Below, in pieces: positions 1 through 64,000 of a stretch of DNA of 64,000 nucleotides (within the stretch, counting starts at the first letter, position 1; every line of letters starts with the position of its first letter). Source of the stretch: Erythrobacter sp. Its GTDB lineage: Bacteria; Pseudomonadota; Alphaproteobacteria; Sphingomonadales; Sphingomonadaceae. The position numbers and the translations under genes were made by a program. The notes under the pieces are model-generated. The model worked only from the letters and a program-made list of their open reading frames with translations. It made no database searches and was not told the DNA's origin. The DNA is taken from the NCBI GenBank assembly GCA_023653115.1, contig JAMNXO010000001.1, positions 372,001-436,000 of the forward strand, read 5' to 3'.

Positions 1-1
1 C

Positions 2-1999
2 ATCGAGACCCGCGAATGGCGGATGCTGGTGGATTCGCTCGCGCTGGGATCGGGCCGCGCGCTTTCCGAAGACGAGAAGATGCAGCGCGAGCGGGCGCGG
101 GTTGCCGGGCTCAAGGGCATCATCGCCTACCAGTGGGCGAGCGACGGGGCAGGCGTGCTGGTGCCGCTGGACGGCGATCTCTACCTCGCCAAGCTGGATG
201 GCACTGTCACCCGCCTGACCGACACCGAAGGTACCGAGCTCAATCCCCAGCTGTCGAGCAAGGGCGGCTATGTCAGCTTCGTGCGCGACCGGCGGCTGTG
301 GGTCGGCCCGGTCGGCGCGGAAGCCCAGCCCATCACGCCCGCAGACGAGGCTGAGACGATCCGCTGGGGCGAGGCCGAATTCGTGGCGCAGGAAGAAATG
401 GCGCGGCTGCAAGGCTATTGGTGGAGCCCTGATGACAGCCGCATCGTCGTGCAGCGCACCGATGAAGCCAGCGTCGGCATCGTCACCCGCGCGGCGATCG
501 GCGCGAAGGGCACCAAGGTGTTCGACCAGCGCTATCCTGCCGCCGGCACCGATAACGCCGTGGTCGAGCTGTTTGTGATGAACCCCGATGGCTCGGCCAG
601 CGTGAAGGTCGATCTCGGACTCGATTTCGATATCTACGTCGCCCGCGTCGACTGGGCGCCGGATGGCAGCGCGATCTATGTGCAGCGGCAGGACCGCGCA
701 CAGACCAAGATCGATGTGCTCAGGGTCGATTCCGTCACGGGGGCGAGCACCGTGTGGTTCACCGAAGCAGCGGCGCGGCCCGATTACTGGGTGAACCTGT
801 CGGACAATTACCGCTTCCTCAAGGACGGCAGCCTGCTGTGGTGGTCCGAGCGCGACGGCTACGGCCATTTCTACCATTACGCCGGCGGCACATGGACCCA
901 GCTGACCCGCGGCACCGCGCCCACCACCACGCTGGTGGGCGTGGACGAGGCGGCGGGCACCTTCACCTATCAGGCGGCCAAGGATGTGCTGACCCAGCAG
1001 ATCTACCGTGCGCGGCTTGACGGCACGGGCGAGCCCGAACTGCTGACCGATCCCGCCTTCACCAACGGCGCGAGCATGGATGGGAAGGGGCGGCTGCTCT
1101 ACGTCACGCGCTCAAGCCCCAACCAGCCGCCGCAATCCTATCTGGCGACGCCAGACGGCAAGCAGGTCGCGTGGATCGAGGAGAATGCGGTGGCGGGCGA
1201 GCATCCCTATGCGCCCTTCCTCGCCAGCCATGTCACGCCCGAATACGGCACGATTGCCGCCGAGGATGGCACACCGCTGCACTGGATGATGCTCAAGCCG
1301 AAGATGGAACCGGGCAAGCGTTATCCGGTGTTCTTCCAGCACTATGGCGGACCAGGCCCGCAGACGGTGACCAGGGGCTGGGGCGGGGCGCTGGCGCAGG
1401 CGATCGTCGACAAGGGCTATATCTGGTTCCAGCTCGACAATCGCGGATCGGCGCATCGCGGCGTGGACTTCGAACAACCGCTCTACCGCGCGATGGGCGG
1501 GGCCGAGGTGCGCGACCAGAAGGCCGGAGCGCAATTCCTGAAGGCCCTCGATTTCGTCGATCCCGACAAGGTCGCGATCTATGGCTGGTCCTATGGCGGC
1601 TACATGACGCTGAAGCAGCTCGAAGCCGATCCGGGACTTTATGCGGCGGGCATTTCCGGCGCGCCGGTGACCCGCTGGGAGCTTTACGACACCCATTACA
1701 CCGAACGCTACATGGGCGATCCGCGCGAGGTGCCCGAGGCTTACGAAAAGGCCAGCGCGATCCCCGACGCCACCAAGATCAGCGATCCCTTGCTGCTGAT
1801 CCACGGCATGGCGGACGACAATGTGGTGTTCGAAAACTCGTCCGAATTGATCTCGGTCCTGCAGGAAAACAACGTGCCGTTCGAAATGATGCTCTACCCC
1901 GGCTACACCCACCGTGTCGGCGGGGAGAAGATCGGCCCGCACGTGTGGAACAGCATTTTCCGCTTCCTCGAAGCGCGCGGGGTGACGCCGCCTGAGTAG
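2..1999 (+). CDS. S9 family dipeptidyl peptidase IV-type serine peptidase (5' end outside window)
   Basis: The frame is open from the first bases, so this is the C-terminal 665 residues of a longer protein. It cleaves dipeptides or oligopeptides, probably in the periplasm. The first ~430 visible residues look like the DPP IV beta-propeller (repeated W-SPDDS/W-APDGS blades). The last ~220 are the alpha/beta-hydrolase peptidase domain: GWSYGGY carries the nucleophile serine, HGMADDNV the aspartate and YPGYTHR the histidine. The RxW/GYxHFY propeller motifs are typical of bacterial DPP IV. The stop is followed by a palindromic repeat rather than another gene of an operon. Family assignment is firm; peptide specificity cannot be read from sequence. 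Confidence 0.93.
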   Translation: METREWRMLVDSLALGSGRALSEDEKMQRERARVAGLKGIIAYQWASDGAGVLVPLDGDLYLAKLDGTVTRLTDTEGTELNPQLSSKGGYVSFVRDRRLWVGPVGAEAQPITPADEAETIRWGEAEFVAQEEMARLQGYWWSPDDSRIVVQRTDEASVGIVTRAAIGAKGTKVFDQRYPAAGTDNAVVELFVMNPDGSASVKVDLGLDFDIYVARVDWAPDGSAIYVQRQDRAQTKIDVLRVDSVTGASTVWFTEAAARPDYWVNLSDNYRFLKDGSLLWWSERDGYGHFYHYAGGTWTQLTRGTAPTTTLVGVDEAAGTFTYQAAKDVLTQQIYRARLDGTGEPELLTDPAFTNGASMDGKGRLLYVTRSSPNQPPQSYLATPDGKQVAWIEENAVAGEHPYAPFLASHVTPEYGTIAAEDGTPLHWMMLKPKMEPGKRYPVFFQHYGGPGPQTVTRGWGGALAQAIVDKGYIWFQLDNRGSAHRGVDFEQPLYRAMGGAEVRDQKAGAQFLKALDFVDPDKVAIYGWSYGGYMTLKQLEADPGLYAAGISGAPVTRWELYDTHYTERYMGDPREVPEAYEKASAIPDATKISDPLLLIHGMADDNVVFENSSELISVLQENNVPFEMMLYPGYTHRVGGEKIGPHVWNSIFRFLEARGVTPPE

Positions 2000-2022
2000 T
2001 TTCGCTCGGAAACATAGCTATT

Positions 2023-2113
2023 CGTCATGCTGAACTTGTTTCAGCATCCATCCCGCACCATAGAGCAGCGGCGTGGACGGCACGATGGACCCTGAAACAA
2101 GTTCAGGGTGACG
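2023..2113. repeat. REPIN-like nested inverted repeat between the S9 peptidase and asd
   Basis: Two short hairpins face each other. The left (ATGCTGAA-CTTGT-TTCAGCAT, 2027-2047) and the right (CCCTGAA-ACAAG-TTCAGGG, 2090-2108) also pair with one another through CGTCA...TGACG and CCATC...GATGG flanks. Where the two hairpins differ (ATG/CAT versus CCC/GGG) each change is compensated inside its own stem. That is the architecture described for REPINs (REP doublets). No coding potential. It could act as a transcription terminator or mRNA stabiliser for the peptidase gene. Confidence 0.8.
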
Positions 2114-2141
2114 GCGGTCCTTGGATTTTTCGGGAGTTCTT

Positions 2142-3167
2142 ATGGGTTACCGGGTGGCAGTGGTCGGCGCGACCGGCAATGTCGGACGCGAGATGATGCA
2201 GGTCCTCGCCGAGCGCGAGTTCCCGTGCGACGAGGTGGCTGCGGTCGCCTCGAGCCGTTCGGTCGGCACCGAGGTGGAATTCGGTGACACCGGCAAGATG
2301 CTCAAGTGCAAGAATATCGAGCATTTTGATTGGGCTGGCTGGGACATTGCGCTGTTCGCGGCAGGCTCCGGCCCGGCCAAGGAATATGCTCCCAAGGCGG
2401 CGGCGGCTGGTTGTATCGTCATCGACAACTCATCGCTGTATCGTATGGACCCCGATGTGCCGTTGGTGGTGCCGGAAGTGAACCCCGACGCGATCGACGG
2501 CTACACCGCGCGCAACATCATCGCCAACCCCAACTGCTCGACCGCGCAGCTGGTCGTCGCGCTGAAGCCGCTGCATGATTTTGCCACCATCAAGCGCGTG
2601 GTCGTCTCGACCTATCAATCGGTCTCCGGCGCGGGCAAGGCGGGAATGGACGAGCTGTTCCAGCAGAGCCGCGCCATTTTCGTCGGCGATCCGGTGGAGC
2701 CCGCCAAGTTCACCAAGCAGATCGCGTTCAATGTGATCCCGCACATCGACAGCTTCCTGGATGACGGTTCGACCAAGGAAGAATGGAAGATGGTGGTCGA
2801 GACCAAGAAGATCCTCGATCCCAAGATCAAGCTGAATGCCACCTGCGTGCGCGTGCCGGTGTTCGTCGGCCACTCCGAGGCGGTGAATATCGAGTTCGAG
2901 AACGAGATTTCGGCCGAGCAGGCGATGGACATTCTGCGCGAGGCGCCCGGCGTGATGCTGATCGATAAGCGCGAGGACGGCGGCTATATCACCCCGGTCG
3001 AATGTGTCGGCGATGCCGCCACCTACGTCAGCCGCGTGCGTGAAGACCCGACGGTCGAGAACGGCATCACGCTGTGGTGCGTCTCGGACAACCTGCGCAA
3101 GGGCGCGGCATTGAACGCGGTTCAGATCGCCGAACTGCTCGGCCGCCGTCACCTGAAGAAGGGATAG
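2142..3167 (+). CDS. asd: Aspartate-semialdehyde dehydrogenase
   Basis: Reduces aspartyl-4-phosphate to aspartate semialdehyde with NADPH, the branch point to lysine/DAP, methionine and threonine; cytosolic. 341 residues, normal family length. The N-terminus MGYRVAVVGATGNVG is the NADP-binding Rossmann loop; the catalytic cysteine sits in NPNCSTAQ, and the substrate-binding histidine lies in VGHSEA. I start at ATG 2142 because the family begins at this methionine; an in-frame TTG at 2121 would add seven unrelated residues. A small lipoprotein gene follows after 5 bp and may be co-transcribed. Confidence 0.97.
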   Translation: MGYRVAVVGATGNVGREMMQVLAEREFPCDEVAAVASSRSVGTEVEFGDTGKMLKCKNIEHFDWAGWDIALFAAGSGPAKEYAPKAAAAGCIVIDNSSLYRMDPDVPLVVPEVNPDAIDGYTARNIIANPNCSTAQLVVALKPLHDFATIKRVVVSTYQSVSGAGKAGMDELFQQSRAIFVGDPVEPAKFTKQIAFNVIPHIDSFLDDGSTKEEWKMVVETKKILDPKIKLNATCVRVPVFVGHSEAVNIEFENEISAEQAMDILREAPGVMLIDKREDGGYITPVECVGDAATYVSRVREDPTVENGITLWCVSDNLRKGAALNAVQIAELLGRRHLKKG

Positions 3168-3172
3168 GCGCG

Positions 3173-3739
3173 ATGCGGCTGGCTCTCCTCGCTCTCACCG
3201 GCGCTGTGGCTCTGGCAGGCTGCGACAGCGGCACTGTGCCGAGTCCGGTCGAACGCCAGCAGGGCGAGGTGGAGAAGGCGCCGATTGCTGCCAACGCCGT
3301 CGAGCTGCGCTCCGAAGGGCTGGCGGCCGGATCCGAGGCGTTCTTCTTTGCTGCCGGACAGCAGGAAGTCGAAACCGCGCTCGCAAAATCGCTCGGGCCG
3401 GTGCTGCGCACAGGCGCGAATAATGAATGCGGTGCAGGCCCGGTGACCTTCACCGATTTTGCCGGCGGGCTGACCGTGCATTTCCAGGAAGGCCGGATGG
3501 TCGGGTGGAACTGGCACCTTGCTCAGGATGGCGACACTCCGCCGACGGGGACAGTGAAGCTGGCAGGCGACGTGCAGGTGGGTAGCGCGCGCAATGTGGC
3601 CGAGGCCGCGCCCGGCTATGCCGCAGTCGAAGGCAGCACCCTGGGCGAGGAATTCGCGCTGGGCGAGCGGATCGGCGGGTTCATCACCGCCGACAAGGTG
3701 GAAATGCTCTACGCCGGGACGCAGTGCTTCTTCCGCTGA
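3173..3739 (+). CDS. Small putative lipoprotein of unknown function
   Basis: 188 residues starting MRLALLALTG with a lipobox LAGC ending at about residue 17, so probably lipid-anchored and facing the periplasm. I do not recognise a domain. The body is acidic and contains a Gly/Asn/Glu/Cys stretch (NNECGAG) and a late C-x-F-F-R terminus; the two remaining cysteines (about residues 84 and 185) could form a disulfide. Start ATG 3173 lies 5 bp after the asd stop. It is convergent with emrB (stops 7 bp apart). Conserved hypothetical protein. Confidence 0.75.
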   Translation: MRLALLALTGAVALAGCDSGTVPSPVERQQGEVEKAPIAANAVELRSEGLAAGSEAFFFAAGQQEVETALAKSLGPVLRTGANNECGAGPVTFTDFAGGLTVHFQEGRMVGWNWHLAQDGDTPPTGTVKLAGDVQVGSARNVAEAAPGYAAVEGSTLGEEFALGERIGGFITADKVEMLYAGTQCFFR

Positions 3740-3745
3740 GGCGGC

Positions 3746-5323
3746 CTATTCCGACAACACCACCGGCGTGCCTGCACGCCCCGTGTTCCCGCGCATCAGG
3801 AAGGCGAGCGGGGCGGCGGCGAGCGTGATCCACATCATCAGCCAGAAATCATCGACATAGGCGATCATCGCCGCCTGCCGGTTGACTTCGGCATCGACGA
3901 GGCTGAGCGCCACATCGCCCAGTGCCTGAAACCGGTCGGCGGCGGAGACATCGACCAGGCTTCCCGTGGCCGCTGTCACATGGCTGGCGAGATCGGCGTG
4001 GGCGGTCTGGATGTTTCGGGCGAGCAGCACGGTCATCCACGAAATCCCGGCCGAAGCGCCCAGGGATCGGAACAGATTGAGCAGGCTCGATCCATCGGTG
4101 CGCAGCGCCGGGCTGAGCGTCGCAAAGGCGCTCACCTGCAGGGGAATGAACACCAGCCCCATGCCCAGCCCCTGCAACAGGCCGCTGATGATCACGTGCG
4201 CCTCATCGACGCTGAGCGACCAATGCGCCATCTGCCACAGCGAAAAGGCGCAGATCACAAAGCCGCTCGCCACCACCGGGCGCGCATCGATTCCGCGGCG
4301 CATCATCAGGCCGGATAGCTGCATCGAGATCAGGATTCCGACCCCGCGCGGCATCAAGACGATTCCGGTGTCGATCACGCCGTAGCCGAACAGGGTCTGC
4401 AACATCGGCGGCAGCAGTGCCATCACCGCGAACATCACGATCCCGATCACCACCATGAAGCCTAGCGCGATGGCGAAATTCCGATCGGCGAATAGCGCGC
4501 GCTCGAACATCGGAGCCTTGGCGGTGACGAAGTGGACCACCACCATCCACGTCGCCGACAGGGTCAGCAGCAGGTAGACCCAGATTTCGGCCGAGGCGAG
4601 CCAGTCGGCCTGCGCGCCGCGATCGAGCAGCAACTGGAACGCCGCCAACGCCACGGCCAGCAGCACAAAGCCGGTGATGTCGAACCGCCGCTCGCGCCGC
4701 GGGCGGGCGGGCAGAAAGGCGATCAGCAGCGCCAGCGAGGCAAGGCCCACCGGCAGGTTGACGAAGAACACCCAGCGCCAGTTCGCCGTCTCGGTCAGCC
4801 AGCCCCCGAGGATCGGGCCAAGGATCGGGCCAATCATGATCCCCATGCCCCAGATCGCCATGATCTGCGGGTGGCGACTGGGGCGAGTGGCATCGAGCAT
4901 GAAGGCCTGGCTCAAAGGCGCAATGAACGCACCTGCAACGCCTTGCAGCGCGCGGAAGGCGACCATCTCCTCAAGGTTCTGCGCCAGCCCGCACAGCATC
5001 GAGGCGAGGATGAACCCCGTCACCGACCCGATGAACAGCCGCCGTGCGCCGATCCGGTCGGCCAGCCAACCGGTGATCGGCAGCGCCACCGCCGAGGCGA
5101 TGATGTAGCTGGTTAGCACCCATGTCACGGTGTCCACCGTTGCGCCCAGCGAGCTCTGCATATGCGGCAGCGCCACGTTGGCGATTGTGGTGTCGAGGAT
5201 CTGCAGCAGAGAGGCCGCCATCACCCCGACGATCATCAGCGGGTAATTGCCGGTTGTGAGCTCGGGCAGATCGCGGGCAGGAGGCAACGGCGCGGTTGCA
5301 GCCGGCGCGGCCTGACTGGCCAT
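3746..5323 (-). CDS. DHA2-family MFS multidrug efflux permease (EmrB/QacA type)
   Basis: Inner-membrane proton-driven exporter working with the preceding membrane-fusion protein and an outer-membrane channel to expel drugs or hydrophobic acids. 525 residues and about 14 hydrophobic segments, the DHA2 number. Motif A-like GWLADRIGARRLF is in the loop after TM2; motif C-like GPILGPILGGWL lies in TM5; the N-terminal LDTTIANVALP is the DHA2 D1 signature. It starts 1 bp after the HlyD gene stop, so translation is probably coupled. Third gene of the marR-emrA-emrB operon. Substrate unknown. Confidence 0.93.
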   Translation of the reverse strand: MASQAAPAATAPLPPARDLPELTTGNYPLMIVGVMAASLLQILDTTIANVALPHMQSSLGATVDTVTWVLTSYIIASAVALPITGWLADRIGARRLFIGSVTGFILASMLCGLAQNLEEMVAFRALQGVAGAFIAPLSQAFMLDATRPSRHPQIMAIWGMGIMIGPILGPILGGWLTETANWRWVFFVNLPVGLASLALLIAFLPARPRRERRFDITGFVLLAVALAAFQLLLDRGAQADWLASAEIWVYLLLTLSATWMVVVHFVTAKAPMFERALFADRNFAIALGFMVVIGIVMFAVMALLPPMLQTLFGYGVIDTGIVLMPRGVGILISMQLSGLMMRRGIDARPVVASGFVICAFSLWQMAHWSLSVDEAHVIISGLLQGLGMGLVFIPLQVSAFATLSPALRTDGSSLLNLFRSLGASAGISWMTVLLARNIQTAHADLASHVTAATGSLVDVSAADRFQALGDVALSLVDAEVNRQAAMIAYVDDFWLMMWITLAAAPLAFLMRGNTGRAGTPVVLSE

Positions 5324-5324
5324 C

Positions 5325-6395
5325 TCAGCGCGCGCCGCGATTGTCGGTGAAGACGGTGACCTCGCTCGAAAGGCCCGCGATCAGCTGGCGCGGGCTGGTG
5401 CCTTCCATGGCGATGCGCACCGGCACGCGCTGCGTCACCTTGACCCAGTTGCCGGTCGCATTCTGGGCCGGGAGCACGGCAAACTCCGCGCCTGTGCCGG
5501 CGCCAATCGAAACGACGCGGCCCTTCAGAACCAGATCGGGATAGGCATCGAAGCGCACTTCGGCGCGCTGGCCGATCGCCATGTCAGCCAGATCGGTCTC
5601 CTTGAAATTGGCTTCCACATAGGTCGAACCGGAGCGCACCAGTGTCAGCACCGGCAAGTTGGGCACAACTTGCTGGCCAAGCTGCAAGCGTTCGGCCTGC
5701 GCGATGCGCCCCGCGGCAGGGCTGCGGACTTCGGTGCGGCGCAGCGCGAGTTCGGCGCTGGCGCGCTGTGCTTGTGCAGCGGCAACCTGCGGGTTGACCC
5801 CGGGCACTGCCGCCCCGGTGGCGAGCCTTGCACGCGCCTCGCGCTGGCGGTCCTCAGCCTGCCGCACCGCTTCGCGCGCCTGCGCCAGGGCCTGCTCGGC
5901 GGCCTCGTAATCGGCCTTGGTGGAAAAGCCCTTTTCGCGCAGCGCCCGCACACGTTCAAACCGCGCTGCGGCAAAGCCGACGTCCTTTTGCGCGGCAGAA
6001 ATATCAGTGCCGGTGAGATCGGCGGAGTTGCTCAGCGCAATCACGTTCGCCTGTGCGCTGGCGATTGCGGCATCGGCCTCGGCAATCTGCAAGCGGAGGG
6101 GCTCGGGATCGATCCGGAACAACAGGTCGCCCGCGGCCACTTGCGATCCATCGGCCACCAGCACCTCGACAATTCGCCCGCCGACTTCGGCGCTGACAGC
6201 GACCATGTCCTGCTTGATATAGGCATTGTCGGTGGACACCTCGCCGGCAAGGCTCTGCCAATAGATCAGCGCGCCGATTGCGAGCGCCAACGGCACCGCC
6301 AGCATCAGCGCCCAGCGGCCCCACGGCTTGCGGACAGGCGAAGCGGGGGTCTCGCTTGCGCTGTCGCGGGTGATGGCGGGATCGGCTTCAGCCAT
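5325..6395 (-). CDS. HlyD/EmrA-family membrane fusion protein
   Basis: Periplasmic adaptor of a tripartite efflux pump. 356 residues: a short cytoplasmic N-terminus, one TM helix (about residues 26-45, WALMLAVPLALAIGALIYW), a lipoyl/barrel-sandwich half motif (VSAEVGGRIVEVLVADGSQV), a coiled-coil hairpin (about 105-190), and the second lipoyl half plus beta-barrel (GRIAQAERLQLGQQV). STDNAYIKQD is the typical EmrA signature. I start at ATG 6395, which overlaps the marR stop by 8 bp; the frame runs on upstream but only as antisense-like, low-complexity sequence. Confidence 0.93.
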   Translation of the reverse strand: MAEADPAITRDSASETPASPVRKPWGRWALMLAVPLALAIGALIYWQSLAGEVSTDNAYIKQDMVAVSAEVGGRIVEVLVADGSQVAAGDLLFRIDPEPLRLQIAEADAAIASAQANVIALSNSADLTGTDISAAQKDVGFAAARFERVRALREKGFSTKADYEAAEQALAQAREAVRQAEDRQREARARLATGAAVPGVNPQVAAAQAQRASAELALRRTEVRSPAAGRIAQAERLQLGQQVVPNLPVLTLVRSGSTYVEANFKETDLADMAIGQRAEVRFDAYPDLVLKGRVVSIGAGTGAEFAVLPAQNATGNWVKVTQRVPVRIAMEGTSPRQLIAGLSSEVTVFTDNRGAR

Positions 6396-6831
6396 TGGCC
6401 ACCTCCGGCAGCCGGGCTGCGGCGAGATTGGCGGCGATGCGATCGAGCATTCCCGCAAAGCTGGCGCGCTCGGCGGCATCGAAGCCGTGCAGCATATCAT
6501 CGAACAGCGCCTCGACACTGGCGCGCAAGGCGGTGACGATCCCGCGGCTCTTGTCGGTGAGGTGAAGGATGCGCGCACGCCGGTCTGCCGGATCGCTCTG
6601 GCGTTCGATCCAGCCGGCGTCCTCGAGCCGGTCGGCAATACGGGTGAGGGTGATCGGCTCGATCTCCAGCCGCTCGGCATAGAAGGCCTGATTCTCTCTC
6701 GGGTGCCGCTCAAGCGCAAGCAGCAGCCGCGCCTGCGGGCCGGTGATGCCAAGCCCGCGCACCCGTGCATCGAACAGGCGGCGCAGCTGGCGCGAATTGT
6801 CGGCGAGTCGGTAACCGGTGGCGATACTCAT
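6388..6831 (-). CDS. MarR-family transcriptional regulator of the efflux operon
   Basis: Winged-helix dimer, presumably the ligand-released repressor of itself and the emrA-emrB-like genes downstream. 147 residues from ATG 6831, which has AAGGG six bases upstream. The recognition helix and wing are visible as IEPITLTRIADRLEDAGW and QSDPADRRARILHLT, the latter being the classic DxRxR wing. First gene of the operon, overlapping emrA by 8 bp. An imperfect palindrome at 6842-6861 lies directly upstream and is a plausible binding site. A TTG at 6867 is an alternative but unlikely start. Confidence 0.92.
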   Translation of the reverse strand: MSIATGYRLADNSRQLRRLFDARVRGLGITGPQARLLLALERHPRENQAFYAERLEIEPITLTRIADRLEDAGWIERQSDPADRRARILHLTDKSRGIVTALRASVEALFDDMLHGFDAAERASFAGMLDRIAANLAAARLPEVANG

Positions 6832-6841
6832 GCGTGCCCTT

Positions 6842-6861
6842 ATAATAAGCAGGCTTAGTAT
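6842..6861 (-). promoter_or_regulatory. Candidate MarR operator/promoter
   Basis: Imperfect 20-bp palindrome ATAATAAGCAGGCTTAGTAT (16 of 20 positions symmetric), strikingly AT-rich for this genome. On the minus strand a TTGAAG hexamer, 17 bases, and TATAAG fit a sigma-70 promoter overlapping it. On the plus strand TATAAT (6841-6846) could serve the divergent isomerase gene at 6912. Size and position match MarR operators. Confidence 0.55.
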
Positions 6862-6911
6862 CTTCAAGCGCCCGCTGGCCCCGCGCCGCGAACCGCGCTA
6901 GCACGCAGGGC

Positions 6912-7565
6912 ATGACCCTTCATGCCGACCTGTTCTTCAGTTTCCGCTCGCCCTATTCCTATCTCGCGGTGGGGCGCTACCGGGCGCTGGCGGCGGAATG
7001 TGATCTGACGATCGCCCTGCGCACCGTGCTGCCGATCGCAATCCGTGATCCTGCAATCCTGTTTACCGGCAATCCCCATGTCGGGCGCTACATCTTCATC
7101 GATGCAGCCCGCAGCGCGCAGATGATGGGCATTCCCTATCGCTGGCCGCGCCCCGATCCCGTGGTGCAGAACCTTTCTACGCGAGAGATCGCAGCCGATC
7201 AGCCGCATATCCATCGCCTGTGCAGGCTCGGGCAGGCGGCCGAGCGACGCGGGGCAGGTCTGGCATTTGCCGACGAGGTTTCGCGGGTGATCTGGTCGGG
7301 CACAATTGATGACTGGCACACAGGCGATCATCTCGCCGGAGCATCGGCGCGGGCGGGGCTGGACTTTGCCGCGCTCGACGGCGAGGCGCAGTCCGATGCC
7401 GCCGCACTCGACGCCGAAATCGCCGCCAATCAGACCGCGCTTGAAGCCGCCGGTCATTGGGGCGTCCCGACACTGGTGTTCAATGGCGAACCCTTCTTCG
7501 GGCAGGACCGGATCGAGATGGCGCGCTGGCGGATGGAGCAAATGGGGCTGGAGCGCCGCGGATGA
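6912..7565 (+). CDS. 2-hydroxychromene-2-carboxylate isomerase / DsbA-like oxidoreductase family
   Basis: Thioredoxin-fold protein of the kappa-GST/HCCA isomerase family, 217 residues, cytosolic (no signal peptide). The start FFSFRSPYSYLA is the family signature: the serine replaces the CxxC cysteine and activates glutathione. The C-terminal GVPTLVFNGEPFFGQDR is the cis-proline/GxDR segment. The family isomerises hydroxychromene carboxylate in naphthalene breakdown, but many members have other unknown roles and no aromatic catabolic genes sit here. It overlaps the next hydrolase gene by 4 bp (ATGA), so the two are translationally coupled. Divergent from marR. Confidence 0.88.
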   Translation: MTLHADLFFSFRSPYSYLAVGRYRALAAECDLTIALRTVLPIAIRDPAILFTGNPHVGRYIFIDAARSAQMMGIPYRWPRPDPVVQNLSTREIAADQPHIHRLCRLGQAAERRGAGLAFADEVSRVIWSGTIDDWHTGDHLAGASARAGLDFAALDGEAQSDAAALDAEIAANQTALEAAGHWGVPTLVFNGEPFFGQDRIEMARWRMEQMGLERRG

Positions 7566-8314
7566 CCGAGACTTTCACCAGCTTCGACGGCACGGCTATC
7601 GCAGTGCATACCGAGGGCGAGGGCGCCCCGGTGATCCTGCTCCACGGGCTGTTTTCCAGTGCGCACATGAACTGGATCAAATGGGGCCATGCCGAGCGGC
7701 TCGCGGCGGCCGGCTTACGCGCGATCATGCCCGATTTCCGCGTTCACGGCGCCAGCGCTGCTCCGCAGGACGCCGCCGCCTATCCCCCCGGCGTGCTGGT
7801 GCGCGATGTTGCGGCGCTGATCGATCACCTCGGGCTGGAGGAGGGCGAATATGACCTCGTCGGCTTCTCGCTAGGTGCGCGCACTGCGGTGCATGGCTGC
7901 GCAAACGGTGTGTTCGCCCCGCGCAAACTGGTGCTGGCGGGCATGGGTGTTTCGGGCCTCGCTGACTGGACACGCCGCGCGGGCTTCTTCACCCGCGTGA
8001 TCGACGAGTTCGACACCATCACGCGCGACGATCCGGCGTGGCTCTCGCGCCAGTTCCTGAAGTCGCAAGGGGTGGACCGGGTCGCGGCCAAGCTGTTGCT
8101 CGGTGCGTTCGAGGATCTCGATCTGGCGGGGCTCGCCAACATCGCCTGCCCGACGCTGGTGATCTGCGGCGAGAACGATCAGGACAATGGCTCGGCCCGC
8201 GATCTGGCGGCGCTCCTGCCCGATGCCACCTATGAGGAAGTCCCCGGCGGCCACCTCGACAGTGCGACCAAGCCCGAACTGGGCGAGGGGATCGTGCGGT
8301 TCCTCGCCGCTTGA
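7562..8314 (+). CDS. Alpha/beta hydrolase
   Basis: 250-residue cytosolic alpha/beta-hydrolase. Oxyanion loop LLHGLFSS, nucleophile elbow GFSLGAR, acid in ICGENDQDN and histidine in VPGGHLD are all present. Start ATG 7562 overlaps the preceding isomerase stop. The substrate is not predictable; coupling to an HCCA-isomerase-like enzyme hints at a shared small-molecule pathway, an inference only. Confidence 0.9.
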   Translation: MTETFTSFDGTAIAVHTEGEGAPVILLHGLFSSAHMNWIKWGHAERLAAAGLRAIMPDFRVHGASAAPQDAAAYPPGVLVRDVAALIDHLGLEEGEYDLVGFSLGARTAVHGCANGVFAPRKLVLAGMGVSGLADWTRRAGFFTRVIDEFDTITRDDPAWLSRQFLKSQGVDRVAAKLLLGAFEDLDLAGLANIACPTLVICGENDQDNGSARDLAALLPDATYEEVPGGHLDSATKPELGEGIVRFLAA

Positions 8315-8381
8315 TTCGCGCCGCGGTGCAGTCCAGACACGGTCAGAATTGTCATTCGGGCGTCGCGGGGGAGCCAACACC

Positions 8382-9392
8382 ATGAAATTGATCGCTATGC
8401 TCGCGGGCGTCGGCGCCCTATCGCTGGCCGCCTGCGCGCCGGTGACCGGGCCGGCAGAGGCGGGCGCTGAGGCCATGGCACCGACACTGTTTGTCGCGGC
8501 CAAGCGCGGCAATACGCTCTCCAAGGTTGACCTTACCACCGGCAAGGAGGTGCTGCGCCTGCCGAGCTGCACCAACCCTCACGAGCTTGCGACGTCGCCT
8601 GACGGGCAGCACGTGGCGCTCGCCTGCTATGGCGGGACGAGCGTGGACATCTTCCGCACCGACAGCCTCGCACGGGTCGCCAGTATCGATTTGGGCGCCA
8701 ATGCCCGCCCGCACGGCATCGTGTGGCACCCGAGCGGTGATCTCTACGCCACGGCCGAGGGGCGGCGTTCGATCTTCTGGCTCCGCACCCCGCTCGCCGA
8801 AACGCGCGAGGTGTTTGAATTCGCCACTGGCAAGGACGGCAGCCATATGCTCGCTGTCAGCCCCGATGCGCGCACCGCGTGGACCACCGATCTCGGCTCG
8901 CGCACGGTCACGCGGATCGACCTGCGCACCCGCCGCGCGCCGCTGTCCGTGACCGTGGGCGAGGAGCCGGAGGGCATATCGCTTTCGCCTGATGGCAGCA
9001 CGCTGTGGGTCTCGGCGCGCGGCTCCAATCAGGCCTTTGCGCTCGATCCGCAGACGATGGAGGTGCGCGCAACGGTTGCCACAGGCCGCTTCCCCTTGCG
9101 CATCGCGGTGCGCCCGCAAGGCGATGTTGCCGTCACCTCCGACCTGCAGGACGGCAGCCTCAGCGTGATCGACACCGCCACGGCCAAGGTGATCCGCACC
9201 ATCGCTGTCTCCGGCCCCGCAGAGGCGCAGGCACGCTTCCAGGTCACCATCCTGTGGTCGGACGACGGCAAGCGCATCTATGTCGCCGAAACAGCCAGCG
9301 ATACGGTGGCCGAGGTCGATTACGCCAGCGGCACCGTGCTGCGCCGCCTGCCGGGCGGCGAGGGCGGGGACGGGATGGCGATCCTGCCTTGA
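8382..9392 (+). CDS. YVTN-type beta-propeller lipoprotein
   Basis: 336 residues, lipoprotein signal MKLIAMLAGVGALSLAAC with the lipobox cysteine near residue 18. The rest is a seven-bladed propeller of the YVTN/NHL type, with repeated SPDG, xxxVIDTATAKV and G-x-x-P-x-G-I-x-x-x-P-x-G blades. Such proteins are binding scaffolds or, in some families, quinoprotein-like enzymes; no heme or PQQ-associated motif is visible. SD-like GGGGGAG lies ~10 bases upstream. It ends inside the start codon of rimB, suggesting a transcriptional unit with rimB-rimK. Function unknown. Confidence 0.85.
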   Translation: MKLIAMLAGVGALSLAACAPVTGPAEAGAEAMAPTLFVAAKRGNTLSKVDLTTGKEVLRLPSCTNPHELATSPDGQHVALACYGGTSVDIFRTDSLARVASIDLGANARPHGIVWHPSGDLYATAEGRRSIFWLRTPLAETREVFEFATGKDGSHMLAVSPDARTAWTTDLGSRTVTRIDLRTRRAPLSVTVGEEPEGISLSPDGSTLWVSARGSNQAFALDPQTMEVRATVATGRFPLRIAVRPQGDVAVTSDLQDGSLSVIDTATAKVIRTIAVSGPAEAQARFQVTILWSDDGKRIYVAETASDTVAEVDYASGTVLRRLPGGEGGDGMAILP

Positions 9393-9844
9393 AGCAGGCG
9401 AAGCCCCCATTGGTCGTTGGTTGGCGTGAGCTCGTCAACCTGCCCGAACTCGGCCTTGCCGGCATTCCCGCCAAGATCGACACCGGCGCGCGCACGTCTT
9501 CGCTCCACGCGATCGTGCTCGAGGATTTCCTGCGCGATGGCGAACGCTTCGTGCGCTTCGCGGTCGACTGGGACGGGGTGCGCCACAATTGCGAGGCGGT
9601 GCATGTCGATGTGCGCGGCATCACCAGTTCCAACGGCGAGAGCCAGGAGCGGTTTGTCATAAAGACGCCGCTCTCTATCGGTAATCTCACCTTCAGGGCG
9701 GAAATCAGCCTGGCGGATCGTTCCCAGATGCAGTTCCCGATGCTGATCGGGCGCACCGCGCTCAGGCGCCGGATGGTGGTAGATAGTGGTCATTCGTGGC
9801 TGCAATCCCCGCCGAATGCGGATATGGGGCGCACCCGCCGGTAG
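9389..9844 (+). CDS. rimB: RimB-like retropepsin-fold 'ATP-dependent zinc protease' family protein
   Basis: 151 residues of the Zn_protease family (PF05618). The retropepsin-like catalytic motif is IDTGARTSSLHA, followed by the second conserved segment ESQERFVIKT and a terminal FPMLIGRTALRRR. In Pseudomonas RimB is a small protease that counteracts RimK modification of ribosomal protein S6; here it directly precedes rimK (24 bp gap), which supports the name. Start chosen at TTG 9389, overlapping the previous stop as TTGA; a second TTG at 9410 is possible. Proteolytic activity is known for relatives but not shown here. Confidence 0.85.
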   Translation: MKQAKPPLVVGWRELVNLPELGLAGIPAKIDTGARTSSLHAIVLEDFLRDGERFVRFAVDWDGVRHNCEAVHVDVRGITSSNGESQERFVIKTPLSIGNLTFRAEISLADRSQMQFPMLIGRTALRRRMVVDSGHSWLQSPPNADMGRTRR

Positions 9845-9868
9845 AACGCCGGTATTGAAAGGCCTCCC

Positions 9869-10774
9869 ATGAAAATCGCGATGCTGGCGCGCAATCCCAA
9901 TCTTTATTCGCACCGGCGCCTGAAGGAGGCTGCCGAAGCGCGCGGTCACACCCTCGACATTCTCAACACGCTGCGCTGCACGGTGCATATCGCCAGTCAC
10001 CGGCCCGAGGTGTTCTACAACGGCGCGCCGGTGGCGGGATACGACGCGGTGATCCCCCGCATCGGGGCCTCGATCACGAACTACGGCCTTGCGATCCTGC
10101 GCCAGTTCGAAATGCGCGGCGTGTGGTCGCTGAACGAGAGCGTCGCCATCGGCCGCAGTCGCGACAAGCTGCGCAGCCTCCAGATCCTCGCCAAGCACGG
10201 GCTCGGCCTGCCGCTGACGGCCTATGCCAATGATCCCAAGGCCGCCGAGGAGATTATCAAGGCCGTTAAAGGCCCGCCGGTGGTGATCAAGCTGATTGAA
10301 GGCACGCAGGGCATCGGCGTGGTGCTCGCCGAGACCATGAGCAGCGCCAAGTCGGTGATCGAGGCCTTCCGCGGGGCAAATGTGAACATCCTCGTGCAGG
10401 AATTCATCAAGGAAGCCGGCGGCACGGATATCCGCGCGCTGGTGGTGGGTGGCAAGGTGGTGGCCGCAATGAAGCGCACCGGCGCGCCGGACGAATTCCG
10501 CTCCAACCTCCACCGCGGCGGCAGCGCGCAGGTGATCAAGATCACGCCGGAGGAACGCTCCACCGCTGTGCGCGCAGCCAAGCGCATGGGGCTGAACGTG
10601 TGCGGCGTGGATATGCTGCGCAGCAATCATGGCCCCGTCATCATGGAGGTCAATTCCTCGCCCGGCCTCGAAGGCATCGAGAGTGCGACCGGCAAGGACA
10701 TCGCCGGCCAGATCATCGACTTCATCGCCGCCAACGCCAAGGACGGTCAGACCAAAACCAAGGGGCGGGGCTAG
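9869..10774 (+). CDS. rimK: RimK, ribosomal protein S6 alpha-L-glutamate ligase
   Basis: 301-residue ATP-grasp enzyme that adds glutamate residues to the C-terminus of ribosomal protein S6. N-terminal domain [21 protein letters not shown]-binding loop [29 protein letters not shown] and the metal-binding [12 protein letters not shown] are all family hallmarks, and length matches E. coli RimK (300). Start ATG has a GGCCTCC-like leader. Forms a pair with rimB. The presumed substrate gene rpsF lies only ~5 kb away in this window, though in its own operon. Confidence 0.95.
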
Positions 10775-10842
10775 GGGCGCGCTGCCGCTCGACGCAGCCA
10801 GACACGCACGCTAGACTCCTGATTTTCTGAGGAGAATTGTCG

Positions 10843-11754
10843 GTGAAAGTTGGGATCGCGGCACTCGCACTGGCCCTGCTTGTCGGCACTCCTGTCGCCG
10901 GGCAAGACAAGCCGCGCGAGGTCAATATCACGCAGGGTTCGACGCCGGGCTGGATACCGAGCGAGCAGCTTGAGGCCGAGGCGCTGGCGACCTTGCAGCG
11001 CTTCAACGACCTCGTCGCGGCGGACGATTACGATGCGGCCTATGCCATGATCGGCGCAGGCTTGCGGGCGCAATATCCGCTTGAGCGGTTCCGCGCGGAT
11101 CGGGCGCAGTCCGCCGCCGCGCGCGGAAAGCTGGTTTCACGCGATCTCATTAAGCTCACATGGACCAAGGATGGTCTCGGCGTGCCCTATCCCGGCACGT
11201 TCGTTGCGATCGATGCCAGCGCCGTCTTCGCCAAGGCAAAGCGTTTTTGCGGCTATACCATTCTTCATCAGGCGCCCGGCGCAGACGGGTTCACGATCAC
11301 GCACTTCGAAGAGAACGTGCTCGATAACGAGGCCTTCGCTCAAATTGCCGGCCAGCACAGCGAATTGCAGGCGCTGCTCGTGTGGCGGCTGATCGCGCGC
11401 AATTGTCGCAATTACTCCCCCGAACCTCTGCCCGAAACCCTCGCCGAGGGGATCGAGTATCGCAGCGTCGCCGAAGCCCGTGCCGCCGTTTCGGCGCGGG
11501 AGGGCATCGAGACCAAGGTCGAGAACGGCTGGACCGTAATTATGGATCAGGCCAGCTATTCGATCTGGTCCTTCGCACCCGAGGGCGCGTCGACCTATCC
11601 TTCGGTCGTCAAGCGCTGGGTGGAACCGACGGGGCAGGACACTTCGCGCGCCTCCATGGCGATGCGCTGCGAGGCGGAAAAACGCCTCTGCGATGCGTTG
11701 TTCGACGAGATGGCGCTGCGCAACGGCTTCACCCCGGTCTCGCTCGAGCAATAG
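10843..11754 (+). CDS. Exported protein with an N-terminal DUF4019-like region
   Basis: 303 residues with a Sec signal (KVGIAALALALLVGTPVAG, cleavage near residue 20). Residues ~45-140 (FNDLVAADDYDAAYAMI ... LEENV-like end) resemble the DUF4019/NTF2-like lipoprotein-associated fold; the remainder contains Trp-rich segments and three scattered cysteines. Start taken at GTG 10843 because GAGGAG at 10829-10834 is 8 bases upstream; the TTG at 10837 is only 2 bases from that SD. Convergent with the SDR gene (6 bp between stops). Function unknown. Confidence 0.7.
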   Translation: MKVGIAALALALLVGTPVAGQDKPREVNITQGSTPGWIPSEQLEAEALATLQRFNDLVAADDYDAAYAMIGAGLRAQYPLERFRADRAQSAAARGKLVSRDLIKLTWTKDGLGVPYPGTFVAIDASAVFAKAKRFCGYTILHQAPGADGFTITHFEENVLDNEAFAQIAGQHSELQALLVWRLIARNCRNYSPEPLPETLAEGIEYRSVAEARAAVSAREGIETKVENGWTVIMDQASYSIWSFAPEGASTYPSVVKRWVEPTGQDTSRASMAMRCEAEKRLCDALFDEMALRNGFTPVSLEQ

Positions 11755-11760
11755 CGCCCC

Positions 11761-12528
11761 TCACGCATTCCGCGCCATCAACCCGCCGTCGACAGGGATC
11801 GCGACCCCGGTGATGTAGCTCGCTGCGGGGAGCACCAGTGACAGGGTGATGTGCGCGACTTCCTCCGGTTCGCCATAGCGGCGGAGCGCGGTGCGGCGCT
11901 TGGCGAAGATGGTCTTGTGCTCCTCGGCCACAGCATCGGTCATTGCGGTGCGGATCGGGCCGGGGCAGATGCAGTTGACCGTGATGCCCTCAGGGCCGAG
12001 ATCGACTGCGAGGCCGCGCGTCAGCCCGATCACACCGGTCTTGGCCGCGACATAGGGCGTATCACCGGGGGTCGCACCGAGGCCTTCGGTCGAGGCGATG
12101 TTGACGATCCGCGCTGCATCGCTCTGACGCAGATGGGGGAGGGCGGCGCGCACTATGCGCTGGTGTGCGGTCAGCATCACAGCCAGCGCGCGGGTCCAGA
12201 TTTCCTCGTAAGCCGGATCATCAAGGCCGCAGAAGCTCGACACTCCGGCATTGTTCACCAGAATGTCGATCCCGCCGAAATCCTCGGCAATCTGCGCGAT
12301 GACCCGCGTAATCGCCGCGCCATCGGCGACATCGAGCGCGTATGACCGTGCATCCGGCCCGCAATCGGCAGCGACAGCCTCACAGGCGGCTTGATCAAGG
12401 TCGATCACCGCCACGCGGGCGCCTTCGGCTGCGAACAGGCGCGCGGTGGCGCGGCCCATGCCGCTGGCCGCTCCGGTGATGATGGCAACGCGGCCGGCAA
12501 TCGAGCGGGAGCGGTTGGGGCTGGGCAT
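11761..12528 (-). CDS. SDR-family oxidoreductase
   Basis: 255-residue classical short-chain dehydrogenase. NAD(P)-binding TGAASGMGRATA near residue 14, NNAG at ~95, catalytic Ser in IASTEG, Tyr-Lys in YVAAKTG and the PGPIRTAM segment. An acidic residue after beta-2 (VIDLDQ) predicts NAD rather than NADP. Start ATG 12528 chosen over an upstream TTG because the remaining protein has the usual family length. Substrate unknown; the gene stands alone. Confidence 0.9.
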   Translation of the reverse strand: MPSPNRSRSIAGRVAIITGAASGMGRATARLFAAEGARVAVIDLDQAACEAVAADCGPDARSYALDVADGAAITRVIAQIAEDFGGIDILVNNAGVSSFCGLDDPAYEEIWTRALAVMLTAHQRIVRAALPHLRQSDAARIVNIASTEGLGATPGDTPYVAAKTGVIGLTRGLAVDLGPEGITVNCICPGPIRTAMTDAVAEEHKTIFAKRRTALRRYGEPEEVAHITLSLVLPAASYITGVAIPVDGGLMARNA

Positions 12529-12671
12529 GGCGGGTGTCTCGCTGTTCGGGAACCGCAAGGCTAACCCAACGGGTCTCGCGCGTCACCCCGTGGCGAATTA
12601 TTCCAAGGTTGGCGCTGCATTCTCGGTTAGGACGGCCTCGCGCCTGCTTTGCGCCAACCGGAGTCTCCTGC

Positions 12672-13160
12672 ATGATCGCACGCAATCTTTCCTCGCCCGT
12701 GGCCCTTGCTCTTGCCGGCCTCGCGCTGGCTGCAGCGGCGCCGGCGTCTGCGCAAAGCCGCAGCGTTGACGACCGGCTCAAGGAGAAGGGCATTGCCTTC
12801 GAGGTTGACGAGGACGGCGATTACAAGCTCGGCATCAGCTGGTCGAACGAAGGCCGTTCGCAGATCGTGTTCATTTCGGGCCGCACCGAGGAAGTCGGCG
12901 GGATGACCGTTCGCGAGGTGTTCGCGCCGGCCGCTATCGTCAAGGATCACGATATCACCGGCGCCAAGGCGCTCGAATTGCTCGAAGCCTCGGGCAAGAC
13001 CAAGCTGGGCAGCTGGGAAATCCGCGGCGGCGTGGTCTATTACGTCGCCAAGGTGTTCGACTCGATCTCGGCCAGCCAGCTCGAGACGGTCATCGCGATT
13101 GTCTCGGAAAGCGCCGATGACAAGGAAATCGAACTCACCGGCGGCAAGGACGATCTGTAA
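12672..13160 (+). CDS. Exported YbjN-like protein
   Basis: 162 residues: signal peptide MIARNLSSPVALALAGLALA with AQA-like cleavage at about residue 28, then a single compact alpha/beta domain with the order and length of YbjN/type-III-chaperone-like folds (FEVDEDGDYKLGISW, VYYVAKVFDSISASQLETVIAIV). The YbjN call is tentative, made by eye. It is divergent from the SDR (143 bp) and convergent with amn, from which it is separated by a hairpin. Probably a periplasmic binding protein; role unknown. Confidence 0.7.
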   Translation: MIARNLSSPVALALAGLALAAAAPASAQSRSVDDRLKEKGIAFEVDEDGDYKLGISWSNEGRSQIVFISGRTEEVGGMTVREVFAPAAIVKDHDITGAKALELLEASGKTKLGSWEIRGGVVYYVAKVFDSISASQLETVIAIVSESADDKEIELTGGKDDL

Positions 13161-13174
13161 GCCGCGCGGCGCGG

Positions 13175-13199
13175 CCGCCGTTCCCTAGCGGAACGGCGG
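13175..13199. terminator. Bidirectional hairpin between the YbjN-like gene and amn
   Basis: Perfect 10-bp stem CCGCCGTTCC / GGAACGGCGG with a 5-base loop CTAGC. The loop contains the amn stop codon, so the element overlaps the amn 3' end. It follows the plus-strand stop by 14 bp. T-tracts are weak on both sides, so termination efficiency is uncertain. Confidence 0.5.
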
Positions 13200-14621
13200 T
13201 TCGTTAAACGCGCGCAGCTTGCGGCTGTGGAGCCGGTCGCCCTCGTCGCGCAGCGCTGAGCAGGCGACAATGCCGATCTGCAGGTGCGCCGCGATGGCCT
13301 CTTCATAGAACTTGTTGGCCTGCCCCGGCAGCTTGATTTCGCCGTGCAGCGGCTTGTCCGAGACGCATAGCAGCGTCCCGTAAGGCACCCGGAAGCGGTA
13401 ACCCTGGGTGGCGATGGTCGCGCTTTCCATGTCGATCGCGATCGCGCGGCTCTGCGAAAAGCGCTTGGCGGACGAGGAGTAGCGCAGCTCCCAATTGCGA
13501 TCATCGGTGGTGACCACGGTGCCAGTGCGCATCCGCTGCTTGAGGTTGGCGCCTTGCACGCCCGAAACGTCCTCCGCAGCCAGCGCCAGCGCCTGCTGCA
13601 CTTCGGCAATCGGCGGGATCGGCACTTCGGGAGGAAGCACGCAATCGAGCACGTGATCGTCGCGCAGATAGGCGTGGGCGAGCACGAAGTCGCCGATTTT
13701 CTGGGTCGAGCGCAAGCCGCCGCAGTGGCCGATCATCATCCACGCATGCGGGCGCAGCACCGCAAGGTGATCGCAGATGGTCTTGGCGTTGGAGGGGCCG
13801 ACGCCGATATTGACCAGCGTGATCCCACGTCCGTCCTCGCGGATCAGGTGATAGGCCGGCATCTGGTGGCGGCGCCATGCGGTGTCGTTGAGCTGGTCCT
13901 GCGCGTGGGCGGTCGGCTCGCGGATATCGAGGCCGGCCGCACCCGTCAGCGCGACATAGCCGTGCTGGCCGATCTGGGTTGCCCCCCAGTTGACGAACTC
14001 ATCGACATAGCGGTGGTAGTTGGTGAACAGGATGAAGTCCTGAAAATCGCTCACTTCGCTGCCCGTGTAATGCTTGAGGCGGGCCAGCGAGTAATCGGTG
14101 CGCAGGCCATCGAACAGCGACAGGGGCATATCATGATCGCCGTCGATCTCGATCCCGTCGGCCAACTCGTCGCCGATCAGGGCAAGATCGGTCGAGGGGA
14201 AGTGCGCCGCGATATCCTGCGGCGCGATGCCGACCATCGCTGCACCCGCCTCGCCATCGAGCACATAGGGGAAGGGGATTTCCTGGTGCGACCGTTCGAC
14301 CGTCACTTCGATTTCGTATTCGGCGGCGATCAGCTGGAGCTGTTCGGTCAGGTAGTGCGCGAAGAGATCGGGCCGGGTGACGGTGGTCGAATAGGTGCCG
14401 GGCATCTCCAGCCGGCCGAAAGCGCGGCTGCGATCGCGCGGCGCGCCGACACCGGCATAGCGCAAGGTGATCTGAGGATAGGCATAGCTGCCATCCTCGC
14501 GCTTGCTTGCCGGCGGCATCGTGCCGTCGCGGCCATAGGCGATCACGTCGTCGCGCAAGCTGCGCACCGCGTCGTCATAATGTTGCTGCAGCTGGGCGAG
14601 AATGGCGGGAATGTCGATCAT
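13185..14621 (-). CDS. amn: AMP nucleosidase
   Basis: Hydrolyses AMP to adenine and ribose 5-phosphate, controlling adenylate pools and feeding purine salvage; cytosolic. 478 residues, close to E. coli Amn (484). The N-terminal regulatory region is followed by a purine nucleoside phosphorylase-type catalytic domain: NIGVGPSNAKTI, IGHCGGLR, and the base-binding AIDMESATIATQGYRF with its conserved ME pair, then VSDKPLHGE. Start ATG 14621. Single gene upstream of rplI but in the same direction, separated from it by a terminator. Confidence 0.96.
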   Translation of the reverse strand: MIDIPAILAQLQQHYDDAVRSLRDDVIAYGRDGTMPPASKREDGSYAYPQITLRYAGVGAPRDRSRAFGRLEMPGTYSTTVTRPDLFAHYLTEQLQLIAAEYEIEVTVERSHQEIPFPYVLDGEAGAAMVGIAPQDIAAHFPSTDLALIGDELADGIEIDGDHDMPLSLFDGLRTDYSLARLKHYTGSEVSDFQDFILFTNYHRYVDEFVNWGATQIGQHGYVALTGAAGLDIREPTAHAQDQLNDTAWRRHQMPAYHLIREDGRGITLVNIGVGPSNAKTICDHLAVLRPHAWMMIGHCGGLRSTQKIGDFVLAHAYLRDDHVLDCVLPPEVPIPPIAEVQQALALAAEDVSGVQGANLKQRMRTGTVVTTDDRNWELRYSSSAKRFSQSRAIAIDMESATIATQGYRFRVPYGTLLCVSDKPLHGEIKLPGQANKFYEEAIAAHLQIGIVACSALRDEGDRLHSRKLRAFNEPPFR

Positions 14622-14693
14622 GGCAGTTGTTCTGCTCCTTTCTTGTTATTGTTCTGTGTCAGCATCTTCGCGTGTGCGGGCGCTGTTTACAAG

Positions 14694-14730
14694 AAGGGCG
14701 CGGGAATCGCATTCGATCCCCGCGCCCCTT
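14694..14730 (-). terminator. Terminator after rplI
   Basis: On the minus strand AAGGGgCGCGGG(G) pairs with CCCGCGCCCTT across a 13-base loop, with one bulge, and is followed by TTCTTGT. It starts 24 bp beyond the rplI stop and closes the rpsF-rpsR-rplI operon. Confidence 0.6.
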
Positions 14731-14754
14731 GCGCTTGCAGCATGATCGCAAGGA

Positions 14755-15360
14755 TCAGGCGTCGTCGCTCTCGTCGAGCAGCTCGGCCGGAATTTCGCCC
14801 GGCTCGAGGTTGGCTTCGATGCGGGTGGCATCGGCCTGTTCCTCGATCGCGCGCTGTTCGTCTTCGAACATCGCGGCTAGCACATCCACACCTTCGCTCT
14901 GCAGCTTGGCTTCGTCGTCCGAACGGGCGACATTGGCCTTCACCGTCACGCGCACTTCGGGGTGCAGGGCAACGGTCACGTTGTGCATCCCGATGTTCTT
15001 GATCGGCGCGCCGAGGATCACCATGCGCTTGTCAACGACATGGCCCTGATCGGCGAGGCCCGACACGATGTCGCGCACGCTGACCGAACCATACAGCTGG
15101 CCGGCGTTCGAGGCAGCGCGGATCAGCACCACTTCTGCGCCTGCAACCTTCTCACCCTGCGCTTCGGCAGCGGAGCGGCGTTCGGCGTTTTCGGTGACCA
15201 GACGGTCACGGTTGGCTTCGAAGACCTTCTTGTTGGCTTCGTTGGCGCGCAGGGCCTTCTTCTGCGGGAGCAGGAAGTTGCGGGCGTAGCCGTCCTTCAC
15301 AGTGACAACGTCACCGATCGAACCGAGCTTCTCGATGCGTTCGAGGAGAATGATATCCAT
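14755..15360 (-). CDS. rplI: 50S ribosomal protein L9
   Basis: Large-subunit protein bound at the L1 stalk base. 201 residues: N-terminal domain [17 protein letters not shown]...[17 protein letters not shown] (the L9 signature), long connecting helix, C-terminal domain ([10 protein letters not shown]). It is longer than the 149-residue E. coli protein because of an acidic C-terminal tail (about residues 150-201, ending LLDESDDA) common in alphaproteobacteria. 13 bp after rpsR. Confidence 0.97.
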
Positions 15361-15373
15361 GGTCTTTCTCCTC

Positions 15374-15598
15374 TTACTTCACGATGAAGGGAAGCAGGCC
15401 GATCTGGCGGGCGCGCTTGATCGCCTGGGCCAGTTCACGCTGCTTCTTCGCCGAAACGGCGGTGATGCGCGACGGCACGATCTTGCCACGCTCGGACATG
15501 AAGCCCTGCAGCAGGCGCACGTCCTTGTAATCGATCTTCGGGGCGTCCTTGGCCGCGAACGGGCAGGACTTGCGGCGGCGGAAAAACGGGCGTGCCAT
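15374..15598 (-). CDS. rpsR: 30S ribosomal protein S18
   Basis: 74 residues, typical length. [14 protein letters not shown] then [20 protein letters not shown] and [23 protein letters not shown] are canonical S18. It binds S6 on the platform of the 30S subunit. Start ATG 15598 overlaps the rpsF stop by one base (TGATG), giving translational coupling that keeps S6 and S18 stoichiometric. Confidence 0.98.
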
Positions 15599-15963
15599 CA
15601 GTCGCGCTCCTCACGGGTTTCGCGGCGCTTACGCTCGCGTTCGTTCTTGCGCATCATCACGCTGGGGCCTTCCTCGTGCTCTTCCACGCGGATGGTGATG
15701 TAGCGGATGACGTCTTCATTGATACGGGTCTGGCGCTCGAGCTCAGCAACAACCGAGCCGGGGGCTTCGATGTTGAGCAGCACGAAATGCGCCTTGCGGT
15801 TGCGCTCGATCTTGTATGCGAGCGACTTGAGGCCCCAGGTCTCGGTCTTGGTGACCTTGCCGTTGCCGGCCTCGACGATTTCGGTGGCTTGCGCCGCCAG
15901 CGCGTCAACCTGAGCCTGGCTCAGATCCTGACGTGCGAGAAAGACGTGCTCGTAGAGAGCCAT
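15598..15963 (-). CDS. rpsF: 30S ribosomal protein S6
   Basis: 121 residues starting [15 protein letters not shown], with the [15 protein letters not shown] beta strand and a charged C-terminal tail ending REERD. S6 binds S18 and 16S rRNA on the platform. AAAGGA seven bases before ATG 15963 supports the start; the frame is open upstream but unlike S6. The tail lacks the EE terminus of E. coli S6 that RimK extends, though it is Glu/Arg rich. First gene of rpsF-rpsR-rplI. Confidence 0.97.
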
Positions 15964-16001
15964 CTCGCGTCCTTTCACTACCATGCCGATCGCTGGCTGA
16001 T

Positions 16002-16018
16002 CCGTTCCGAATGAACGG
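16002..16018 (-). promoter_or_regulatory. Possible rpsF leader hairpin
   Basis: A 6-bp stem CCGTTC / GAACGG with a 5-base loop lies ~40 bp upstream of rpsF in its untranslated leader. rpsF leaders in many bacteria carry a structured S6:S18 autoregulation site; I cannot confirm its bulged CCG element here, so this is only a candidate. Confidence 0.25.
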
Positions 16019-16174
16019 GGCCCCTCCGGCTTTCTTCGATACTTCGCAGGGCGGTTCCCAAGCGAAGCGCGGGCCCTTACAGCTTTGGTGTGCAATTGCA
16101 AGTCTTGTCGCGCGGGAACCGGACGGGCAGGCGGGCGGTTCAGGTTGAGCGATTCGCAACAAAGGGGTTTATCT

Positions 16175-17122
16175 GTGCCATCAGGACTGGTCGCGCTGCT
16201 CGATGATATTTCGGTGATCGCCAAGGCGGCATCGGCTTCGATTGACGATGTTGCCGTTGCCGCAGGGCGCGCGGGCACCAAGACGGCCGGCGTGGTGATC
16301 GACGATGCGGCGGTGACGCCGAGCTACGTCACCGGCCTTTCCCCGGCGCGCGAGCTGCCGATTATCTGGAAGATCACCAAGGGCAGCCTGAAAAACAAGA
16401 TCGTCTTCCTGCTGCCGGCGGCGCTGCTTTTGTCCGAGTTTCTGCCTGCCGCGATTGTCTGGCTGTTGCTGCTGGGCGGTTCGTTCCTCGCCTATGAAGG
16501 CGCAGAGAAGGTCATGGAGAAGCTCGGTTTCGGCAAACACGGCGAAACGCTCGAGGACGAAATCACCGATCCGGTCGCCTTCGAAAACGAGCGCGTGGGC
16601 GGGGCGATCCGCACCGACTTCATCCTGTCGGCCGAGATCATGGCAATTGCCTTGGCTGAGGTCGCCGACGAGACGCTGGTGATGCGCGGCGCGGTGCTCG
16701 CTCTGGTCGCCGTCGCGGTAACGGTGGCGGTTTACGGTGCGGTCGGGCTGATTGTGAAGCTTGATGATATCGGGCTGCACCTCACCAAGCAGGCGCAGGC
16801 GGCCCAGCAGGCGTTCGGACGCTTCCTGTTGCGGTTCGTGCCCAAGCTGCTCACCACGTTGTCGATTGTCGGCACTGTGGCGATGCTGTGGGTGGGCGGT
16901 CACATCGTTGTCGATAGCTTGCACAAGCTTGGCTGGGACGGGCTCTATGGCCCGATCCATGCGGCAGAGCACGCGGTGCACGAAATGACAGGCTCGGCCG
17001 GCGGCGTGCTGGGCTGGCTGACCGCGACTGCGATGTCGGCGGTGGTCGGGCTGGTGCTGGGCAGCATCATCGCCTTTGTCCTGCACAAAGTGCTGGGTGT
17101 GGGCGCTGACAAAGCCCACTAG
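16175..17122 (+). CDS. DUF808 family inner-membrane protein (YedI-like)
   Basis: 315 residues. The start [17 protein letters not shown] and [17 protein letters not shown] match the DUF808/YedI family. About six hydrophobic segments follow a ~75-residue N-terminal region. GTG 16175 is preceded by AAAGGGG with a 7-base spacer, and no upstream ATG fits the family. Conserved, function unknown; some relatives are regulated by stress. Followed 9 bp later by a GST gene in the same direction. Confidence 0.88.
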
Positions 17123-17131
17123 GCAAGCGCC

Positions 17132-17776
17132 ATGATCACACCTGTCCTTTACACCTGCGCCCGCTCACGCGGCCTGCGCGCCACCTGGGCTGCCGAGGAA
17201 GCCGGGGTGGAGATCGACCTCAAGATCCTGCCGTTCCCGCCGCGCTATCTCGCGCCCGAATACATGGAGCTGAACCCGCTCGGCACGGTGCCCATGCTGG
17301 TGGATGGCGAGACGCGGATGACCGAGAGCTGCGCCATCGCGCATTATCTTGCCACGCGCCAAGGCTACACACCGCTTGCGATTGCCCCGGGCGAGCGCGA
17401 CTATGGCGAGTATTGCGACTTCACCTACCACGCCGATGCCACGATCACCTTCCCCCAGACGGTCTATATGCGCTTCTGCCTGTTCGAGAAGGACAAGGGA
17501 TTGCAGGACGCCGGCCACGCCTATGCCAAGTGGTTCCACAAGCGGTTGGTGAAGGTGGAGCAGCGGCTTGAGGGCCGCGAGTTCCTCTGCGCTGACAGGT
17601 TTACGGTGGCCGATATCTGCGTCGGCTACGCGCTGATCCTTGCCGAGAGCGTCGGGCTGGACGATGGCGTGCCCGAGAGCCTCAAGCAATACCGCACAAG
17701 GCTTACGGCGCGGGAGGCATACCAGCGGGCGTTAGCGCGGGAAGAAGAAGGCAGGAAGGCGCTCGAAGCGCGCTAG
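17132..17776 (+). CDS. Glutathione S-transferase family protein
   Basis: 214 residues: N-terminal thioredoxin-like domain (LYTCARSRGLRATWAAEE, then NPLGTVPMLVDGETRMTESCAIAHYLA, the cis-Pro and ES glutathione-binding motifs) and C-terminal helical domain with FTVADICVGYAL. Catalytic residue likely Ser or Cys of CARSRG. Substrate unknown. Its TAG stop and the stop of the convergent acyl-CoA synthetase share the palindrome CTAG at 17773-17776, so the two genes overlap by their stop codons. Confidence 0.93.
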   Translation: MITPVLYTCARSRGLRATWAAEEAGVEIDLKILPFPPRYLAPEYMELNPLGTVPMLVDGETRMTESCAIAHYLATRQGYTPLAIAPGERDYGEYCDFTYHADATITFPQTVYMRFCLFEKDKGLQDAGHAYAKWFHKRLVKVEQRLEGREFLCADRFTVADICVGYALILAESVGLDDGVPESLKQYRTRLTAREAYQRALAREEEGRKALEAR

Positions 17777-19314
17777 GCGGCCTGATCCGGCGTCACCGGC
17801 CTTGCCGAAAGCTCGCGCCGCAGCAGCTTGCCGATCGGATCGCGCGGGAGCTGGTCCACGAACTCGATATAGCGCGGCCGCTTGTAGCCCGCGATCTGGC
17901 CCTTGAAGCGCGCGGTGATGTCCTCGCGCGTCAGGTGCATCCCCGGCTTCAGCACCACAAACGCCTTCACCGCCTCGCCCCACTGCTTGTCGGGCACGCC
18001 GCAGCAGCCCGCGTCGGCCACCTCGGGCATGGCGGCGAAGATCGCATCGACTTCGGCCGGATAGACGTTTTCGCCGCCGGTCTTGATCAGCTCCTTGGCG
18101 CGGCCGAGCAGGTAGCCGCGCCCGCGTTCGTCCATCGTGCCAAGGTCACCGGTGCGCAGCCAGCCGTGGCCCAATGCAGCCTCGCTCGCCTCCGGGTTGC
18201 GCCAGTAGCCGAGCATCACCGAGGGGCCGCGCAGGCACAGTTCGCCTTCCTCGCCGGGAGGGAGGTGATGCCCCTCCGGATCGAGCACGGTCATCGTGAC
18301 GTGCGGCAGCGTCCAGCCGATCGAGCGGGGCGCTTCGAGCATATCGGCATAGTCCATGAAGGTCGCAAAGCCGCAGATCTCGGTCTGGCCGTAGCCGCCG
18401 ACCACCCGCGCGTCCCACTCGCGTTCGATAAATTCGTACATCTGCGGGCGGCCCATTCCGGCGCCGCCGGTGTAATTGGTGAGCGGCATCACGCCGCTGC
18501 GGATCGGCTCCATCGCCTGCCACGGGAAACAGATGGTGGGAAAGGCGCTGGTGGTGGTGCAGGCCTCGCGGTGCAGCAGGTCGAGGATCGCGGCGTTGTC
18601 GTCATCGCGGCCCGCAAACACGCTGGTGCCGCCGCAAGCGAGCATCGCGGCGACCTGCTGCATCCCCACCACATGGAACAGCGGATTGACCGACAGCAGC
18701 ACCTCGCTCTGCGAAAACCCGCGGTGTTGCGCAAAGCCCAAGGCCGATGCGGCCACCGCGCTGACAGCCTGCAGGCAGCCCTTGGGCCGCCCGGTCGTGC
18801 CGCTGGTATACATCATGTAGAGCGGGCGATCGGGCGTGAGGTTCAATCCGAAATCATAGGCGTGGGGGAGGGGGCCATGGGCGCTGGCGACGGCGGTCTC
18901 GAAAAACCCGTCGCCTGCGTGGTGTTCGTCGACCTGATGCACTTCGCCCGCCGCGGCCTCTGCCAAGAGGGCAGAAAAACGCGGATTGACGAAGGTCATC
19001 GCAGGCTCGGCATTGCCGCAAATCCACGCGATCTCGGCCGGAGCCAGCCGCCAGTTGAGCAGCACGGCAATCGCTCCGATCCGGGCCGAGGCCAGCAGCG
19101 TGGTGAGGAACGGCGCACCGTCGGTCAGCAGCAGCGCGATCCGGTCTCCCGGGCCGATGCCCTTCGCCAGCAGCCAGCAGGCAAGGTTGGTCACGCGCGC
19201 GTCAAGCTCGGCCCAGGTCAGGCGCTGCGCCCCGTCAACCGTGGCTAGCCGGTGGGCATGGCGCGCGGCGCAATTGGCCAGCAGCGTATCGAGCGAGAAA
19301 TCGCGGGGGTGCAT
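17773..19314 (-). CDS. AMP-dependent acyl-CoA synthetase
   Basis: 513 residues of the ANL superfamily: P-loop YTSGTTGRPKG, GYGQTEICG, adenine-contacting YLLGRAKELIKTGGENVYP and C-terminal lysine in DPIGKLLRREL. Activates a carboxylic acid to acyl-CoA through an acyl-adenylate; the fatty or aromatic acid used cannot be told. Start ATG 19314 chosen; eight extra codons upstream start at 19338. Monocistronic, convergent with the GST. Confidence 0.92.
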   Translation of the reverse strand: MHPRDFSLDTLLANCAARHAHRLATVDGAQRLTWAELDARVTNLACWLLAKGIGPGDRIALLLTDGAPFLTTLLASARIGAIAVLLNWRLAPAEIAWICGNAEPAMTFVNPRFSALLAEAAAGEVHQVDEHHAGDGFFETAVASAHGPLPHAYDFGLNLTPDRPLYMMYTSGTTGRPKGCLQAVSAVAASALGFAQHRGFSQSEVLLSVNPLFHVVGMQQVAAMLACGGTSVFAGRDDDNAAILDLLHREACTTTSAFPTICFPWQAMEPIRSGVMPLTNYTGGAGMGRPQMYEFIEREWDARVVGGYGQTEICGFATFMDYADMLEAPRSIGWTLPHVTMTVLDPEGHHLPPGEEGELCLRGPSVMLGYWRNPEASEAALGHGWLRTGDLGTMDERGRGYLLGRAKELIKTGGENVYPAEVDAIFAAMPEVADAGCCGVPDKQWGEAVKAFVVLKPGMHLTREDITARFKGQIAGYKRPRYIEFVDQLPRDPIGKLLRRELSARPVTPDQAA

Positions 19315-19350
19315 GGGAGCCAAGCTAGCCGCGCGCACCCGCTTCAGCCA

Positions 19351-19605
19351 TCAGCGATTTTGGGAATTCGCGCTGTCGCAATCATGCCCGCAAGCGCTGC
19401 ATATGCGATTGGGCCAGGGCACCACCAGCACGCCGCGGAAAAACAGGTTTTTGCCGCAAGCCGGGCAATTGAACCGCAGCATCGGTGCATTGGCGATCAC
19501 CAGCATCATGATCGCCGCCGCAAAGGCGAGGGTGGAATGGCCGTAAAGCCGGTCAACCAGCACGACCATGATGATCGCAAGCGCCAGCACACCGAGCATC
19601 ATCCG
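19351..19605 (-). CDS. Small membrane protein with a zinc ribbon
   Basis: 84 residues starting MMLGVLALAIIMVVLV: two hydrophobic helices (about residues 1-16 and 24-40), then a CPACGKN ... CSACGHDC pair of CxxC motifs that should bind one zinc in the cytoplasm. Transcribed with mpl, whose stop is 30 bp upstream. No recognised function. The frame is open to 19749 but the upstream part is only an mpl shadow. Confidence 0.6.
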   Translation of the reverse strand, partial: RMMLGVLALAIIMVVLVDRLYGHSTLAFAAAIMMLVIANAPMLRFNCPACGKNLFFRGVLVVPWPNRICSACGHDCDSANSQNR

Positions 19606-19634
19606 CGCATGGCGGACGGCCCGGGCGTAGCGGC

Positions 19635-21062
19635 TTAGGGGAGCTGGGCGAGGATCGATTGGGCGAACTCCGTCAGCGTATCGTCGCGCGCGCCCATCAC
19701 CACGATCCTGTCTCCCGGGCGGGCGAGCGCGGCGATGCGCGCGCCGCAATCGTCGCGCGCGGGGATGTGTTCGGCCTGCCCGCCCGCCGCGTTGATCAGC
19801 GCCACAATCCGCTCGCTGCCTTCGCTGCGATCAACCGTTCCGCCGAAATACACCGGATCGCTGAAGATGGTGATGTCATCCGGCCCCAGCTCGCGCGCGA
19901 AGGTTTCGGCGAGTTCGGCGCCCATCTGGCGCAGCGGGCCGTAGCCATGAGGCTGGAAGAAGGCGATCACGCGTCCGGGGGTCGCCTTCAATGTGCGCAA
20001 GGTCGCCGCGCATTTTTCCGGGTTGTGGCCGAAATCGTCGATCACCGGAATGCCGCCGGGCGAGGTGCCGACCACGTCAAACCGGCGCGCTAGGCCGGCA
20101 AAACCGCGCAGCGCATAGGTTGCATGACCCACCGCGATACCTACCGCGCTCGCCGCTGCGATGGCGGCCAGCGCGTTGGAGAGGTTGTGCAACCCCGGCA
20201 CCGGCAGGATCAGCGGGAATGCCTCGCGGCTGCGGTTGTCGATCACTGCCGCTCGGATGCCCAGTTCGCTCTGGTCGATCGAGTCCGGCTCGATGGTGAT
20301 GTCGGCGTTCTGGTTCCTGATGGCGAAGGTCACGCATTCCCGCGCGCGGGGCACCAGATAGGACGCCTCCGGGCTATCGAGATTGATCGCGGCCGAGTTT
20401 GATGCGGCGACGAAATTGCCGAACAGCACGCGCAATTCCTCGATGCTCTTGTGATCGAGGCTGACATTGAGCAGCACGCCCACGGTGGGCCGGTAAAGCG
20501 CGATCGAACCGTCGCTTTCGTCCACTTCGCTGACAAACAGATCAGGCCGGCCGATGCGCGCGCTGGCAAAGGGGTTTTCGGCGCTGGCGAAGTTCTTCAT
20601 CACCGCCCCGTTCATCACCGTGGGATCGTAGCCGCCCTCGCTGAGGATCCAGGCGATCATGCCGGTGACAGTCGATTTGCCCGAGGTGCCGCCGACCGCA
20701 ATCGAGAAGCCCGCATCGTTGAACAGCGCCGAAAGCAGCTCGGCCCGGCTCAACCGCGCGCAGCCAAGTTCGCTTGCGCGGGCGACTTCGGGCACGGTGT
20801 TTTCGATCGCGGCGGATGCGATCAGCACCTGATCGGGCGAGGTCACCCCGCTGCCATCCTGCGGAAACAGCTGGAAGCCATGGTTTTCGAGCCATCGGAA
20901 CTTGGCCGGCGTGCGGCCCTGATCGCGGCTACGATCCGATCCGGCGACCGGATGCCCCAGCCCGTGCGCAATCTGCGCGAGAGGCAACATGCCCGACCCG
21001 CCAATGCCGCAAAAGAACAGCGCTCGGCCGTCAAGCGACCCGGCTTTGACCCCGTTTTCCAT
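19635..21062 (-). CDS. mpl: UDP-N-acetylmuramate:L-alanyl-gamma-D-glutamyl-meso-diaminopimelate ligase
   Basis: Reattaches recycled murein tripeptide to UDP-MurNAc, bypassing MurC-D-E; cytosolic. 475 residues, close to E. coli Mpl (457). The MurC-like N-terminal Rossmann domain begins FFCGIGGSGMLPLAQ, the ATP P-loop is GGTSGKSTVTGM, and the Mur-ligase C-terminal domain has IDDFGHNPEK (Mpl-type, not the DDYxHHP of MurC). It is divergently paired (56 bp) with an LD-carboxypeptidase gene of the same recycling route. MurC is the alternative family, less likely given the FGHNP motif. Confidence 0.85.
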   Translation of the reverse strand: MENGVKAGSLDGRALFFCGIGGSGMLPLAQIAHGLGHPVAGSDRSRDQGRTPAKFRWLENHGFQLFPQDGSGVTSPDQVLIASAAIENTVPEVARASELGCARLSRAELLSALFNDAGFSIAVGGTSGKSTVTGMIAWILSEGGYDPTVMNGAVMKNFASAENPFASARIGRPDLFVSEVDESDGSIALYRPTVGVLLNVSLDHKSIEELRVLFGNFVAASNSAAINLDSPEASYLVPRARECVTFAIRNQNADITIEPDSIDQSELGIRAAVIDNRSREAFPLILPVPGLHNLSNALAAIAAASAVGIAVGHATYALRGFAGLARRFDVVGTSPGGIPVIDDFGHNPEKCAATLRTLKATPGRVIAFFQPHGYGPLRQMGAELAETFARELGPDDITIFSDPVYFGGTVDRSEGSERIVALINAAGGQAEHIPARDDCGARIAALARPGDRIVVMGARDDTLTEFAQSILAQLP

Positions 21063-21118
21063 CTGCCGCTTGGTTATTGACTTGCGCGCCCACTGACAAG
21101 CGCCATAGGCTGCGTTGC

Positions 21119-21973
21119 ATGACGAATATCGCCATCTGCGCGCCTGCCACGCCGATCACCCGCGAGCAGCAAGCGGCGCTCGAAGCGCTGGTCGCGGCGG
21201 AATATCCCGCCCACCGCGTCACCTTCCACGACCAATGCTTTGAACGCGCAGGCCACTTTGCCGGCGATGATCTCAGGCGCCTGACCGCGCTGCTCGAATG
21301 CGCCAATGATCCCGCCTTCGACGTCGTCTGGTTCGCCAAGGGCGGCTATGGCTCGAACCGTATTGCCGAAGCCGCCGTGGCGCAGATGAATGTGAGCGCG
21401 CGGGCCAAGACCTATGTCGGCTTTTCGGATGCGGGCTATCTGCTCGCCGCGCTTTATCGCAACGGAATTGGCCAGAGCGTGCACGGCTCGATGCCGGTCA
21501 GCGCGCGCTCGGATGGCGGGAAGGAGGCGATCCGCCGGGTGCTCAACTGGCTCGGCGGTGATACCAGCGGGGTTGAGCCGAGCGTCGATGGCGTGACGCC
21601 CATGGCGGCCTTTAACCTGATCACATTGGCGATGATCGCAGGCACGCCGATGATGCCCGACCTGACCGGCCATGTGGTGATGGTCGAGGAAGTGGCCGAA
21701 CATCTCTATGCGATCGACCGGATGTTCTTCCACCTTGCCGGAACCCTGCCGCGGATCGCCGGGCTGAGGCTGGGCGCGATCACTGACGTACCGGAAAACT
21801 ATGTTGAATTCGGTCAGGGCGAGGAGGATATCGCCCGCTTCTGGTGCGCGCGCGCCGGCATTCCCTATCTCGGCCGCGCGCTGATCGGGCATAATTCTGC
21901 CAACAGGGTTGTGCCCTTCGGCCTTGCCAGCCCGCCCGCGCAGGCGTGGCGGCGCGCCCCAAAATCAAAATAG
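21119..21973 (+). CDS. ldcA: LD-carboxypeptidase (S66 family)
   Basis: Removes the terminal D-Ala from recycled murein tetrapeptide to give the tripeptide that Mpl uses. 284 residues, cytosolic. S66 hallmarks: nucleophile serine region KGGYGSNRI, YVGFSDAGYL, HGSMPV, and glutamate/histidine in VVMVEEVAEHLYAIDRM. ATG 21119 chosen because MTNIAICAP matches the family start. Head-to-head with mpl and 11 bp before fabD. Assignment by motifs; some family members act on microcin or other substrates. Confidence 0.88.
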   Translation: MTNIAICAPATPITREQQAALEALVAAEYPAHRVTFHDQCFERAGHFAGDDLRRLTALLECANDPAFDVVWFAKGGYGSNRIAEAAVAQMNVSARAKTYVGFSDAGYLLAALYRNGIGQSVHGSMPVSARSDGGKEAIRRVLNWLGGDTSGVEPSVDGVTPMAAFNLITLAMIAGTPMMPDLTGHVVMVEEVAEHLYAIDRMFFHLAGTLPRIAGLRLGAITDVPENYVEFGQGEEDIARFWCARAGIPYLGRALIGHNSANRVVPFGLASPPAQAWRRAPKSK

Positions 21974-21984
21974 ACGGGGTGATG

Positions 21985-22923
21985 ATGCGCGCGTTTCTAT
22001 TTCCGGGGCAGGGCAGCCAGAAGGTCGGCATGGGCGTGGAACTCGCAGAAGCCAGCGCAGCAGCGCGGGAGGTGTTCGGCGAAGTTGACGAGGCCTTGAA
22101 GCAGAAGCTTTCGGTGCTGATGCGCGAAGGCCCGGACGACCAGCTCACGCTCACCGAAAACGCGCAGCCCGCAATCATGGCCAATGCCATCGCCACCTTG
22201 CGGGTGCTGGAGCGGGATTTCGGCGTGAAGCTGACCGCCGCCGCCAATTGCGTGGCGGGCCACTCGCTCGGCGAATATGCCGCGTTGTGTGCCGTGGGCG
22301 CATTCGGGCTCGCTGACACGGCGCGCCTGCTCAAACTGCGTGGGACTGCGATGCAGGCGGCTGTGCCGCTGGGCGAGGGCACCATGGCGGTGCTGCTGGG
22401 CGCCGACATTGATCAGGCCAAGGCCTTGGCCGAGGCCGCAGCGCAGGGCGAGGTGTGCGAGGTCGCCAACGACAATGATCCCTCTCAGGTCGTCATCTCC
22501 GGCCACACCGGCGCGATCGAACGGGCAGTGGCGCTGGTCAAGGAATTCGGGATCAAGCGCGGCATGATCCTCAACGTTTCGGCCCCGTTCCACTCCTCGC
22601 TGATGGCACCGGCTGCCGAGCGCATGGCAGAGGCGCTGGAGGCAACGCCGCCTGCGGCCTTCACGCTGCCGCTCTATGCCAATGTCACCGCCGCTGCCGT
22701 CACCGATCCCGAGGCCGAACGCGCGCTGCTGGTCGAGCAGGTTACCGGCCGCGTGCGCTGGCGTGAAAGCGTGCTTGCCATGCGGGCGGACGGCGTGGAA
22801 AGCTTCGTCGAACTGGGCGGCAAGGTATTGGGCCCGATGGTCAGCCGGATCGACAAGGACGCCCAGGTGACGAGCCTTGTGACGATGGCTGATCTTGAGG
22901 CCTTTGCGAAGGAGATCGCGTGA
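21985..22923 (+). CDS. fabD: Malonyl-CoA:ACP transacylase
   Basis: Transfers malonyl from CoA to acyl carrier protein to start fatty acid elongation. 312 residues: MRAFLFPGQGSQKVGMG, nucleophile in GHSLGEYAA, active-site histidine in NVSAPFHSSLM, arginine region LLKLRGTAMQ. GACGGGG precedes the double ATG; I use the second (21985), the first at 21982 would add one Met. Its stop overlaps the fabG start (TGATG). Confidence 0.97.
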   Translation: MRAFLFPGQGSQKVGMGVELAEASAAAREVFGEVDEALKQKLSVLMREGPDDQLTLTENAQPAIMANAIATLRVLERDFGVKLTAAANCVAGHSLGEYAALCAVGAFGLADTARLLKLRGTAMQAAVPLGEGTMAVLLGADIDQAKALAEAAAQGEVCEVANDNDPSQVVISGHTGAIERAVALVKEFGIKRGMILNVSAPFHSSLMAPAAERMAEALEATPPAAFTLPLYANVTAAAVTDPEAERALLVEQVTGRVRWRESVLAMRADGVESFVELGGKVLGPMVSRIDKDAQVTSLVTMADLEAFAKEIA

Positions 22924-23687
22924 TGTTTTCACTGAACGGCATGAATGCCCTTGTCACCGGCGCAAGCGGCGGGATCGGGTCGAGCATCGCGCACGCGCTC
23001 GCCTCTCAGGGCGCGCGGCTTGCGCTGTCGGGCTCGAACCCTTCCAAGCTGCGGGCCTTCCGCGATGAGCTCAACGAAGCCTATCCGCACCACGATCACG
23101 ATGGCCATGTCGAGATCACCTGCGATCTGGGTAACACCACGCAGGTCGAAGAGCTGGTGCCCGCCATGCTCGACACTCTCGGCACGATGGATATTCTCGT
23201 GAACAATGCCGGCATCACCCGCGACAATCTGGGGATGCGGATGAAGGATGATGAATGGGATCAGGTGATCCGCATCAACCTTGAAGCCAGCTTCCGCCTG
23301 ATGCGCGCCGCCGCCAAGCCGATGATGAAGGCGCGGTTCGGGCGGATCATCAACATCACCAGCGTGGTGGGCAGCACCGGCAATCCCGGGCAGATGAACT
23401 ACTGCGCCGCCAAGGCAGGCCTGACCGGCATGACCAAGGCGTTTGCGCAGGAAGTCGCCAGCCGCGGGATCACCGCGAATTGCGTCGCCCCGGGCTTCAT
23501 CCGCACCGCGATGACCGCTGCGCTCGATGAAAAGCAGCAGGCCGCGATCAATGGGCGCATTCCGATGGGCCGGATGGGCGAGGGCGCGGAAATCGGCGCG
23601 GCGGTTGCCTTCCTCGCCAGCCGCGAGGCGGCCTATGTGACGGGCGAAACGCTGCACGTGAACGGCGGGATGGCGATGCTGGGATGA
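22923..23687 (+). CDS. fabG: 3-oxoacyl-ACP reductase
   Basis: NADPH-dependent reduction of beta-ketoacyl-ACP in fatty acid synthesis. 254 residues: TGASGGIGSSIA, NNAG, catalytic Ser in ITSVVGSTG, Tyr/Lys in YCAAKAG and the VAPGFIRTAMT segment typical of FabG. Start ATG 22923 is coupled to the fabD stop. acpP and fabF, often next, are absent here; dnaN follows after 161 bp. Confidence 0.95.
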   Translation: MFSLNGMNALVTGASGGIGSSIAHALASQGARLALSGSNPSKLRAFRDELNEAYPHHDHDGHVEITCDLGNTTQVEELVPAMLDTLGTMDILVNNAGITRDNLGMRMKDDEWDQVIRINLEASFRLMRAAAKPMMKARFGRIINITSVVGSTGNPGQMNYCAAKAGLTGMTKAFAQEVASRGITANCVAPGFIRTAMTAALDEKQQAAINGRIPMGRMGEGAEIGAAVAFLASREAAYVTGETLHVNGGMAMLG

Positions 23688-23848
23688 TCAGCGGGCGTTC
23701 TTGCCCCCTTATCCCCAGCCACGTCACCCCTCGCAAAGCCGCCAACTTGCCCGTATTGTCGCCTGCGCTAAGGTTTTACGCACTTTCCGGCGCTTGAGGG
23801 CGATTCCTTTCGTCTCGGCGCAAGACACAGGACCGATAGGGACAAGCG

Positions 23849-24976
23849 ATGAAGGCCACGATCGAACGCGCGACGCTGCTGCGGTGTCTTTCCCATGTTC
23901 AATCCGTGGTGGAGCGGCGCAACACCATTCCGATCCTGTCGAATGTGCTGATCGACGCCAGCGACGGCGGCAGCGTCCGCGTGATGGCGACCGACCTTGA
24001 TCTGCAGGTGGTCGAGACGATGTCGGCCTCCTCGGTGGATCAGCCGGGTGCGATCACGGTTTCGGCGCACCTCTTGTTCGATATTGCACGCAAGCTGCCC
24101 GAAGGCAGCCAGGTGAGCCTGACCACCAGCGACAACCGGTTGGAAGTCAAGGCGGGCCGCTCGAACTTCAAGCTGCCGACGCTGCCGCGCGATGATTTCC
24201 CGGTGATCGTCGAAGGCGATCTGCCGACCAGCTTCGAACTGTCCGCGCGCCTGCTCGCCGAGCTGATCGATCGCACCCGCTTCGCGATCTCGACCGAGGA
24301 AACGCGCTACTACCTCAACGGCATCTTCCTGCACGTCACCGACGAGGACGAGCCACTGCTCAAGGCCGCGGCTACCGATGGCCACCGCCTTGCACGCTTC
24401 ACGATTCCGCGGCCCGAAGGCGCGGCCGGGATGCCCGATGTGATCGTGCCGCGCAAAGCCGTGGGCGAGCTGCGCAAGCTCCTCGAAGAAGCGCTCGATA
24501 GCAATGTCCTGATCGACCTTTCGGCCAGCAAGATCCGCTTCACGCTCGGCGGCGAGGGCGGCATGGTGCTCACCAGCAAGCTGATCGACGGCACCTTCCC
24601 CGATTACAGCCGCGTGATCCCGACCGCGAACGACAAGCTGCTGAAGGTCGATCCCAAGCTGTTCTTCTCGGGCGTGGACCGCGTTGCGACCATCGCCACG
24701 GAAAAGACCCGCGCGGTCAAGATCGGGCTGGATCACGACCGTGTGACGCTCTCGGTCACCTCGCCCGACAACGGCACCGCCGCTGAAGAAATCGCGGCCG
24801 ATTACCGAGCGGAAAGCATGGAGATCGGCTTCAACGCCAATTATCTCAAGGACATCCTCGGCCAGATCGACGCCGAGACGGTTGAACTGCACCTGGCCGA
24901 TGCCGGCGCGCCGACTCTGATCCGCGAGAATGAAGCAAGCCGTGCGCTTTATGTGCTGATGCCGATGCGGGTGTGA
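23849..24976 (+). CDS. dnaN: DNA polymerase III beta subunit (sliding clamp)
   Basis: Ring-shaped dimer that tethers Pol III to DNA and recruits repair proteins through a C-terminal hydrophobic cleft. 375 residues with three clamp domains; NTIPILSNVLI, ATDLDLQV, ATDGHRLAR and the terminal YVLMPMRV (M-P-M-R end) are diagnostic. It is not beside dnaA, as in several sphingomonads. A 161-bp leader precedes it. Confidence 0.97.
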   Translation: MKATIERATLLRCLSHVQSVVERRNTIPILSNVLIDASDGGSVRVMATDLDLQVVETMSASSVDQPGAITVSAHLLFDIARKLPEGSQVSLTTSDNRLEVKAGRSNFKLPTLPRDDFPVIVEGDLPTSFELSARLLAELIDRTRFAISTEETRYYLNGIFLHVTDEDEPLLKAAATDGHRLARFTIPRPEGAAGMPDVIVPRKAVGELRKLLEEALDSNVLIDLSASKIRFTLGGEGGMVLTSKLIDGTFPDYSRVIPTANDKLLKVDPKLFFSGVDRVATIATEKTRAVKIGLDHDRVTLSVTSPDNGTAAEEIAADYRAESMEIGFNANYLKDILGQIDAETVELHLADAGAPTLIRENEASRALYVLMPMRV

Positions 24977-25004
24977 ACCCCGCAATACGCGAGGGGAACT
25001 GCCG

Positions 25005-26087
25005 ATGACTGCTGTGCAAGTCCACGTCCGCAAGGGCGCATTGAGTGAAGCCGCGCTGGCTCAGCTCCCCTTAGCCCCGCTGGCAGACGGCGCGGTCCGG
25101 CTTGCGGTCGAGAGCTTCTCGGTTACTGCCAACAACATCACCTATGCGGTGGTGGGTGACGGGTTCAAATATTGGGACTTTTTCCCGGCACCAGAAGGCC
25201 TTGGCATCGTGCCGATGTGGGGCCATGCGCGGGTGATCGAAAGCTGCCATCCCGATATCGCCGTGGGCGAGCGGGTCTACGGCTATCTGCCGATGGCGAG
25301 CCATCTGGATGTGCGCCCGGGCAAGGTGACCCCCGGCGGTTTCCTCGACACCACCGATTATCGCCAGCCGATGAGCCCGGTCTACAACAGCTACACGCGC
25401 CTTGCTGCCGATCCGGAGCATGATCCGGCGCGCGAGGCAGAGCGGATGATCTTCGGCCCGCTGTTCCGCACCGGGTTCCTGATCGAATACTTCCTGCGCG
25501 GGGCTGACTGGTTCGGCGCCGAGCAGCTGATCGTCACCAGCGCCTCGTCGAAAACGGCGATGGGGCTGGCAAGCGTGGCGCGGCAATCCTCGCCGCAGGT
25601 GCGCCGCATCGGTCTGACGTCAAAGGGCAATGTCGGCTTTGTCGAGGCAAGCGGGCTTTACGACGAGGTTGTCGCCTATGACGATCTTGAGCGCTTGCCG
25701 GTCGTCCGCAGTGTCAGCGTCGATTTCGCCGGCAATGCTGATCTGCTGGCGCGGATACACCGCCATTTCGAGGACGCGCTGGCCCATTCTGCGCTGGTCG
25801 GGGTGACCCATATCGAGGCCCGCTCCACGTTCGGCGGGGGCGAAGCGCTGCCCGGACCCAAGCCTGCGCTGTTCTTCGCGCCCGATCACGCCGTCGCCTT
25901 CTTCAAGGCGCATGGGCCCGAGGAAGGCGGCAAGCTGGTCGCTGCGGCCTGGCGCGAATTCCTCAAGGCCGCCGATGGCACGATCGCGATCGAGCGCCAT
26001 GCCGGCCTTGATGCCGCGCGCGAGGTGTTCCTTGCGATGCTGGCGGGCAAGGTCGATCCGGCCAAGGGTATTGTGATCGAACCCTAG
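25005..26087 (+). CDS. DUF2855 family protein
   Basis: 360 residues. It resembles a medium-chain alcohol dehydrogenase stripped of most catalytic features: an N-terminal GroES-like half (VTANNITYAVVGDGFKYWDFFP, the DUF2855 hallmark) and a Rossmann-like half with VTSASSKTAMGLA instead of GxGxxG. No zinc ligands are evident. The gene is 28 bp downstream of dnaN and convergent with the amidohydrolase. Function unknown. Confidence 0.85.
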   Translation: MTAVQVHVRKGALSEAALAQLPLAPLADGAVRLAVESFSVTANNITYAVVGDGFKYWDFFPAPEGLGIVPMWGHARVIESCHPDIAVGERVYGYLPMASHLDVRPGKVTPGGFLDTTDYRQPMSPVYNSYTRLAADPEHDPAREAERMIFGPLFRTGFLIEYFLRGADWFGAEQLIVTSASSKTAMGLASVARQSSPQVRRIGLTSKGNVGFVEASGLYDEVVAYDDLERLPVVRSVSVDFAGNADLLARIHRHFEDALAHSALVGVTHIEARSTFGGGEALPGPKPALFFAPDHAVAFFKAHGPEEGGKLVAAAWREFLKAADGTIAIERHAGLDAAREVFLAMLAGKVDPAKGIVIEP

Positions 26088-26105
26088 GCCGCGCAGGTCG
26101 GCGGA

Positions 26106-27872
26106 TTACTCTGCCGCTTCGGCCAGCGCCGCGCGCTGTGGCCCGCGGATGAGCCCGCCGGGGGTCTCTCCAGTCCACGTGCCATCGCGGAACGTCACCA
26201 CGCCGCTCTTGATTGTGCAGACATAGCCGTCGGCCTTCTGCAGCAACCGCTTGCCGCCTGCGGGCAGATCGAAGGCGAGCCACGGCTTGCCGAGCTTCAG
26301 GGCATCCATGTCGATGACATTGAGATCGGCCAGATAGCCGGGCGCGATCACCCCCCGATCCTCAAGCCCGTAGAGCAGCGCTGTGTCGCGGCACTGGCGC
26401 TTGATCGCCTGTTCGAGGCTGATCCGCTCCCCGCGCTTGCGGCTCTTGACCCAGTGTTCGAGCATGAAGGTGGGCGAGGCCGCATCGCAGATTGTCCCGC
26501 AATGCGCGCCGCCATCCGACAACGAATTGACCGTATCGTCGGCGTGCTGGAGCGGGTGGAGGAAATCGAGATTGCCCTCGGCGTAGTTCAGGATCGGCAG
26601 GTAGATGAAGCCTTTCGCATCATCGCGGCACAGCAGATCGTAGGCATATTCCTGCGCGTCCATGCCGGCCGCACGGGCGCGGGCGTTGACGCTTGCTTCC
26701 GACCCCGGTTCGTAATCGAAATCGGGGTCCATCTCGTATTGCAGCGCCCAGCCTTGGGTGATGACCATCACGACGCCGAGGATGTCTTGCGGGGCGGCGC
26801 TGTAGTCATTGGCTTCGGCCAGCAGGGCCGCCTTGAAGGCGGGATCGAGCAGCTTGGCCTTCTGCGCCTCCCACGGCAATTCCTTGATCGCCTGCCAGCT
26901 GGGGCGGAATGCGAACGGGTTCACGCTGCCCTGCCATGCCATGATGATGCCATTGCCGCGTAGCGCGATCTGGGCGACGATGTTGGCGCCATTGTCGTTC
27001 TCGGCGCGCATCAGGGCGATCTGTTCGGAGAGCGGCAGTTCCTTGGCGATCGATTGCAGCGCAGCAAAGGTGACGGGGATCTTGGCCTCGCGGCTCAATT
27101 TGCCCATCCATTCGAATTCATTCCACTCGCGCTTGAGGTCGCTCGCCATCTCGAACACGGCATGGCCGCCTGCGGCTGTGGCGCGGCCCATCGCCTTGCC
27201 GATCGCGACCAGCTCTTCCGGCGTGGCGGTGGTGCCGGGGACAAGCTCGCCGTCCACCGACTTGTGCAGCACCGTGCGCGAGGTCGAAAAGCCCAATGCG
27301 CCGGCGCGCACGCCTTCTTCGACGATCGCACTCATCGCGGCGATGTCGTCGGCTGTCGGCACAGCGCCCGGCTTCTCACGCTCGCCCAGCACATAGGCGC
27401 GCACCGCGCCGTGCGGCACATGGGTGCCGATATCGACAGTGCGGGGGAGTTTCTCCAGCGCATCGAGATATTCGGGGAAGGTCTCCCAGTCCCACGTGAT
27501 CCCTTCGGCCAGCGCCGTGCCGGGGATATCCTCGACGCCTTCCATCAGGCTGATCAGCCATTCGTGACGATCGGGCTTGGCCGGCGCAAAGCCGACCCCG
27601 CAATTGCCCATGACGACGGTGGTGACCCCGTGCCAGCTCGAGGGGGCCATTTCCTGATCCCAGGTCGCCTGACCATCATAATGGGTGTGAATATCGACAA
27701 AGCCGGGCGCGACGATCTTGCCCGCCGCGTCGATTTCCTGCGCTGCGCTGCCGGCAATCTGGCCGACCGCGACGATCACGCCGTCCCTGATCGCGACGTC
27801 CCCGGCATAGCCCGGTGCGCCGGTGCCATCCACAATCGTGCCGCCCCGGATGATGAGGTCGTAGTGCGCCAT
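26106..27872 (-). CDS. N-acyl-D-amino-acid deacylase-type amidohydrolase
   Basis: 588-residue metal-dependent hydrolase. HTHYDGQ (metal ligands), MGNCGVGFAP (the D-aminoacylase cysteine), GFSTSRTVLHK and the DGGAHCGTICD aspartate are all D-aminoacylase-like. It could remove acyl groups from D-amino acids, but the family also contains dihydropyrimidinase-like enzymes. GGGAGAG seven bases before ATG 27872 is buried in an inverted repeat (27873-27900) and may be translationally regulated. Precise substrate unknown. Confidence 0.85.
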   Translation of the reverse strand: MAHYDLIIRGGTIVDGTGAPGYAGDVAIRDGVIVAVGQIAGSAAQEIDAAGKIVAPGFVDIHTHYDGQATWDQEMAPSSWHGVTTVVMGNCGVGFAPAKPDRHEWLISLMEGVEDIPGTALAEGITWDWETFPEYLDALEKLPRTVDIGTHVPHGAVRAYVLGEREKPGAVPTADDIAAMSAIVEEGVRAGALGFSTSRTVLHKSVDGELVPGTTATPEELVAIGKAMGRATAAGGHAVFEMASDLKREWNEFEWMGKLSREAKIPVTFAALQSIAKELPLSEQIALMRAENDNGANIVAQIALRGNGIIMAWQGSVNPFAFRPSWQAIKELPWEAQKAKLLDPAFKAALLAEANDYSAAPQDILGVVMVITQGWALQYEMDPDFDYEPGSEASVNARARAAGMDAQEYAYDLLCRDDAKGFIYLPILNYAEGNLDFLHPLQHADDTVNSLSDGGAHCGTICDAASPTFMLEHWVKSRKRGERISLEQAIKRQCRDTALLYGLEDRGVIAPGYLADLNVIDMDALKLGKPWLAFDLPAGGKRLLQKADGYVCTIKSGVVTFRDGTWTGETPGGLIRGPQRAALAEAAE

Positions 27873-27900
27873 ATTCTCTCTCCCGTTTGGCGGAGAGAAT
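27873..27900 (-). promoter_or_regulatory. Inverted repeat covering the Shine-Dalgarno of the amidohydrolase
   Basis: In mRNA sense ATTCTCTC pairs with GAGAGAAT across 12 bases, ending two bases before the ATG. An alternative register pairs CTCTCC with GGAGAG-like sequence. Both bury the only good SD, GGGAGAG. No known riboswitch fold is visible; it could also be a dimeric repressor site. Confidence 0.45.
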
Positions 27901-27933
27901 GTCGCAATCGTGGCAGGCTGTCCAGCGGGGCGG

Positions 27934-28809
27934 TTAGGCCGCCGCCATTCGCCGTGCCTCTTTCACCGCTTCCCTCACCGACTCCGGCTCGTCCAGGAAT
28001 TCGCGGATCGCGGCCACGCTTTCATCCGCATGGGTGAGCAGGAACAGGTGCCCGCCGCCAGCGAAGGTTTGCAGCCGCGAATTGGGGATCATCGCTTTCA
28101 GGATCTTGCCGTTGGCGAGCGGGACGATCTGATCGTCCTCACCCATCATGATCAGCGTCTGCTTGGTCATGAAGGGCAGTGCGGGCAGGCTGCTCCAGCC
28201 GATCATGCACAGCAGCTGATACATGTAGCCGCGCGGGGAAGGGGGCTTCAACCGGCCGATATGGCTGTCCTTCTGGTGATCGGCCCCGTCCTTGTCGACC
28301 CCGCCATAGAGCGTGGCGAAGTGTTCATTCATGAACTCGGGATCGATGTAGCGGCGCGGATCGGCCATCTTGGTGAAGGCCGCCGGATTGCCCGGAACCA
28401 TCAGCATCCCAGGCGTGGTGGCAATCAGCGTGAGGCGGCGGGTGCGGCCGGGATGTTGCAGCGCGAAGTGCTGCGCCATTGCGCCGCCCCACGAAACGCC
28501 CATCACATCGACTTCATCCAGCCCGTATTTCGCGAGCAGCTGCGCTGCCGTCCAGCTCATGGTGAAGGGGGTGTAGGGGATCAGCGGATCGGGCGATTCG
28601 CCGGTGCCGGGCATGTCGAACATGATGAACCCGCGCTCCGGCAAAGCGGCAGCGAGCGGGGCGACAGCTTCGATATTCGCACCGATGCCGTTGAAGAACA
28701 GGATCGGCAGGTGATCGGAAGGCATATCAAGCCGCCAGGTCGCAACCCGTAGCGTCCGGCCGCCTACCTGTTCCATCGAGACGACCGCGTCGTCCATTGC
28801 ATTGGCCAC
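27934..28809 (-). CDS. phaZ: Intracellular poly(3-hydroxyalkanoate) depolymerase
   Basis: Releases hydroxyalkanoic acid monomers from stored polymer granules. 291 residues: LILFFNGIGANIEAV-type start, lipase box GVSWGGAMAQ, ATTPGMLMVPGNP and GGGHLFLLT with the histidine, matching the Pseudomonas mcl-PHA depolymerase in order and length (~283). GTG 28809 has AAAGGA nine bases upstream and is preferred to the ATG at 28797. It lies 133 bp downstream of phaC in the same direction; hairpins occupy the gap. Confidence 0.85.
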   Translation of the reverse strand: MANAMDDAVVSMEQVGGRTLRVATWRLDMPSDHLPILFFNGIGANIEAVAPLAAALPERGFIMFDMPGTGESPDPLIPYTPFTMSWTAAQLLAKYGLDEVDVMGVSWGGAMAQHFALQHPGRTRRLTLIATTPGMLMVPGNPAAFTKMADPRRYIDPEFMNEHFATLYGGVDKDGADHQKDSHIGRLKPPSPRGYMYQLLCMIGWSSLPALPFMTKQTLIMMGEDDQIVPLANGKILKAMIPNSRLQTFAGGGHLFLLTHADESVAAIREFLDEPESVREAVKEARRMAAA

Positions 28810-28849
28810 GAATTCACGTCCTTTCTGGCCCCCTCGCAAGGGGCGGGTT

Positions 28850-28882
28850 GGGCGCGTTCGTCGATCCCTCACGAACGCGCCC
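28850..28882. other. Perfect 12-bp hairpin between phaC and phaZ
   Basis: GGGCGCGTTCGT and ACGAACGCGCCC flank a 9-base loop, in the intergenic region of a phaC-phaZ unit. A second, smaller hairpin (GCGTCC-CCCC-GGACGC, 28907-28922) lies nearer phaC. Neither has a T-tract, so mRNA stabilisation or processing that sets synthase/depolymerase ratio is more likely than termination. Confidence 0.5.
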
Positions 28883-28942
28883 ATAATGGTTCGCGCGGGC
28901 GTTTTCGCGTCCCCCCGGACGCACCCGCGCTGCACTGCAATA

Positions 28943-30640
28943 TCAGACTTCTTCGACGACGTAGAGTCCCGGTGCCGGATCTGTCGGCTTATAGGTGTCA
29001 TTGCCCAAGGCGGCAGGGGCCGGCTTCTTCTTGCCAGAGCGCGCATGCACCCATTCCATCCACAGCGGCCACCAGCTGCCTTTCACCTCTTCGGTGCCCT
29101 GCAACCACTCGTCAGCGGTGGCAGGCAACTTGCCCTTCTTTTTCTGGGCGTAATACTTCGCCTTGGGATTGGTCGGCGGGTTGAGGATCGCCTGCATGTG
29201 GCCCGACTGGCTGAGCACGTAGGTGACATCCTTCGAACCGAACAGCTGGGTCGAACGATAGGTCGCCTTCCACGGCGTGATGTGGTCGGTCACCCCGCCG
29301 AGGATGAACAGATCGGCGGTGACCTTGGAGAGGTCGATCTTGTGATCCACCATCTCGATTTCGCCATGCTTGGTGAAGGCTAGCGTTTCGTAGATCGTCA
29401 GGAAGTCGCCCATCAGCGTGGCCGAAAGGTTGGTGGCGTCCGCGTTCCAGAACAACACGTCGAAGGCCGGCGGATCAGCACCGAGCAGGTAGTTGTTGAT
29501 GACGTAGTTCCAGACCAGATCATTGGGGCGCAGCCAGGCAAAACCGCGCGCCAGATCGTCAGCCTTGATCACGCCGGCCTTCAGCGCACGCTGGCGGGCG
29601 AGCTTCATGCCGTTTTCGGATACCAGCGATCCTGCCTCGATATCGGTCGCCATCGGGTGCAGCACGCACACCATCAGCGTCAGCGTGCCAAGCAGGTCGG
29701 ATTTGTCGGCCGCAAGCTTGCTGGCGAGCATCGCTGCGGTCTGTCCGCCCGAACAACCGGCCGATACGTTAACTTTCTTCGCGCCGGTAATCGCGGCCAC
29801 CGCTTCCATCGCCTCGCGGCAGGAATTGACGTAATCGGTCATCCCCCAGCGGCCCTGTTCCTTGGTGGGATTGCGCCACGAAATCACGAAGGTCTGGATG
29901 CCGTTGTCGACCTGCCATTTCACCACCGACTTATCGGGGGAAAGGTCGTTGATATACATCTTGTTGATCTGCGGCGGGATGGTGAGCTGCGGGGTCTCGT
30001 AGACCTCTTCGGTGGTCGGCGCGTAGTGGATCAGCTCCATCATCTCGGTCCGCAACACGACCGCGCCCTTCGAGGTGGCGACGTTCTCGCCCAGCTTGAA
30101 CGGGCGCTTGTCGACCTGGCTGACCATGCCCTTGTTGTGGACCAGATCGTTGTAGGCATTCTGCAAGCCCTTGATCAGGCTCAGACCGCCCGAATCGATC
30201 ACCCGCTTCTGCGCGGTCGGATTGCCGGCCAGCGTGTTGGTGGGCGCGAGGCCATCGAGGATGATATTCGCGATGAAATTCGCGCGGTTGCGTTCCAGCT
30301 CGTCAAGCTCGAGCTCATCCAGCCAGCCGCGCATCCCTTTCTGCACCGCAAGGTAATATTGCGCACCGGCGCGGAAGAAGGGGTTATAGGCCCAGGCTGG
30401 GTCCATGAACCGCTTGTCCTTGGGATCGGGGGCGAGTTCGCTCTTGCCGGTAAGGATCTTGACCATGTCCTGCGCCATCGCGGTGGAATGGCGGATGAAG
30501 CGGGTGGGATCAGACGCGGTCTCGCGCAGCAGCAGGGCCACCGCGCTCACGAAATCCTCGCGCGCAACGCCGATCAGCGGCCCCAGCGCATTGGTCGACT
30601 GGGCTGCCTCGTTCTCGAGCCGTACTTCGCTGTCTGCCAT
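28943..30640 (-). CDS. phaC: Poly(3-hydroxyalkanoate) synthase, class II-like
   Basis: Polymerises hydroxyacyl-CoA into storage polyester on granules. 565 residues, length of Pseudomonas class II synthases (559). Lipase-like box SAGCSGGQ with nucleophile Cys296, Asp452 in GVTDHITPW and His481 in SGHMQAI. The box has the GxCSGG form of class II (medium-chain) rather than the GYCVGG of class I enzymes. Start ATG 30640 chosen; 28 upstream codons look non-coding. phaZ is downstream. No phasin, phaA or phaB gene is in the window. Confidence 0.93.
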   Translation of the reverse strand: MADSEVRLENEAAQSTNALGPLIGVAREDFVSAVALLLRETASDPTRFIRHSTAMAQDMVKILTGKSELAPDPKDKRFMDPAWAYNPFFRAGAQYYLAVQKGMRGWLDELELDELERNRANFIANIILDGLAPTNTLAGNPTAQKRVIDSGGLSLIKGLQNAYNDLVHNKGMVSQVDKRPFKLGENVATSKGAVVLRTEMMELIHYAPTTEEVYETPQLTIPPQINKMYINDLSPDKSVVKWQVDNGIQTFVISWRNPTKEQGRWGMTDYVNSCREAMEAVAAITGAKKVNVSAGCSGGQTAAMLASKLAADKSDLLGTLTLMVCVLHPMATDIEAGSLVSENGMKLARQRALKAGVIKADDLARGFAWLRPNDLVWNYVINNYLLGADPPAFDVLFWNADATNLSATLMGDFLTIYETLAFTKHGEIEMVDHKIDLSKVTADLFILGGVTDHITPWKATYRSTQLFGSKDVTYVLSQSGHMQAILNPPTNPKAKYYAQKKKGKLPATADEWLQGTEEVKGSWWPLWMEWVHARSGKKKPAPAALGNDTYKPTDPAPGLYVVEEV

Positions 30641-30810
30641 CGGATCCCCTGTGTGCCTGATGTTCTTTTTGTCGGCTTGAAGCCGTGGCCCAAGATGCAG
30701 CCTGCCAACGCAAGTTGCAAGCACTGGCGCAAGGTCCAGGAGGCCCCGCAGAAAGCTGCTCGTAAGGATTTTGTTTACCGCATCGATTCACGCTTTTCCA
30801 AGGGGTGCAG

Positions 30811-33531
30811 GTGCATTGGCTGGCCATGTCAGGGGCACCCGCCAGCATACCGCAGAACGCGGAGATTTACCCCTCGGGGGATGCGGCTGCTGTGCGTCTG
30901 CACGCTGTGGGCGCGGAAACCGACAGCGACAGCGCCGAGCGAGGGTCTGACGAGCGGCGCAAGGCCGAGCGCCAGCGCCCCGAGCAAATCGCCGGCCTCG
31001 CGCAGGAACTGACCGACGCAGAAGAGGAACAGCGGTTCTATCTGCCACGGCAGGGGCGTGCCATGGCCGTGTCGCTGCTGATCGCCTTTGCGATTGCAGG
31101 ATTTGTGTCTCCCCGCTGGCCGGGCTTGACCCCGACGGTCACAGCGCTGTTTTCGGCTGCACTCTTCGCAGCCTGCGGGTGGTTCGCCGGGATCGAGCGC
31201 CGCAGTCAGAACGAATGGCCGATGCGCGCGGCCTTGCTGGTGATTGCCAACATCGTGCCAATGATGTGCGCGGGCTTTACGCTTGCTTCGGGGGTTGCCG
31301 TCGGACTGCCGTGGCAGTGGGCTGTCGCCACACTGGTGTGCATCAATGCTGCTGCCGCCGTGCTGTTCAGCGGGCGCATCGCATCGTTGTTCAGCGCCAA
31401 TATCGCCAGCTGGGCGGGGTTTGTGGTGTTCGCTGTGCCGGGCCCGCTCACCTATGCCGCGCTGACCGGGGCGGGGGTGACGCTGATGCTGATCGCGCAG
31501 ATTGAATGGCGCGCAGCAGAGCGCCGCCGTGCCTTGCGTGAAGCGCGCGAGCGGGTGGCTGCGCGCGCCGAGGACATTCTCAAGAGTTTCGAGGAGAGCG
31601 GGCAGGGCTGGTTCTGGGAAACCGATCGCCGCGGGCTCATCACCTACATCTCGCCCAAGGCGGCAGCGGCCCTGGGCCGCGAAAGTGGCAGCCTGCGCGG
31701 CGCACCCTTGCGCGAGATTATCGACACCGGGATCGAATCCGACGAAACCGAGCGCAGGCTTGCCTTCCACATTTCCGCGCGTTCCGCGTTCCAGGATCTT
31801 GAACTGCGCGCTGCGTCTCCGGGCGAGGAACGCTGGTGGGCGCTGACCGGTCGTCCGGTGTACGATTCCTACAAGAATTTCTGCGGCTTCCGTGGCCATG
31901 GCACCGATCTGACCGAGCAGCGTCGTAGCGAACAGCAGGTCTCGCGCCTCGCGCTTTATGATTCCCTCACCGGCCTCGCCAACCGGGTGCAGATGAGCAA
32001 TGCGCTCGAGCAAATCCTCGCCGCCCCGGCCAAGCGCGAGCGCGCCTGTGCGGTGCTGATGCTCGATCTCGACCGTTTCAAACAGGTCAACGACACGCTT
32101 GGCCATCCCGCGGGGGACGCGCTGCTCAAGCAGGTGGCGGAGCGGCTTGACCGGGTGATTGGCGCGGAGGGACGTTGCGGGCGTCTGGGCGGCGATGAAT
32201 TCCAGGTGCTGATCCCCGGTGATCGCAGCCGCGAAATGCTCGGTGCGCTCGCCCGCGAGATCATCGCCGTGCTATCGCGGCCTTACTCCATCCATGGGCA
32301 GAGCGTGGTGATCGGAGCCTCTGTCGGCATTGCCTGCGCGCCGCAGGACGGGGGCACCAGCGAGGTGCTGATCCGCAATGTCGATCTGGCGCTCTATGCC
32401 GCCAAGGATGCCGGGCGCGGGGTGTTCCGCTTCTACGAACACGGCCTGCACGCCGCCGCGGAGGAGCGCGCCGAGCTTGAGCAGGATTTGCGCGATGCGA
32501 TTGCGCGCGGCGAATTGCTGCTCAACTACCAGCCGATTGTCCATGCCGCGAGCGAGACTATCGTCGGCTTCGAGGCGTTGATGCGCTGGAACCACCCGCG
32601 CCGCGGTTCGCTCTCGCCTTCGCGCTTCGTGCCGATTGCCGAGGATGCGGGGCTGATCGACCGGCTCGGGCAATGGGCGTTGCAGACCGCCTGCGCCGAC
32701 ATGGCCCGCTGGCCCGACAAGCTGCACTGTTCGGTCAATGTTTCGGCGCTGCAATTCGCCAATCCGGAATTGCCGACCATCGTTGCCAGTGCGCTCGCGC
32801 ATAACGGCATCGATCCCGCGCGCCTCGAACTTGAAATCACCGAAAGCGTGTTCGTCAGCGATACGCCCGGCACTGAGGCGACCTTCCGCGCCCTGAAGAA
32901 GCTGGGTGTGCGGCTTGCGCTCGATGATTTCGGCACCGGCTATTCCTCGCTCGGCTATCTGCGCAAGGCCCCGTTCGACCGGATCAAGATCGATCGCACC
33001 TTCGTGCGCGGGGCAACCGAACAGGGCAGCCGCAACGGCGCAATCATCGCAGCGATCACCAGCCTCGCTGAGGTGCTGCACATGGACACCACGGCCGAAG
33101 GCGTGGAAACCCATGACGAGCTTGAACTGGTGCAGCTGCTCGGGTGCAGCCACGTGCAGGGCCATATCTATCACACGCCGATGAGTGCGGACGATGCCGA
33201 ACGTCTTGTCGCCGGCGATCTGGTTGCGGTGGCCAGCGGCCCGCAATCGGCCCGCGCGCCCCGCCATGAGCTGCTGCGCCGCGTCGTGGTGGTGCACAAG
33301 GGCAATCGCCAGAATGCCAGCTTGCGCAACATCTCCGAGGGCGGGGCGATGGTCGAAGGCCTATGGAACATTTCCGAGGGCAGCGTGCTGCGGATCGAGT
33401 TCAGCCCCAGCCAGTCCGTCACCGGGCAGGTCCGCTGGTCGCACGAGAACCGACTGGGCGTGGAATTCCACGTGCCGCTGCGCTCGCGCCACGATGGCTC
33501 CTTTGTGCTGCCGCGTCTCGTCGAAGGCTGA
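30811..33531 (+). CDS. Membrane GGDEF-EAL-PilZ c-di-GMP protein with intact EAL site
   Basis: 906 residues. Charged N-terminus, six hydrophobic helices (about 85-230), a PAS domain (~255-385), GGDEF (motif GGDEF at 460-464), EAL (EAL at 588-590) and a C-terminal PilZ domain (NISEGG at 840-845). EAL residues look complete: VNVSALQF, LEITES, Asp705-Asp706 of DDFGTG, KID, AEGVE with Glu763, and QG. There is no canonical RxxD inhibitory site before GGDEF. Both synthesis and hydrolysis of c-di-GMP are possible, with product sensing by PilZ. Start at GTG 30811 behind AAGGGG; ATG 30826 or GTG 30805 are alternatives. Likely regulates motility or biofilm. Confidence 0.92.
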   Translation: MHWLAMSGAPASIPQNAEIYPSGDAAAVRLHAVGAETDSDSAERGSDERRKAERQRPEQIAGLAQELTDAEEEQRFYLPRQGRAMAVSLLIAFAIAGFVSPRWPGLTPTVTALFSAALFAACGWFAGIERRSQNEWPMRAALLVIANIVPMMCAGFTLASGVAVGLPWQWAVATLVCINAAAAVLFSGRIASLFSANIASWAGFVVFAVPGPLTYAALTGAGVTLMLIAQIEWRAAERRRALREARERVAARAEDILKSFEESGQGWFWETDRRGLITYISPKAAAALGRESGSLRGAPLREIIDTGIESDETERRLAFHISARSAFQDLELRAASPGEERWWALTGRPVYDSYKNFCGFRGHGTDLTEQRRSEQQVSRLALYDSLTGLANRVQMSNALEQILAAPAKRERACAVLMLDLDRFKQVNDTLGHPAGDALLKQVAERLDRVIGAEGRCGRLGGDEFQVLIPGDRSREMLGALAREIIAVLSRPYSIHGQSVVIGASVGIACAPQDGGTSEVLIRNVDLALYAAKDAGRGVFRFYEHGLHAAAEERAELEQDLRDAIARGELLLNYQPIVHAASETIVGFEALMRWNHPRRGSLSPSRFVPIAEDAGLIDRLGQWALQTACADMARWPDKLHCSVNVSALQFANPELPTIVASALAHNGIDPARLELEITESVFVSDTPGTEATFRALKKLGVRLALDDFGTGYSSLGYLRKAPFDRIKIDRTFVRGATEQGSRNGAIIAAITSLAEVLHMDTTAEGVETHDELELVQLLGCSHVQGHIYHTPMSADDAERLVAGDLVAVASGPQSARAPRHELLRRVVVVHKGNRQNASLRNISEGGAMVEGLWNISEGSVLRIEFSPSQSVTGQVRWSHENRLGVEFHVPLRSRHDGSFVLPRLVEG

Positions 33532-33624
33532 GACCCAGACCGTCCTCGAAGCGTGGTTAGCCGCCGGTTAGCCATTTTCGGAAAGGGCGCATCTTAGCCA
33601 AAAAATAACCATCGCACTTTACCG

Positions 33625-35877
33625 ATGGGTGAGAGGCTGCTCGAATCCGCTTGGATACCGGGCGCACTCGCGATTTTGGAGGTTTTGCCCGAGGTGTCCC
33701 TCAAGGGTCTCTTGTCATCGCGCGGGTCGTCCGCAATGCGCAGCTTGCGCGGAGAGGCCGCATCGGCGCTCTCCGATGGCGAGCGGCTGGCGATGCTCGA
33801 CGAGCTCGAGAAGTCGGGGCTCGGCTGGTTCTGGGCGAGCGATTCAGCCGGCAAGCTGACCTATATTTCCGCTGCGATTGCCGAGCGGCTCAATGTGCCG
33901 CTGGGCGATCTGCTGGGTCAGCCGATGGTGAACATCTTCACCGGCGCCGAACGCGAAGGGCGCGCCAAATCGCTGCCGCTGATGCTGGGGGCGCACAAGG
34001 CCTTTACCGGCATTGCGGTCCGCTCGTCGCGCAGGCCCGATGGCCCGGTGCTGCGTCTGGCCGGGCAGCCGGTGTTTTCCGGCACCGCACGCTTCGCAGG
34101 GTTCCGCGGCATTGGCGCCGACATCACCGATGAGTTCTTCCGCGAGGAAGAGACCGCAAGGCTGGCGCGCTACGATTCGCTCACCGGCCTCAGCAATCGC
34201 CACCGGATGGCGCAACTAATCGACAATGCACTGACCGCATTTCGCGCCGCCAAGCGCAACTGCGCGGTGATGATGCTCGATCTCGACCGCTTCAAGCACG
34301 TCAACGACACGCTTGGCCACGCGGCGGGGGACGAACTGCTGAAGCAGGTTGCCGCGCGTTTGACCCGTGCGATCGACCGCGAATGCGAGATCGGCCGGCT
34401 CGGCGGCGACGAATTCCAGGTGATGCTGCCCGATATCGACGATCGCGGCGAACTGGGCGAGTTGGCAGCCAAGATTATCGCCATCCTGCGCCAGCCCTAT
34501 TCGCTCGAAGAAGGGCGCTGTGTCATCGGCGCATCGGTCGGTGTCGCGATCGCTCCGCATGACGGGGTGACCTGCGAGGAAATCGTGCGCGCTGCCGATC
34601 TGGCGCTTTATGCCGCCAAGAACGGCGGGCGCGGGCAATACCGCTTCTTCTCGGGCGAGCTTGAAAACGAGACGATCTTCCGCCGCCGGCTCGAACAGCA
34701 TTTGGGCGATGCGCTGCGCGAGGAGCAGCTGTTCCTGCGCTATGAACCGATCGTTGATGCCGCCACGCAGGCCGTGCAGGCGGTCGAGGCGCATGTGTGC
34801 TGGAACCATGCCGACCGCGGCATCATCGACGAAGACGAATTCGCGCAGATCGTGGAAGGCTCCAGCCTGATTGGCGAAGTCGGCATCTGGGCTATCCGCG
34901 AGGCCTGTCTTCGCGCGGTGATGTGGCCCGATAGCGTGCGGATCGCGGTGAATGTGCCGGTCGCGCTGTTCCTTGCCGAAGGCTTTGTCGAGCAGGTGAA
35001 CGAGGCTCTGGACGAGGCCGGCCTTGCGCCTGCGCGGCTTGAACTGGAAATCAGCGAGGCGGTGTTCTTCGGTGATACCAGTGTGGTCGATCGCACGCTT
35101 GCCAGCCTGTTTAAGCTGGGTGTGCGCATGACGCTCGATGAATTCGGTTCGGGCTATTCCTCGCTCGCTTATCTGCGCCGCGCGCCGTTCGATTCGATCA
35201 AGATTGATCAAAAGCTGGTGGTCGAGGCCGAGCGTCACGACAGCCGCGAGCTCGGGCTGGTGCGCGCGATCGTTGCGCTCGCCGGGGCGCTGCAGATGGA
35301 CACCATCGCCAACGGCATCGAAAGCGCCGGTCTGCTGGCGCGTCTGCGCGAATGCGGGGTGCGTTATCTGCAGGGCGCGATTTTCAGCGAGCCGGTTGAT
35401 CTGGACATGCTCGATCAGGAAATGGCCGGCGGCACGTGGAAGATCGAACCGGGCTCGAACCGCACCCGCCGCGCGCGGCGGCGCACGGTGTTCCGCAAGA
35501 TCCAGGTGATCCACGACGACTACGCCTACGAAGTGACGCTGCGCAATCTGTCGCGCACCGGGGCGTTGATCCAGGGCTTGGCCAGTGTGCCCAAGGGCAC
35601 GCAGTTTGTGGTGGATCTCGGCGGCGGGCAACTCGCGGTCGCAACCGTCACGCGTTCGAGCGGGGACACGCAGGGGCTCGAGTTCGAACAATCGCTGGTG
35701 GATGATGGTTCGGGCGGGCTGTGCACCCGCAACCGCGTCTCGCCCTATGCGCTCGCGTCGGCCGGCGCACCGCTCGCCGCGCTGGCGCCGGGTAGCTACC
35801 AGGGCATGGTCGGCGGTCTGATCGAACAGAGAGGCGCGCCCAAATTCGGCTACGCCCCCGGGGCGCGTCTCGACTGA
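33625..35877 (+). CDS. Soluble GGDEF-EAL-PilZ paralog with degenerate EAL site
   Basis: 750 residues, no membrane segments. PAS-like domain (~65-175), GGDEF (260-264, intact), EAL-like domain and a C-terminal PilZ domain (NLSRTG from residue 641, arginine-rich RRRTVFRK just before). EAL is altered: EAH at 388-390, DDFG replaced by Asp505-Glu506 FGSG, and AEGVE replaced by Asn563-GIE. It therefore probably retains only cyclase activity or is a sensor. It follows the intact paralog by 93 bp and shares domain order, so a tandem duplication. No SD is obvious before ATG 33625. Confidence 0.9.
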   Translation: MGERLLESAWIPGALAILEVLPEVSLKGLLSSRGSSAMRSLRGEAASALSDGERLAMLDELEKSGLGWFWASDSAGKLTYISAAIAERLNVPLGDLLGQPMVNIFTGAEREGRAKSLPLMLGAHKAFTGIAVRSSRRPDGPVLRLAGQPVFSGTARFAGFRGIGADITDEFFREEETARLARYDSLTGLSNRHRMAQLIDNALTAFRAAKRNCAVMMLDLDRFKHVNDTLGHAAGDELLKQVAARLTRAIDRECEIGRLGGDEFQVMLPDIDDRGELGELAAKIIAILRQPYSLEEGRCVIGASVGVAIAPHDGVTCEEIVRAADLALYAAKNGGRGQYRFFSGELENETIFRRRLEQHLGDALREEQLFLRYEPIVDAATQAVQAVEAHVCWNHADRGIIDEDEFAQIVEGSSLIGEVGIWAIREACLRAVMWPDSVRIAVNVPVALFLAEGFVEQVNEALDEAGLAPARLELEISEAVFFGDTSVVDRTLASLFKLGVRMTLDEFGSGYSSLAYLRRAPFDSIKIDQKLVVEAERHDSRELGLVRAIVALAGALQMDTIANGIESAGLLARLRECGVRYLQGAIFSEPVDLDMLDQEMAGGTWKIEPGSNRTRRARRRTVFRKIQVIHDDYAYEVTLRNLSRTGALIQGLASVPKGTQFVVDLGGGQLAVATVTRSSGDTQGLEFEQSLVDDGSGGLCTRNRVSPYALASAGAPLAALAPGSYQGMVGGLIEQRGAPKFGYAPGARLD

Positions 35878-35953
35878 CAGCTTTTGAAGCGGGCCGGCTG
35901 TTGCGTTTTTCTCGAATGACTTTGCCACACTGCAACGCTAAGTCGCGGCGGTA

Positions 35954-37771
<1,818 letters not shown>

Positions 37772-37779
37772 AGCCTTGA

Positions 37780-37888
37780 AGCCCCCTCCTCTTCAGAGGA
37801 GGGGGTTGGGGGTGGTGCAGAGCTGAGGCGCGGCGTTTCTCGCCGCGCAACCACCCCTCTATCCCCTCCTTTGAAAAGGAGGGGAGGG
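37780..37888. repeat. REPIN-like nested palindrome (class A) downstream of lepA
   Basis: Hairpin 1 is CCCCCTCCTCT-TC-AGAGGAGGGGG, followed by TTGGGGGTGGTG. A central palindrome GCGCGGCG-TTTCT-CGCCGCGC (37828-37848) comes next, then AACCACCCC and hairpin 2 CCCCTCCTTTT-G-AAAAGGAGGGG. The whole element is symmetric. The same half-unit recurs at 45217-45308 and 45675-45710 around the DUF559 gene. May terminate lepA transcription. Confidence 0.8.
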
Positions 37889-37985
37889 AGAAGCTAGGAG
37901 CGAGAGGGCGCATTCCGGCCGGGGGGGCTGCGAAGCAAGACCCGTTCGACGTTAAGACGCGGCTTTGCCGTTGCTAACTTTCAAT

Positions 37986-38029
37986 CCTCCCCTTCAGGGG
38001 AGGGGGACCACCGAAGGTGGTGGAGGGGC
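37986..38029 (-). repeat. Class B double-hairpin repeat, copy 1 (inverted)
   Basis: Reads CCTCCCCT-TC-AGGGGAGG then ACCACC-GAA-GGTGGT then GGAGGGG. It is the reverse complement of copies at 39128-39174 and 39813-39858. Relative to those, its second stem has T:A to C:G changes on both sides, a compensatory difference. Confidence 0.8.
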
Positions 38030-38082
38030 GCACCGCCCTTCGCGCAAGTTTTCCACGCATTGACGCGGAGAGGTCGACACTT

Positions 38083-38180
38083 CCCCCCCTCCCGCCTGCG
38101 GGAGGGGCTGGGGGTGGGCGTGTAAAAGCGCTCGCTCCGCTCGTTCCCACCCCTAACCCCTCCCGCAGGCGGGAGGGGGA
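38083..38180. repeat. REPIN-like inverted pair (class C) upstream of the HNH gene
   Basis: Two hairpins CCCCTCCCGC-CT-GCGGGAGGGG and CCCCTCCCGC-AG-GCGGGAGGGG face inward GGGGTGGG and CCCACCCC segments. The right hairpin ends five bases before the HNH start codon, so its GGGAGGGGG serves as the apparent Shine-Dalgarno. With the class A and B elements, this fills the 413-bp gap 37772-38184, which has no gene. Confidence 0.8.
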
Positions 38181-38184
38181 TCAT

Positions 38185-39111
38185 ATGCTTATGAGTTGGC
38201 AACCGCTTGACTCTATTGCGCTGACGCAGGATCACTTGCGCATGGCTTTTGGCGTGTTCATGCACAAGGACGGGTCGGTTTACGACGACATTCCCGAAGT
38301 GCATTACCAGTTTCCGAAGATATATCTGAGCCGCGCCAAACAAATGGTCGGCGACTGGATTGTATATCGCGAGCCAGTAAAGCTTCCGCAGTCGAAAGGA
38401 TTTTTCGCTGTCGCGAAGGTCGAACGGATCATACCCGATCCAGATCGGGCCGATCATTTTCGCGCTTTGATTGAATCAGGCAGTTATTTGCCATTCGAGC
38501 CAACAGTTCCGCACAAGGTAGACGGTCAACCAGTTGAGCGAGATTTGGCCAATGCACAGGCGGCTGTTCGACCTCTCTCCAGCACTGACTTTGCGCGGAT
38601 TATTGCCCTCGGATTGCCGGAGGAAATGACGCTGCCGCGCGTTGGTGATGCAGAGCCACTTGACCGAGTTCGCGAAGAGCAAACACCATTCGAAATCGAG
38701 CGACCGCTTGTCCAATCTCTCACCAACCGCCCATTCCGCGATCGAGCTTTCCGCCGCGCAGTGCTTCATGCCTATGATGGGCGCTGCGCAGTAACCGGAT
38801 GGCGGCTGGTCAACGGGGGAGGGCGGCTTGAAGCCGAAGCCGCGCATATTCGACCTGTTGAGCACGGCGGGCCAGACTCGATCCGCAACGGACTGGCGCT
38901 ATCGGGAACAGCGCATTGGATGTTCGACCGTGGTTTGATTGGCGTTGCCGACAACCACGAGATTGTGATCCATCGAAAGGTCAACGACCGAAGTGGCGTG
39001 CAGGACATCATTAATCCGACTGGTAAGCTGATCACTCCTTCGCGCGATGCGGACCACCCACATCCACAGTTCCTCGAATGGCACCGGAATTTTCACGCCT
39101 TCGCTGTCTAG
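38185..39111 (+). CDS. HNH endonuclease family protein
   Basis: 308 residues. C-terminal HNH_2-type nuclease domain: YDGRCAVTG, EAAHIRPVEHGG (His221 in AHI), NGLALSGTAHWMFDRGL. The N-terminal 170 residues, with FPKIYLSRAKQMVGDWIVY and a VAKVERI segment, are probably the DNA-recognition half, as in other proteins with this HNH tail. Base composition is visibly lower in GC than its neighbours, and it is boxed by class B repeats in opposite orientation, so it looks horizontally acquired. No methylase is adjacent. The start ATG 38185 (or 38191) uses a repeat-derived SD. Confidence 0.85.
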   Translation: MLMSWQPLDSIALTQDHLRMAFGVFMHKDGSVYDDIPEVHYQFPKIYLSRAKQMVGDWIVYREPVKLPQSKGFFAVAKVERIIPDPDRADHFRALIESGSYLPFEPTVPHKVDGQPVERDLANAQAAVRPLSSTDFARIIALGLPEEMTLPRVGDAEPLDRVREEQTPFEIERPLVQSLTNRPFRDRAFRRAVLHAYDGRCAVTGWRLVNGGGRLEAEAAHIRPVEHGGPDSIRNGLALSGTAHWMFDRGLIGVADNHEIVIHRKVNDRSGVQDIINPTGKLITPSRDADHPHPQFLEWHRNFHAFAV

Positions 39112-39127
39112 AAACTAGCCGCAACCG

Positions 39128-39174
39128 GCCCCTCCACCATCCTGCGGATGGTCCCCCTCCCCTGAAGGGGAGGG
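39128..39174 (+). repeat. Class B double-hairpin repeat, copy 2
   Basis: ACCATC-CTGC-GGATGGT followed by CCCTCCCCT-GA-AGGGGAGGG. It lies between the convergent HNH and ccdB genes. It is inverted relative to copy 1 (other side of the HNH gene) and direct relative to copy 3 (other side of ccdAB). Confidence 0.85.
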
Positions 39175-39187
39175 TTGCGCGCTGCTC

Positions 39188-39487
39188 TCACACCCCCGTC
39201 AGCAAGAAATCAAGCGCACCCAAAACCACTGCGCCTTCGCTTTCCAGCGAATCCACTTTTTGCCCCAACTCGCGCACCTCAATTGCCGAAAGAAACTGCG
39301 TCATCAGCACGTAGCGCTCCCCGCCAAGGACAAAGACGGGATTGAGAGTGCGCGCAGGCTTGGGCGCGGCGTTTTCCGCGATCAGCGGCACGACCACGCG
39401 GGTTTTGAGGCCGTCCAAAAGATCGGCCTGACAATCGACCACCAGCGCACCGCCGCGCTTCAGCTGGTAAACATCGAAGCGTGCCAT
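39188..39487 (-). CDS. ccdB: CcdB-family toxin
   Basis: 99 residues, family length 101. MARFDVYQL, LVVDCQADLLDGLKTRVVVPL and the C-terminal FLLTGV match CcdB, which poisons DNA gyrase; the gyrase-contacting final residues are present in altered form. Start ATG 39487, 14 bp after the ccdA stop, the usual antitoxin-toxin order. Chromosomal ccd pairs are often mobile or stabilise islands; this one sits between direct repeats. Confidence 0.88.
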   Translation of the reverse strand: MARFDVYQLKRGGALVVDCQADLLDGLKTRVVVPLIAENAAPKPARTLNPVFVLGGERYVLMTQFLSAIEVRELGQKVDSLESEGAVVLGALDFLLTGV

Positions 39488-39501
39488 CAGAACAGGCGCC
39501 C

Positions 39502-39762
39502 CTAAAACAGGCGGTGGCCCGCGAGCGGCAGGCCGTTGGCCTCCACCCAATCATTCGCTGCTGCGACCGCTTCGCCGTTTTCCTGAAGCCAACGCGCCGC
39601 CTCAGCTTCGCGGATCGCATCGCGCAGGCCGCGCTCTGCGGCTTCGGATACGGTAATGCCAAGCCGCTTGGCATCGGCGAGGTAATCCGGGCGGATCGTC
39701 ATGGTGGTGCGCTTTCGCGGGGTGGTGGGCGTTTTGAGCCGGCTGGGCGTATGGCTGTTCAT
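39502..39762 (-). CDS. ccdA: CcdA-family antitoxin
   Basis: 86 residues. The N-terminal part (RKRTTMTIRPDYLADAKRLG) is a ribbon-helix-helix DNA-binding domain, and the C-terminal ENGEAVAAANDWVEANGLPL is the toxin-wrapping tail with the conserved W. Start ATG 39762; a downstream ATG at the MTIRP position is possible. It should autorepress with CcdB at the ATGCAT repeats just upstream. Confidence 0.87.
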   Translation of the reverse strand: MNSHTPSRLKTPTTPRKRTTMTIRPDYLADAKRLGITVSEAAERGLRDAIREAEAARWLQENGEAVAAANDWVEANGLPLAGHRLF

Positions 39763-39770
39763 GTGGGTAA

Positions 39771-39794
39771 AGTATATGCATTGAATGTATGCAT
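39771..39794 (-). promoter_or_regulatory. Candidate ccdAB promoter/operator
   Basis: Two ATGCAT palindromes (39776-39781 and 39789-39794) 13 bp apart, overlapping a minus-strand TATACT -10 hexamer (39771-39776) and a TTGATG -35-like hexamer with a 15-16 bp spacer. Placement directly upstream of ccdA fits autorepression by a ribbon-helix-helix antitoxin. Confidence 0.5.
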
Positions 39795-39812
39795 CAAGAG
39801 GAGGCGCCGTTC

Positions 39813-39858
39813 GCCCCTCCACCATCCTACGGATGGTCCCCCTCCCCTTGAGGGGAGG
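39813..39858 (+). repeat. Class B double-hairpin repeat, copy 3
   Basis: ACCATC-CTAC-GGATGGT followed by CCTCCCCT-TG-AGGGGAGG. It is a near-identical direct copy of 39128-39174. It lies between the ccdA promoter and the 3' end of the unknown gene at 39876. Confidence 0.85.
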
Positions 39859-39875
39859 ACTCCTGCGCCTCGCCC

Positions 39876-40805
39876 TCAGGGGTCGAAGTTGTCATCCATC
39901 ACCGTCCACGCTGTCTTCGGCGGGCGCGGGGGTTTGGGTTTGCCGTGGGACCAGCCCTCGGGCGGATGCCAATCCTCCTCAGCCTCCTCCACCCGCGCCG
40001 CCGGGCCTGACAGCCGCTTGATCCCTTCGCCCTTCTCGAGCGCGTCTTCCCCTGCTGACCAGCGAGGTTCCATCACCTTGCGCGTCGCGGCGTCCGCCTG
40101 CATCGCGTCCAGGTCACGGTCGCGCAGGGCGACGAACTGCGCCCAGGCCTCGCGGGTTTCTTCGGAGAGGCTCACCCATCGGGCCTCGCGCTCGGCCTGG
40201 AGGCGCAGGCGGATTTCCTCGACCTTGCGGTCGATGCTGGCGCGCACCTGTTCGGGCGAGACGTTGCGGGTTTCGGCGCGCTGCTCGGCCTCCCATTCCT
40301 TGCGCCATTGTTTCTTGAGGCGCTCAAGTTCCATCTGGCCGACCGCGTTCAATCCGCCCATGCCCGAGACGCGCTTGCCGTCCGCGAAGCGTTCAGGCGC
40401 GCGGTTGCGCAGGATGAACATCAGCAGCCGGTCGTTGTAGCGGCGGCGGGTGCCGATGAGCTTGCCATAGGAGTAGAGCGGTTCCTCCACGCCGTTGAGC
40501 GCGCGGTCCATCACCACGTCCTCGACGCGGGCCACGCCGAGCTGCAACGCGGCCTCCCACGCCTTGCGGAAGCTCTCCGCCTCGGGCTGGCGGCGCAGGT
40601 GGTAGGCGCCCACGGTGCTCATGTTGACCGCCTTGCACGCGGCATCGACCGAGCCGGTATCGGCCAGCGCCTCGATGAACGCGCTCTGGCGCTCCGGGGT
40701 CCAGCCGTCGTGGCGTTCGCATTTGCGCGGGACGGGGGTGAAGGTGGGGAGCTCTCCGGCGGGAACGGGGAGGCGGGCGGTGCGGGGGTCTTTGCGGCGG
40801 GTCAT
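39876..40805 (-). CDS. Protein of unknown function with an HTH / terminase-small-subunit-like N-terminus
   Basis: 309 residues. Residues ~20-80 (HDGWTPERQSAFIEALADTG, then SVDAACKAVNMSTVGAYHLRR) look like a helix-turn-helix of the terminase small subunit or homeodomain type. Then come NDRLLMFILRNRAPERF and a long charged helical region (~190-270) and a Trp/Pro tail. AAAGGA eight bases upstream supports ATG 40805. I recall similar lone genes, not phage-linked, in sphingomonads. No large terminase, portal or capsid gene is nearby, so I do not call a prophage. Role unknown. Confidence 0.72.
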   Translation of the reverse strand: MTRRKDPRTARLPVPAGELPTFTPVPRKCERHDGWTPERQSAFIEALADTGSVDAACKAVNMSTVGAYHLRRQPEAESFRKAWEAALQLGVARVEDVVMDRALNGVEEPLYSYGKLIGTRRRYNDRLLMFILRNRAPERFADGKRVSGMGGLNAVGQMELERLKKQWRKEWEAEQRAETRNVSPEQVRASIDRKVEEIRLRLQAEREARWVSLSEETREAWAQFVALRDRDLDAMQADAATRKVMEPRWSAGEDALEKGEGIKRLSGPAARVEEAEEDWHPPEGWSHGKPKPPRPPKTAWTVMDDNFDP

Positions 40806-41017
40806 TCTTTTCCTTTCGCACCCGCCTGCGCGGGCGCGGTTTCCTCGCTCATGCTGGCTGCGCCAGCGTCGCTGCGGGCGGGCGGTTGCCCTTGCGGTCG
40901 CTGACGCGACCGATTGGGTTGCACCACAAAACCGGCGAGTAGGAAAATGTGGGCCGATTGCGCGGGCCGTGCTCGCTTCACTTCCCATTCATTGCCCCCA
41001 CGGTTATAGACCCGCCC

Positions 41018-41812
41018 ATGATGACCACTTTCTACTCCCGTATCGCGCGCGCGGCTCTGATCGCAGCGGCGCTTGCTACCACCGCCGGATGTGCGCGCAG
41101 CACCGAGGGCAAGGACGTCGCCTATGTCGCGCGCGACGTCGAATCGCTCTACGCCGAGGCGCAGCGGCGGCTCGATCGGGGCAACACGCTGGTCGCCGCG
41201 GCGCTGTTCGACGAGGTGGAGCGCCAGCACCCCTATTCGCCCTGGGCCCGCCGTGCGCAGCTGATGAGCGCCTTCAGCTATTACATCGCGCGCGATTACA
41301 ACAAGGCGATCCAGAACGCGCAGCGGTTCCTGTCGATCCACCCGGGCAACAAGGACGCGCCGTACGCCTATTATCTGATCGCACTGAGCTATTACGAGCA
41401 GATCAGCGATGTGAACCGCGACCAGAAGATCACCGAGCAGGCGCAGACCGCGCTGCGCGAGGTCAACCGTCGTTTCCCGCAGACCGAATATGCCGCCGAT
41501 GCGCGGTTGAAGCTCGATCTGGTGGCGGATCACCTGGCCGGTAAGGAAATGGAGATCGGCCGCCATTACCAGCGCATGGGCATGTGGCTCGCCGCCGATA
41601 TGCGGTTCCGCAACGTGGTCGAAAAGTTCGACACCACCAGCCACACGCCCGAGGCGCTCTACCGCCTCGCCGAAAGCAGCCTTGCGCTGGGCGTGCCGGA
41701 AGAAGCGGTGAAATATGCCGCGGTGCTGGGCGCCAACTACCCCGGCAACGAGTGGTACGACAAGGCGTTCAAGCTGGTCGACAAGCACGCGGCGGGTGTG
41801 AAGCCGATCTGA
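41018..41812 (+). CDS. bamD: Outer membrane assembly lipoprotein BamD
   Basis: Part of the Bam complex that folds beta-barrel proteins into the outer membrane. 264 residues: lipoprotein signal with TAGC lipobox at ~30, then TPR repeats (VESLYAEAQRRLDRGNTLVAA, HPYSPWARRAQLMSAF, NKAIQNAQRFLSIHPG, and RHYQRMGMWLAADMRFRNVV). A 212-bp region without genes lies upstream of it. Normally lpxC precedes and recN follows bamD; here both flanks are changed. Confidence 0.95.
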   Translation: MMTTFYSRIARAALIAAALATTAGCARSTEGKDVAYVARDVESLYAEAQRRLDRGNTLVAAALFDEVERQHPYSPWARRAQLMSAFSYYIARDYNKAIQNAQRFLSIHPGNKDAPYAYYLIALSYYEQISDVNRDQKITEQAQTALREVNRRFPQTEYAADARLKLDLVADHLAGKEMEIGRHYQRMGMWLAADMRFRNVVEKFDTTSHTPEALYRLAESSLALGVPEEAVKYAAVLGANYPGNEWYDKAFKLVDKHAAGVKPI

Positions 41813-42153
41813 TTGCCCTGCCGCCGCGCTGCCGCAAAGGTGCCGCGCCACAGCCTGCGCCTGGATGGGCCGAACGCCAGCGATACTGCGGTGGTCGTGA
41901 CCGCATCTGTTGATCAGCAGCCGGCCTTGCTTGCATAATTGCCGGGCGCATTTACCATCACCCCTCAAGCCGCTCATCATGAGCGCGCCGAGGGTGAGAT
42001 CGACTTAAACAAAAAAACACCCGAATAACCGCCGCGATAGACAAGTAATCTTGCGGCTCATCATAATTGCGTTGGAAGCGTCGCAGGCGTTTTCAGCGCT
42101 TCTTCGCTTTTATATCGTGAAAGCGGAGCATTCGACCTGATGCGTCGGATCGC

Positions 42154-42171
42154 CGTTATTAGTTAATAACG
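42154..42171. promoter_or_regulatory. Perfect palindrome, candidate operator of the S8 protease gene
   Basis: CGTTATTA-GT-TAATAACG, 8-bp arms, ~110 bp before the start codon and unusual in such GC-rich DNA. The regulator is unknown. Confidence 0.45.
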
Positions 42172-42203
42172 CTTAACTTTATTTCCCTCTCGACAACGAA
42201 ACT

Positions 42204-42222
42204 TGCAATGATAAGCATTGTG
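42204..42222. promoter_or_regulatory. Fur-like dyad upstream of the S8 protease gene
   Basis: CAATG-ATAAG-CATTG (42206-42220) in a 19-base window matching 13 of 19 positions of the classical Fur box. It is 60 bp upstream of the start codon. Iron control of the protease is an inference only. Confidence 0.3.
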
Positions 42223-42281
42223 AATCGGCTGCTATCCTGGGGGAGGGCTGGTCGTTGACGCCTTTGTGGGAGATATCACAG

Positions 42282-43397
42282 ATGAAAATGAAGTTGTTGG
42301 TCGCAATTGCGGCACTTCCGATGGTTGCACTGGCAACGCCGGCGCAGGCCCAGAAGGCGGGGGACAAGATCGCCGGCAGTTACATCTGCGTGTTTGATAG
42401 CAACAAGGTTTCGCGCGGTAATGCCAATGCCGAAGCCCAACGTTCGGCGCAGGCGGCCCAGGGCCAGCTGAAGCACGTCTACAGCGTCGCGATCCGCGGC
42501 TTTGCCGTGAATGCCGCGCCGCAAGCGATTGCCAATATGCAGGCCAACAACCCGAACATCGCCTATTGCGAGCAGGATCAGGTCGTCACCCAGGTGCAGG
42601 GCAAGCCCGGCGGCGGCGGCGGAACTGTCACGCAGCCGGCGCAGCGGCTCCCCTGGGGCATCGCCCGCGTCAATGGCGGCCGCGCCGGCGCCTTCGCCAC
42701 CGCTTGGGTGATTGATGGCGGCATCCAGCTGGATCACCCCGATCTCAACGTCGATGTTGCGCGCTCGCGCACCTTCCTTGGCAAGGGCGGCCCGGGTGAC
42801 GAAGGCGGCCACGGCACGCACGTTGCCGGCACCATCGCCGCGCGCGACAACGCGATCGGCGTGATCGGCGTTGCGCCGGGCGCTCCGGTTGTGGCCGTGC
42901 GCGTGCTCGACCGCCGCGGTTCGGGCACGACCTCGGGCGTGATCGCCGGCGTCGATTATGTCGCGGCCAATGGCCGTCCGGGTGACGTTGCCAATATGAG
43001 CCTCGGCGGCGGGGCCAGCACCACGCTCGACAATGCGGTGATCAATGCCGCAGCCGGCGGCGTGCGCTTCGTGCTCGCGGCGGGCAATGATGCGGCCAAT
43101 GCGGCCAATTCCTCGCCTGCGCGCGCCAATGGCCCGAATGTGTTCACGATCTCGTCCTTCGCAACCGGCGATATTCGGTCGAGCTTCTCGAACTTCGGCA
43201 ACCCGCCGATCGATTATGCCGAGCCGGGTTCTGGGATCCTTTCGACCTGGATCGGCAGCGGCTACAACACCATCTCGGGCACCTCGATGGCAGCGCCGCA
43301 CTTTGCGGGTATCCTGCTTCAGGGCGCACCGGGCGATGGCGGCCGGGTCTCCGGCGATCCGGACGGCACCCCCGACGTGATCGGCGTTGTGCCCTAA
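42282..43397 (+). CDS. Secreted subtilisin-like serine protease (S8 family)
   Basis: 371 residues: Sec signal ending AQA near residue 24, an I9-type inhibitor propeptide (~30-110), a Gly-rich linker, then the S8 domain. Catalytic Asp in VIDGGIQLDHPDL, His in GGHGTHVAGT, oxyanion Asn in LAAGND, Ser in GTSMAAPH. The catalytic triad is complete. Exported and self-processed, probably a scavenging protease. Start ATG 42282 follows GGGAGA. It interrupts the bamD-recN neighbourhood and has its own long control region. Confidence 0.93.
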   Translation: MKMKLLVAIAALPMVALATPAQAQKAGDKIAGSYICVFDSNKVSRGNANAEAQRSAQAAQGQLKHVYSVAIRGFAVNAAPQAIANMQANNPNIAYCEQDQVVTQVQGKPGGGGGTVTQPAQRLPWGIARVNGGRAGAFATAWVIDGGIQLDHPDLNVDVARSRTFLGKGGPGDEGGHGTHVAGTIAARDNAIGVIGVAPGAPVVAVRVLDRRGSGTTSGVIAGVDYVAANGRPGDVANMSLGGGASTTLDNAVINAAAGGVRFVLAAGNDAANAANSSPARANGPNVFTISSFATGDIRSSFSNFGNPPIDYAEPGSGILSTWIGSGYNTISGTSMAAPHFAGILLQGAPGDGGRVSGDPDGTPDVIGVVP

Positions 43398-43422
43398 ACC
43401 TGCCCCGCTGAGGGACTTGCAG

Positions 43423-43452
43423 ACGGGGGTCCGGTTCGCGCCGGGCCCCCGT
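43423..43452 (+). terminator. Terminator-like hairpin after the S8 protease
   Basis: ACGGGGGTCCGG / CCGGGCCCCCGT, 12-bp stem with one G-U pair and loop TTCGCG, followed by TTTCGTT. It lies 26 bp past the stop codon and separates the protease from recN. The T-tract is weak. Confidence 0.6.
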
Positions 43453-43526
43453 TTCGTTGGGACGCCTGTTCGAAACTCGCCGCGCCACCGTGACCTGCGC
43501 ATGGGCTTGCGCTAGAGGCTGTGGTG

Positions 43527-45194
43527 ATGCTCACCCGCCTGTCGATCCGCAACATTGTCCTTATCGAAGCGCTCGATCTCGATTTCGCGCGCGGGCTGGG
43601 CGTGCTGACGGGGGAGACGGGGGCGGGCAAGTCGATCCTGCTCGACGCGCTGGGGCTGATTCTCGGCGATCGGGCCGAGACCAGCCTGGTGCGCGCCGGC
43701 GAGGACAAGGCGAGCGTTTCGGCCAGTTTCGAATTTGCCGCGCTCCCCGCTGGTATTGCCGCCGCGCTCGATGATGCCGAGATCGCGATCGAACCGGGCG
43801 AGCCGCTGATGATCCGGCGGCAGGTCAAGGCCGATGGCGGTTCAAAAGCCTTCATCAATGATCAGCCCGCCAGCGTCGCCTTGCTGCGCGAATTGGCGCC
43901 CGCGCTGGTCGAACTCCACGGCCAGCATGATGATCGCGGGCTGGTGAACCCGCGCGGCCACCGGCTGCTGCTCGATCGCTATGCCGGGACCGACACCGCC
44001 GGGCTGGAGCGCGCCTTTGCCGATTGGGCGCGCGCTGAAGCGCAACTGGCAGAGGCCCGCGCCGATGTCGAACAGGCCAAGGCCGATCAGGATCTGCTGA
44101 TTGCCCATCTCGCCGAACTTGCCGCGCTGGAGCCGGTGGCCGGCGAGGAAGCGCGCCTCGCCGCCACCCGCGCCGATATGCAGAAGGGCGAGAAGCTGGC
44201 GGGCGATCTGGAGGGCCTGCGCCACATCTGGGAAGGCTCGGATTCGCCGCTCGCCGCGTTGCGGGTCGCCGCGCGCAAGCTTGACCGGATTGCCGATCAG
44301 CACCCGCTGCTCACCGAGGCGCTCGCTGCGCTTGACCGCGCGGTGATCGAGGCGGGCGAGGCCGAGGAGCGGCTGGAGAAGGCCGCCGAGGCGCTGCTGC
44401 ACGATCCCGCCGCACTCGAAAATGCCGAAACCCGCCTGTTCGAACTGCGCGCCGCGGCCCGCAAGCATCGCTGCGATGTGGACGATCTGCCCGAGCTGAT
44501 GCGCACCATGCGCCAGCGCTTGGATGCGATCGAGGGCGGGGAGGCGCAATTGGACGCGCTGGAGGCCGGCGCAAAGGAAGCCCGCACCGCCTATCTGCGC
44601 GCCGCCGAGGCTGCGCATGAGGCACGCGCTGCGGCTGCGGGCAAGCTCGATGCGGCGGTGGCGGCGGAACTCGCTCCGCTGAAGCTCGATGCCGCGCGCT
44701 TCCGCACACAGGTCGCCAAACTGCCCGAAGACCGCTGGGGCGCGAGCGGCATGGACGCGGTGGAGTTTCTGATCTCGACCAACCCCGGCGCGGATTTTGC
44801 GCCGCTCAACAAGATCGCATCGGGCGGCGAATTGTCGCGCTTCATCCTCGCGCTCAAGGTCGCGCTGGCGGAGAAGGGCGGGGCGGCCACCATCATCTTC
44901 GACGAGATCGACCGCGGCGTGGGCGGGGCGGTTGCCAGCGCCATCGGTGAACGTCTGGCGCGGCTCGCGTCGCAGGAAGGCCAGTTGCTGGCGGTGACGC
45001 ACAGCCCGCAGGTCGCCGCGCGCGGGGGGCAGCATTACCTCATCGCCAAGGCCTCCAGCGGGATCGTGACCAAGACTTCTGTGGTGCTGCTCGATGCGGC
45101 GGGGCGGCAGGAGGAGATCGCGCGGATGCTGTCTGGGGCGGAGGTGACGCCCGAGGCGAGAGCGCAGGCGGATCGGTTGCTGGAGGGGGTGTGA
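43527..45194 (+). CDS. recN: DNA repair protein RecN
   Basis: SMC-like ATPase acting in double-strand break repair. 555 residues: MLTRLSIRNIVLIEALDL, Walker A GETGAGKSIL, central coiled coils (~155-360), ABC signature SGGELSRF, Walker B TIIFDEIDRGVGG and H-loop AVTHSPQVAA. ATG 43527 is preferred; two in-frame GTGs precede it. The downstream DUF559 frame begins directly at the stop. Confidence 0.96.
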   Translation: MLTRLSIRNIVLIEALDLDFARGLGVLTGETGAGKSILLDALGLILGDRAETSLVRAGEDKASVSASFEFAALPAGIAAALDDAEIAIEPGEPLMIRRQVKADGGSKAFINDQPASVALLRELAPALVELHGQHDDRGLVNPRGHRLLLDRYAGTDTAGLERAFADWARAEAQLAEARADVEQAKADQDLLIAHLAELAALEPVAGEEARLAATRADMQKGEKLAGDLEGLRHIWEGSDSPLAALRVAARKLDRIADQHPLLTEALAALDRAVIEAGEAEERLEKAAEALLHDPAALENAETRLFELRAAARKHRCDVDDLPELMRTMRQRLDAIEGGEAQLDALEAGAKEARTAYLRAAEAAHEARAAAAGKLDAAVAAELAPLKLDAARFRTQVAKLPEDRWGASGMDAVEFLISTNPGADFAPLNKIASGGELSRFILALKVALAEKGGAATIIFDEIDRGVGGAVASAIGERLARLASQEGQLLAVTHSPQVAARGGQHYLIAKASSGIVTKTSVVLLDAAGRQEEIARMLSGAEVTPEARAQADRLLEGV

Positions 45195-45216
45195 GTGGAG
45201 GTTTCGGATCAAGGAC

Positions 45217-45308
45217 GCCACCACCCCCCGAGCCCCTCCTCTGACGAGGAGGGTAAGAAGGGCGACAAAGCCCCCTCCTCTTCAGAGGAGGGGGTTGGGG
45301 GTGGTGGC
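45217..45308. repeat. REPIN-like inverted pair (class A) between recN and the DUF559 gene
   Basis: Outer arms GCCACCACCCCC and GGGGGTGGTGGC are exact reverse complements. Inside are hairpins CCCTCCTC-TGAC-GAGGAGGG and CCCCCTCCTCT-TC-AGAGGAGGGGG. The right half is the same unit as in 37780-37804. Confidence 0.85.
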
Positions 45309-45311
45309 GTT

Positions 45312-45809
45312 TTGCCAGAAACGCTGCACCAGCGCGCCCGGATGATGCGCAACAACCCGACCGAACCGGAAAAGCGCCTTTGGATGGCCTTGCGAGACAG
45401 CCGTTTTGCTGGCTTCAAGTTTCGTCGACAGGATGTGATTGGCCAGCGGATCGTTGATTTCTTTTGCCCGGCAAAGGGCTTGGTGATTGAGGTTGATGGC
45501 GAAACCCATGATGCCGAGGCCGATAAGAGGCGCGATCTGCAGATGCTGAGGGCGTCGGGGTTCACGACCGTGCGATTGACCAACGCCGATGTGATGGGAA
45601 ATCTTGAAGGGTGCCTGACGAGATTGAAGATGGTGCTGGAAGATTTGCCTGAGCGTTGGGCTGGCGCGGCGCGTCACCACCCCCCGGCCCCTCCTCTGAA
45701 GAGGAGGGGGAGTAATGCGCCTCCTTCCCATCCTCCTGCTCGCCGCCACCGCCTGCGCTCCCATTACGCCCGCGCCCGAGGAGGCCAAGCCCATGGTGCA
45801 ACCCAATAA
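45312..45809 (+). CDS. DUF559 (Vsr-like) endonuclease domain protein, embedded in repeats
   Basis: Recognisable part RARMMRNNPTEPEKRLW to LKMVLEDLP (about residues 8-112) is a DUF559 PD-(D/E)xK nuclease domain: VDFFCP aspartate, VIEVDG acidic pair, and KRRDLQMLRASGF. The frame is open from GTG 45195, right after recN, but that stretch only translates the repeat; TTG 45312 or ATG 45342 are likelier starts. The C-terminal ~50 residues are also read through a repeat and 95 bp of the next gene, so the original stop has probably been lost. GC is lower than its flanks. Substrate unknown. Confidence 0.7.
   Translation: MPETLHQRARMMRNNPTEPEKRLWMALRDSRFAGFKFRRQDVIGQRIVDFFCPAKGLVIEVDGETHDAEADKRRDLQMLRASGFTTVRLTNADVMGNLEGCLTRLKMVLEDLPERWAGAARHHPPAPPLKRRGSNAPPSHPPARRHRLRSHYARARGGQAHGATQ
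45675..45710 (+). repeat. Class A half-repeat downstream of the DUF559 domain
   Basis: CACCACCCCCCGG followed by CCCCTCCTCT-GA-AGAGGAGGGG. It is inverted relative to the right half of 45217-45308, so the nuclease domain is bracketed by inverted repeats. It ends four bases before the ATG of the next gene and supplies its SD (AGGAGGGGG). Confidence 0.85.
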
Positions 45810-46617
45810 CGCCATGTTCGGCACCGACGCCAATCTCGCGCCCTCTGCGCCTGACGCGGTGCTGCGCTATGCCGATCACCCGCGCGGGTTCGCGGAACTT
45901 CGTCTGCCCCAAGGAACCGGCCCGTTCCCGCTCGCAGTGATCTATCATGGCGGGTGCTGGAAGACCGGCATCGCCTCGCAAGCCTACATGGCCCCGCTCG
46001 CCACGCGCTGGCAGCAGCAGGGCATCGCCACATTGAATGTCGATTACCGCGAGGTCGGAGATGGTGGCGGCTGGCCCGGTTCGTTCACCGACTGGGCGGC
46101 TTCGGCCAAGCTGATTGACGAGGTCGCGGCGCGTTATCCAATTGACCGTGCGCGGGTCACGCTGGTTGGCCATTCGGCGGGCGCTTTGCCGGCGCAGTGG
46201 CTGGCCCGCGCCGACGGGGCGGATGGGCCGGTCGGCACGCGCCTGCGCTCCAGCGTGCGGGCGGCGATCGTGCTCGACGGGCCGGCCGATGTCGGCGCCG
46301 AGCAGCCGGCCTTCGATGCCTTGTGCCAGTTCTCCGCCGTCGATCCCTTCATGGGCGGCGCACAGCAGCGCTTCCCCGAGCGCTACAAGGCGATTTCGCC
46401 AGCGACCATCGCGCCGCAGCTTGCCGAATTGCTGTTCGTGCAGGCGCGGCTCCCTGCACCTTCGGCCGCGACGCAAGCTGCGCTTGTGGCAGGCGGCACG
46501 CAGGTGACGGTGCGCGAGAACATGGGGCAGAGCCATTTCGCGATTCTCACCCCCGGCAACCCCGTTTACGAATCCAATGCGGCAGCGATGCTCGCGGTTC
46601 TGAAGGGTGCACCCTGA
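45715..46617 (+). CDS. Alpha/beta hydrolase lipoprotein (first of a tandem pair)
   Basis: 300 residues: lipoprotein signal MRLLPILLLAATAC with cysteine ~14, then an alpha/beta-hydrolase fold: oxyanion VIYHGGCW, GWPGSFTDWA, nucleophile VGHSAGA, and a late histidine in GQSHFAI. Similar to BD-FAE/feruloyl-esterase-like or dienelactone hydrolase enzymes; substrate unknown. Periplasm-facing. The next gene is a paralog sharing the same motif order. The SD comes from the repeat just upstream. Confidence 0.87.
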   Translation: MRLLPILLLAATACAPITPAPEEAKPMVQPNNAMFGTDANLAPSAPDAVLRYADHPRGFAELRLPQGTGPFPLAVIYHGGCWKTGIASQAYMAPLATRWQQQGIATLNVDYREVGDGGGWPGSFTDWAASAKLIDEVAARYPIDRARVTLVGHSAGALPAQWLARADGADGPVGTRLRSSVRAAIVLDGPADVGAEQPAFDALCQFSAVDPFMGGAQQRFPERYKAISPATIAPQLAELLFVQARLPAPSAATQAALVAGGTQVTVRENMGQSHFAILTPGNPVYESNAAAMLAVLKGAP

Positions 46618-46677
46618 GCAGGTTTGAAGCCGCTGCCGCACCGCGCTATGTTGCTGCCATCCAAGGGGGGAAACGCT

Positions 46678-47601
46678 ATGAAGCATACCATTTCGCTGTT
46701 TGGTCTTGCCGCCGCTCTGGCCGCCTGCGCGCCGTCCGCGCCGCTTGCCACCACGCCGCCTGCGCCCGATGCGCGCTTTGCGGTGACCGATACCAAGGAT
46801 TACGGCCCCGAGATGGTCGATGCGGCCCCCTCCGATCCGCCCACGCTGAAGGTCGCCTATGGCACCGCCTCGGCGCTGCAATTTGGCGAGTTGCGGGTGC
46901 CCAAGGGCAAGGGACCGTTTCCGGTCGCGGTGATCTATCACGGCGGGTGCTGGGCAGGGATGGGCGCGCCCTCCAATGTCGCCGCGCTCGCCAGCTTCCT
47001 GTCGCGCAACGGCGTGGCGACCTGGACGCCGAGCTACCGTGAGCTGGGCTCGGATGGCGGCTGGCCCAACACCTTTGCCGATTGGGCGCAGGGCCTCGGC
47101 TATGTCCAGACGCTGGCCCAGACCTATCCGCTCGATCTGAAGCGGATCACGGTGATGGGCCACTCTGCCGGAGCGACCCCGGTGATGTGGCTGCCGACCG
47201 GGCACAAGGGCGACGAGGTGATCAAGCCCGATGTGCCCAGCGTGCAGGCGGCGGTGGTGATCGACGGGCCGATGCGGGTCGGCGATCTGGTGGGTGTGGA
47301 CGCGATGATCTGCGGCCGGCCGGTGATCGCGCCGATGATGGGCGGCACGCCGGCCCAGGTGCCGACGCGCTATGCGATGCTCGATCCGCTCGCCAACAAG
47401 CCGCTGGTGAAGCGCCTGCTGGTGATCGACGGGGCGCTGCCCGATCCTGATCCGGCGATGATCGAGGGCCTCAAGGCGCAGGGCATCGCGGTCGATGTGA
47501 TCCGCGTGGCGCAGGATCAGCACTTCAATATGCTGGTCCCCGGCACCAAGGATTTTGCCGCGATCGGCCCCGCGCTGCTGGACATTGCGGGCGGGCGCTG
47601 A
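46678..47601 (+). CDS. Alpha/beta hydrolase lipoprotein (second of a tandem pair)
   Basis: 307 residues with signal LFGLAAALAAC. Motifs line up with the preceding gene: VIYHGGCW, GWPNTFADWA, MGHSAGA, and a final HFNMLVPG histidine. The pair therefore reflects a local duplication followed by clear divergence. Start ATG 46678; AAGGGGGG is upstream. It ends 13 bp before ligA. Confidence 0.87.
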   Translation: MKHTISLFGLAAALAACAPSAPLATTPPAPDARFAVTDTKDYGPEMVDAAPSDPPTLKVAYGTASALQFGELRVPKGKGPFPVAVIYHGGCWAGMGAPSNVAALASFLSRNGVATWTPSYRELGSDGGWPNTFADWAQGLGYVQTLAQTYPLDLKRITVMGHSAGATPVMWLPTGHKGDEVIKPDVPSVQAAVVIDGPMRVGDLVGVDAMICGRPVIAPMMGGTPAQVPTRYAMLDPLANKPLVKRLLVIDGALPDPDPAMIEGLKAQGIAVDVIRVAQDQHFNMLVPGTKDFAAIGPALLDIAGGR

Positions 47602-47605
47602 GTAA

Positions 47606-50682
<3,077 letters not shown>

Positions 50683-50749
50683 GCGACTTGCCCACCTAAT
50701 TCCACCGACAAGTCCTGCGCATCGCGGCGCTGCGGCGCAGGGGGCGAGA

Positions 50750-50770
50750 AAACCGCGAGGTCGGTTTTTC
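50750..50770 (+). terminator. Terminator-like hairpin ending the ligA unit
   Basis: AAAACCG-CGAGGT-CGGTTTT with a run of five T. Low GC in the stem makes it moderate at best. It lies 68 bp downstream of the exported-protein gene; the other 200 bp to the P460 start hold its promoter. Confidence 0.45.
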
Positions 50771-50963
50771 CTCGCAGCATTCCCCTGGATTGCGTGGGCG
50801 CTTGTCGCAGCGCCGCGTCTGATTATTCCGCCATGCGGAATGCAGCCTTTCCCAAGACGCTGATTAACGCTGCAAATGACAAGGCTTAATCCGTGAGCGT
50901 TCCAGACCTTCGGCCGCTCGGCCAGCCCCCGATCTTTACAGAATTTGAAAACAGGAAAACCCC

Positions 50964-51545
50964 ATGAAATATGGCCTCGCATTTGTTGGTATCGGCGCCC
51001 TGGCCACCGCAGGGCTCGGGGCCTTCTCTTACGCCAATGCAAAGCCGGAGGCCGCGGCACAATATACCGCGTCAGGTGCGTTGATTTTCCCCAAAGACTA
51101 CCGGGAGTGGGTGTTCCTGACTTCGGGCGTGAACATGACTTACGGCGCTCCGGTCACCGGCATGGGCCATGATATGGTCGACAATGTTTTCGTGGACCCG
51201 CAATCGTGGCAGGAATTCAAGCAGACAGGCAAGTGGCGCGATGGCACCGTCATGATCAAGGAACCGCGCATGGGAGCCAATGAGGGCTCGATCAGCAAAG
51301 GTGGCACGTTCCAGACCGAGGACGTGTTCGGCCTTGAAGTCCATGTGAAGGATTCCACGCGCTTCAAGGACGAGTGGGCGTTCTTCGTTCACGCTGACGG
51401 ACAGCCCGCAGAAGCGATCCCCGGCGACGCGGAATGCTACGCGTGCCACAAGGCAAATGGCGCGGTTGATACAACCTTCGTGCAGTTCTATCCGACCGCG
51501 AAGCCGATTGCGGAAAAGGCGGGAACATTCGACGCATCGAAGTAG
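50964..51545 (+). CDS. Cytochrome P460 family protein
   Basis: 193 residues: N-terminal signal MKYGLAFVGIGALATAGLGAF, YREWVFLTSG and a C-terminal heme-binding CYACHK, the c-type CxxCH motif. P460 enzymes oxidise hydroxylamine or NO in nitrifiers, but many heterotrophs hold homologues of unknown role. The crosslinking lysine cannot be judged by eye. Periplasmic. The lone gene sits between two similar stretches of CinA-type sequence. Confidence 0.88.
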   Translation: MKYGLAFVGIGALATAGLGAFSYANAKPEAAAQYTASGALIFPKDYREWVFLTSGVNMTYGAPVTGMGHDMVDNVFVDPQSWQEFKQTGKWRDGTVMIKEPRMGANEGSISKGGTFQTEDVFGLEVHVKDSTRFKDEWAFFVHADGQPAEAIPGDAECYACHKANGAVDTTFVQFYPTAKPIAEKAGTFDASK

Positions 51546-51552
51546 CAGTCTG

Positions 51553-51744
51553 TTGGGTGCCGCGTGGCGGGCGGGCTCTGGTTTGAAGGCTTGGGCCGAA
51601 ACTTTCGCGGGATCTTGCCACCAGCCGCTCATCGCCGAGCGACTGTGGCACGCATTCTTCGCGCGGCTTTATTCCAGCTTCACCGGTGCCGAGGTGGCGG
51701 CGGTGCAGGCCTATCTGAGCGAGCTTGCTGCCAATGATCCTTGA
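51553..51744 (+). CDS. Short ORF or gene remnant coupled to the CinA gene
   Basis: 63 residues if started at TTG 51553. The C-terminal part (QPLIAERLWHAFFARLYSSF) is protein-like, and its stop overlaps the next gene by 11 bp, as in an operon. It has no SD and no known domain, so it may be the truncated end of a longer lost gene. Confidence 0.3.
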   Translation: MGAAWRAGSGLKAWAETFAGSCHQPLIAERLWHAFFARLYSSFTGAEVAAVQAYLSELAANDP

Positions 51745-52225
51745 AGAACTCCTCCCCCAAGCCTTGCGCATCGCGGCGCTGCTGCGCGCGCGGGGCGAGA
51801 AAATCGCAGTGGCTGACGGCGCGACGGGAGGCCTGATCGCGGCCACGCTGCTGACGGTGCCGGGCGCGCTCGATTTCTTTGTGGGCGGCGGGGTGGTCTA
51901 TTCTCTCCGCGCCCGCGACGTGCTGTTCGCTCTCCCGCGCGAGGCCTACAAGGGGATGCGCGGCGCGAGTGAGGACTACGCCCTGCTGCAGGCGCGCGCG
52001 ATCCGCGATAATCTCGGCGCGGATTGGGGGCTGGCGGAAAGCGGATCGGTGGGCGGTTCCACCCATCCGAGCGGTGCGCCTGCCGGCCGCAGCGTCGCGG
52101 CGCTGGCGGGGCCTGGCGGGGAGCATACGCGCCTCATCGAAACCGCCTCGGGCGACCGCATCGCCAACATGGCCGCCTTCACCCGCAATGCGCTTGCGCT
52201 GCTGGAACAGACGCTCGCGCAATAA
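51734..52225 (+). CDS. CinA C-terminal-type nicotinamide-nucleotide amidohydrolase family protein
   Basis: 163 residues, the stand-alone CinA C-terminal (PncC-like) domain. It deamidates NMN for pyridine nucleotide recycling. ADGATGGLIAATLLTVPGA and GGVVYS are the family core, here with GATGG where classical members have ESxTGG. That replacement of the catalytic serine region makes activity doubtful. ATG 51734; TTG 51725 is possible. Confidence 0.8.
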   Translation: MILEELLPQALRIAALLRARGEKIAVADGATGGLIAATLLTVPGALDFFVGGGVVYSLRARDVLFALPREAYKGMRGASEDYALLQARAIRDNLGADWGLAESGSVGGSTHPSGAPAGRSVAALAGPGGEHTRLIETASGDRIANMAAFTRNALALLEQTLAQ

Positions 52226-52315
52226 TTTTCGCATCGCCTGTCGAATCCGGCTTGCCGCGTGCGTCTCCCTGTCAGAGCCTTGCCATTCCGGCGGGGCCGA
52301 GGACGGAGACGAGCC

Positions 52316-52669
52316 ATGCAATTCATGCTGATGATCAACGAGGATGAAAGCGCCTATGCCGGACCCGATGGTGCAGCGCTGCTCGAGGCGACGCTGGCCG
52401 GGCATATGCAGCTGGCCCACGATCTGGTGGCGGCGGGAATCCCCTTTTCGGGCGAGCGGCTGAAGCCTGCGGCCACCGCCACCACCGTAAAGTTCGATGC
52501 AGGCGCGGTGTCCTTGCACGACGGCCCCTTTGCCGAGACGCACGAGGAATTGGGCGGGTTCTACATCATCGATGTCGCCAGCCTCGACGAAGCGATCGCC
52601 TGGGCCAAGCGCATCCCGGTGCCCAAGGGCGGGATCGAAGTGCGCCCGATCTGGCCGATGGAGGGGTGA
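52316..52669 (+). CDS. YCII/DGPF-domain protein
   Basis: 117 residues: MQFMLMINEDESAYAGPDG, GERLKPAATATTVKF, HDGPFAETHEELGGFYII and ARWIP-like AKRIPVPKGGIEVRPI. The DGPF motif defines the family. It overlaps the next gene by 4 bp. DGPF proteins are typical genomic partners of ECF42 sigma factors; their biochemical role is unknown, perhaps as regulon members. Confidence 0.92.
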   Translation: MQFMLMINEDESAYAGPDGAALLEATLAGHMQLAHDLVAAGIPFSGERLKPAATATTVKFDAGAVSLHDGPFAETHEELGGFYIIDVASLDEAIAWAKRIPVPKGGIEVRPIWPMEG

Positions 52670-53898
52670 CAGCGCACGGCGATCTGGCCGCCGATCTGGC
52701 GAGCGCGATCATGGCGGCGCGGCCCCGCGTGGTGGCCGCGCTTGCCGCGCAATTGCGCGATCTCGATGCGGCGGAAGATGCCTTTGCCGACGCCGCCGCA
52801 TCCGCCCTCGCGCTTCCCGAGCCGCCCCGCGATGTGCCCGCCTGGCTGTTCGTCGCGGCCAAGCGCTGCGCGGTGGATGCAATCCGCAAGGGCGAGGCCG
52901 AAGCGCGCAAGGTGGATGCGCTGGCGGAGGTAAGCGAGATGGCCGATATCCTGACCCTGCCCGAACCGATCCCCGATGAACGCCTGCGCCTGCTGTTCAT
53001 CTGCTGCCATCCCGCGCTCGGGACAGAGGTGCGCGCGCCGCTCGCGCTAAAGGTGATCTGCGGGCTGCCGGTTGCGCGGATCGCGCAGCTGTTCGTGGTG
53101 AGCGAGCCGGCCATGTTCCAGCGCATCACCCGCGCCAAGGCCAAGGTGCGCGAGGCGGGGATCGCGTTTGAACTCCCCCCGCGGCGCGACTGGCCCGAGC
53201 GGCTGGGCGCGGTGCTGCTCGCGCTCGAACTGGCGTTCACGGCGGCCTATGCCGATGCGGGCGGTGAGCTGTTGGCGGCGCTTGAGGAGGATCTGGGCGC
53301 GGAGGTCGAGCGGCTGGCGCTGCTGGTCGCCGAACTGGTGCCCGACGAGCCCGAGGCGCTGGGGCTGGCCGCGCTGGTGCTGCTCGCGCGGTCGCGCCAT
53401 GCGGCAAGGCTTGATGCGAACGGTGCGATGGTGCCGCTGTCGCAGCAGGATGCGGGGCAGTGGGACTTTGCACGGATCGAGCAGGCGCGGCGGCTGATGG
53501 ACCGCGCGGCGCAGGCGGCGCGCTCCGGCCCCTATCAGGTGATGGCGGCGATCCAGCTCACCCATGCGCGCCGCGCATTCGACGGGGTGACGGATTGGGG
53601 CGCGGTCCTGCGGCTTTATGATGTGCTGCTGGCACTGCGCCCCTCGCCAATGGTGGCTTTGAGCCGCGCGCTGGCCTTGGTGCAGGTCGAAGGCGCTGCG
53701 GCGGGGCTTACGGCTTTGGAGGCGCTGCCTGCCGAACGGCTGGCCTTGGCGCGGCCCTATCATGCTGCGCGTGCCGATCTGCTGGCGCGGGCAGGGCGCA
53801 AGGCCGAGGCAGCTGCCGCTCTCGATGCCGCGCTGGCGCTGTCGCCCCCGCGCGCCGAGCGATTGTGGCTGGAGGCGCGGCGGGCTTCGCTGGTCTAG
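52666..53898 (+). CDS. ECF sigma factor of the ECF42 type (SigJ-like, long C-terminal extension)
   Basis: 410 residues. Sigma2-like (AEDAFADAAASALA, PAWLFVAAKRCAVDAIR), RLRLLFICCHPALG and sigma4-like (ICGLPVARIAQLFVVSEPAMFQRITRAK), followed by ~230 residues of helical TPR-like repeats (ALVLLARSRHAARLD, LMDRAAQAARSGPYQ). That extension and a DGPF neighbour identify ECF42, which lack an anti-sigma factor; the extension is thought to control activity. Start GTG 52666, coupled to the DGPF gene. Confidence 0.9.
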   Translation: MTAHGDLAADLASAIMAARPRVVAALAAQLRDLDAAEDAFADAAASALALPEPPRDVPAWLFVAAKRCAVDAIRKGEAEARKVDALAEVSEMADILTLPEPIPDERLRLLFICCHPALGTEVRAPLALKVICGLPVARIAQLFVVSEPAMFQRITRAKAKVREAGIAFELPPRRDWPERLGAVLLALELAFTAAYADAGGELLAALEEDLGAEVERLALLVAELVPDEPEALGLAALVLLARSRHAARLDANGAMVPLSQQDAGQWDFARIEQARRLMDRAAQAARSGPYQVMAAIQLTHARRAFDGVTDWGAVLRLYDVLLALRPSPMVALSRALALVQVEGAAAGLTALEALPAERLALARPYHAARADLLARAGRKAEAAAALDAALALSPPRAERLWLEARRASLV

Positions 53899-54824
53899 CG
53901 CACCTGTCTGCGCCGCCGCAGCCACAGGATCGCCCAGTCACCGCGCTGGAGCCTTGCGGCCATGCGGAAACCGGCGCGCAGCATGGCGCGCTTGACCGCC
54001 GCCTCCTGATCGCCCGCCAGCAATCCGGCGAGCAGCAGGCTGCCGCCGGGTGCGACAGCTCGGGCGAAATCGGGCGCCAGGCTCACCAGCGGGCCGGCGA
54101 GGATATTGGCAATCAGCAGATCATAAGGCCCGCGAATGGCGATTAGCGGATCGTCCATCCCGTCGGCCACCACCATCACCGCCGCGCCCTTTTGCGCGCC
54201 CATCGGGATGCCGTTGAGCGCCGCGTTTTCCTCGACCACCGGCACGCAGACCGGATCGATGTCGGTGAGCGTGACCGCCGCGCGCGGCCACAGGGCGAGG
54301 GCGGCAAAGCCGAGCAATCCGGTGCCGGTGCCGATATCGGCGACATTGCGCGCGATCAGTCCGCTGGCTTTCATCTGGCCCAGCATTTCGAGGCAGCCGG
54401 CAGTGGTGCGGTGCTGGCCGGTGCCGAAGGCCTGACTGGCGGGGATGACGAAATCGATCGCGTCCGGGTCAGCCGGATAGTCCGGCGTGTGGACGTGGAA
54501 GCGCCCGGCGCGGATCGGGGGCGCATTGTGCTGGCTCAGCGTCACCCAGTCGGCGGGCGGCAGTTCCTCGGTGGTGATTGGCGGCGCCTTGCCTTCAAAC
54601 AGCCCCGCGAGCGCGGCCTTCTGTTCTGTGCCGGGTTTCCTCGGATACCAGCCTTCCAGCACCCAGTCGTCCGGCCGGTCCTCGGCCACCTCGCGGCCCG
54701 CGATGACGAGTTCGAAATCCCAGTCGTCGATGTCGTCATGCGCCAGCAGCGCGGCCTGCACGATGCGCTTGGGGGCGTGGAGGCTGAGCTTCCACGTTGT
54801 GCTATCGGACAAAGCTGGCTCCAT
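53895..54824 (-). CDS. prmA: Ribosomal protein L11 methyltransferase
   Basis: Trimethylates ribosomal protein L11. 309 residues: N-terminal substrate-recognition domain with DDWDFELV, then a SAM-binding domain: PASQAFGTGQHRTT, VADIGTGTGLLGFAAL and DLLIANILAGPL. Length matches E. coli PrmA (293). It overlaps the ECF gene's stop by 4 bp in the opposite orientation and the SDR by 23 bp upstream. Confidence 0.93.
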   Translation of the reverse strand: MEPALSDSTTWKLSLHAPKRIVQAALLAHDDIDDWDFELVIAGREVAEDRPDDWVLEGWYPRKPGTEQKAALAGLFEGKAPPITTEELPPADWVTLSQHNAPPIRAGRFHVHTPDYPADPDAIDFVIPASQAFGTGQHRTTAGCLEMLGQMKASGLIARNVADIGTGTGLLGFAALALWPRAAVTLTDIDPVCVPVVEENAALNGIPMGAQKGAAVMVVADGMDDPLIAIRGPYDLLIANILAGPLVSLAPDFARAVAPGGSLLLAGLLAGDQEAAVKRAMLRAGFRMAARLQRGDWAILWLRRRRQVR

Positions 54825-55527
54825 TGGCGTCGATCACCGCGCCGGTCATACTGGGCGGTGCATCGAGCGCGCAGAAGGTGATGATGCTAGCGATCTCGTC
54901 CGGAGTCGCGACGCGGCCCAGCGGAATGTCCGCCAGCAGACCCGGCCCGCCGCGGCTGGCCAGGTAATCATCCGCCATGCTGGTGTCGGTGAATCCGGGG
55001 GTCACCGCAAAGCTCAGGATGCCGTCCTTGGCATAGGCCCGGGCGATGGTCTTGTGCATCCCGATCATCCCGCTCTTGGCGGCGGCATAGTGCCAGTGCG
55101 CCGGCGAATCCCCGCGATAGGCCGCACGGCTGGCCACGTGCACCAGCCGCCCCGGAACCCCGCGCGCCTGCCAGTGCTGCACCGCAAGACGCGAAAGCTG
55201 CGCGGCCGAGGTGAGGTTGACCCGCAAGGTGTCCTCCCACGCATCGAGCCATTCGAGGTCCGAACGATCGAGCCGGTTGGCCTCGAACCGTCCGGCATTG
55301 TTGACCACCACGTCGATTTCGCCGCCTGCGACATCCAGCGCCAGCTCCCACAGGCCTTGCGCGGCCAGCGGATCGCCGAAATCGGCTGCGATCATCGGCA
55401 CTTCGCCCGCGCCGCCGGCCACAGGGCGCGAGCCATGGCCGATCACCTGCGCCCCGCGCGCACCCAGCGCCACCAGCGCCGCCTTGCCGATGCCCCGGCT
55501 CGATCCGGTTACAAGAATGTGTCCCAT
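54802..55527 (-). CDS. SDR-family oxidoreductase
   Basis: 241 residues: TGSSRGIGKAA, NNAG, Ser in VASRAAYRG and Tyr-Lys in YAAAKSG, VTPGFTDTSM. FabG-like but without recognisable substrate hints. ATG 55527 chosen. The stop lies inside prmA, so the two genes overlap by 23 bp and are probably co-transcribed. Confidence 0.9.
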   Translation of the reverse strand: MGHILVTGSSRGIGKAALVALGARGAQVIGHGSRPVAGGAGEVPMIAADFGDPLAAQGLWELALDVAGGEIDVVVNNAGRFEANRLDRSDLEWLDAWEDTLRVNLTSAAQLSRLAVQHWQARGVPGRLVHVASRAAYRGDSPAHWHYAAAKSGMIGMHKTIARAYAKDGILSFAVTPGFTDTSMADDYLASRGGPGLLADIPLGRVATPDEIASIITFCALDAPPSMTGAVIDANGASFVR

Positions 55528-55637
55528 GCAATTGCCTATCCCGAAATTTGCAAGCTGTGTCCACCATGTCGCGGCTTGCACCCCGCGCTGGCGGCGTTAA
55601 GTGGGAGAGCCGGTAACAGGGACCAGACGGGATCATC

Positions 55638-56018
55638 ATGAACCAAAGACCGCTTTCTCCCCATTTGCAGGTGTGGCGCTGGGGGCCGCACATGCTTGTT
55701 TCGATCCTTCACCGCGCCACCGGCGACGGCCTGGCGCTGGTCGGGCTGGCTGTGCTGGTGTGGTGGCTGGGCGCTCTGGCGAGCGGGCCCGAGGCCTACG
55801 CCACGTTCCAGAGCGTGATGGGTTCGCCCGTCGGGATGCTGGTGCTGGTCGGCCTGTCGTGGGCGTTCTTCACGCACATGATGAGCGGGATGCGCCACTT
55901 CGTGATGGATATCGGTGCGGGCTACGAGCTCGATACCAACAAGTTCTGGTCGATCGCCTCGCCGGTGATCGCGGTTGTTCTCACTGCGGGCTTCTGGGCC
56001 CTGATCCTCACCAGGTAA
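55638..56018 (+). CDS. sdhC: Succinate dehydrogenase cytochrome b556 subunit
   Basis: 126 residues with three TM helices. RPLSPHLQVWRWGPHMLVSI, HRATGDGLAL and the heme-ligand histidine in HMMSGMRHFVMD mark SdhC. Membrane anchor that carries ubiquinone and heme b. First gene of sdhC-sdhD-sdhA, spaced 10 bp from sdhD. A 110-bp region precedes it, divergent from the SDR. Confidence 0.95.
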   Translation: MNQRPLSPHLQVWRWGPHMLVSILHRATGDGLALVGLAVLVWWLGALASGPEAYATFQSVMGSPVGMLVLVGLSWAFFTHMMSGMRHFVMDIGAGYELDTNKFWSIASPVIAVVLTAGFWALILTR

Positions 56019-56028
56019 GGAACGGGCT

Positions 56029-56415
56029 ATGGGTAACGGAACCTCCATCGGACGCGTGCGCGGGCTTGGCCCGGCACACCACGGCGCGCATCACTGGCTG
56101 GTGCAGCGCTTCACCGCGATCGGCAATGTGGTGCTGATGAGCTGGCTGCTCGTCAGCCTCGTGATGCTGGGCGATTATGGCCATGCCAATGTCACCAAGT
56201 GGCTGTCGCACCCGCTCAATGCCACGGCGATGATGCTGCTGGTGATCAGCCTGTTCTGGCACGCGCGGCTCGGCCTGCAGGTGCTGCTCGAGGATTACAT
56301 CCACGACGCCGGCTCCAAATTCGCGCTGCTCTCGGCGCTCAATCTTGCAACCATTGGCGGCGGCGCCTTTGCCATTTTCAGCGTTGCCGCGCTCGCATTC
56401 GGAGGACAGGCCTGA
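56029..56415 (+). CDS. sdhD: Succinate dehydrogenase hydrophobic membrane anchor
   Basis: 128 residues, three TM helices; [22 protein letters not shown]-like start, then [16 protein letters not shown], the SdhD heme- and quinone-side signature. Overlaps sdhA by one base (TGATG). Confidence 0.95.
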
Positions 56416-58283
56416 TGGCTACCGCAGCACCCAAGGGCACCGCGAACGACGTTGGCGGGGCGCATCTGAAGGGCGCCTATACGATTATCGATCACACCTA
56501 TGATGTGGTGGTGGTGGGCGCGGGCGGCAGTGGCCTGCGCGCAACCATGGGCGCGGCCGAAAGCGGCCTGCGCACCGCCAATATCTCCAAGGTCTTCCCC
56601 ACCCGCAGCCACACCGTGGCAGCGCAGGGCGGGATCGCCGCCAGCCTCGGCAACAATTCGCCCGATCACTGGACCTGGCATATGTATGACACCGTCAAGG
56701 GGTCGGACTGGCTGGGCGATCAGGACGCGATCGAATATCTCGCACGCGAAGCCCCGGCGGCGGTTTACGAGCTTGAGCACGCCGGTGTGCCGTTCAGCCG
56801 CAATGCCGATGGGACGATCTACCAGCGCCCCTTCGGCGGGCATATGCAGAACATGGGCGCTGGCCCGCCGGTGCAGCGCACCTGCGCCGCGGCTGACCGC
56901 ACCGGCCACGCCATGCTCCACGCTCTCTATCAGCAGAGCCTGAAGTATGATGCGGACTTCTTCATCGAATACTTCGCGCTTGATCTGATCATGAGCGAAG
57001 TCGGCGGCGTGAAGCAGTGTGTCGGCGTGATGGCGATGTGTCTGGATGACGGCACGATCCACCGCTTCCGCGCCCAGTCCGTGGTGCTGGCGACCGGCGG
57101 CTATGGCCGTTGCTACTACACCGCCACCAGCGCCCACACCTGCACCGGCGACGGCGGCGGGATGGTGCTGCGTGCTGGCCTGCCGCTGCAGGACATGGAG
57201 TTCGTGCAGTTCCACCCGACCGGCATTTACGGCGCAGGCGTGCTGATCACCGAAGGCGCGCGCGGCGAGGGCGGCTATCTCACCAACTCCGAAGGCGAGC
57301 GCTTCATGGAGCGTTATGCGCCGTCCGCGAAGGACTTGGCGAGCCGCGATGTGGTGAGCCGCTCGATGGCGCTGGAAATGCGCGAAGGGCGCGGTGTCGG
57401 GCCGGATGGCGATCACATCTACCTGCACCTCGATCACATTGATCCCAAGGTGCTGGCCGAACGCCTGCCGGGTATCACCGAAAGCGGCAAGATCTTTGCC
57501 GGTGTCGATCTCACCCGCCAGCCGCTGCCGGTGACCCCGACGGTGCATTACAATATGGGCGGCGTGCCGTGTAACTATCACGGGCAGGTCGTCACCCTCG
57601 GGCCGGACGGCAATCCCGATACGGTCATCCCCGGGCTCTATGCCGTGGGCGAGGCGGCGTGCGTTTCGGTGCACGGGGCCAACCGCTTGGGCTCGAACTC
57701 GCTGATCGACCTCGTGGTGTTCGGCCGTGCGACCGGGCATCACCTGCGCGACAATCTTGTGCCCAAGGCCAAGCAGCCCGAACTGCCGGCCGACAGCGCC
57801 GATTTCGCGCTGACCCGTCTGGATCACTTCCGCTATGCGCAGGGCGGCTCGCCCACCGCGCAGATCCGCGCGGAAATGCAGAAGGCGATGCAAAAGCACT
57901 GCGCCGTGTTCCGCGATCAGAAGCTGATGGACGAAGGCGTGGCCAAGCTCGCCGAGCAGAACAAGCGGATGGAGGACATCCACGTCACCGACAAGTCGCT
58001 GATCTGGAACTCGGACCTGATCGAGACACTCGAGCTCGACAACCTGATGGCGCAGGCCAATGTCACCATGGCATCGGCGGCCAACCGCAAGGAAAGCCGC
58101 GGCGCCCACGCGCACGAGGACTTCCCCGATCGCAACGACAAGGAATGGATGAAGCACACCATCGCCTGGTTCGACGGCTGGGGCGGCCGCGGCAGCAACA
58201 GCCGCATCGATTACCGTCCGGTCCACGAATACACGCTGACGGATGATATCGCCTATATCGAGCCCAAGGCGCGGGTGTATTGA
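56415..58283 (+). CDS. sdhA: Succinate dehydrogenase flavoprotein subunit
   Basis: Oxidises succinate to fumarate in complex II. 622 residues: FAD dinucleotide motif [11 protein letters not shown], covalent-FAD histidine in [25 protein letters not shown], and active-site segments [15 protein letters not shown], the arginine in [20 protein letters not shown], and the C-terminal domain with [14 protein letters not shown] 56415, coupled to sdhD. A terminator follows, and no sdhB gene is in the window. Confidence 0.97.
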
Positions 58284-58316
58284 TCGCCCGCTTGTTGGCG
58301 TGAATCACAAGACAGG

Positions 58317-58355
58317 AAGGCCCGGTCCCGCAAAGGACCGGGCCTTTGCTTTTTT
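58317..58355 (+). terminator. Rho-independent terminator after sdhA
   Basis: Perfect 12-bp stem AAGGCCCGGTCC / GGACCGGGCCTT with loop CGCAAA, followed by TGCTTTTTT. It lies 33 bp past the sdhA stop and is the clearest intrinsic terminator in the window. Confidence 0.92.
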
Positions 58356-58412
58356 GACAGGCATGGGGTTGCCGCTTGACCCTCCTCGCACTCGCAGGCA
58401 ACTTGTTCACCG

Positions 58413-59459
58413 ATGAACAGGGGCGCGATTATCGCAGGGGCTTTGGCGGCGTTGCTGGCCGTGCCTGCGCTGTCCCAGTCTTCGGCCCAATCTTCCACTC
58501 CCAATCCCAACCAGCCCCCGCCGCACACCGCGCCGTTCCCTGATCTTGGCAGCGGGGAGAGCCGGCCCGAGCGGCGCAAGTCCTACGAGATCGGCCCTGA
58601 ATTGCAGCGCGGGGTCAGCGCCGCGCAGATCCGTGCGCAGCAGCGGCGGCTCGATAGCGCGCTCGCCGCGCTTAGCCCGCAGCAGCCGGGCGTTCCCGAG
58701 GCCTATGTCGTTACCGTCGCGCTCGATAGCGATCCTGTCTTCGCCCGCGAGGCACGCGAGGCGGGGCGGGTGCTGGCGGCGCGATACGGCGCGGACGGGC
58801 GCACGCTGACGCTCGCCGGGCCGGACGGGGTGCGCGACGACGCCCCGCACGGCTCGATCACAGCGCTGGTGCTGGCGCTCAGCCATATCGGCGGGCTGAT
58901 GGACGCATCCGAGGATGTGCTGGTGCTCTACACCACCAGCCACGGTTTCGATCTGGGGCTGACCTATCACTACGGCGATAGCGGCTATGGCGTGCTCAGC
59001 CCGGCGCGATTGAAGGCGGCGCTGGAGGAGGCGGGGATCAAGCGCCGCGTGCTGATCCTCAGCGCCTGCTATTCGGGCGTCTTCGTCCCGGTGCTCGCCA
59101 GCCCCGACACCGCGATCCTCACCGCAGCCGCCAGCACCCGCACCTCGTTCGGCTGCGCGGCGGAGAATGACTGGACCTTCTTTGGCGACGCGCTGATCAA
59201 CCGTGCGCTGCGCCAGCCGGTGGCGCTGGGCGAAGCGGCGCAGCTTGCCGGGCGATCGGTCGCCGAATGGGAGACCAAGGCGCGCGTGCTCGCCTCGTTG
59301 CCGCAAACCAGCATCGGGGCCGAGGCCAAGGCGTGGTTGCCGCAGATTGAAGCGCGGATGCCGCGCCTCGCCAGCGCACCAGTGGGGCGGCCAGCGTTTG
59401 ATCCGGCGGCGTTTATGGCGCCGGTGGCGGCGCAGAAGGCGCGCGCCGGGCAGAAATGA
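58413..59459 (+). CDS. Exported C13-family (legumain-like) cysteine peptidase
   Basis: 348 residues: signal peptide ending SQS near residue 24, a Pro/Ser-rich spacer, then a caspase-like fold. Histidine in VLYTTSHGFD and cysteine in LILSACYSG form the catalytic dyad in the C13/legumain-clan arrangement. Substrate unknown. The final 47 bp overlap the convergent cyclophilin-fusion gene. Bacterial C13 members are often annotated only as hypothetical. Confidence 0.8.
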   Translation: MNRGAIIAGALAALLAVPALSQSSAQSSTPNPNQPPPHTAPFPDLGSGESRPERRKSYEIGPELQRGVSAAQIRAQQRRLDSALAALSPQQPGVPEAYVVTVALDSDPVFAREAREAGRVLAARYGADGRTLTLAGPDGVRDDAPHGSITALVLALSHIGGLMDASEDVLVLYTTSHGFDLGLTYHYGDSGYGVLSPARLKAALEEAGIKRRVLILSACYSGVFVPVLASPDTAILTAAASTRTSFGCAAENDWTFFGDALINRALRQPVALGEAAQLAGRSVAEWETKARVLASLPQTSIGAEAKAWLPQIEARMPRLASAPVGRPAFDPAAFMAPVAAQKARAGQK

Positions 59460-61044
59460 TCTTCACCGGCTTGGCCAGCATCTGGCCCTTCATCCAGCCT
59501 TCGCCCGCGTCAGGATCAAGCGGGGTGGCATGGATCGCGGCGACCACATCCATGCCTGCGGTGACATAGCCGAACACCGCATAGCCGGTCTTCCACACCG
59601 GATCGCTCGAGGCAGGATCGGCGTTGAGGCCGGTCTGGTCCTCGATCATGATCGAAAAGTCGCCATTGGCGGTGCCGGGCGCGCCCATCGCCATCGATAG
59701 CGCGCCGTGGGTGTGGGTGAGGCCGGTCTGGCTGGTGGGTTCATGCTGGATGCCGGGCAGGATGCGCTTGGCCTCCCACCGCGTGCCGCCTTGCAGCAGG
59801 CCGTTGGGGCGCGGCTCCTGATCGAGCCGCATCGCGCGGTAGAACACCGTGCCGTCAAACCGCTTTTCATCGACATAGCGCAGGAAATTGGCGGCGGTGA
59901 CCGGCGCGCGTTCGGTTTCAAGCGCGATGGTGATGTCGCCCAGCTCGGTGGTCAGCACCACGCTGATGCTGGCGGCATCGGGGAAGGGGCGCTTGCCGGG
60001 GCGGGCGGTCGCAGGGGTCGGCGGGACAGCGGCGACCACGTTGGGTGCTTCGGCGGGCGGGGCGGTGCCGGCGATTTCGAACTTCATCAGCAGCGTGCGC
60101 TGGCATCCGGCGCCGGGTTTGGTGTCGCAATTGCGGAAATTGTCGTCCGAGACGAGGTAGAGGAAATCGCCGCGCGGCTCCTCGCGCAAGGCCAGCCCTT
60201 CGAAATTGTCGAGCATTAGCGGCGGGGCGAGGATCGCCAAAGTGGTCGCGGTGTTATCGGGCGCCAGCTTCACAATCGCCGCACTGTTGCCTGCGCCCGG
60301 CGTATAGCTGCGGAACAGGATGTAGCAGGTGCCGTCGGCGGCGCAGTCGGCATCGGTCGGCACGCCGCCCGCCTCGGCGATCCCGGCGGGGGCGTGAAGG
60401 GCAAAGCTCTGCGCGCCCGCGGGCGTGATCCGCAGGCAATTGGGGCGCGCCGGATCGGCCCATTCCCCGCAGGCCAGCAGCCCGCCATCATAGGCCGCGA
60501 GCGTCTCGATCCCGCCATTGGCCGCGGCCCCGGCGATCAGCGCCGCTGCACCATCCTCACTGCCGCTCGCAGCGCCGCCGAATTCGGCATAGCGCCCGAT
60601 GCGGTGGTCCTGCTCGAAGGCGATCAGCCACTCGCCGCCCGGCAGGCGCGCAATCGCCTCCGCATCGCCGCGCTCCTTGCTGCCCAGCTTGCCGCCCTTG
60701 GCATCCTTGAGCGGTGCGATGGTGACGCCCGAGACATCGACCAACCGGCCCTGCACATCCTCGGGCCGCAGCACCAGCCAGCGTCCGTCATCGCTGACCG
60801 CGTGGAGCGCGCCGTCGTGCCATTCCAGCCCGGAGATGCCGCCGATCTCCGCCTTGTCGGGCATGATTTCCACCCCGCCGCGAAAGATCAGCTCGTCCAC
60901 CTGCTTGTCAGGTTCGCCCGGCGCGAGTTCGGCGGGCTGGGTGAGGGGGAGGAATTCTTCGGGCTCGGCCTGTGCCAGCACGGGCGCGGCAAGAACGAGC
61001 AACAGGGCGGAAAGGAGCGCGCGGTGTGTCATCCGTCCGAACAT
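59413..61044 (-). CDS. Fusion: phytase-esterase-like propeller domain plus cyclophilin peptidyl-prolyl isomerase
   Basis: 543 residues with signal peptide (ALLSALLLVLAAPVLAQA). Residues ~45-345 resemble the 'esterase-like activity of phytase' family (ISGLEWHDGALHAVSDDGRW, GVPTDADCAADGTCY, LDNFEGLALRE). After a Pro/Ala-rich linker, residues ~370-535 form a cyclophilin: ELGDITIALE, RYVDEKRFDGTVFYR, LLQGG, HTHGALSMAM, FSIMIED and YAVFGYVTAGMDVV. The usual cyclophilin arginine/Phe pair is partly altered. One open frame with no sign of frameshift. Start ATG 61044 (61032 also possible). Confidence 0.85.
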   Translation of the reverse strand: MFGRMTHRALLSALLLVLAAPVLAQAEPEEFLPLTQPAELAPGEPDKQVDELIFRGGVEIMPDKAEIGGISGLEWHDGALHAVSDDGRWLVLRPEDVQGRLVDVSGVTIAPLKDAKGGKLGSKERGDAEAIARLPGGEWLIAFEQDHRIGRYAEFGGAASGSEDGAAALIAGAAANGGIETLAAYDGGLLACGEWADPARPNCLRITPAGAQSFALHAPAGIAEAGGVPTDADCAADGTCYILFRSYTPGAGNSAAIVKLAPDNTATTLAILAPPLMLDNFEGLALREEPRGDFLYLVSDDNFRNCDTKPGAGCQRTLLMKFEIAGTAPPAEAPNVVAAVPPTPATARPGKRPFPDAASISVVLTTELGDITIALETERAPVTAANFLRYVDEKRFDGTVFYRAMRLDQEPRPNGLLQGGTRWEAKRILPGIQHEPTSQTGLTHTHGALSMAMGAPGTANGDFSIMIEDQTGLNADPASSDPVWKTGYAVFGYVTAGMDVVAAIHATPLDPDAGEGWMKGQMLAKPVKIISARRAPSAPPPAP

Positions 61045-61101
61045 ATCGGCGCTTTGTCGAGGCGCAAGCGCACTGGCGTTTGTTCATCGGGCGGCAATGT
61101 T

Positions 61102-61132
61102 TACAAATGTAGTCGGTATGACTACAGGTGTA
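61102..61132. promoter_or_regulatory. BlaI/MecI-type operator: two TACA-N2-TGTA boxes
   Basis: TACAAATGTA (61102-61111) and TACAGGTGTA (61123-61132), centred 21 bp apart, i.e. two helical turns on one face. Together they make the larger dyad TGTAGTC-GGTAT-GACTACA. TACA/TGTA is the core recognised by BlaI/MecI repressors. They sit in the 112-bp divergent gap between the phytase-cyclophilin gene and blaI, so either or both may be controlled. Confidence 0.8.
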
Positions 61133-61156
61133 ATCAGCCGACAGGGAGTCAGCCAC

Positions 61157-61546
61157 GTGAACACGCCCGAAGAACCGCTCCACGAACGCATCACCGATGC
61201 CGAATATGCGGTGATGGAAGCCCTGTGGGAACGCCCCCGCCAGACCGCCACCGAAGTGTGCGAGGCGGTGTGCGAGGCGCGCGGCTGGGGCCTTGCCACG
61301 GTCAAGACGCTGCTGGCGCGGCTGGTGCAGAAGGGCGCGATTGCTTCGGCGCCTGATGGCCGGCGCTATCTCTACACCCCGGTGATTGCCCGCGACGCCT
61401 ATGTCGGCGGCGAATCGCGGCGGCTGGTTGACCGGTTGTTCGGCGGCCGCGCCGCCTCGCTGGTGGCGCATCTGGCCGAGACGGAAGCGCTCACCGAAGA
61501 TGATCTCGCCGCGATCGAGACCCTGCTCAAGGAGCTGCGGCCATGA
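61157..61546 (+). CDS. BlaI/MecI/CopY-family repressor
   Basis: 129 residues, family length. Winged helix with ITDAEYAVMEALWERPRQTATEV, WGLATVKTLLARLVQKGAI and DGRRYLYTPV, then a C-terminal dimer region (LVAHLAETEALTEDDLAAIETLL). In S. aureus such repressors are cleaved on beta-lactam sensing. I start at GTG 61157 behind AGGGAG; an ATG at 61118 would start inside the operator. Overlaps the next gene by 4 bp. Confidence 0.93.
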   Translation: MNTPEEPLHERITDAEYAVMEALWERPRQTATEVCEAVCEARGWGLATVKTLLARLVQKGAIASAPDGRRYLYTPVIARDAYVGGESRRLVDRLFGGRAASLVAHLAETEALTEDDLAAIETLLKELRP

Positions 61547-63213
61547 ACGGGATACTTGCCCATACGCTGGTGTGGACCGGCGTGCTGATCGCGCTGGTGT
61601 TGCTGGTGCGCCGTCCGGTGGCGCGCTGGTGCGGGCCGCAGGTCGCCTATGCGCTGTGGGCGCTGCCGGCTTTGCGGCTGATCCTGCCACCGATCACGGT
61701 TCCGGCCTGGATGGCGCCGCCGCCCGTGGCGGAGCCGGTCGCCGCCCCGCTGCCTGCACATGAAACAGTGGTGTGGCAATCGGCCGAGGCCGCCAGCGCC
61801 GCGCCGCTGCAAGCCGCGCCCGCCGCCGGCTTCGATATCATGGCATTGCTGGCTGACTGGCCGATGATCGAGGCGCTGCTGCTGGCATGGCTGGGCGGGG
61901 CAGGCGTGTTCCTGTGGCGCCGCTTTGCTGCCTATTTCGATCTGCGCGAGGCCTTGCTCGCCGAAGCGCGCGAGGTTGGCCGCGTTCCGGCGCTGATGGG
62001 CGCGATCCGGCTGGTGGAAACCCCCGGCACCGCAGCTCCGCTGGCCTTCGGCGTGCTCGATCCGGTGATTGCGCTGCCGCCCGGCTTCATGGCGCTGCAT
62101 GATCGCCGCGCGCGCGATCTGGCGCTGGCGCACGAGCTGGCGCACCATCGCGGGTGTGATCTGGTGATCAACGTGCTCGTCCAGCCGCTGTTCGCGCTGC
62201 ATTGGTGGAACCCGCTTGGCCGCTATGGTTGGCTGGCGCTGCGGCGCGATCAGGAAGCGGCCTGCGATGCCCGCGTGATTGCCCGCGCCGATGCTGAAGA
62301 GCGCGCCGCCTATGCTCTGCTGATTGCCCGCTTTGCCGCCACCCCCAACGCCGCACCCAACGCCGCGATCACAGCGCCGATGGCCTGTCCGGTGCTGGGC
62401 GAGAAATCCATCATCGAACGTCTGAGGAGCCTGTCCATGTCCCATTCTTCCCCGCGCAACCGGATTGCCGGCGGCGCCGTCCTCGGGGCAGCGCTGCTGA
62501 TCCTGCCGCTCACCGCCTCGATCAGCTATGCCGCCAGCGAAGCCGTGCAGGAAGTGCCCGAGCCGCCCGCTCCTCCGGCGCCGCCCGAAGCGCCTGATGC
62601 CCCGCAGCCGCCCGAAGCGCCCACGCCGCCCGAGCCGCCGAAGGTTGTGATGTTAGGCGGCGACGAAGGCGAAGGTGATGCCAATGTCATCGTCACGGAA
62701 CGGATTGAACGCGGCGAGGATGGCAAGGAGCGCAAGGTGCGCATCGTGCGCCGCCTCGCGCCGGGCCAGCAGCACCTGAGTGAAGCCGAGCACGCCGAAA
62801 TGGAAGCGGCGCTCCACGAAGGCCTGGCAGAGGCCGACCGCGCGCTGGCTGATCTGCCGCGCACCATATCGGCCGCCATGGCCGATGCCGAAGCGGCGAT
62901 GGCCGAAGCCCAGGCCGCACGCGGCGAGGCGGTTCGCGCCCGTGCCGAAGCCCGCGCTGCCAGTCGCACCCGCGTGATGATGCTCAAGGAATGCACCTCG
63001 GCCTTTGACGGCGAGGCGCAGGTCATCAAGGGCAAGGATGGCGCGCAAACCGTGATGATCTGCCAGCCGCGCATTGCCGCCACGGCCCGCCTCGGCCTGG
63101 AACAGGCGCGTGACGAGATCGCGCGCGACAAGGACATTCCCGAGGAAACCCGCAAGCAAGTCCTGCGCACGCTCGATGCCCAGATCGCGCGCTGGAAAGA
63201 AACGGAAGGCTGA
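61543..63213 (+). CDS. M56-family (BlaR1-like) membrane metallopeptidase without a penicillin-sensor domain
   Basis: 556 residues: N-terminal TM helices (~5-50 and ~105-130), zinc motif HELAHHRGCD around residue 197, a downstream Glu-rich QEAACDARV, and a further TM region near 310-330. BlaR1 would then carry a ~250-residue penicillin-binding sensor. Here it is replaced by a Pro-rich stretch (PPAPPAPPEAPDAPQPPEA), a charged region and an Ala/Glu coiled coil (~410-470) and a Cys-containing tail. The stimulus is therefore probably not a beta-lactam. Coupled to blaI. Confidence 0.9.
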   Translation: MNGILAHTLVWTGVLIALVLLVRRPVARWCGPQVAYALWALPALRLILPPITVPAWMAPPPVAEPVAAPLPAHETVVWQSAEAASAAPLQAAPAAGFDIMALLADWPMIEALLLAWLGGAGVFLWRRFAAYFDLREALLAEAREVGRVPALMGAIRLVETPGTAAPLAFGVLDPVIALPPGFMALHDRRARDLALAHELAHHRGCDLVINVLVQPLFALHWWNPLGRYGWLALRRDQEAACDARVIARADAEERAAYALLIARFAATPNAAPNAAITAPMACPVLGEKSIIERLRSLSMSHSSPRNRIAGGAVLGAALLILPLTASISYAASEAVQEVPEPPAPPAPPEAPDAPQPPEAPTPPEPPKVVMLGGDEGEGDANVIVTERIERGEDGKERKVRIVRRLAPGQQHLSEAEHAEMEAALHEGLAEADRALADLPRTISAAMADAEAAMAEAQAARGEAVRARAEARAASRTRVMMLKECTSAFDGEAQVIKGKDGAQTVMICQPRIAATARLGLEQARDEIARDKDIPEETRKQVLRTLDAQIARWKETEG

Positions 63214-63219
63214 GCGGGC

Positions 63220-63738
63220 CTATTTGCCCTTGGGCGCTGGCTTGGGCCGCGCGGGATATTTGCACCCGCGGCCCAGACCCAAACCTTTCAGGAACCCGCG
63301 CCGCACCATTCCCGCAGTATAGGCGGCGCGCAGGGCGCGGTCGTTCTCGGCCGCGCCCGTCACTTCGCGCAGGATCCCGCGGAACGGCAAGAACGAGCCC
63401 ACCACGCTCTGCCCGATCCGGCCTTCGCTGAAGCGATCATTGCCGTCATCCGCAGCGATATCGTAGTCCGCGCCAAGCACGCTATCGAGCTCGGCAATAT
63501 CGGCGACGATCGCGTTGCAGTTTTTCAGCCGCGCAGTCTCGTAAGGCATCTCGACCGCGACCTTGAGCGCCGGGGGAATGTCGCGCCCGTCGATGTTGAG
63601 ATCGCGCAGCGGGGTCTTGGCAACCTCGGTAACATCGGGCTCGGGCATGGCCTGCGCCAGCAGCGGTGCGGGCGCGGCGAGCGCCAGCAGCAGGGCGAGC
63701 TTACGCCCCTTCGAAAAAGACGTCGCAGGCTGCATCAT
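63220..63738 (-). CDS. Exported protein of unknown function
   Basis: 172 residues starting MMQPATSFSKGRKLALLLAL with a signal peptide ending AQA at about residue 30. A mature domain with KNCNAIVADIAELDSVLGADYDIAA-like segments; tail rich in Pro/Lys (PARPKPAPKGK). Start 63738 or 63735, overlapping the upstream zinc peptidase by 38 bp. Convergent with the M56 gene (6 bp). No known domain. Confidence 0.7.
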   Translation of the reverse strand: MMQPATSFSKGRKLALLLALAAPAPLLAQAMPEPDVTEVAKTPLRDLNIDGRDIPPALKVAVEMPYETARLKNCNAIVADIAELDSVLGADYDIAADDGNDRFSEGRIGQSVVGSFLPFRGILREVTGAAENDRALRAAYTAGMVRRGFLKGLGLGRGCKYPARPKPAPKGK

Positions 63739-64000
63739 TTTGGCTTTCCAATCCGAGCTTGAGCGCCGCCATGCGTTGGCGGCTGGTGCCGTGGGTAAAG
63801 CTCTCGGGATTGATGCGCTGTCCCGCCCCGCGTTGCAAGGTATCATCCCCGATGGCGCTGGCCGCAGCGAGGCCTTCTTCGAGATCGCCCGGCTCGATCC
63901 GATCACTGTTCTTGCCCGCCCACATCCCGGCATAGCAATCGGCCTGCAATTCCATTGCCACCTGCAGCTGGTTGGCGGCCGAAGGATTGCGCTGCTGGGC
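63701..64000 (-). CDS. Neutral zinc metallopeptidase, YpfJ-like (5' end outside window)
   Basis: Only the last 99 residues are visible; the frame is open to the window edge. VAMELQADCYAGMWAG, LEEGLAAASAIGDDTLQ, ESFTHGTSRQR and CDVF are the C-terminal part of the YpfJ/DUF2342-like zinc metalloprotease family, where MELQADCYAG contains the third zinc-ligand glutamate. The HExxH motif lies outside the window. Confidence 0.85.
   Translation of the reverse strand, partial: AQQRNPSAANQLQVAMELQADCYAGMWAGKNSDRIEPGDLEEGLAAASAIGDDTLQRGAGQRINPESFTHGTSRQRMAALKLGLESQNDAACDVFFEGA

Follow-up and report, generated by a model that had tools for sequence, protein, structure and literature searches.

A DUF559 nuclease gene between inverted REP-like repeats in Erythrobacter sp.: a candidate REPtron-like unit with a nuclease

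In the RAYT/REPIN system, as presented in the parts of the two reports consulted (PMC3116915, PMC8266576), the enzyme gene adjoins its own class of palindromic repeats, these repeats are dispersed as inverted doublets, and several such pairs are found in one genome. In the part of the latter report consulted, the spread of short palindromic repeats is treated as unsettled even with an adjoining transposase (PMC8266576). Here we describe a similar arrangement in a 64,000-nt stretch of Erythrobacter sp. DNA (GCA_023653115.1, contig JAMNXO010000001.1, positions 372,001 to 436,000), hereafter the window. As in the RAYT/TnpA_REP 'REPtron', a DUF559 gene lies beside its own REP class, the repeats are dispersed as doublets, several DUF559-repeat pairs can coexist in one genome, and the DUF559 lineage matches the repeat class, with exceptions. 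In contrast to RAYT, a Y1 HUH transposase, DUF559 is predicted to be a Vsr-like PD-(D/E)XK nuclease. GTAG was observed at the foot of none of 189 stems and anywhere in the 10 nt of only one of the 189; the commonest feet among them were AAAG (25), AACT (10), and AAAT (8). Since the organisation parallels RAYT/REPIN, while the enzyme and the missing GTAG foot place the unit outside the RAYT definition, we refer to it as REPtron-like with a nuclease.

Other known systems were also compared. The placement of the DUF559 gene between the two halves of a REP pair would fit a homing endonuclease system, although no homing event was observed, and the homing endonuclease I-Bth0305I was the closest solved structure to the modelled window protein after NGO0050; no intron or intein came to notice, and unlike that of a homing endonuclease, the target of DUF559 would be a dispersed repeat. 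The very short patch repair endonuclease Vsr (1cw0) was a weaker match with a fold similar to that of the model, and the window protein differs from Vsr in that Pfam recognises DUF559 alone in it. VsrA and YcjD are DUF559 proteins like the window nuclease. The inverted ends around one gene and the additional gene-less copies resemble MITEs and insertion sequences, unlike which the unit is without a transposase, and no target duplication was established at the ends of the Root241 copies described below. No earlier report of a DUF559-repeat link was found in the literature searched, which left most subscription journals outside.

The features of the locus are listed in Table 1. Each REP-like unit was built of a pyrimidine-rich palindromic stem, a short loop, and a G-rich tail, and the tails of both units adjoining the DUF559 gene pointed at the gene. 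The initial annotation had placed this gene inside inverted REPIN-like repeats and had assigned the same geometry to an 'empty' element at 37780-37888. Both claims were confirmed: the arms 45246-45309 and 45672-45735 form inverted repeats of 64 nt with 78% complementarity, and the empty element is a doublet with inward tails and no gene. The sequence at 37779-37817 is identical to that at 45268-45306 over 39 nt, and 37782-37817 and 45675-45710 are inverted copies with 92% identity over 36 nt. The frame, which had been said to run through the repeats on both sides without its own stop, is indeed open across both repeats from 45195 to 45809 (204 aa), with no stop ahead of the right REP; TTG at 45312 or ATG at 45342 or 45345 is likelier to be the start than that of the long frame. 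A stop-free frame proved typical of the host's family when 91 of the 99 loci with a flank-pair score of at least 16 were scored. The frame was open from the left stem to the domain in 67 of the 91, no stop occurred before or within the right stem in 71, and an in-frame start was present between the left stem and domain codon 8 in all 91; the median stem-to-stem length was 446 nt.

Table 1 Features of the window around the DUF559 gene and its gene-less repeats.
Feature	Position	Strand	Remarks
Gene-less REPIN, class of the window nuclease element	37779..37888	.	Stems 37782-37805 and 37862-37885, tails inward
REPIN, second class (CCCCTCCCGC..GCGGGAGGGG)	38085..38179	.	Class also found on both sides of L001, the second DUF559 gene of the host with paired repeats
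recN gene	43521..45194	+	557-aa ORF; PF02463 (RecF/RecN/SMC domain), 60 bits; directly upstream of the element; name recN assigned by us to this RecF/RecN/SMC-domain ORF
Outer REP unit, left pair	45217..45253	-	Tail towards 45217, stem 45234-45253
Left REP, nuclease element	45271..45309	+	Stem 45271-45294, G-rich tail towards the gene
DUF559 nuclease, stretch modelled	45312..45659	+	Pfam domain 45324-45638
Right REP	45675..45709	-	Tail towards the gene, stem 45688-45709
Alpha/beta hydrolase gene	start 45715		After the right REP

A third repeat class, consisting of two hairpins (CCTCCCC..GGGGAGG and then GGACCA..TGGTGGAGGGG), was present in the window at 37985-38029, 39128-39177, and 39813-39858. 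The same class also flanks DUF559 genes in four genomes of the family (G049, G086, G093, and G128).

Subsequently, the association was examined across 149 genomes of the host's family, 129 of which contained PF04480 (DUF559) in a patchy distribution of 0 to 10 copies each. The initial annotation had proposed to ask whether DUF559 genes are flanked by the repeat more often than chance; stems were found on both sides of 93 of 114 distinct DUF559 loci, compared with 4 of 819 other ORFs taken from the same stretches. The two flanks shared an exact inverted match of 12 nt or longer at 51 of 60 DUF559 loci from 60 genomes against 19 of the 819 ORFs, and one of 14 nt or longer at 37 of the 60 against 2 of the 819; these 60 loci and most of the 114 were the best-scoring DUF559 matches. 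Chance pairing of G-rich flanks was ruled out by cross-pair scores and these ORF controls. The flank-pair score reached 16 in 99 of the 114 loci, and in eight genomes sampled more fully it did so in 45 of 50 loci (59 matches listed). Furthermore, the tail faced the gene in 67 of 71 callable upstream stems and 62 of 72 callable downstream stems (28 and 33, respectively, were undecided). These results suggest that the DUF559 enzyme and the hairpin repeat form one system, because the gene lies between inverted copies of a repeat that is also dispersed in the same genome.

DUF559 genes without the repeats, which the initial annotation had named as a refutation, do occur as exceptions. Fifteen of the 114 family loci scored below 16, as did all five loci from metagenome-assembled genomes that we took for Chloroflexi, and among the three DUF559 loci of the host, the window locus and L001 had paired repeats whereas L003 had none. 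When named loci were selected by protein similarity (the best 80 of 566 confirmed relatives, less one with too short a flank), 59 of 79 scored at least 16, compared with 4 of 288 ORFs; the passing loci included Alpha-, Beta-, and Gammaproteobacteria, Desulfobulbaceae, a Nitrospirae, and a Gemmataceae MAG. In the rest of the phylum, 13 of 28 loci scored at least 16, a weak result since the cross-pair control was noisy (95th percentile, 24). In plasmids, 46 of 72,556 records matched, several of them chromosome-sized.

We then considered what the enzyme is. The window protein matched PF04480 with 97.9 bits (cut-off, 20.6), and this was the sole Pfam family found. In 49 aligned rows, E, D, and ExDG were invariant and H was conserved in at least 90%. 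An AlphaFold2 model of the protein, built with 48 relatives in the alignment, had a mean pLDDT of 89, and Foldseek with this model returned NGO0050 (3hrl; E 5.9e-7), the I-Bth0305I catalytic domain (3r3p; 1.2e-4), and Vsr (1cw0; 3.2e-3), in that order. A profile match to I-Bth0305I was also obtained (E 6.5e-4). By this model, the window DUF559 protein is a PD-(D/E)XK nuclease with a Vsr-like fold, and it belongs, like I-Bth0305I, to the EDxHD type. E. coli YcjD, which is annotated as DUF559, was earlier counted among PD-(D/E)XK nucleases in the part of the report consulted (PMC1189080). According to the part of another report consulted, the DUF559 protein VsrA of Caulobacter (CCNA_02930) causes a DNA-damage/SOS response in cells without a cytosine methyltransferase (PMC12907096), a phenotype indicating that at least one DUF559 member acts on DNA in cells.

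The correspondence between nuclease type and repeat class was compared at several levels. The two flanks of one DUF559 gene had a median score of 30.5, against 10.5 for flanks paired with those of another DUF559 gene in the same genome; by these scores, each DUF559 has a private repeat variant. Protein similarity correlated with repeat-unit similarity both between genomes (Spearman 0.383, 4732 pairs) and within a genome (0.388, 119 pairs) in 99 of the 114 loci, the 15 below score 16 being left out, and neither value was reached in any of 500 permutations. Stems of the window class numbered 241 in 22 of the 149 genomes, and 219 of them lay in the 23 genomes that had a window-class nuclease, defined by a best match of at least 105 bits. 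This cut-off was picked with the list in view, and cut-offs of 100 and 120 bits were also run; at 120 bits, the class test weakened to p = 4e-4 for at least two copies and 0.06 for at least ten. All five genomes with at least ten window-class copies had a window-class nuclease, and no window-class stem was found in G086, G147, and G093, which have 10, 7, and 7 DUF559 genes, respectively, without the window nuclease type. The match has exceptions: among the 23 genomes with the nuclease, 12 had fewer than two window-class stems, 4 of the 126 without it had at least two, and G027 and G111 had the nuclease and many DUF559 genes, yet no window-class stem. In a 400-kb sample of G049 (evenly spaced 20-kb pieces), which also contained inverted repeat pairs, the unit of one DUF559 gene (L116) occurred in 17 copies, compared with none in the G086 sample and none in stretches from 20 other genomes. 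Of the 13 DUF559 units from G049 and G086, the other 12 gave between 0 and 4 copies when the samples of their own genomes were strictly searched, and several of these had as many or more matches in other genomes.

Taken together, we consider it probable, at roughly 0.6, that the locus is a REPtron-like unit in which a DUF559 nuclease sits between inverted REPs, matching REPINs are dispersed, and copying is driven by the nuclease. From the fold, the position, and the class matching we infer that a cut made by the nuclease in its repeat initiates the copying. Its target would be the cognate stem-tail unit, folded into a hairpin or cruciform or present as duplex, which it would recognise and then nick or cut. 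Host recombination would mend the break with another REPIN as the template, and such repair copying may amplify and homogenise the repeats. It counts against this reading that a hydrolytic nuclease alone is unable to join strands. Now and then the repeats, or the gene, might reach new sites in the fashion of a homing endonuclease. More broadly, it is quite possible, though short of probable, that these loci represent a class of transposase-free mobile DNA, in which DUF559 nucleases cut their own hairpin class and host recombination copies the REPINs and rarely the gene itself, widespread in Pseudomonadota and present beyond, with several independent pairs per genome. A second, unrelated enzyme family here takes part in the same partnership as RAYT, in many genomes without a RAYT match. 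This reading offers a function for a family so far named for the lack of one, and it may explain where many hairpin repeats come from; the presumed substrate flanks each nuclease gene, which opens the reading to direct tests.

The number of DUF559 genes correlated with the number of stems over the 149 genomes (Spearman 0.635), part of which is trivial because a nuclease with paired repeats adds two stems or more by itself. In 57 genus pairs, more DUF559 went with more stems in 35 and with fewer in 9, with 13 ties; host phylogeny was corrected for by these genus pairs only, in the number correlation as in the similarity correlations above. Stem counts reached hundreds in some genomes. DUF559 was present in 55 of the 56 genomes with at least 20 net stems, and 42 genomes had DUF559 with fewer than five net stems. 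The initial annotation had also cited repeats in genomes lacking DUF559 as a refutation, and the one genome of the 56 without DUF559, G045, is such an exception: it contained 94 stems of the general pattern, partly as doublets, while DUF559 had no match in it. The nuclease may have been lost or may fall in an assembly gap, or the stems may have another mobiliser; no nuclease-sized gap was found among the stem pairs listed, which cover part of its stems.

These counts bear on the alternative that DUF559 is a homing-type parasite landing in REPINs that other machinery spreads. The gene does have one half of a REPIN-like pair on either side, the modelled fold is near that of I-Bth0305I, and gene-less REPINs are present in the same genomes. 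Such machinery in the form of RAYT, however, was mostly missing: the Y1/RAYT transposase (PF01797) matched in 26 of the 149 family genomes and not in the other 123, among them the host (assembly 86% complete), and RAYT was hence rejected as a hidden general driver. Genomes with PF01797 were richer in stems (median 36 against 8), but 37 of the 38 genomes with at least 20 net stems and no PF01797 match had DUF559. Moreover, general landing sites would not predict repeats and nucleases matched by class. We regard such a parasite as unlikely.

Inheritance was examined at orthologous loci. In orthologous DUF559 sets of Sphingopyxis and Mesorhizobium, dN/dS was 0.03-0.09 at dS 0.66-2.4; it was higher elsewhere, at 0.14-0.19 for the Root241 copies and 0.13-0.25 for the recN-linked set, in which one pair was saturated. 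In two orthologous sets, the left terminal units had 57 invariant columns out of 61 in one and 62 out of 63 in the other, and the right ones 54 out of 58 and 59 out of 65; for third codon positions the figures were 29 out of 105 and 32 out of 104. This contrast holds against third codon positions only, codon positions 1 and 2 being 76-87% invariant and the upstream stretch invariant in 147 and 168 of 190 positions. The low dN/dS and the near-invariant terminal units indicate that the nuclease gene is under purifying selection and in use and that the terminal hairpins are maintained.

The position of the gene was compared by coordinates among 95 genomes with a recN match (a 175-aa C-terminal recN query matched in 95 of 99 family genomes), and the sequence was read for G000, G088, G062, and G056. 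In at least seven genera (G000, G088, G062, G056, G084, G072, and G040), recN was followed downstream by a DUF559 gene of the window type at a distance of about 1.1 kb or less. By our reading, the hydrolase starts directly after recN with no insert in G093 (L170), and ligase or other genes are next to recN in several other genera; G069 and G008 carry apparent repeat remnants after recN without the gene. Divergence was too great for exact ends to be read from such empty sites. The nuclease comes directly after this break-repair gene in the window (43521-45809) and at three further recN loci (L144, L157, and L160), and SOS control common to both genes is a candidate idea.

The conserved ends, the several family members after recN, and the VsrA damage response in cells without a cytosine methyltransferase (PMC12907096, in the part consulted) would all suit another alternative, namely that the hairpins serve the gene itself, for example as terminators or as elements for expression control or messenger stability, or that the nuclease is a repair enzyme processing hairpins, with scattering as a secondary matter. 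The class-specific dispersed inverted doublets and the copy-number correlation would be left unexplained, and we judge this alternative improbable. It is hardly credible that repeats and a small accessory gene merely gather in the same permissive intergenic gaps; the patchy copy number of DUF559 would fit, but neighbouring ORFs almost never have stems on both sides as DUF559 loci do, and each locus has a flank pair of its own.

The initial annotation had left a choice between a passenger and an enzyme that spreads the repeat. The private repeat variants, the protein-repeat correlation, the class-matched copy number, the total-number correlation, and the hairpins kept at orthologous loci are difficult to explain if the gene is a chance passenger. 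Spreading by the enzyme is favoured here as an interpretation; the sequences compared showed no event of cleavage, excision, or insertion.

With respect to movement, Sphingomonas sp. Root241 contained three DUF559 copies, 86-90% identical, in different contexts. These may be segmental copies, since the flanking sequence is common to them beyond the stems; the homology past the right stem corresponds to a separate dispersed repeat. A fourth match (73%, query 53-529) starts and stops at stems, and we count six inverted doublets of this repeat class among those listed for the genome. One copy (L323) had TAG and CTA feet and inverted ends with no clear target duplication. The separate repeat of about 180 nt (L272 4403-4600; L324-L331) adjoins the right end of the three copies; it had eight further matches, one of which (contig C4) may adjoin another DUF559 stretch.

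Finally, E. coli was considered as strain-level support and dropped, because ycjD is flanked by a REP-like unit on the downstream side only and lineage was a confounder. The sapF-ycjD query had a place with at least 80% cover in 3361 of 5426 E. coli genomes. In our own count of 60 spread rows, one of which was set aside, the downstream unit had on average 3.0 further places in genomes with ycjD (n = 37) and 1.6 in those without (n = 22), a lineage-confounded difference. This unit is a 41-nt stem and tail (L354 2295-2335, L357 1500-1541, and L358 701-741). It is found again at zntA-tusA, and a minority of genomes also carry it at ypfG-tkt, where the two other alleles read had a different sequence.
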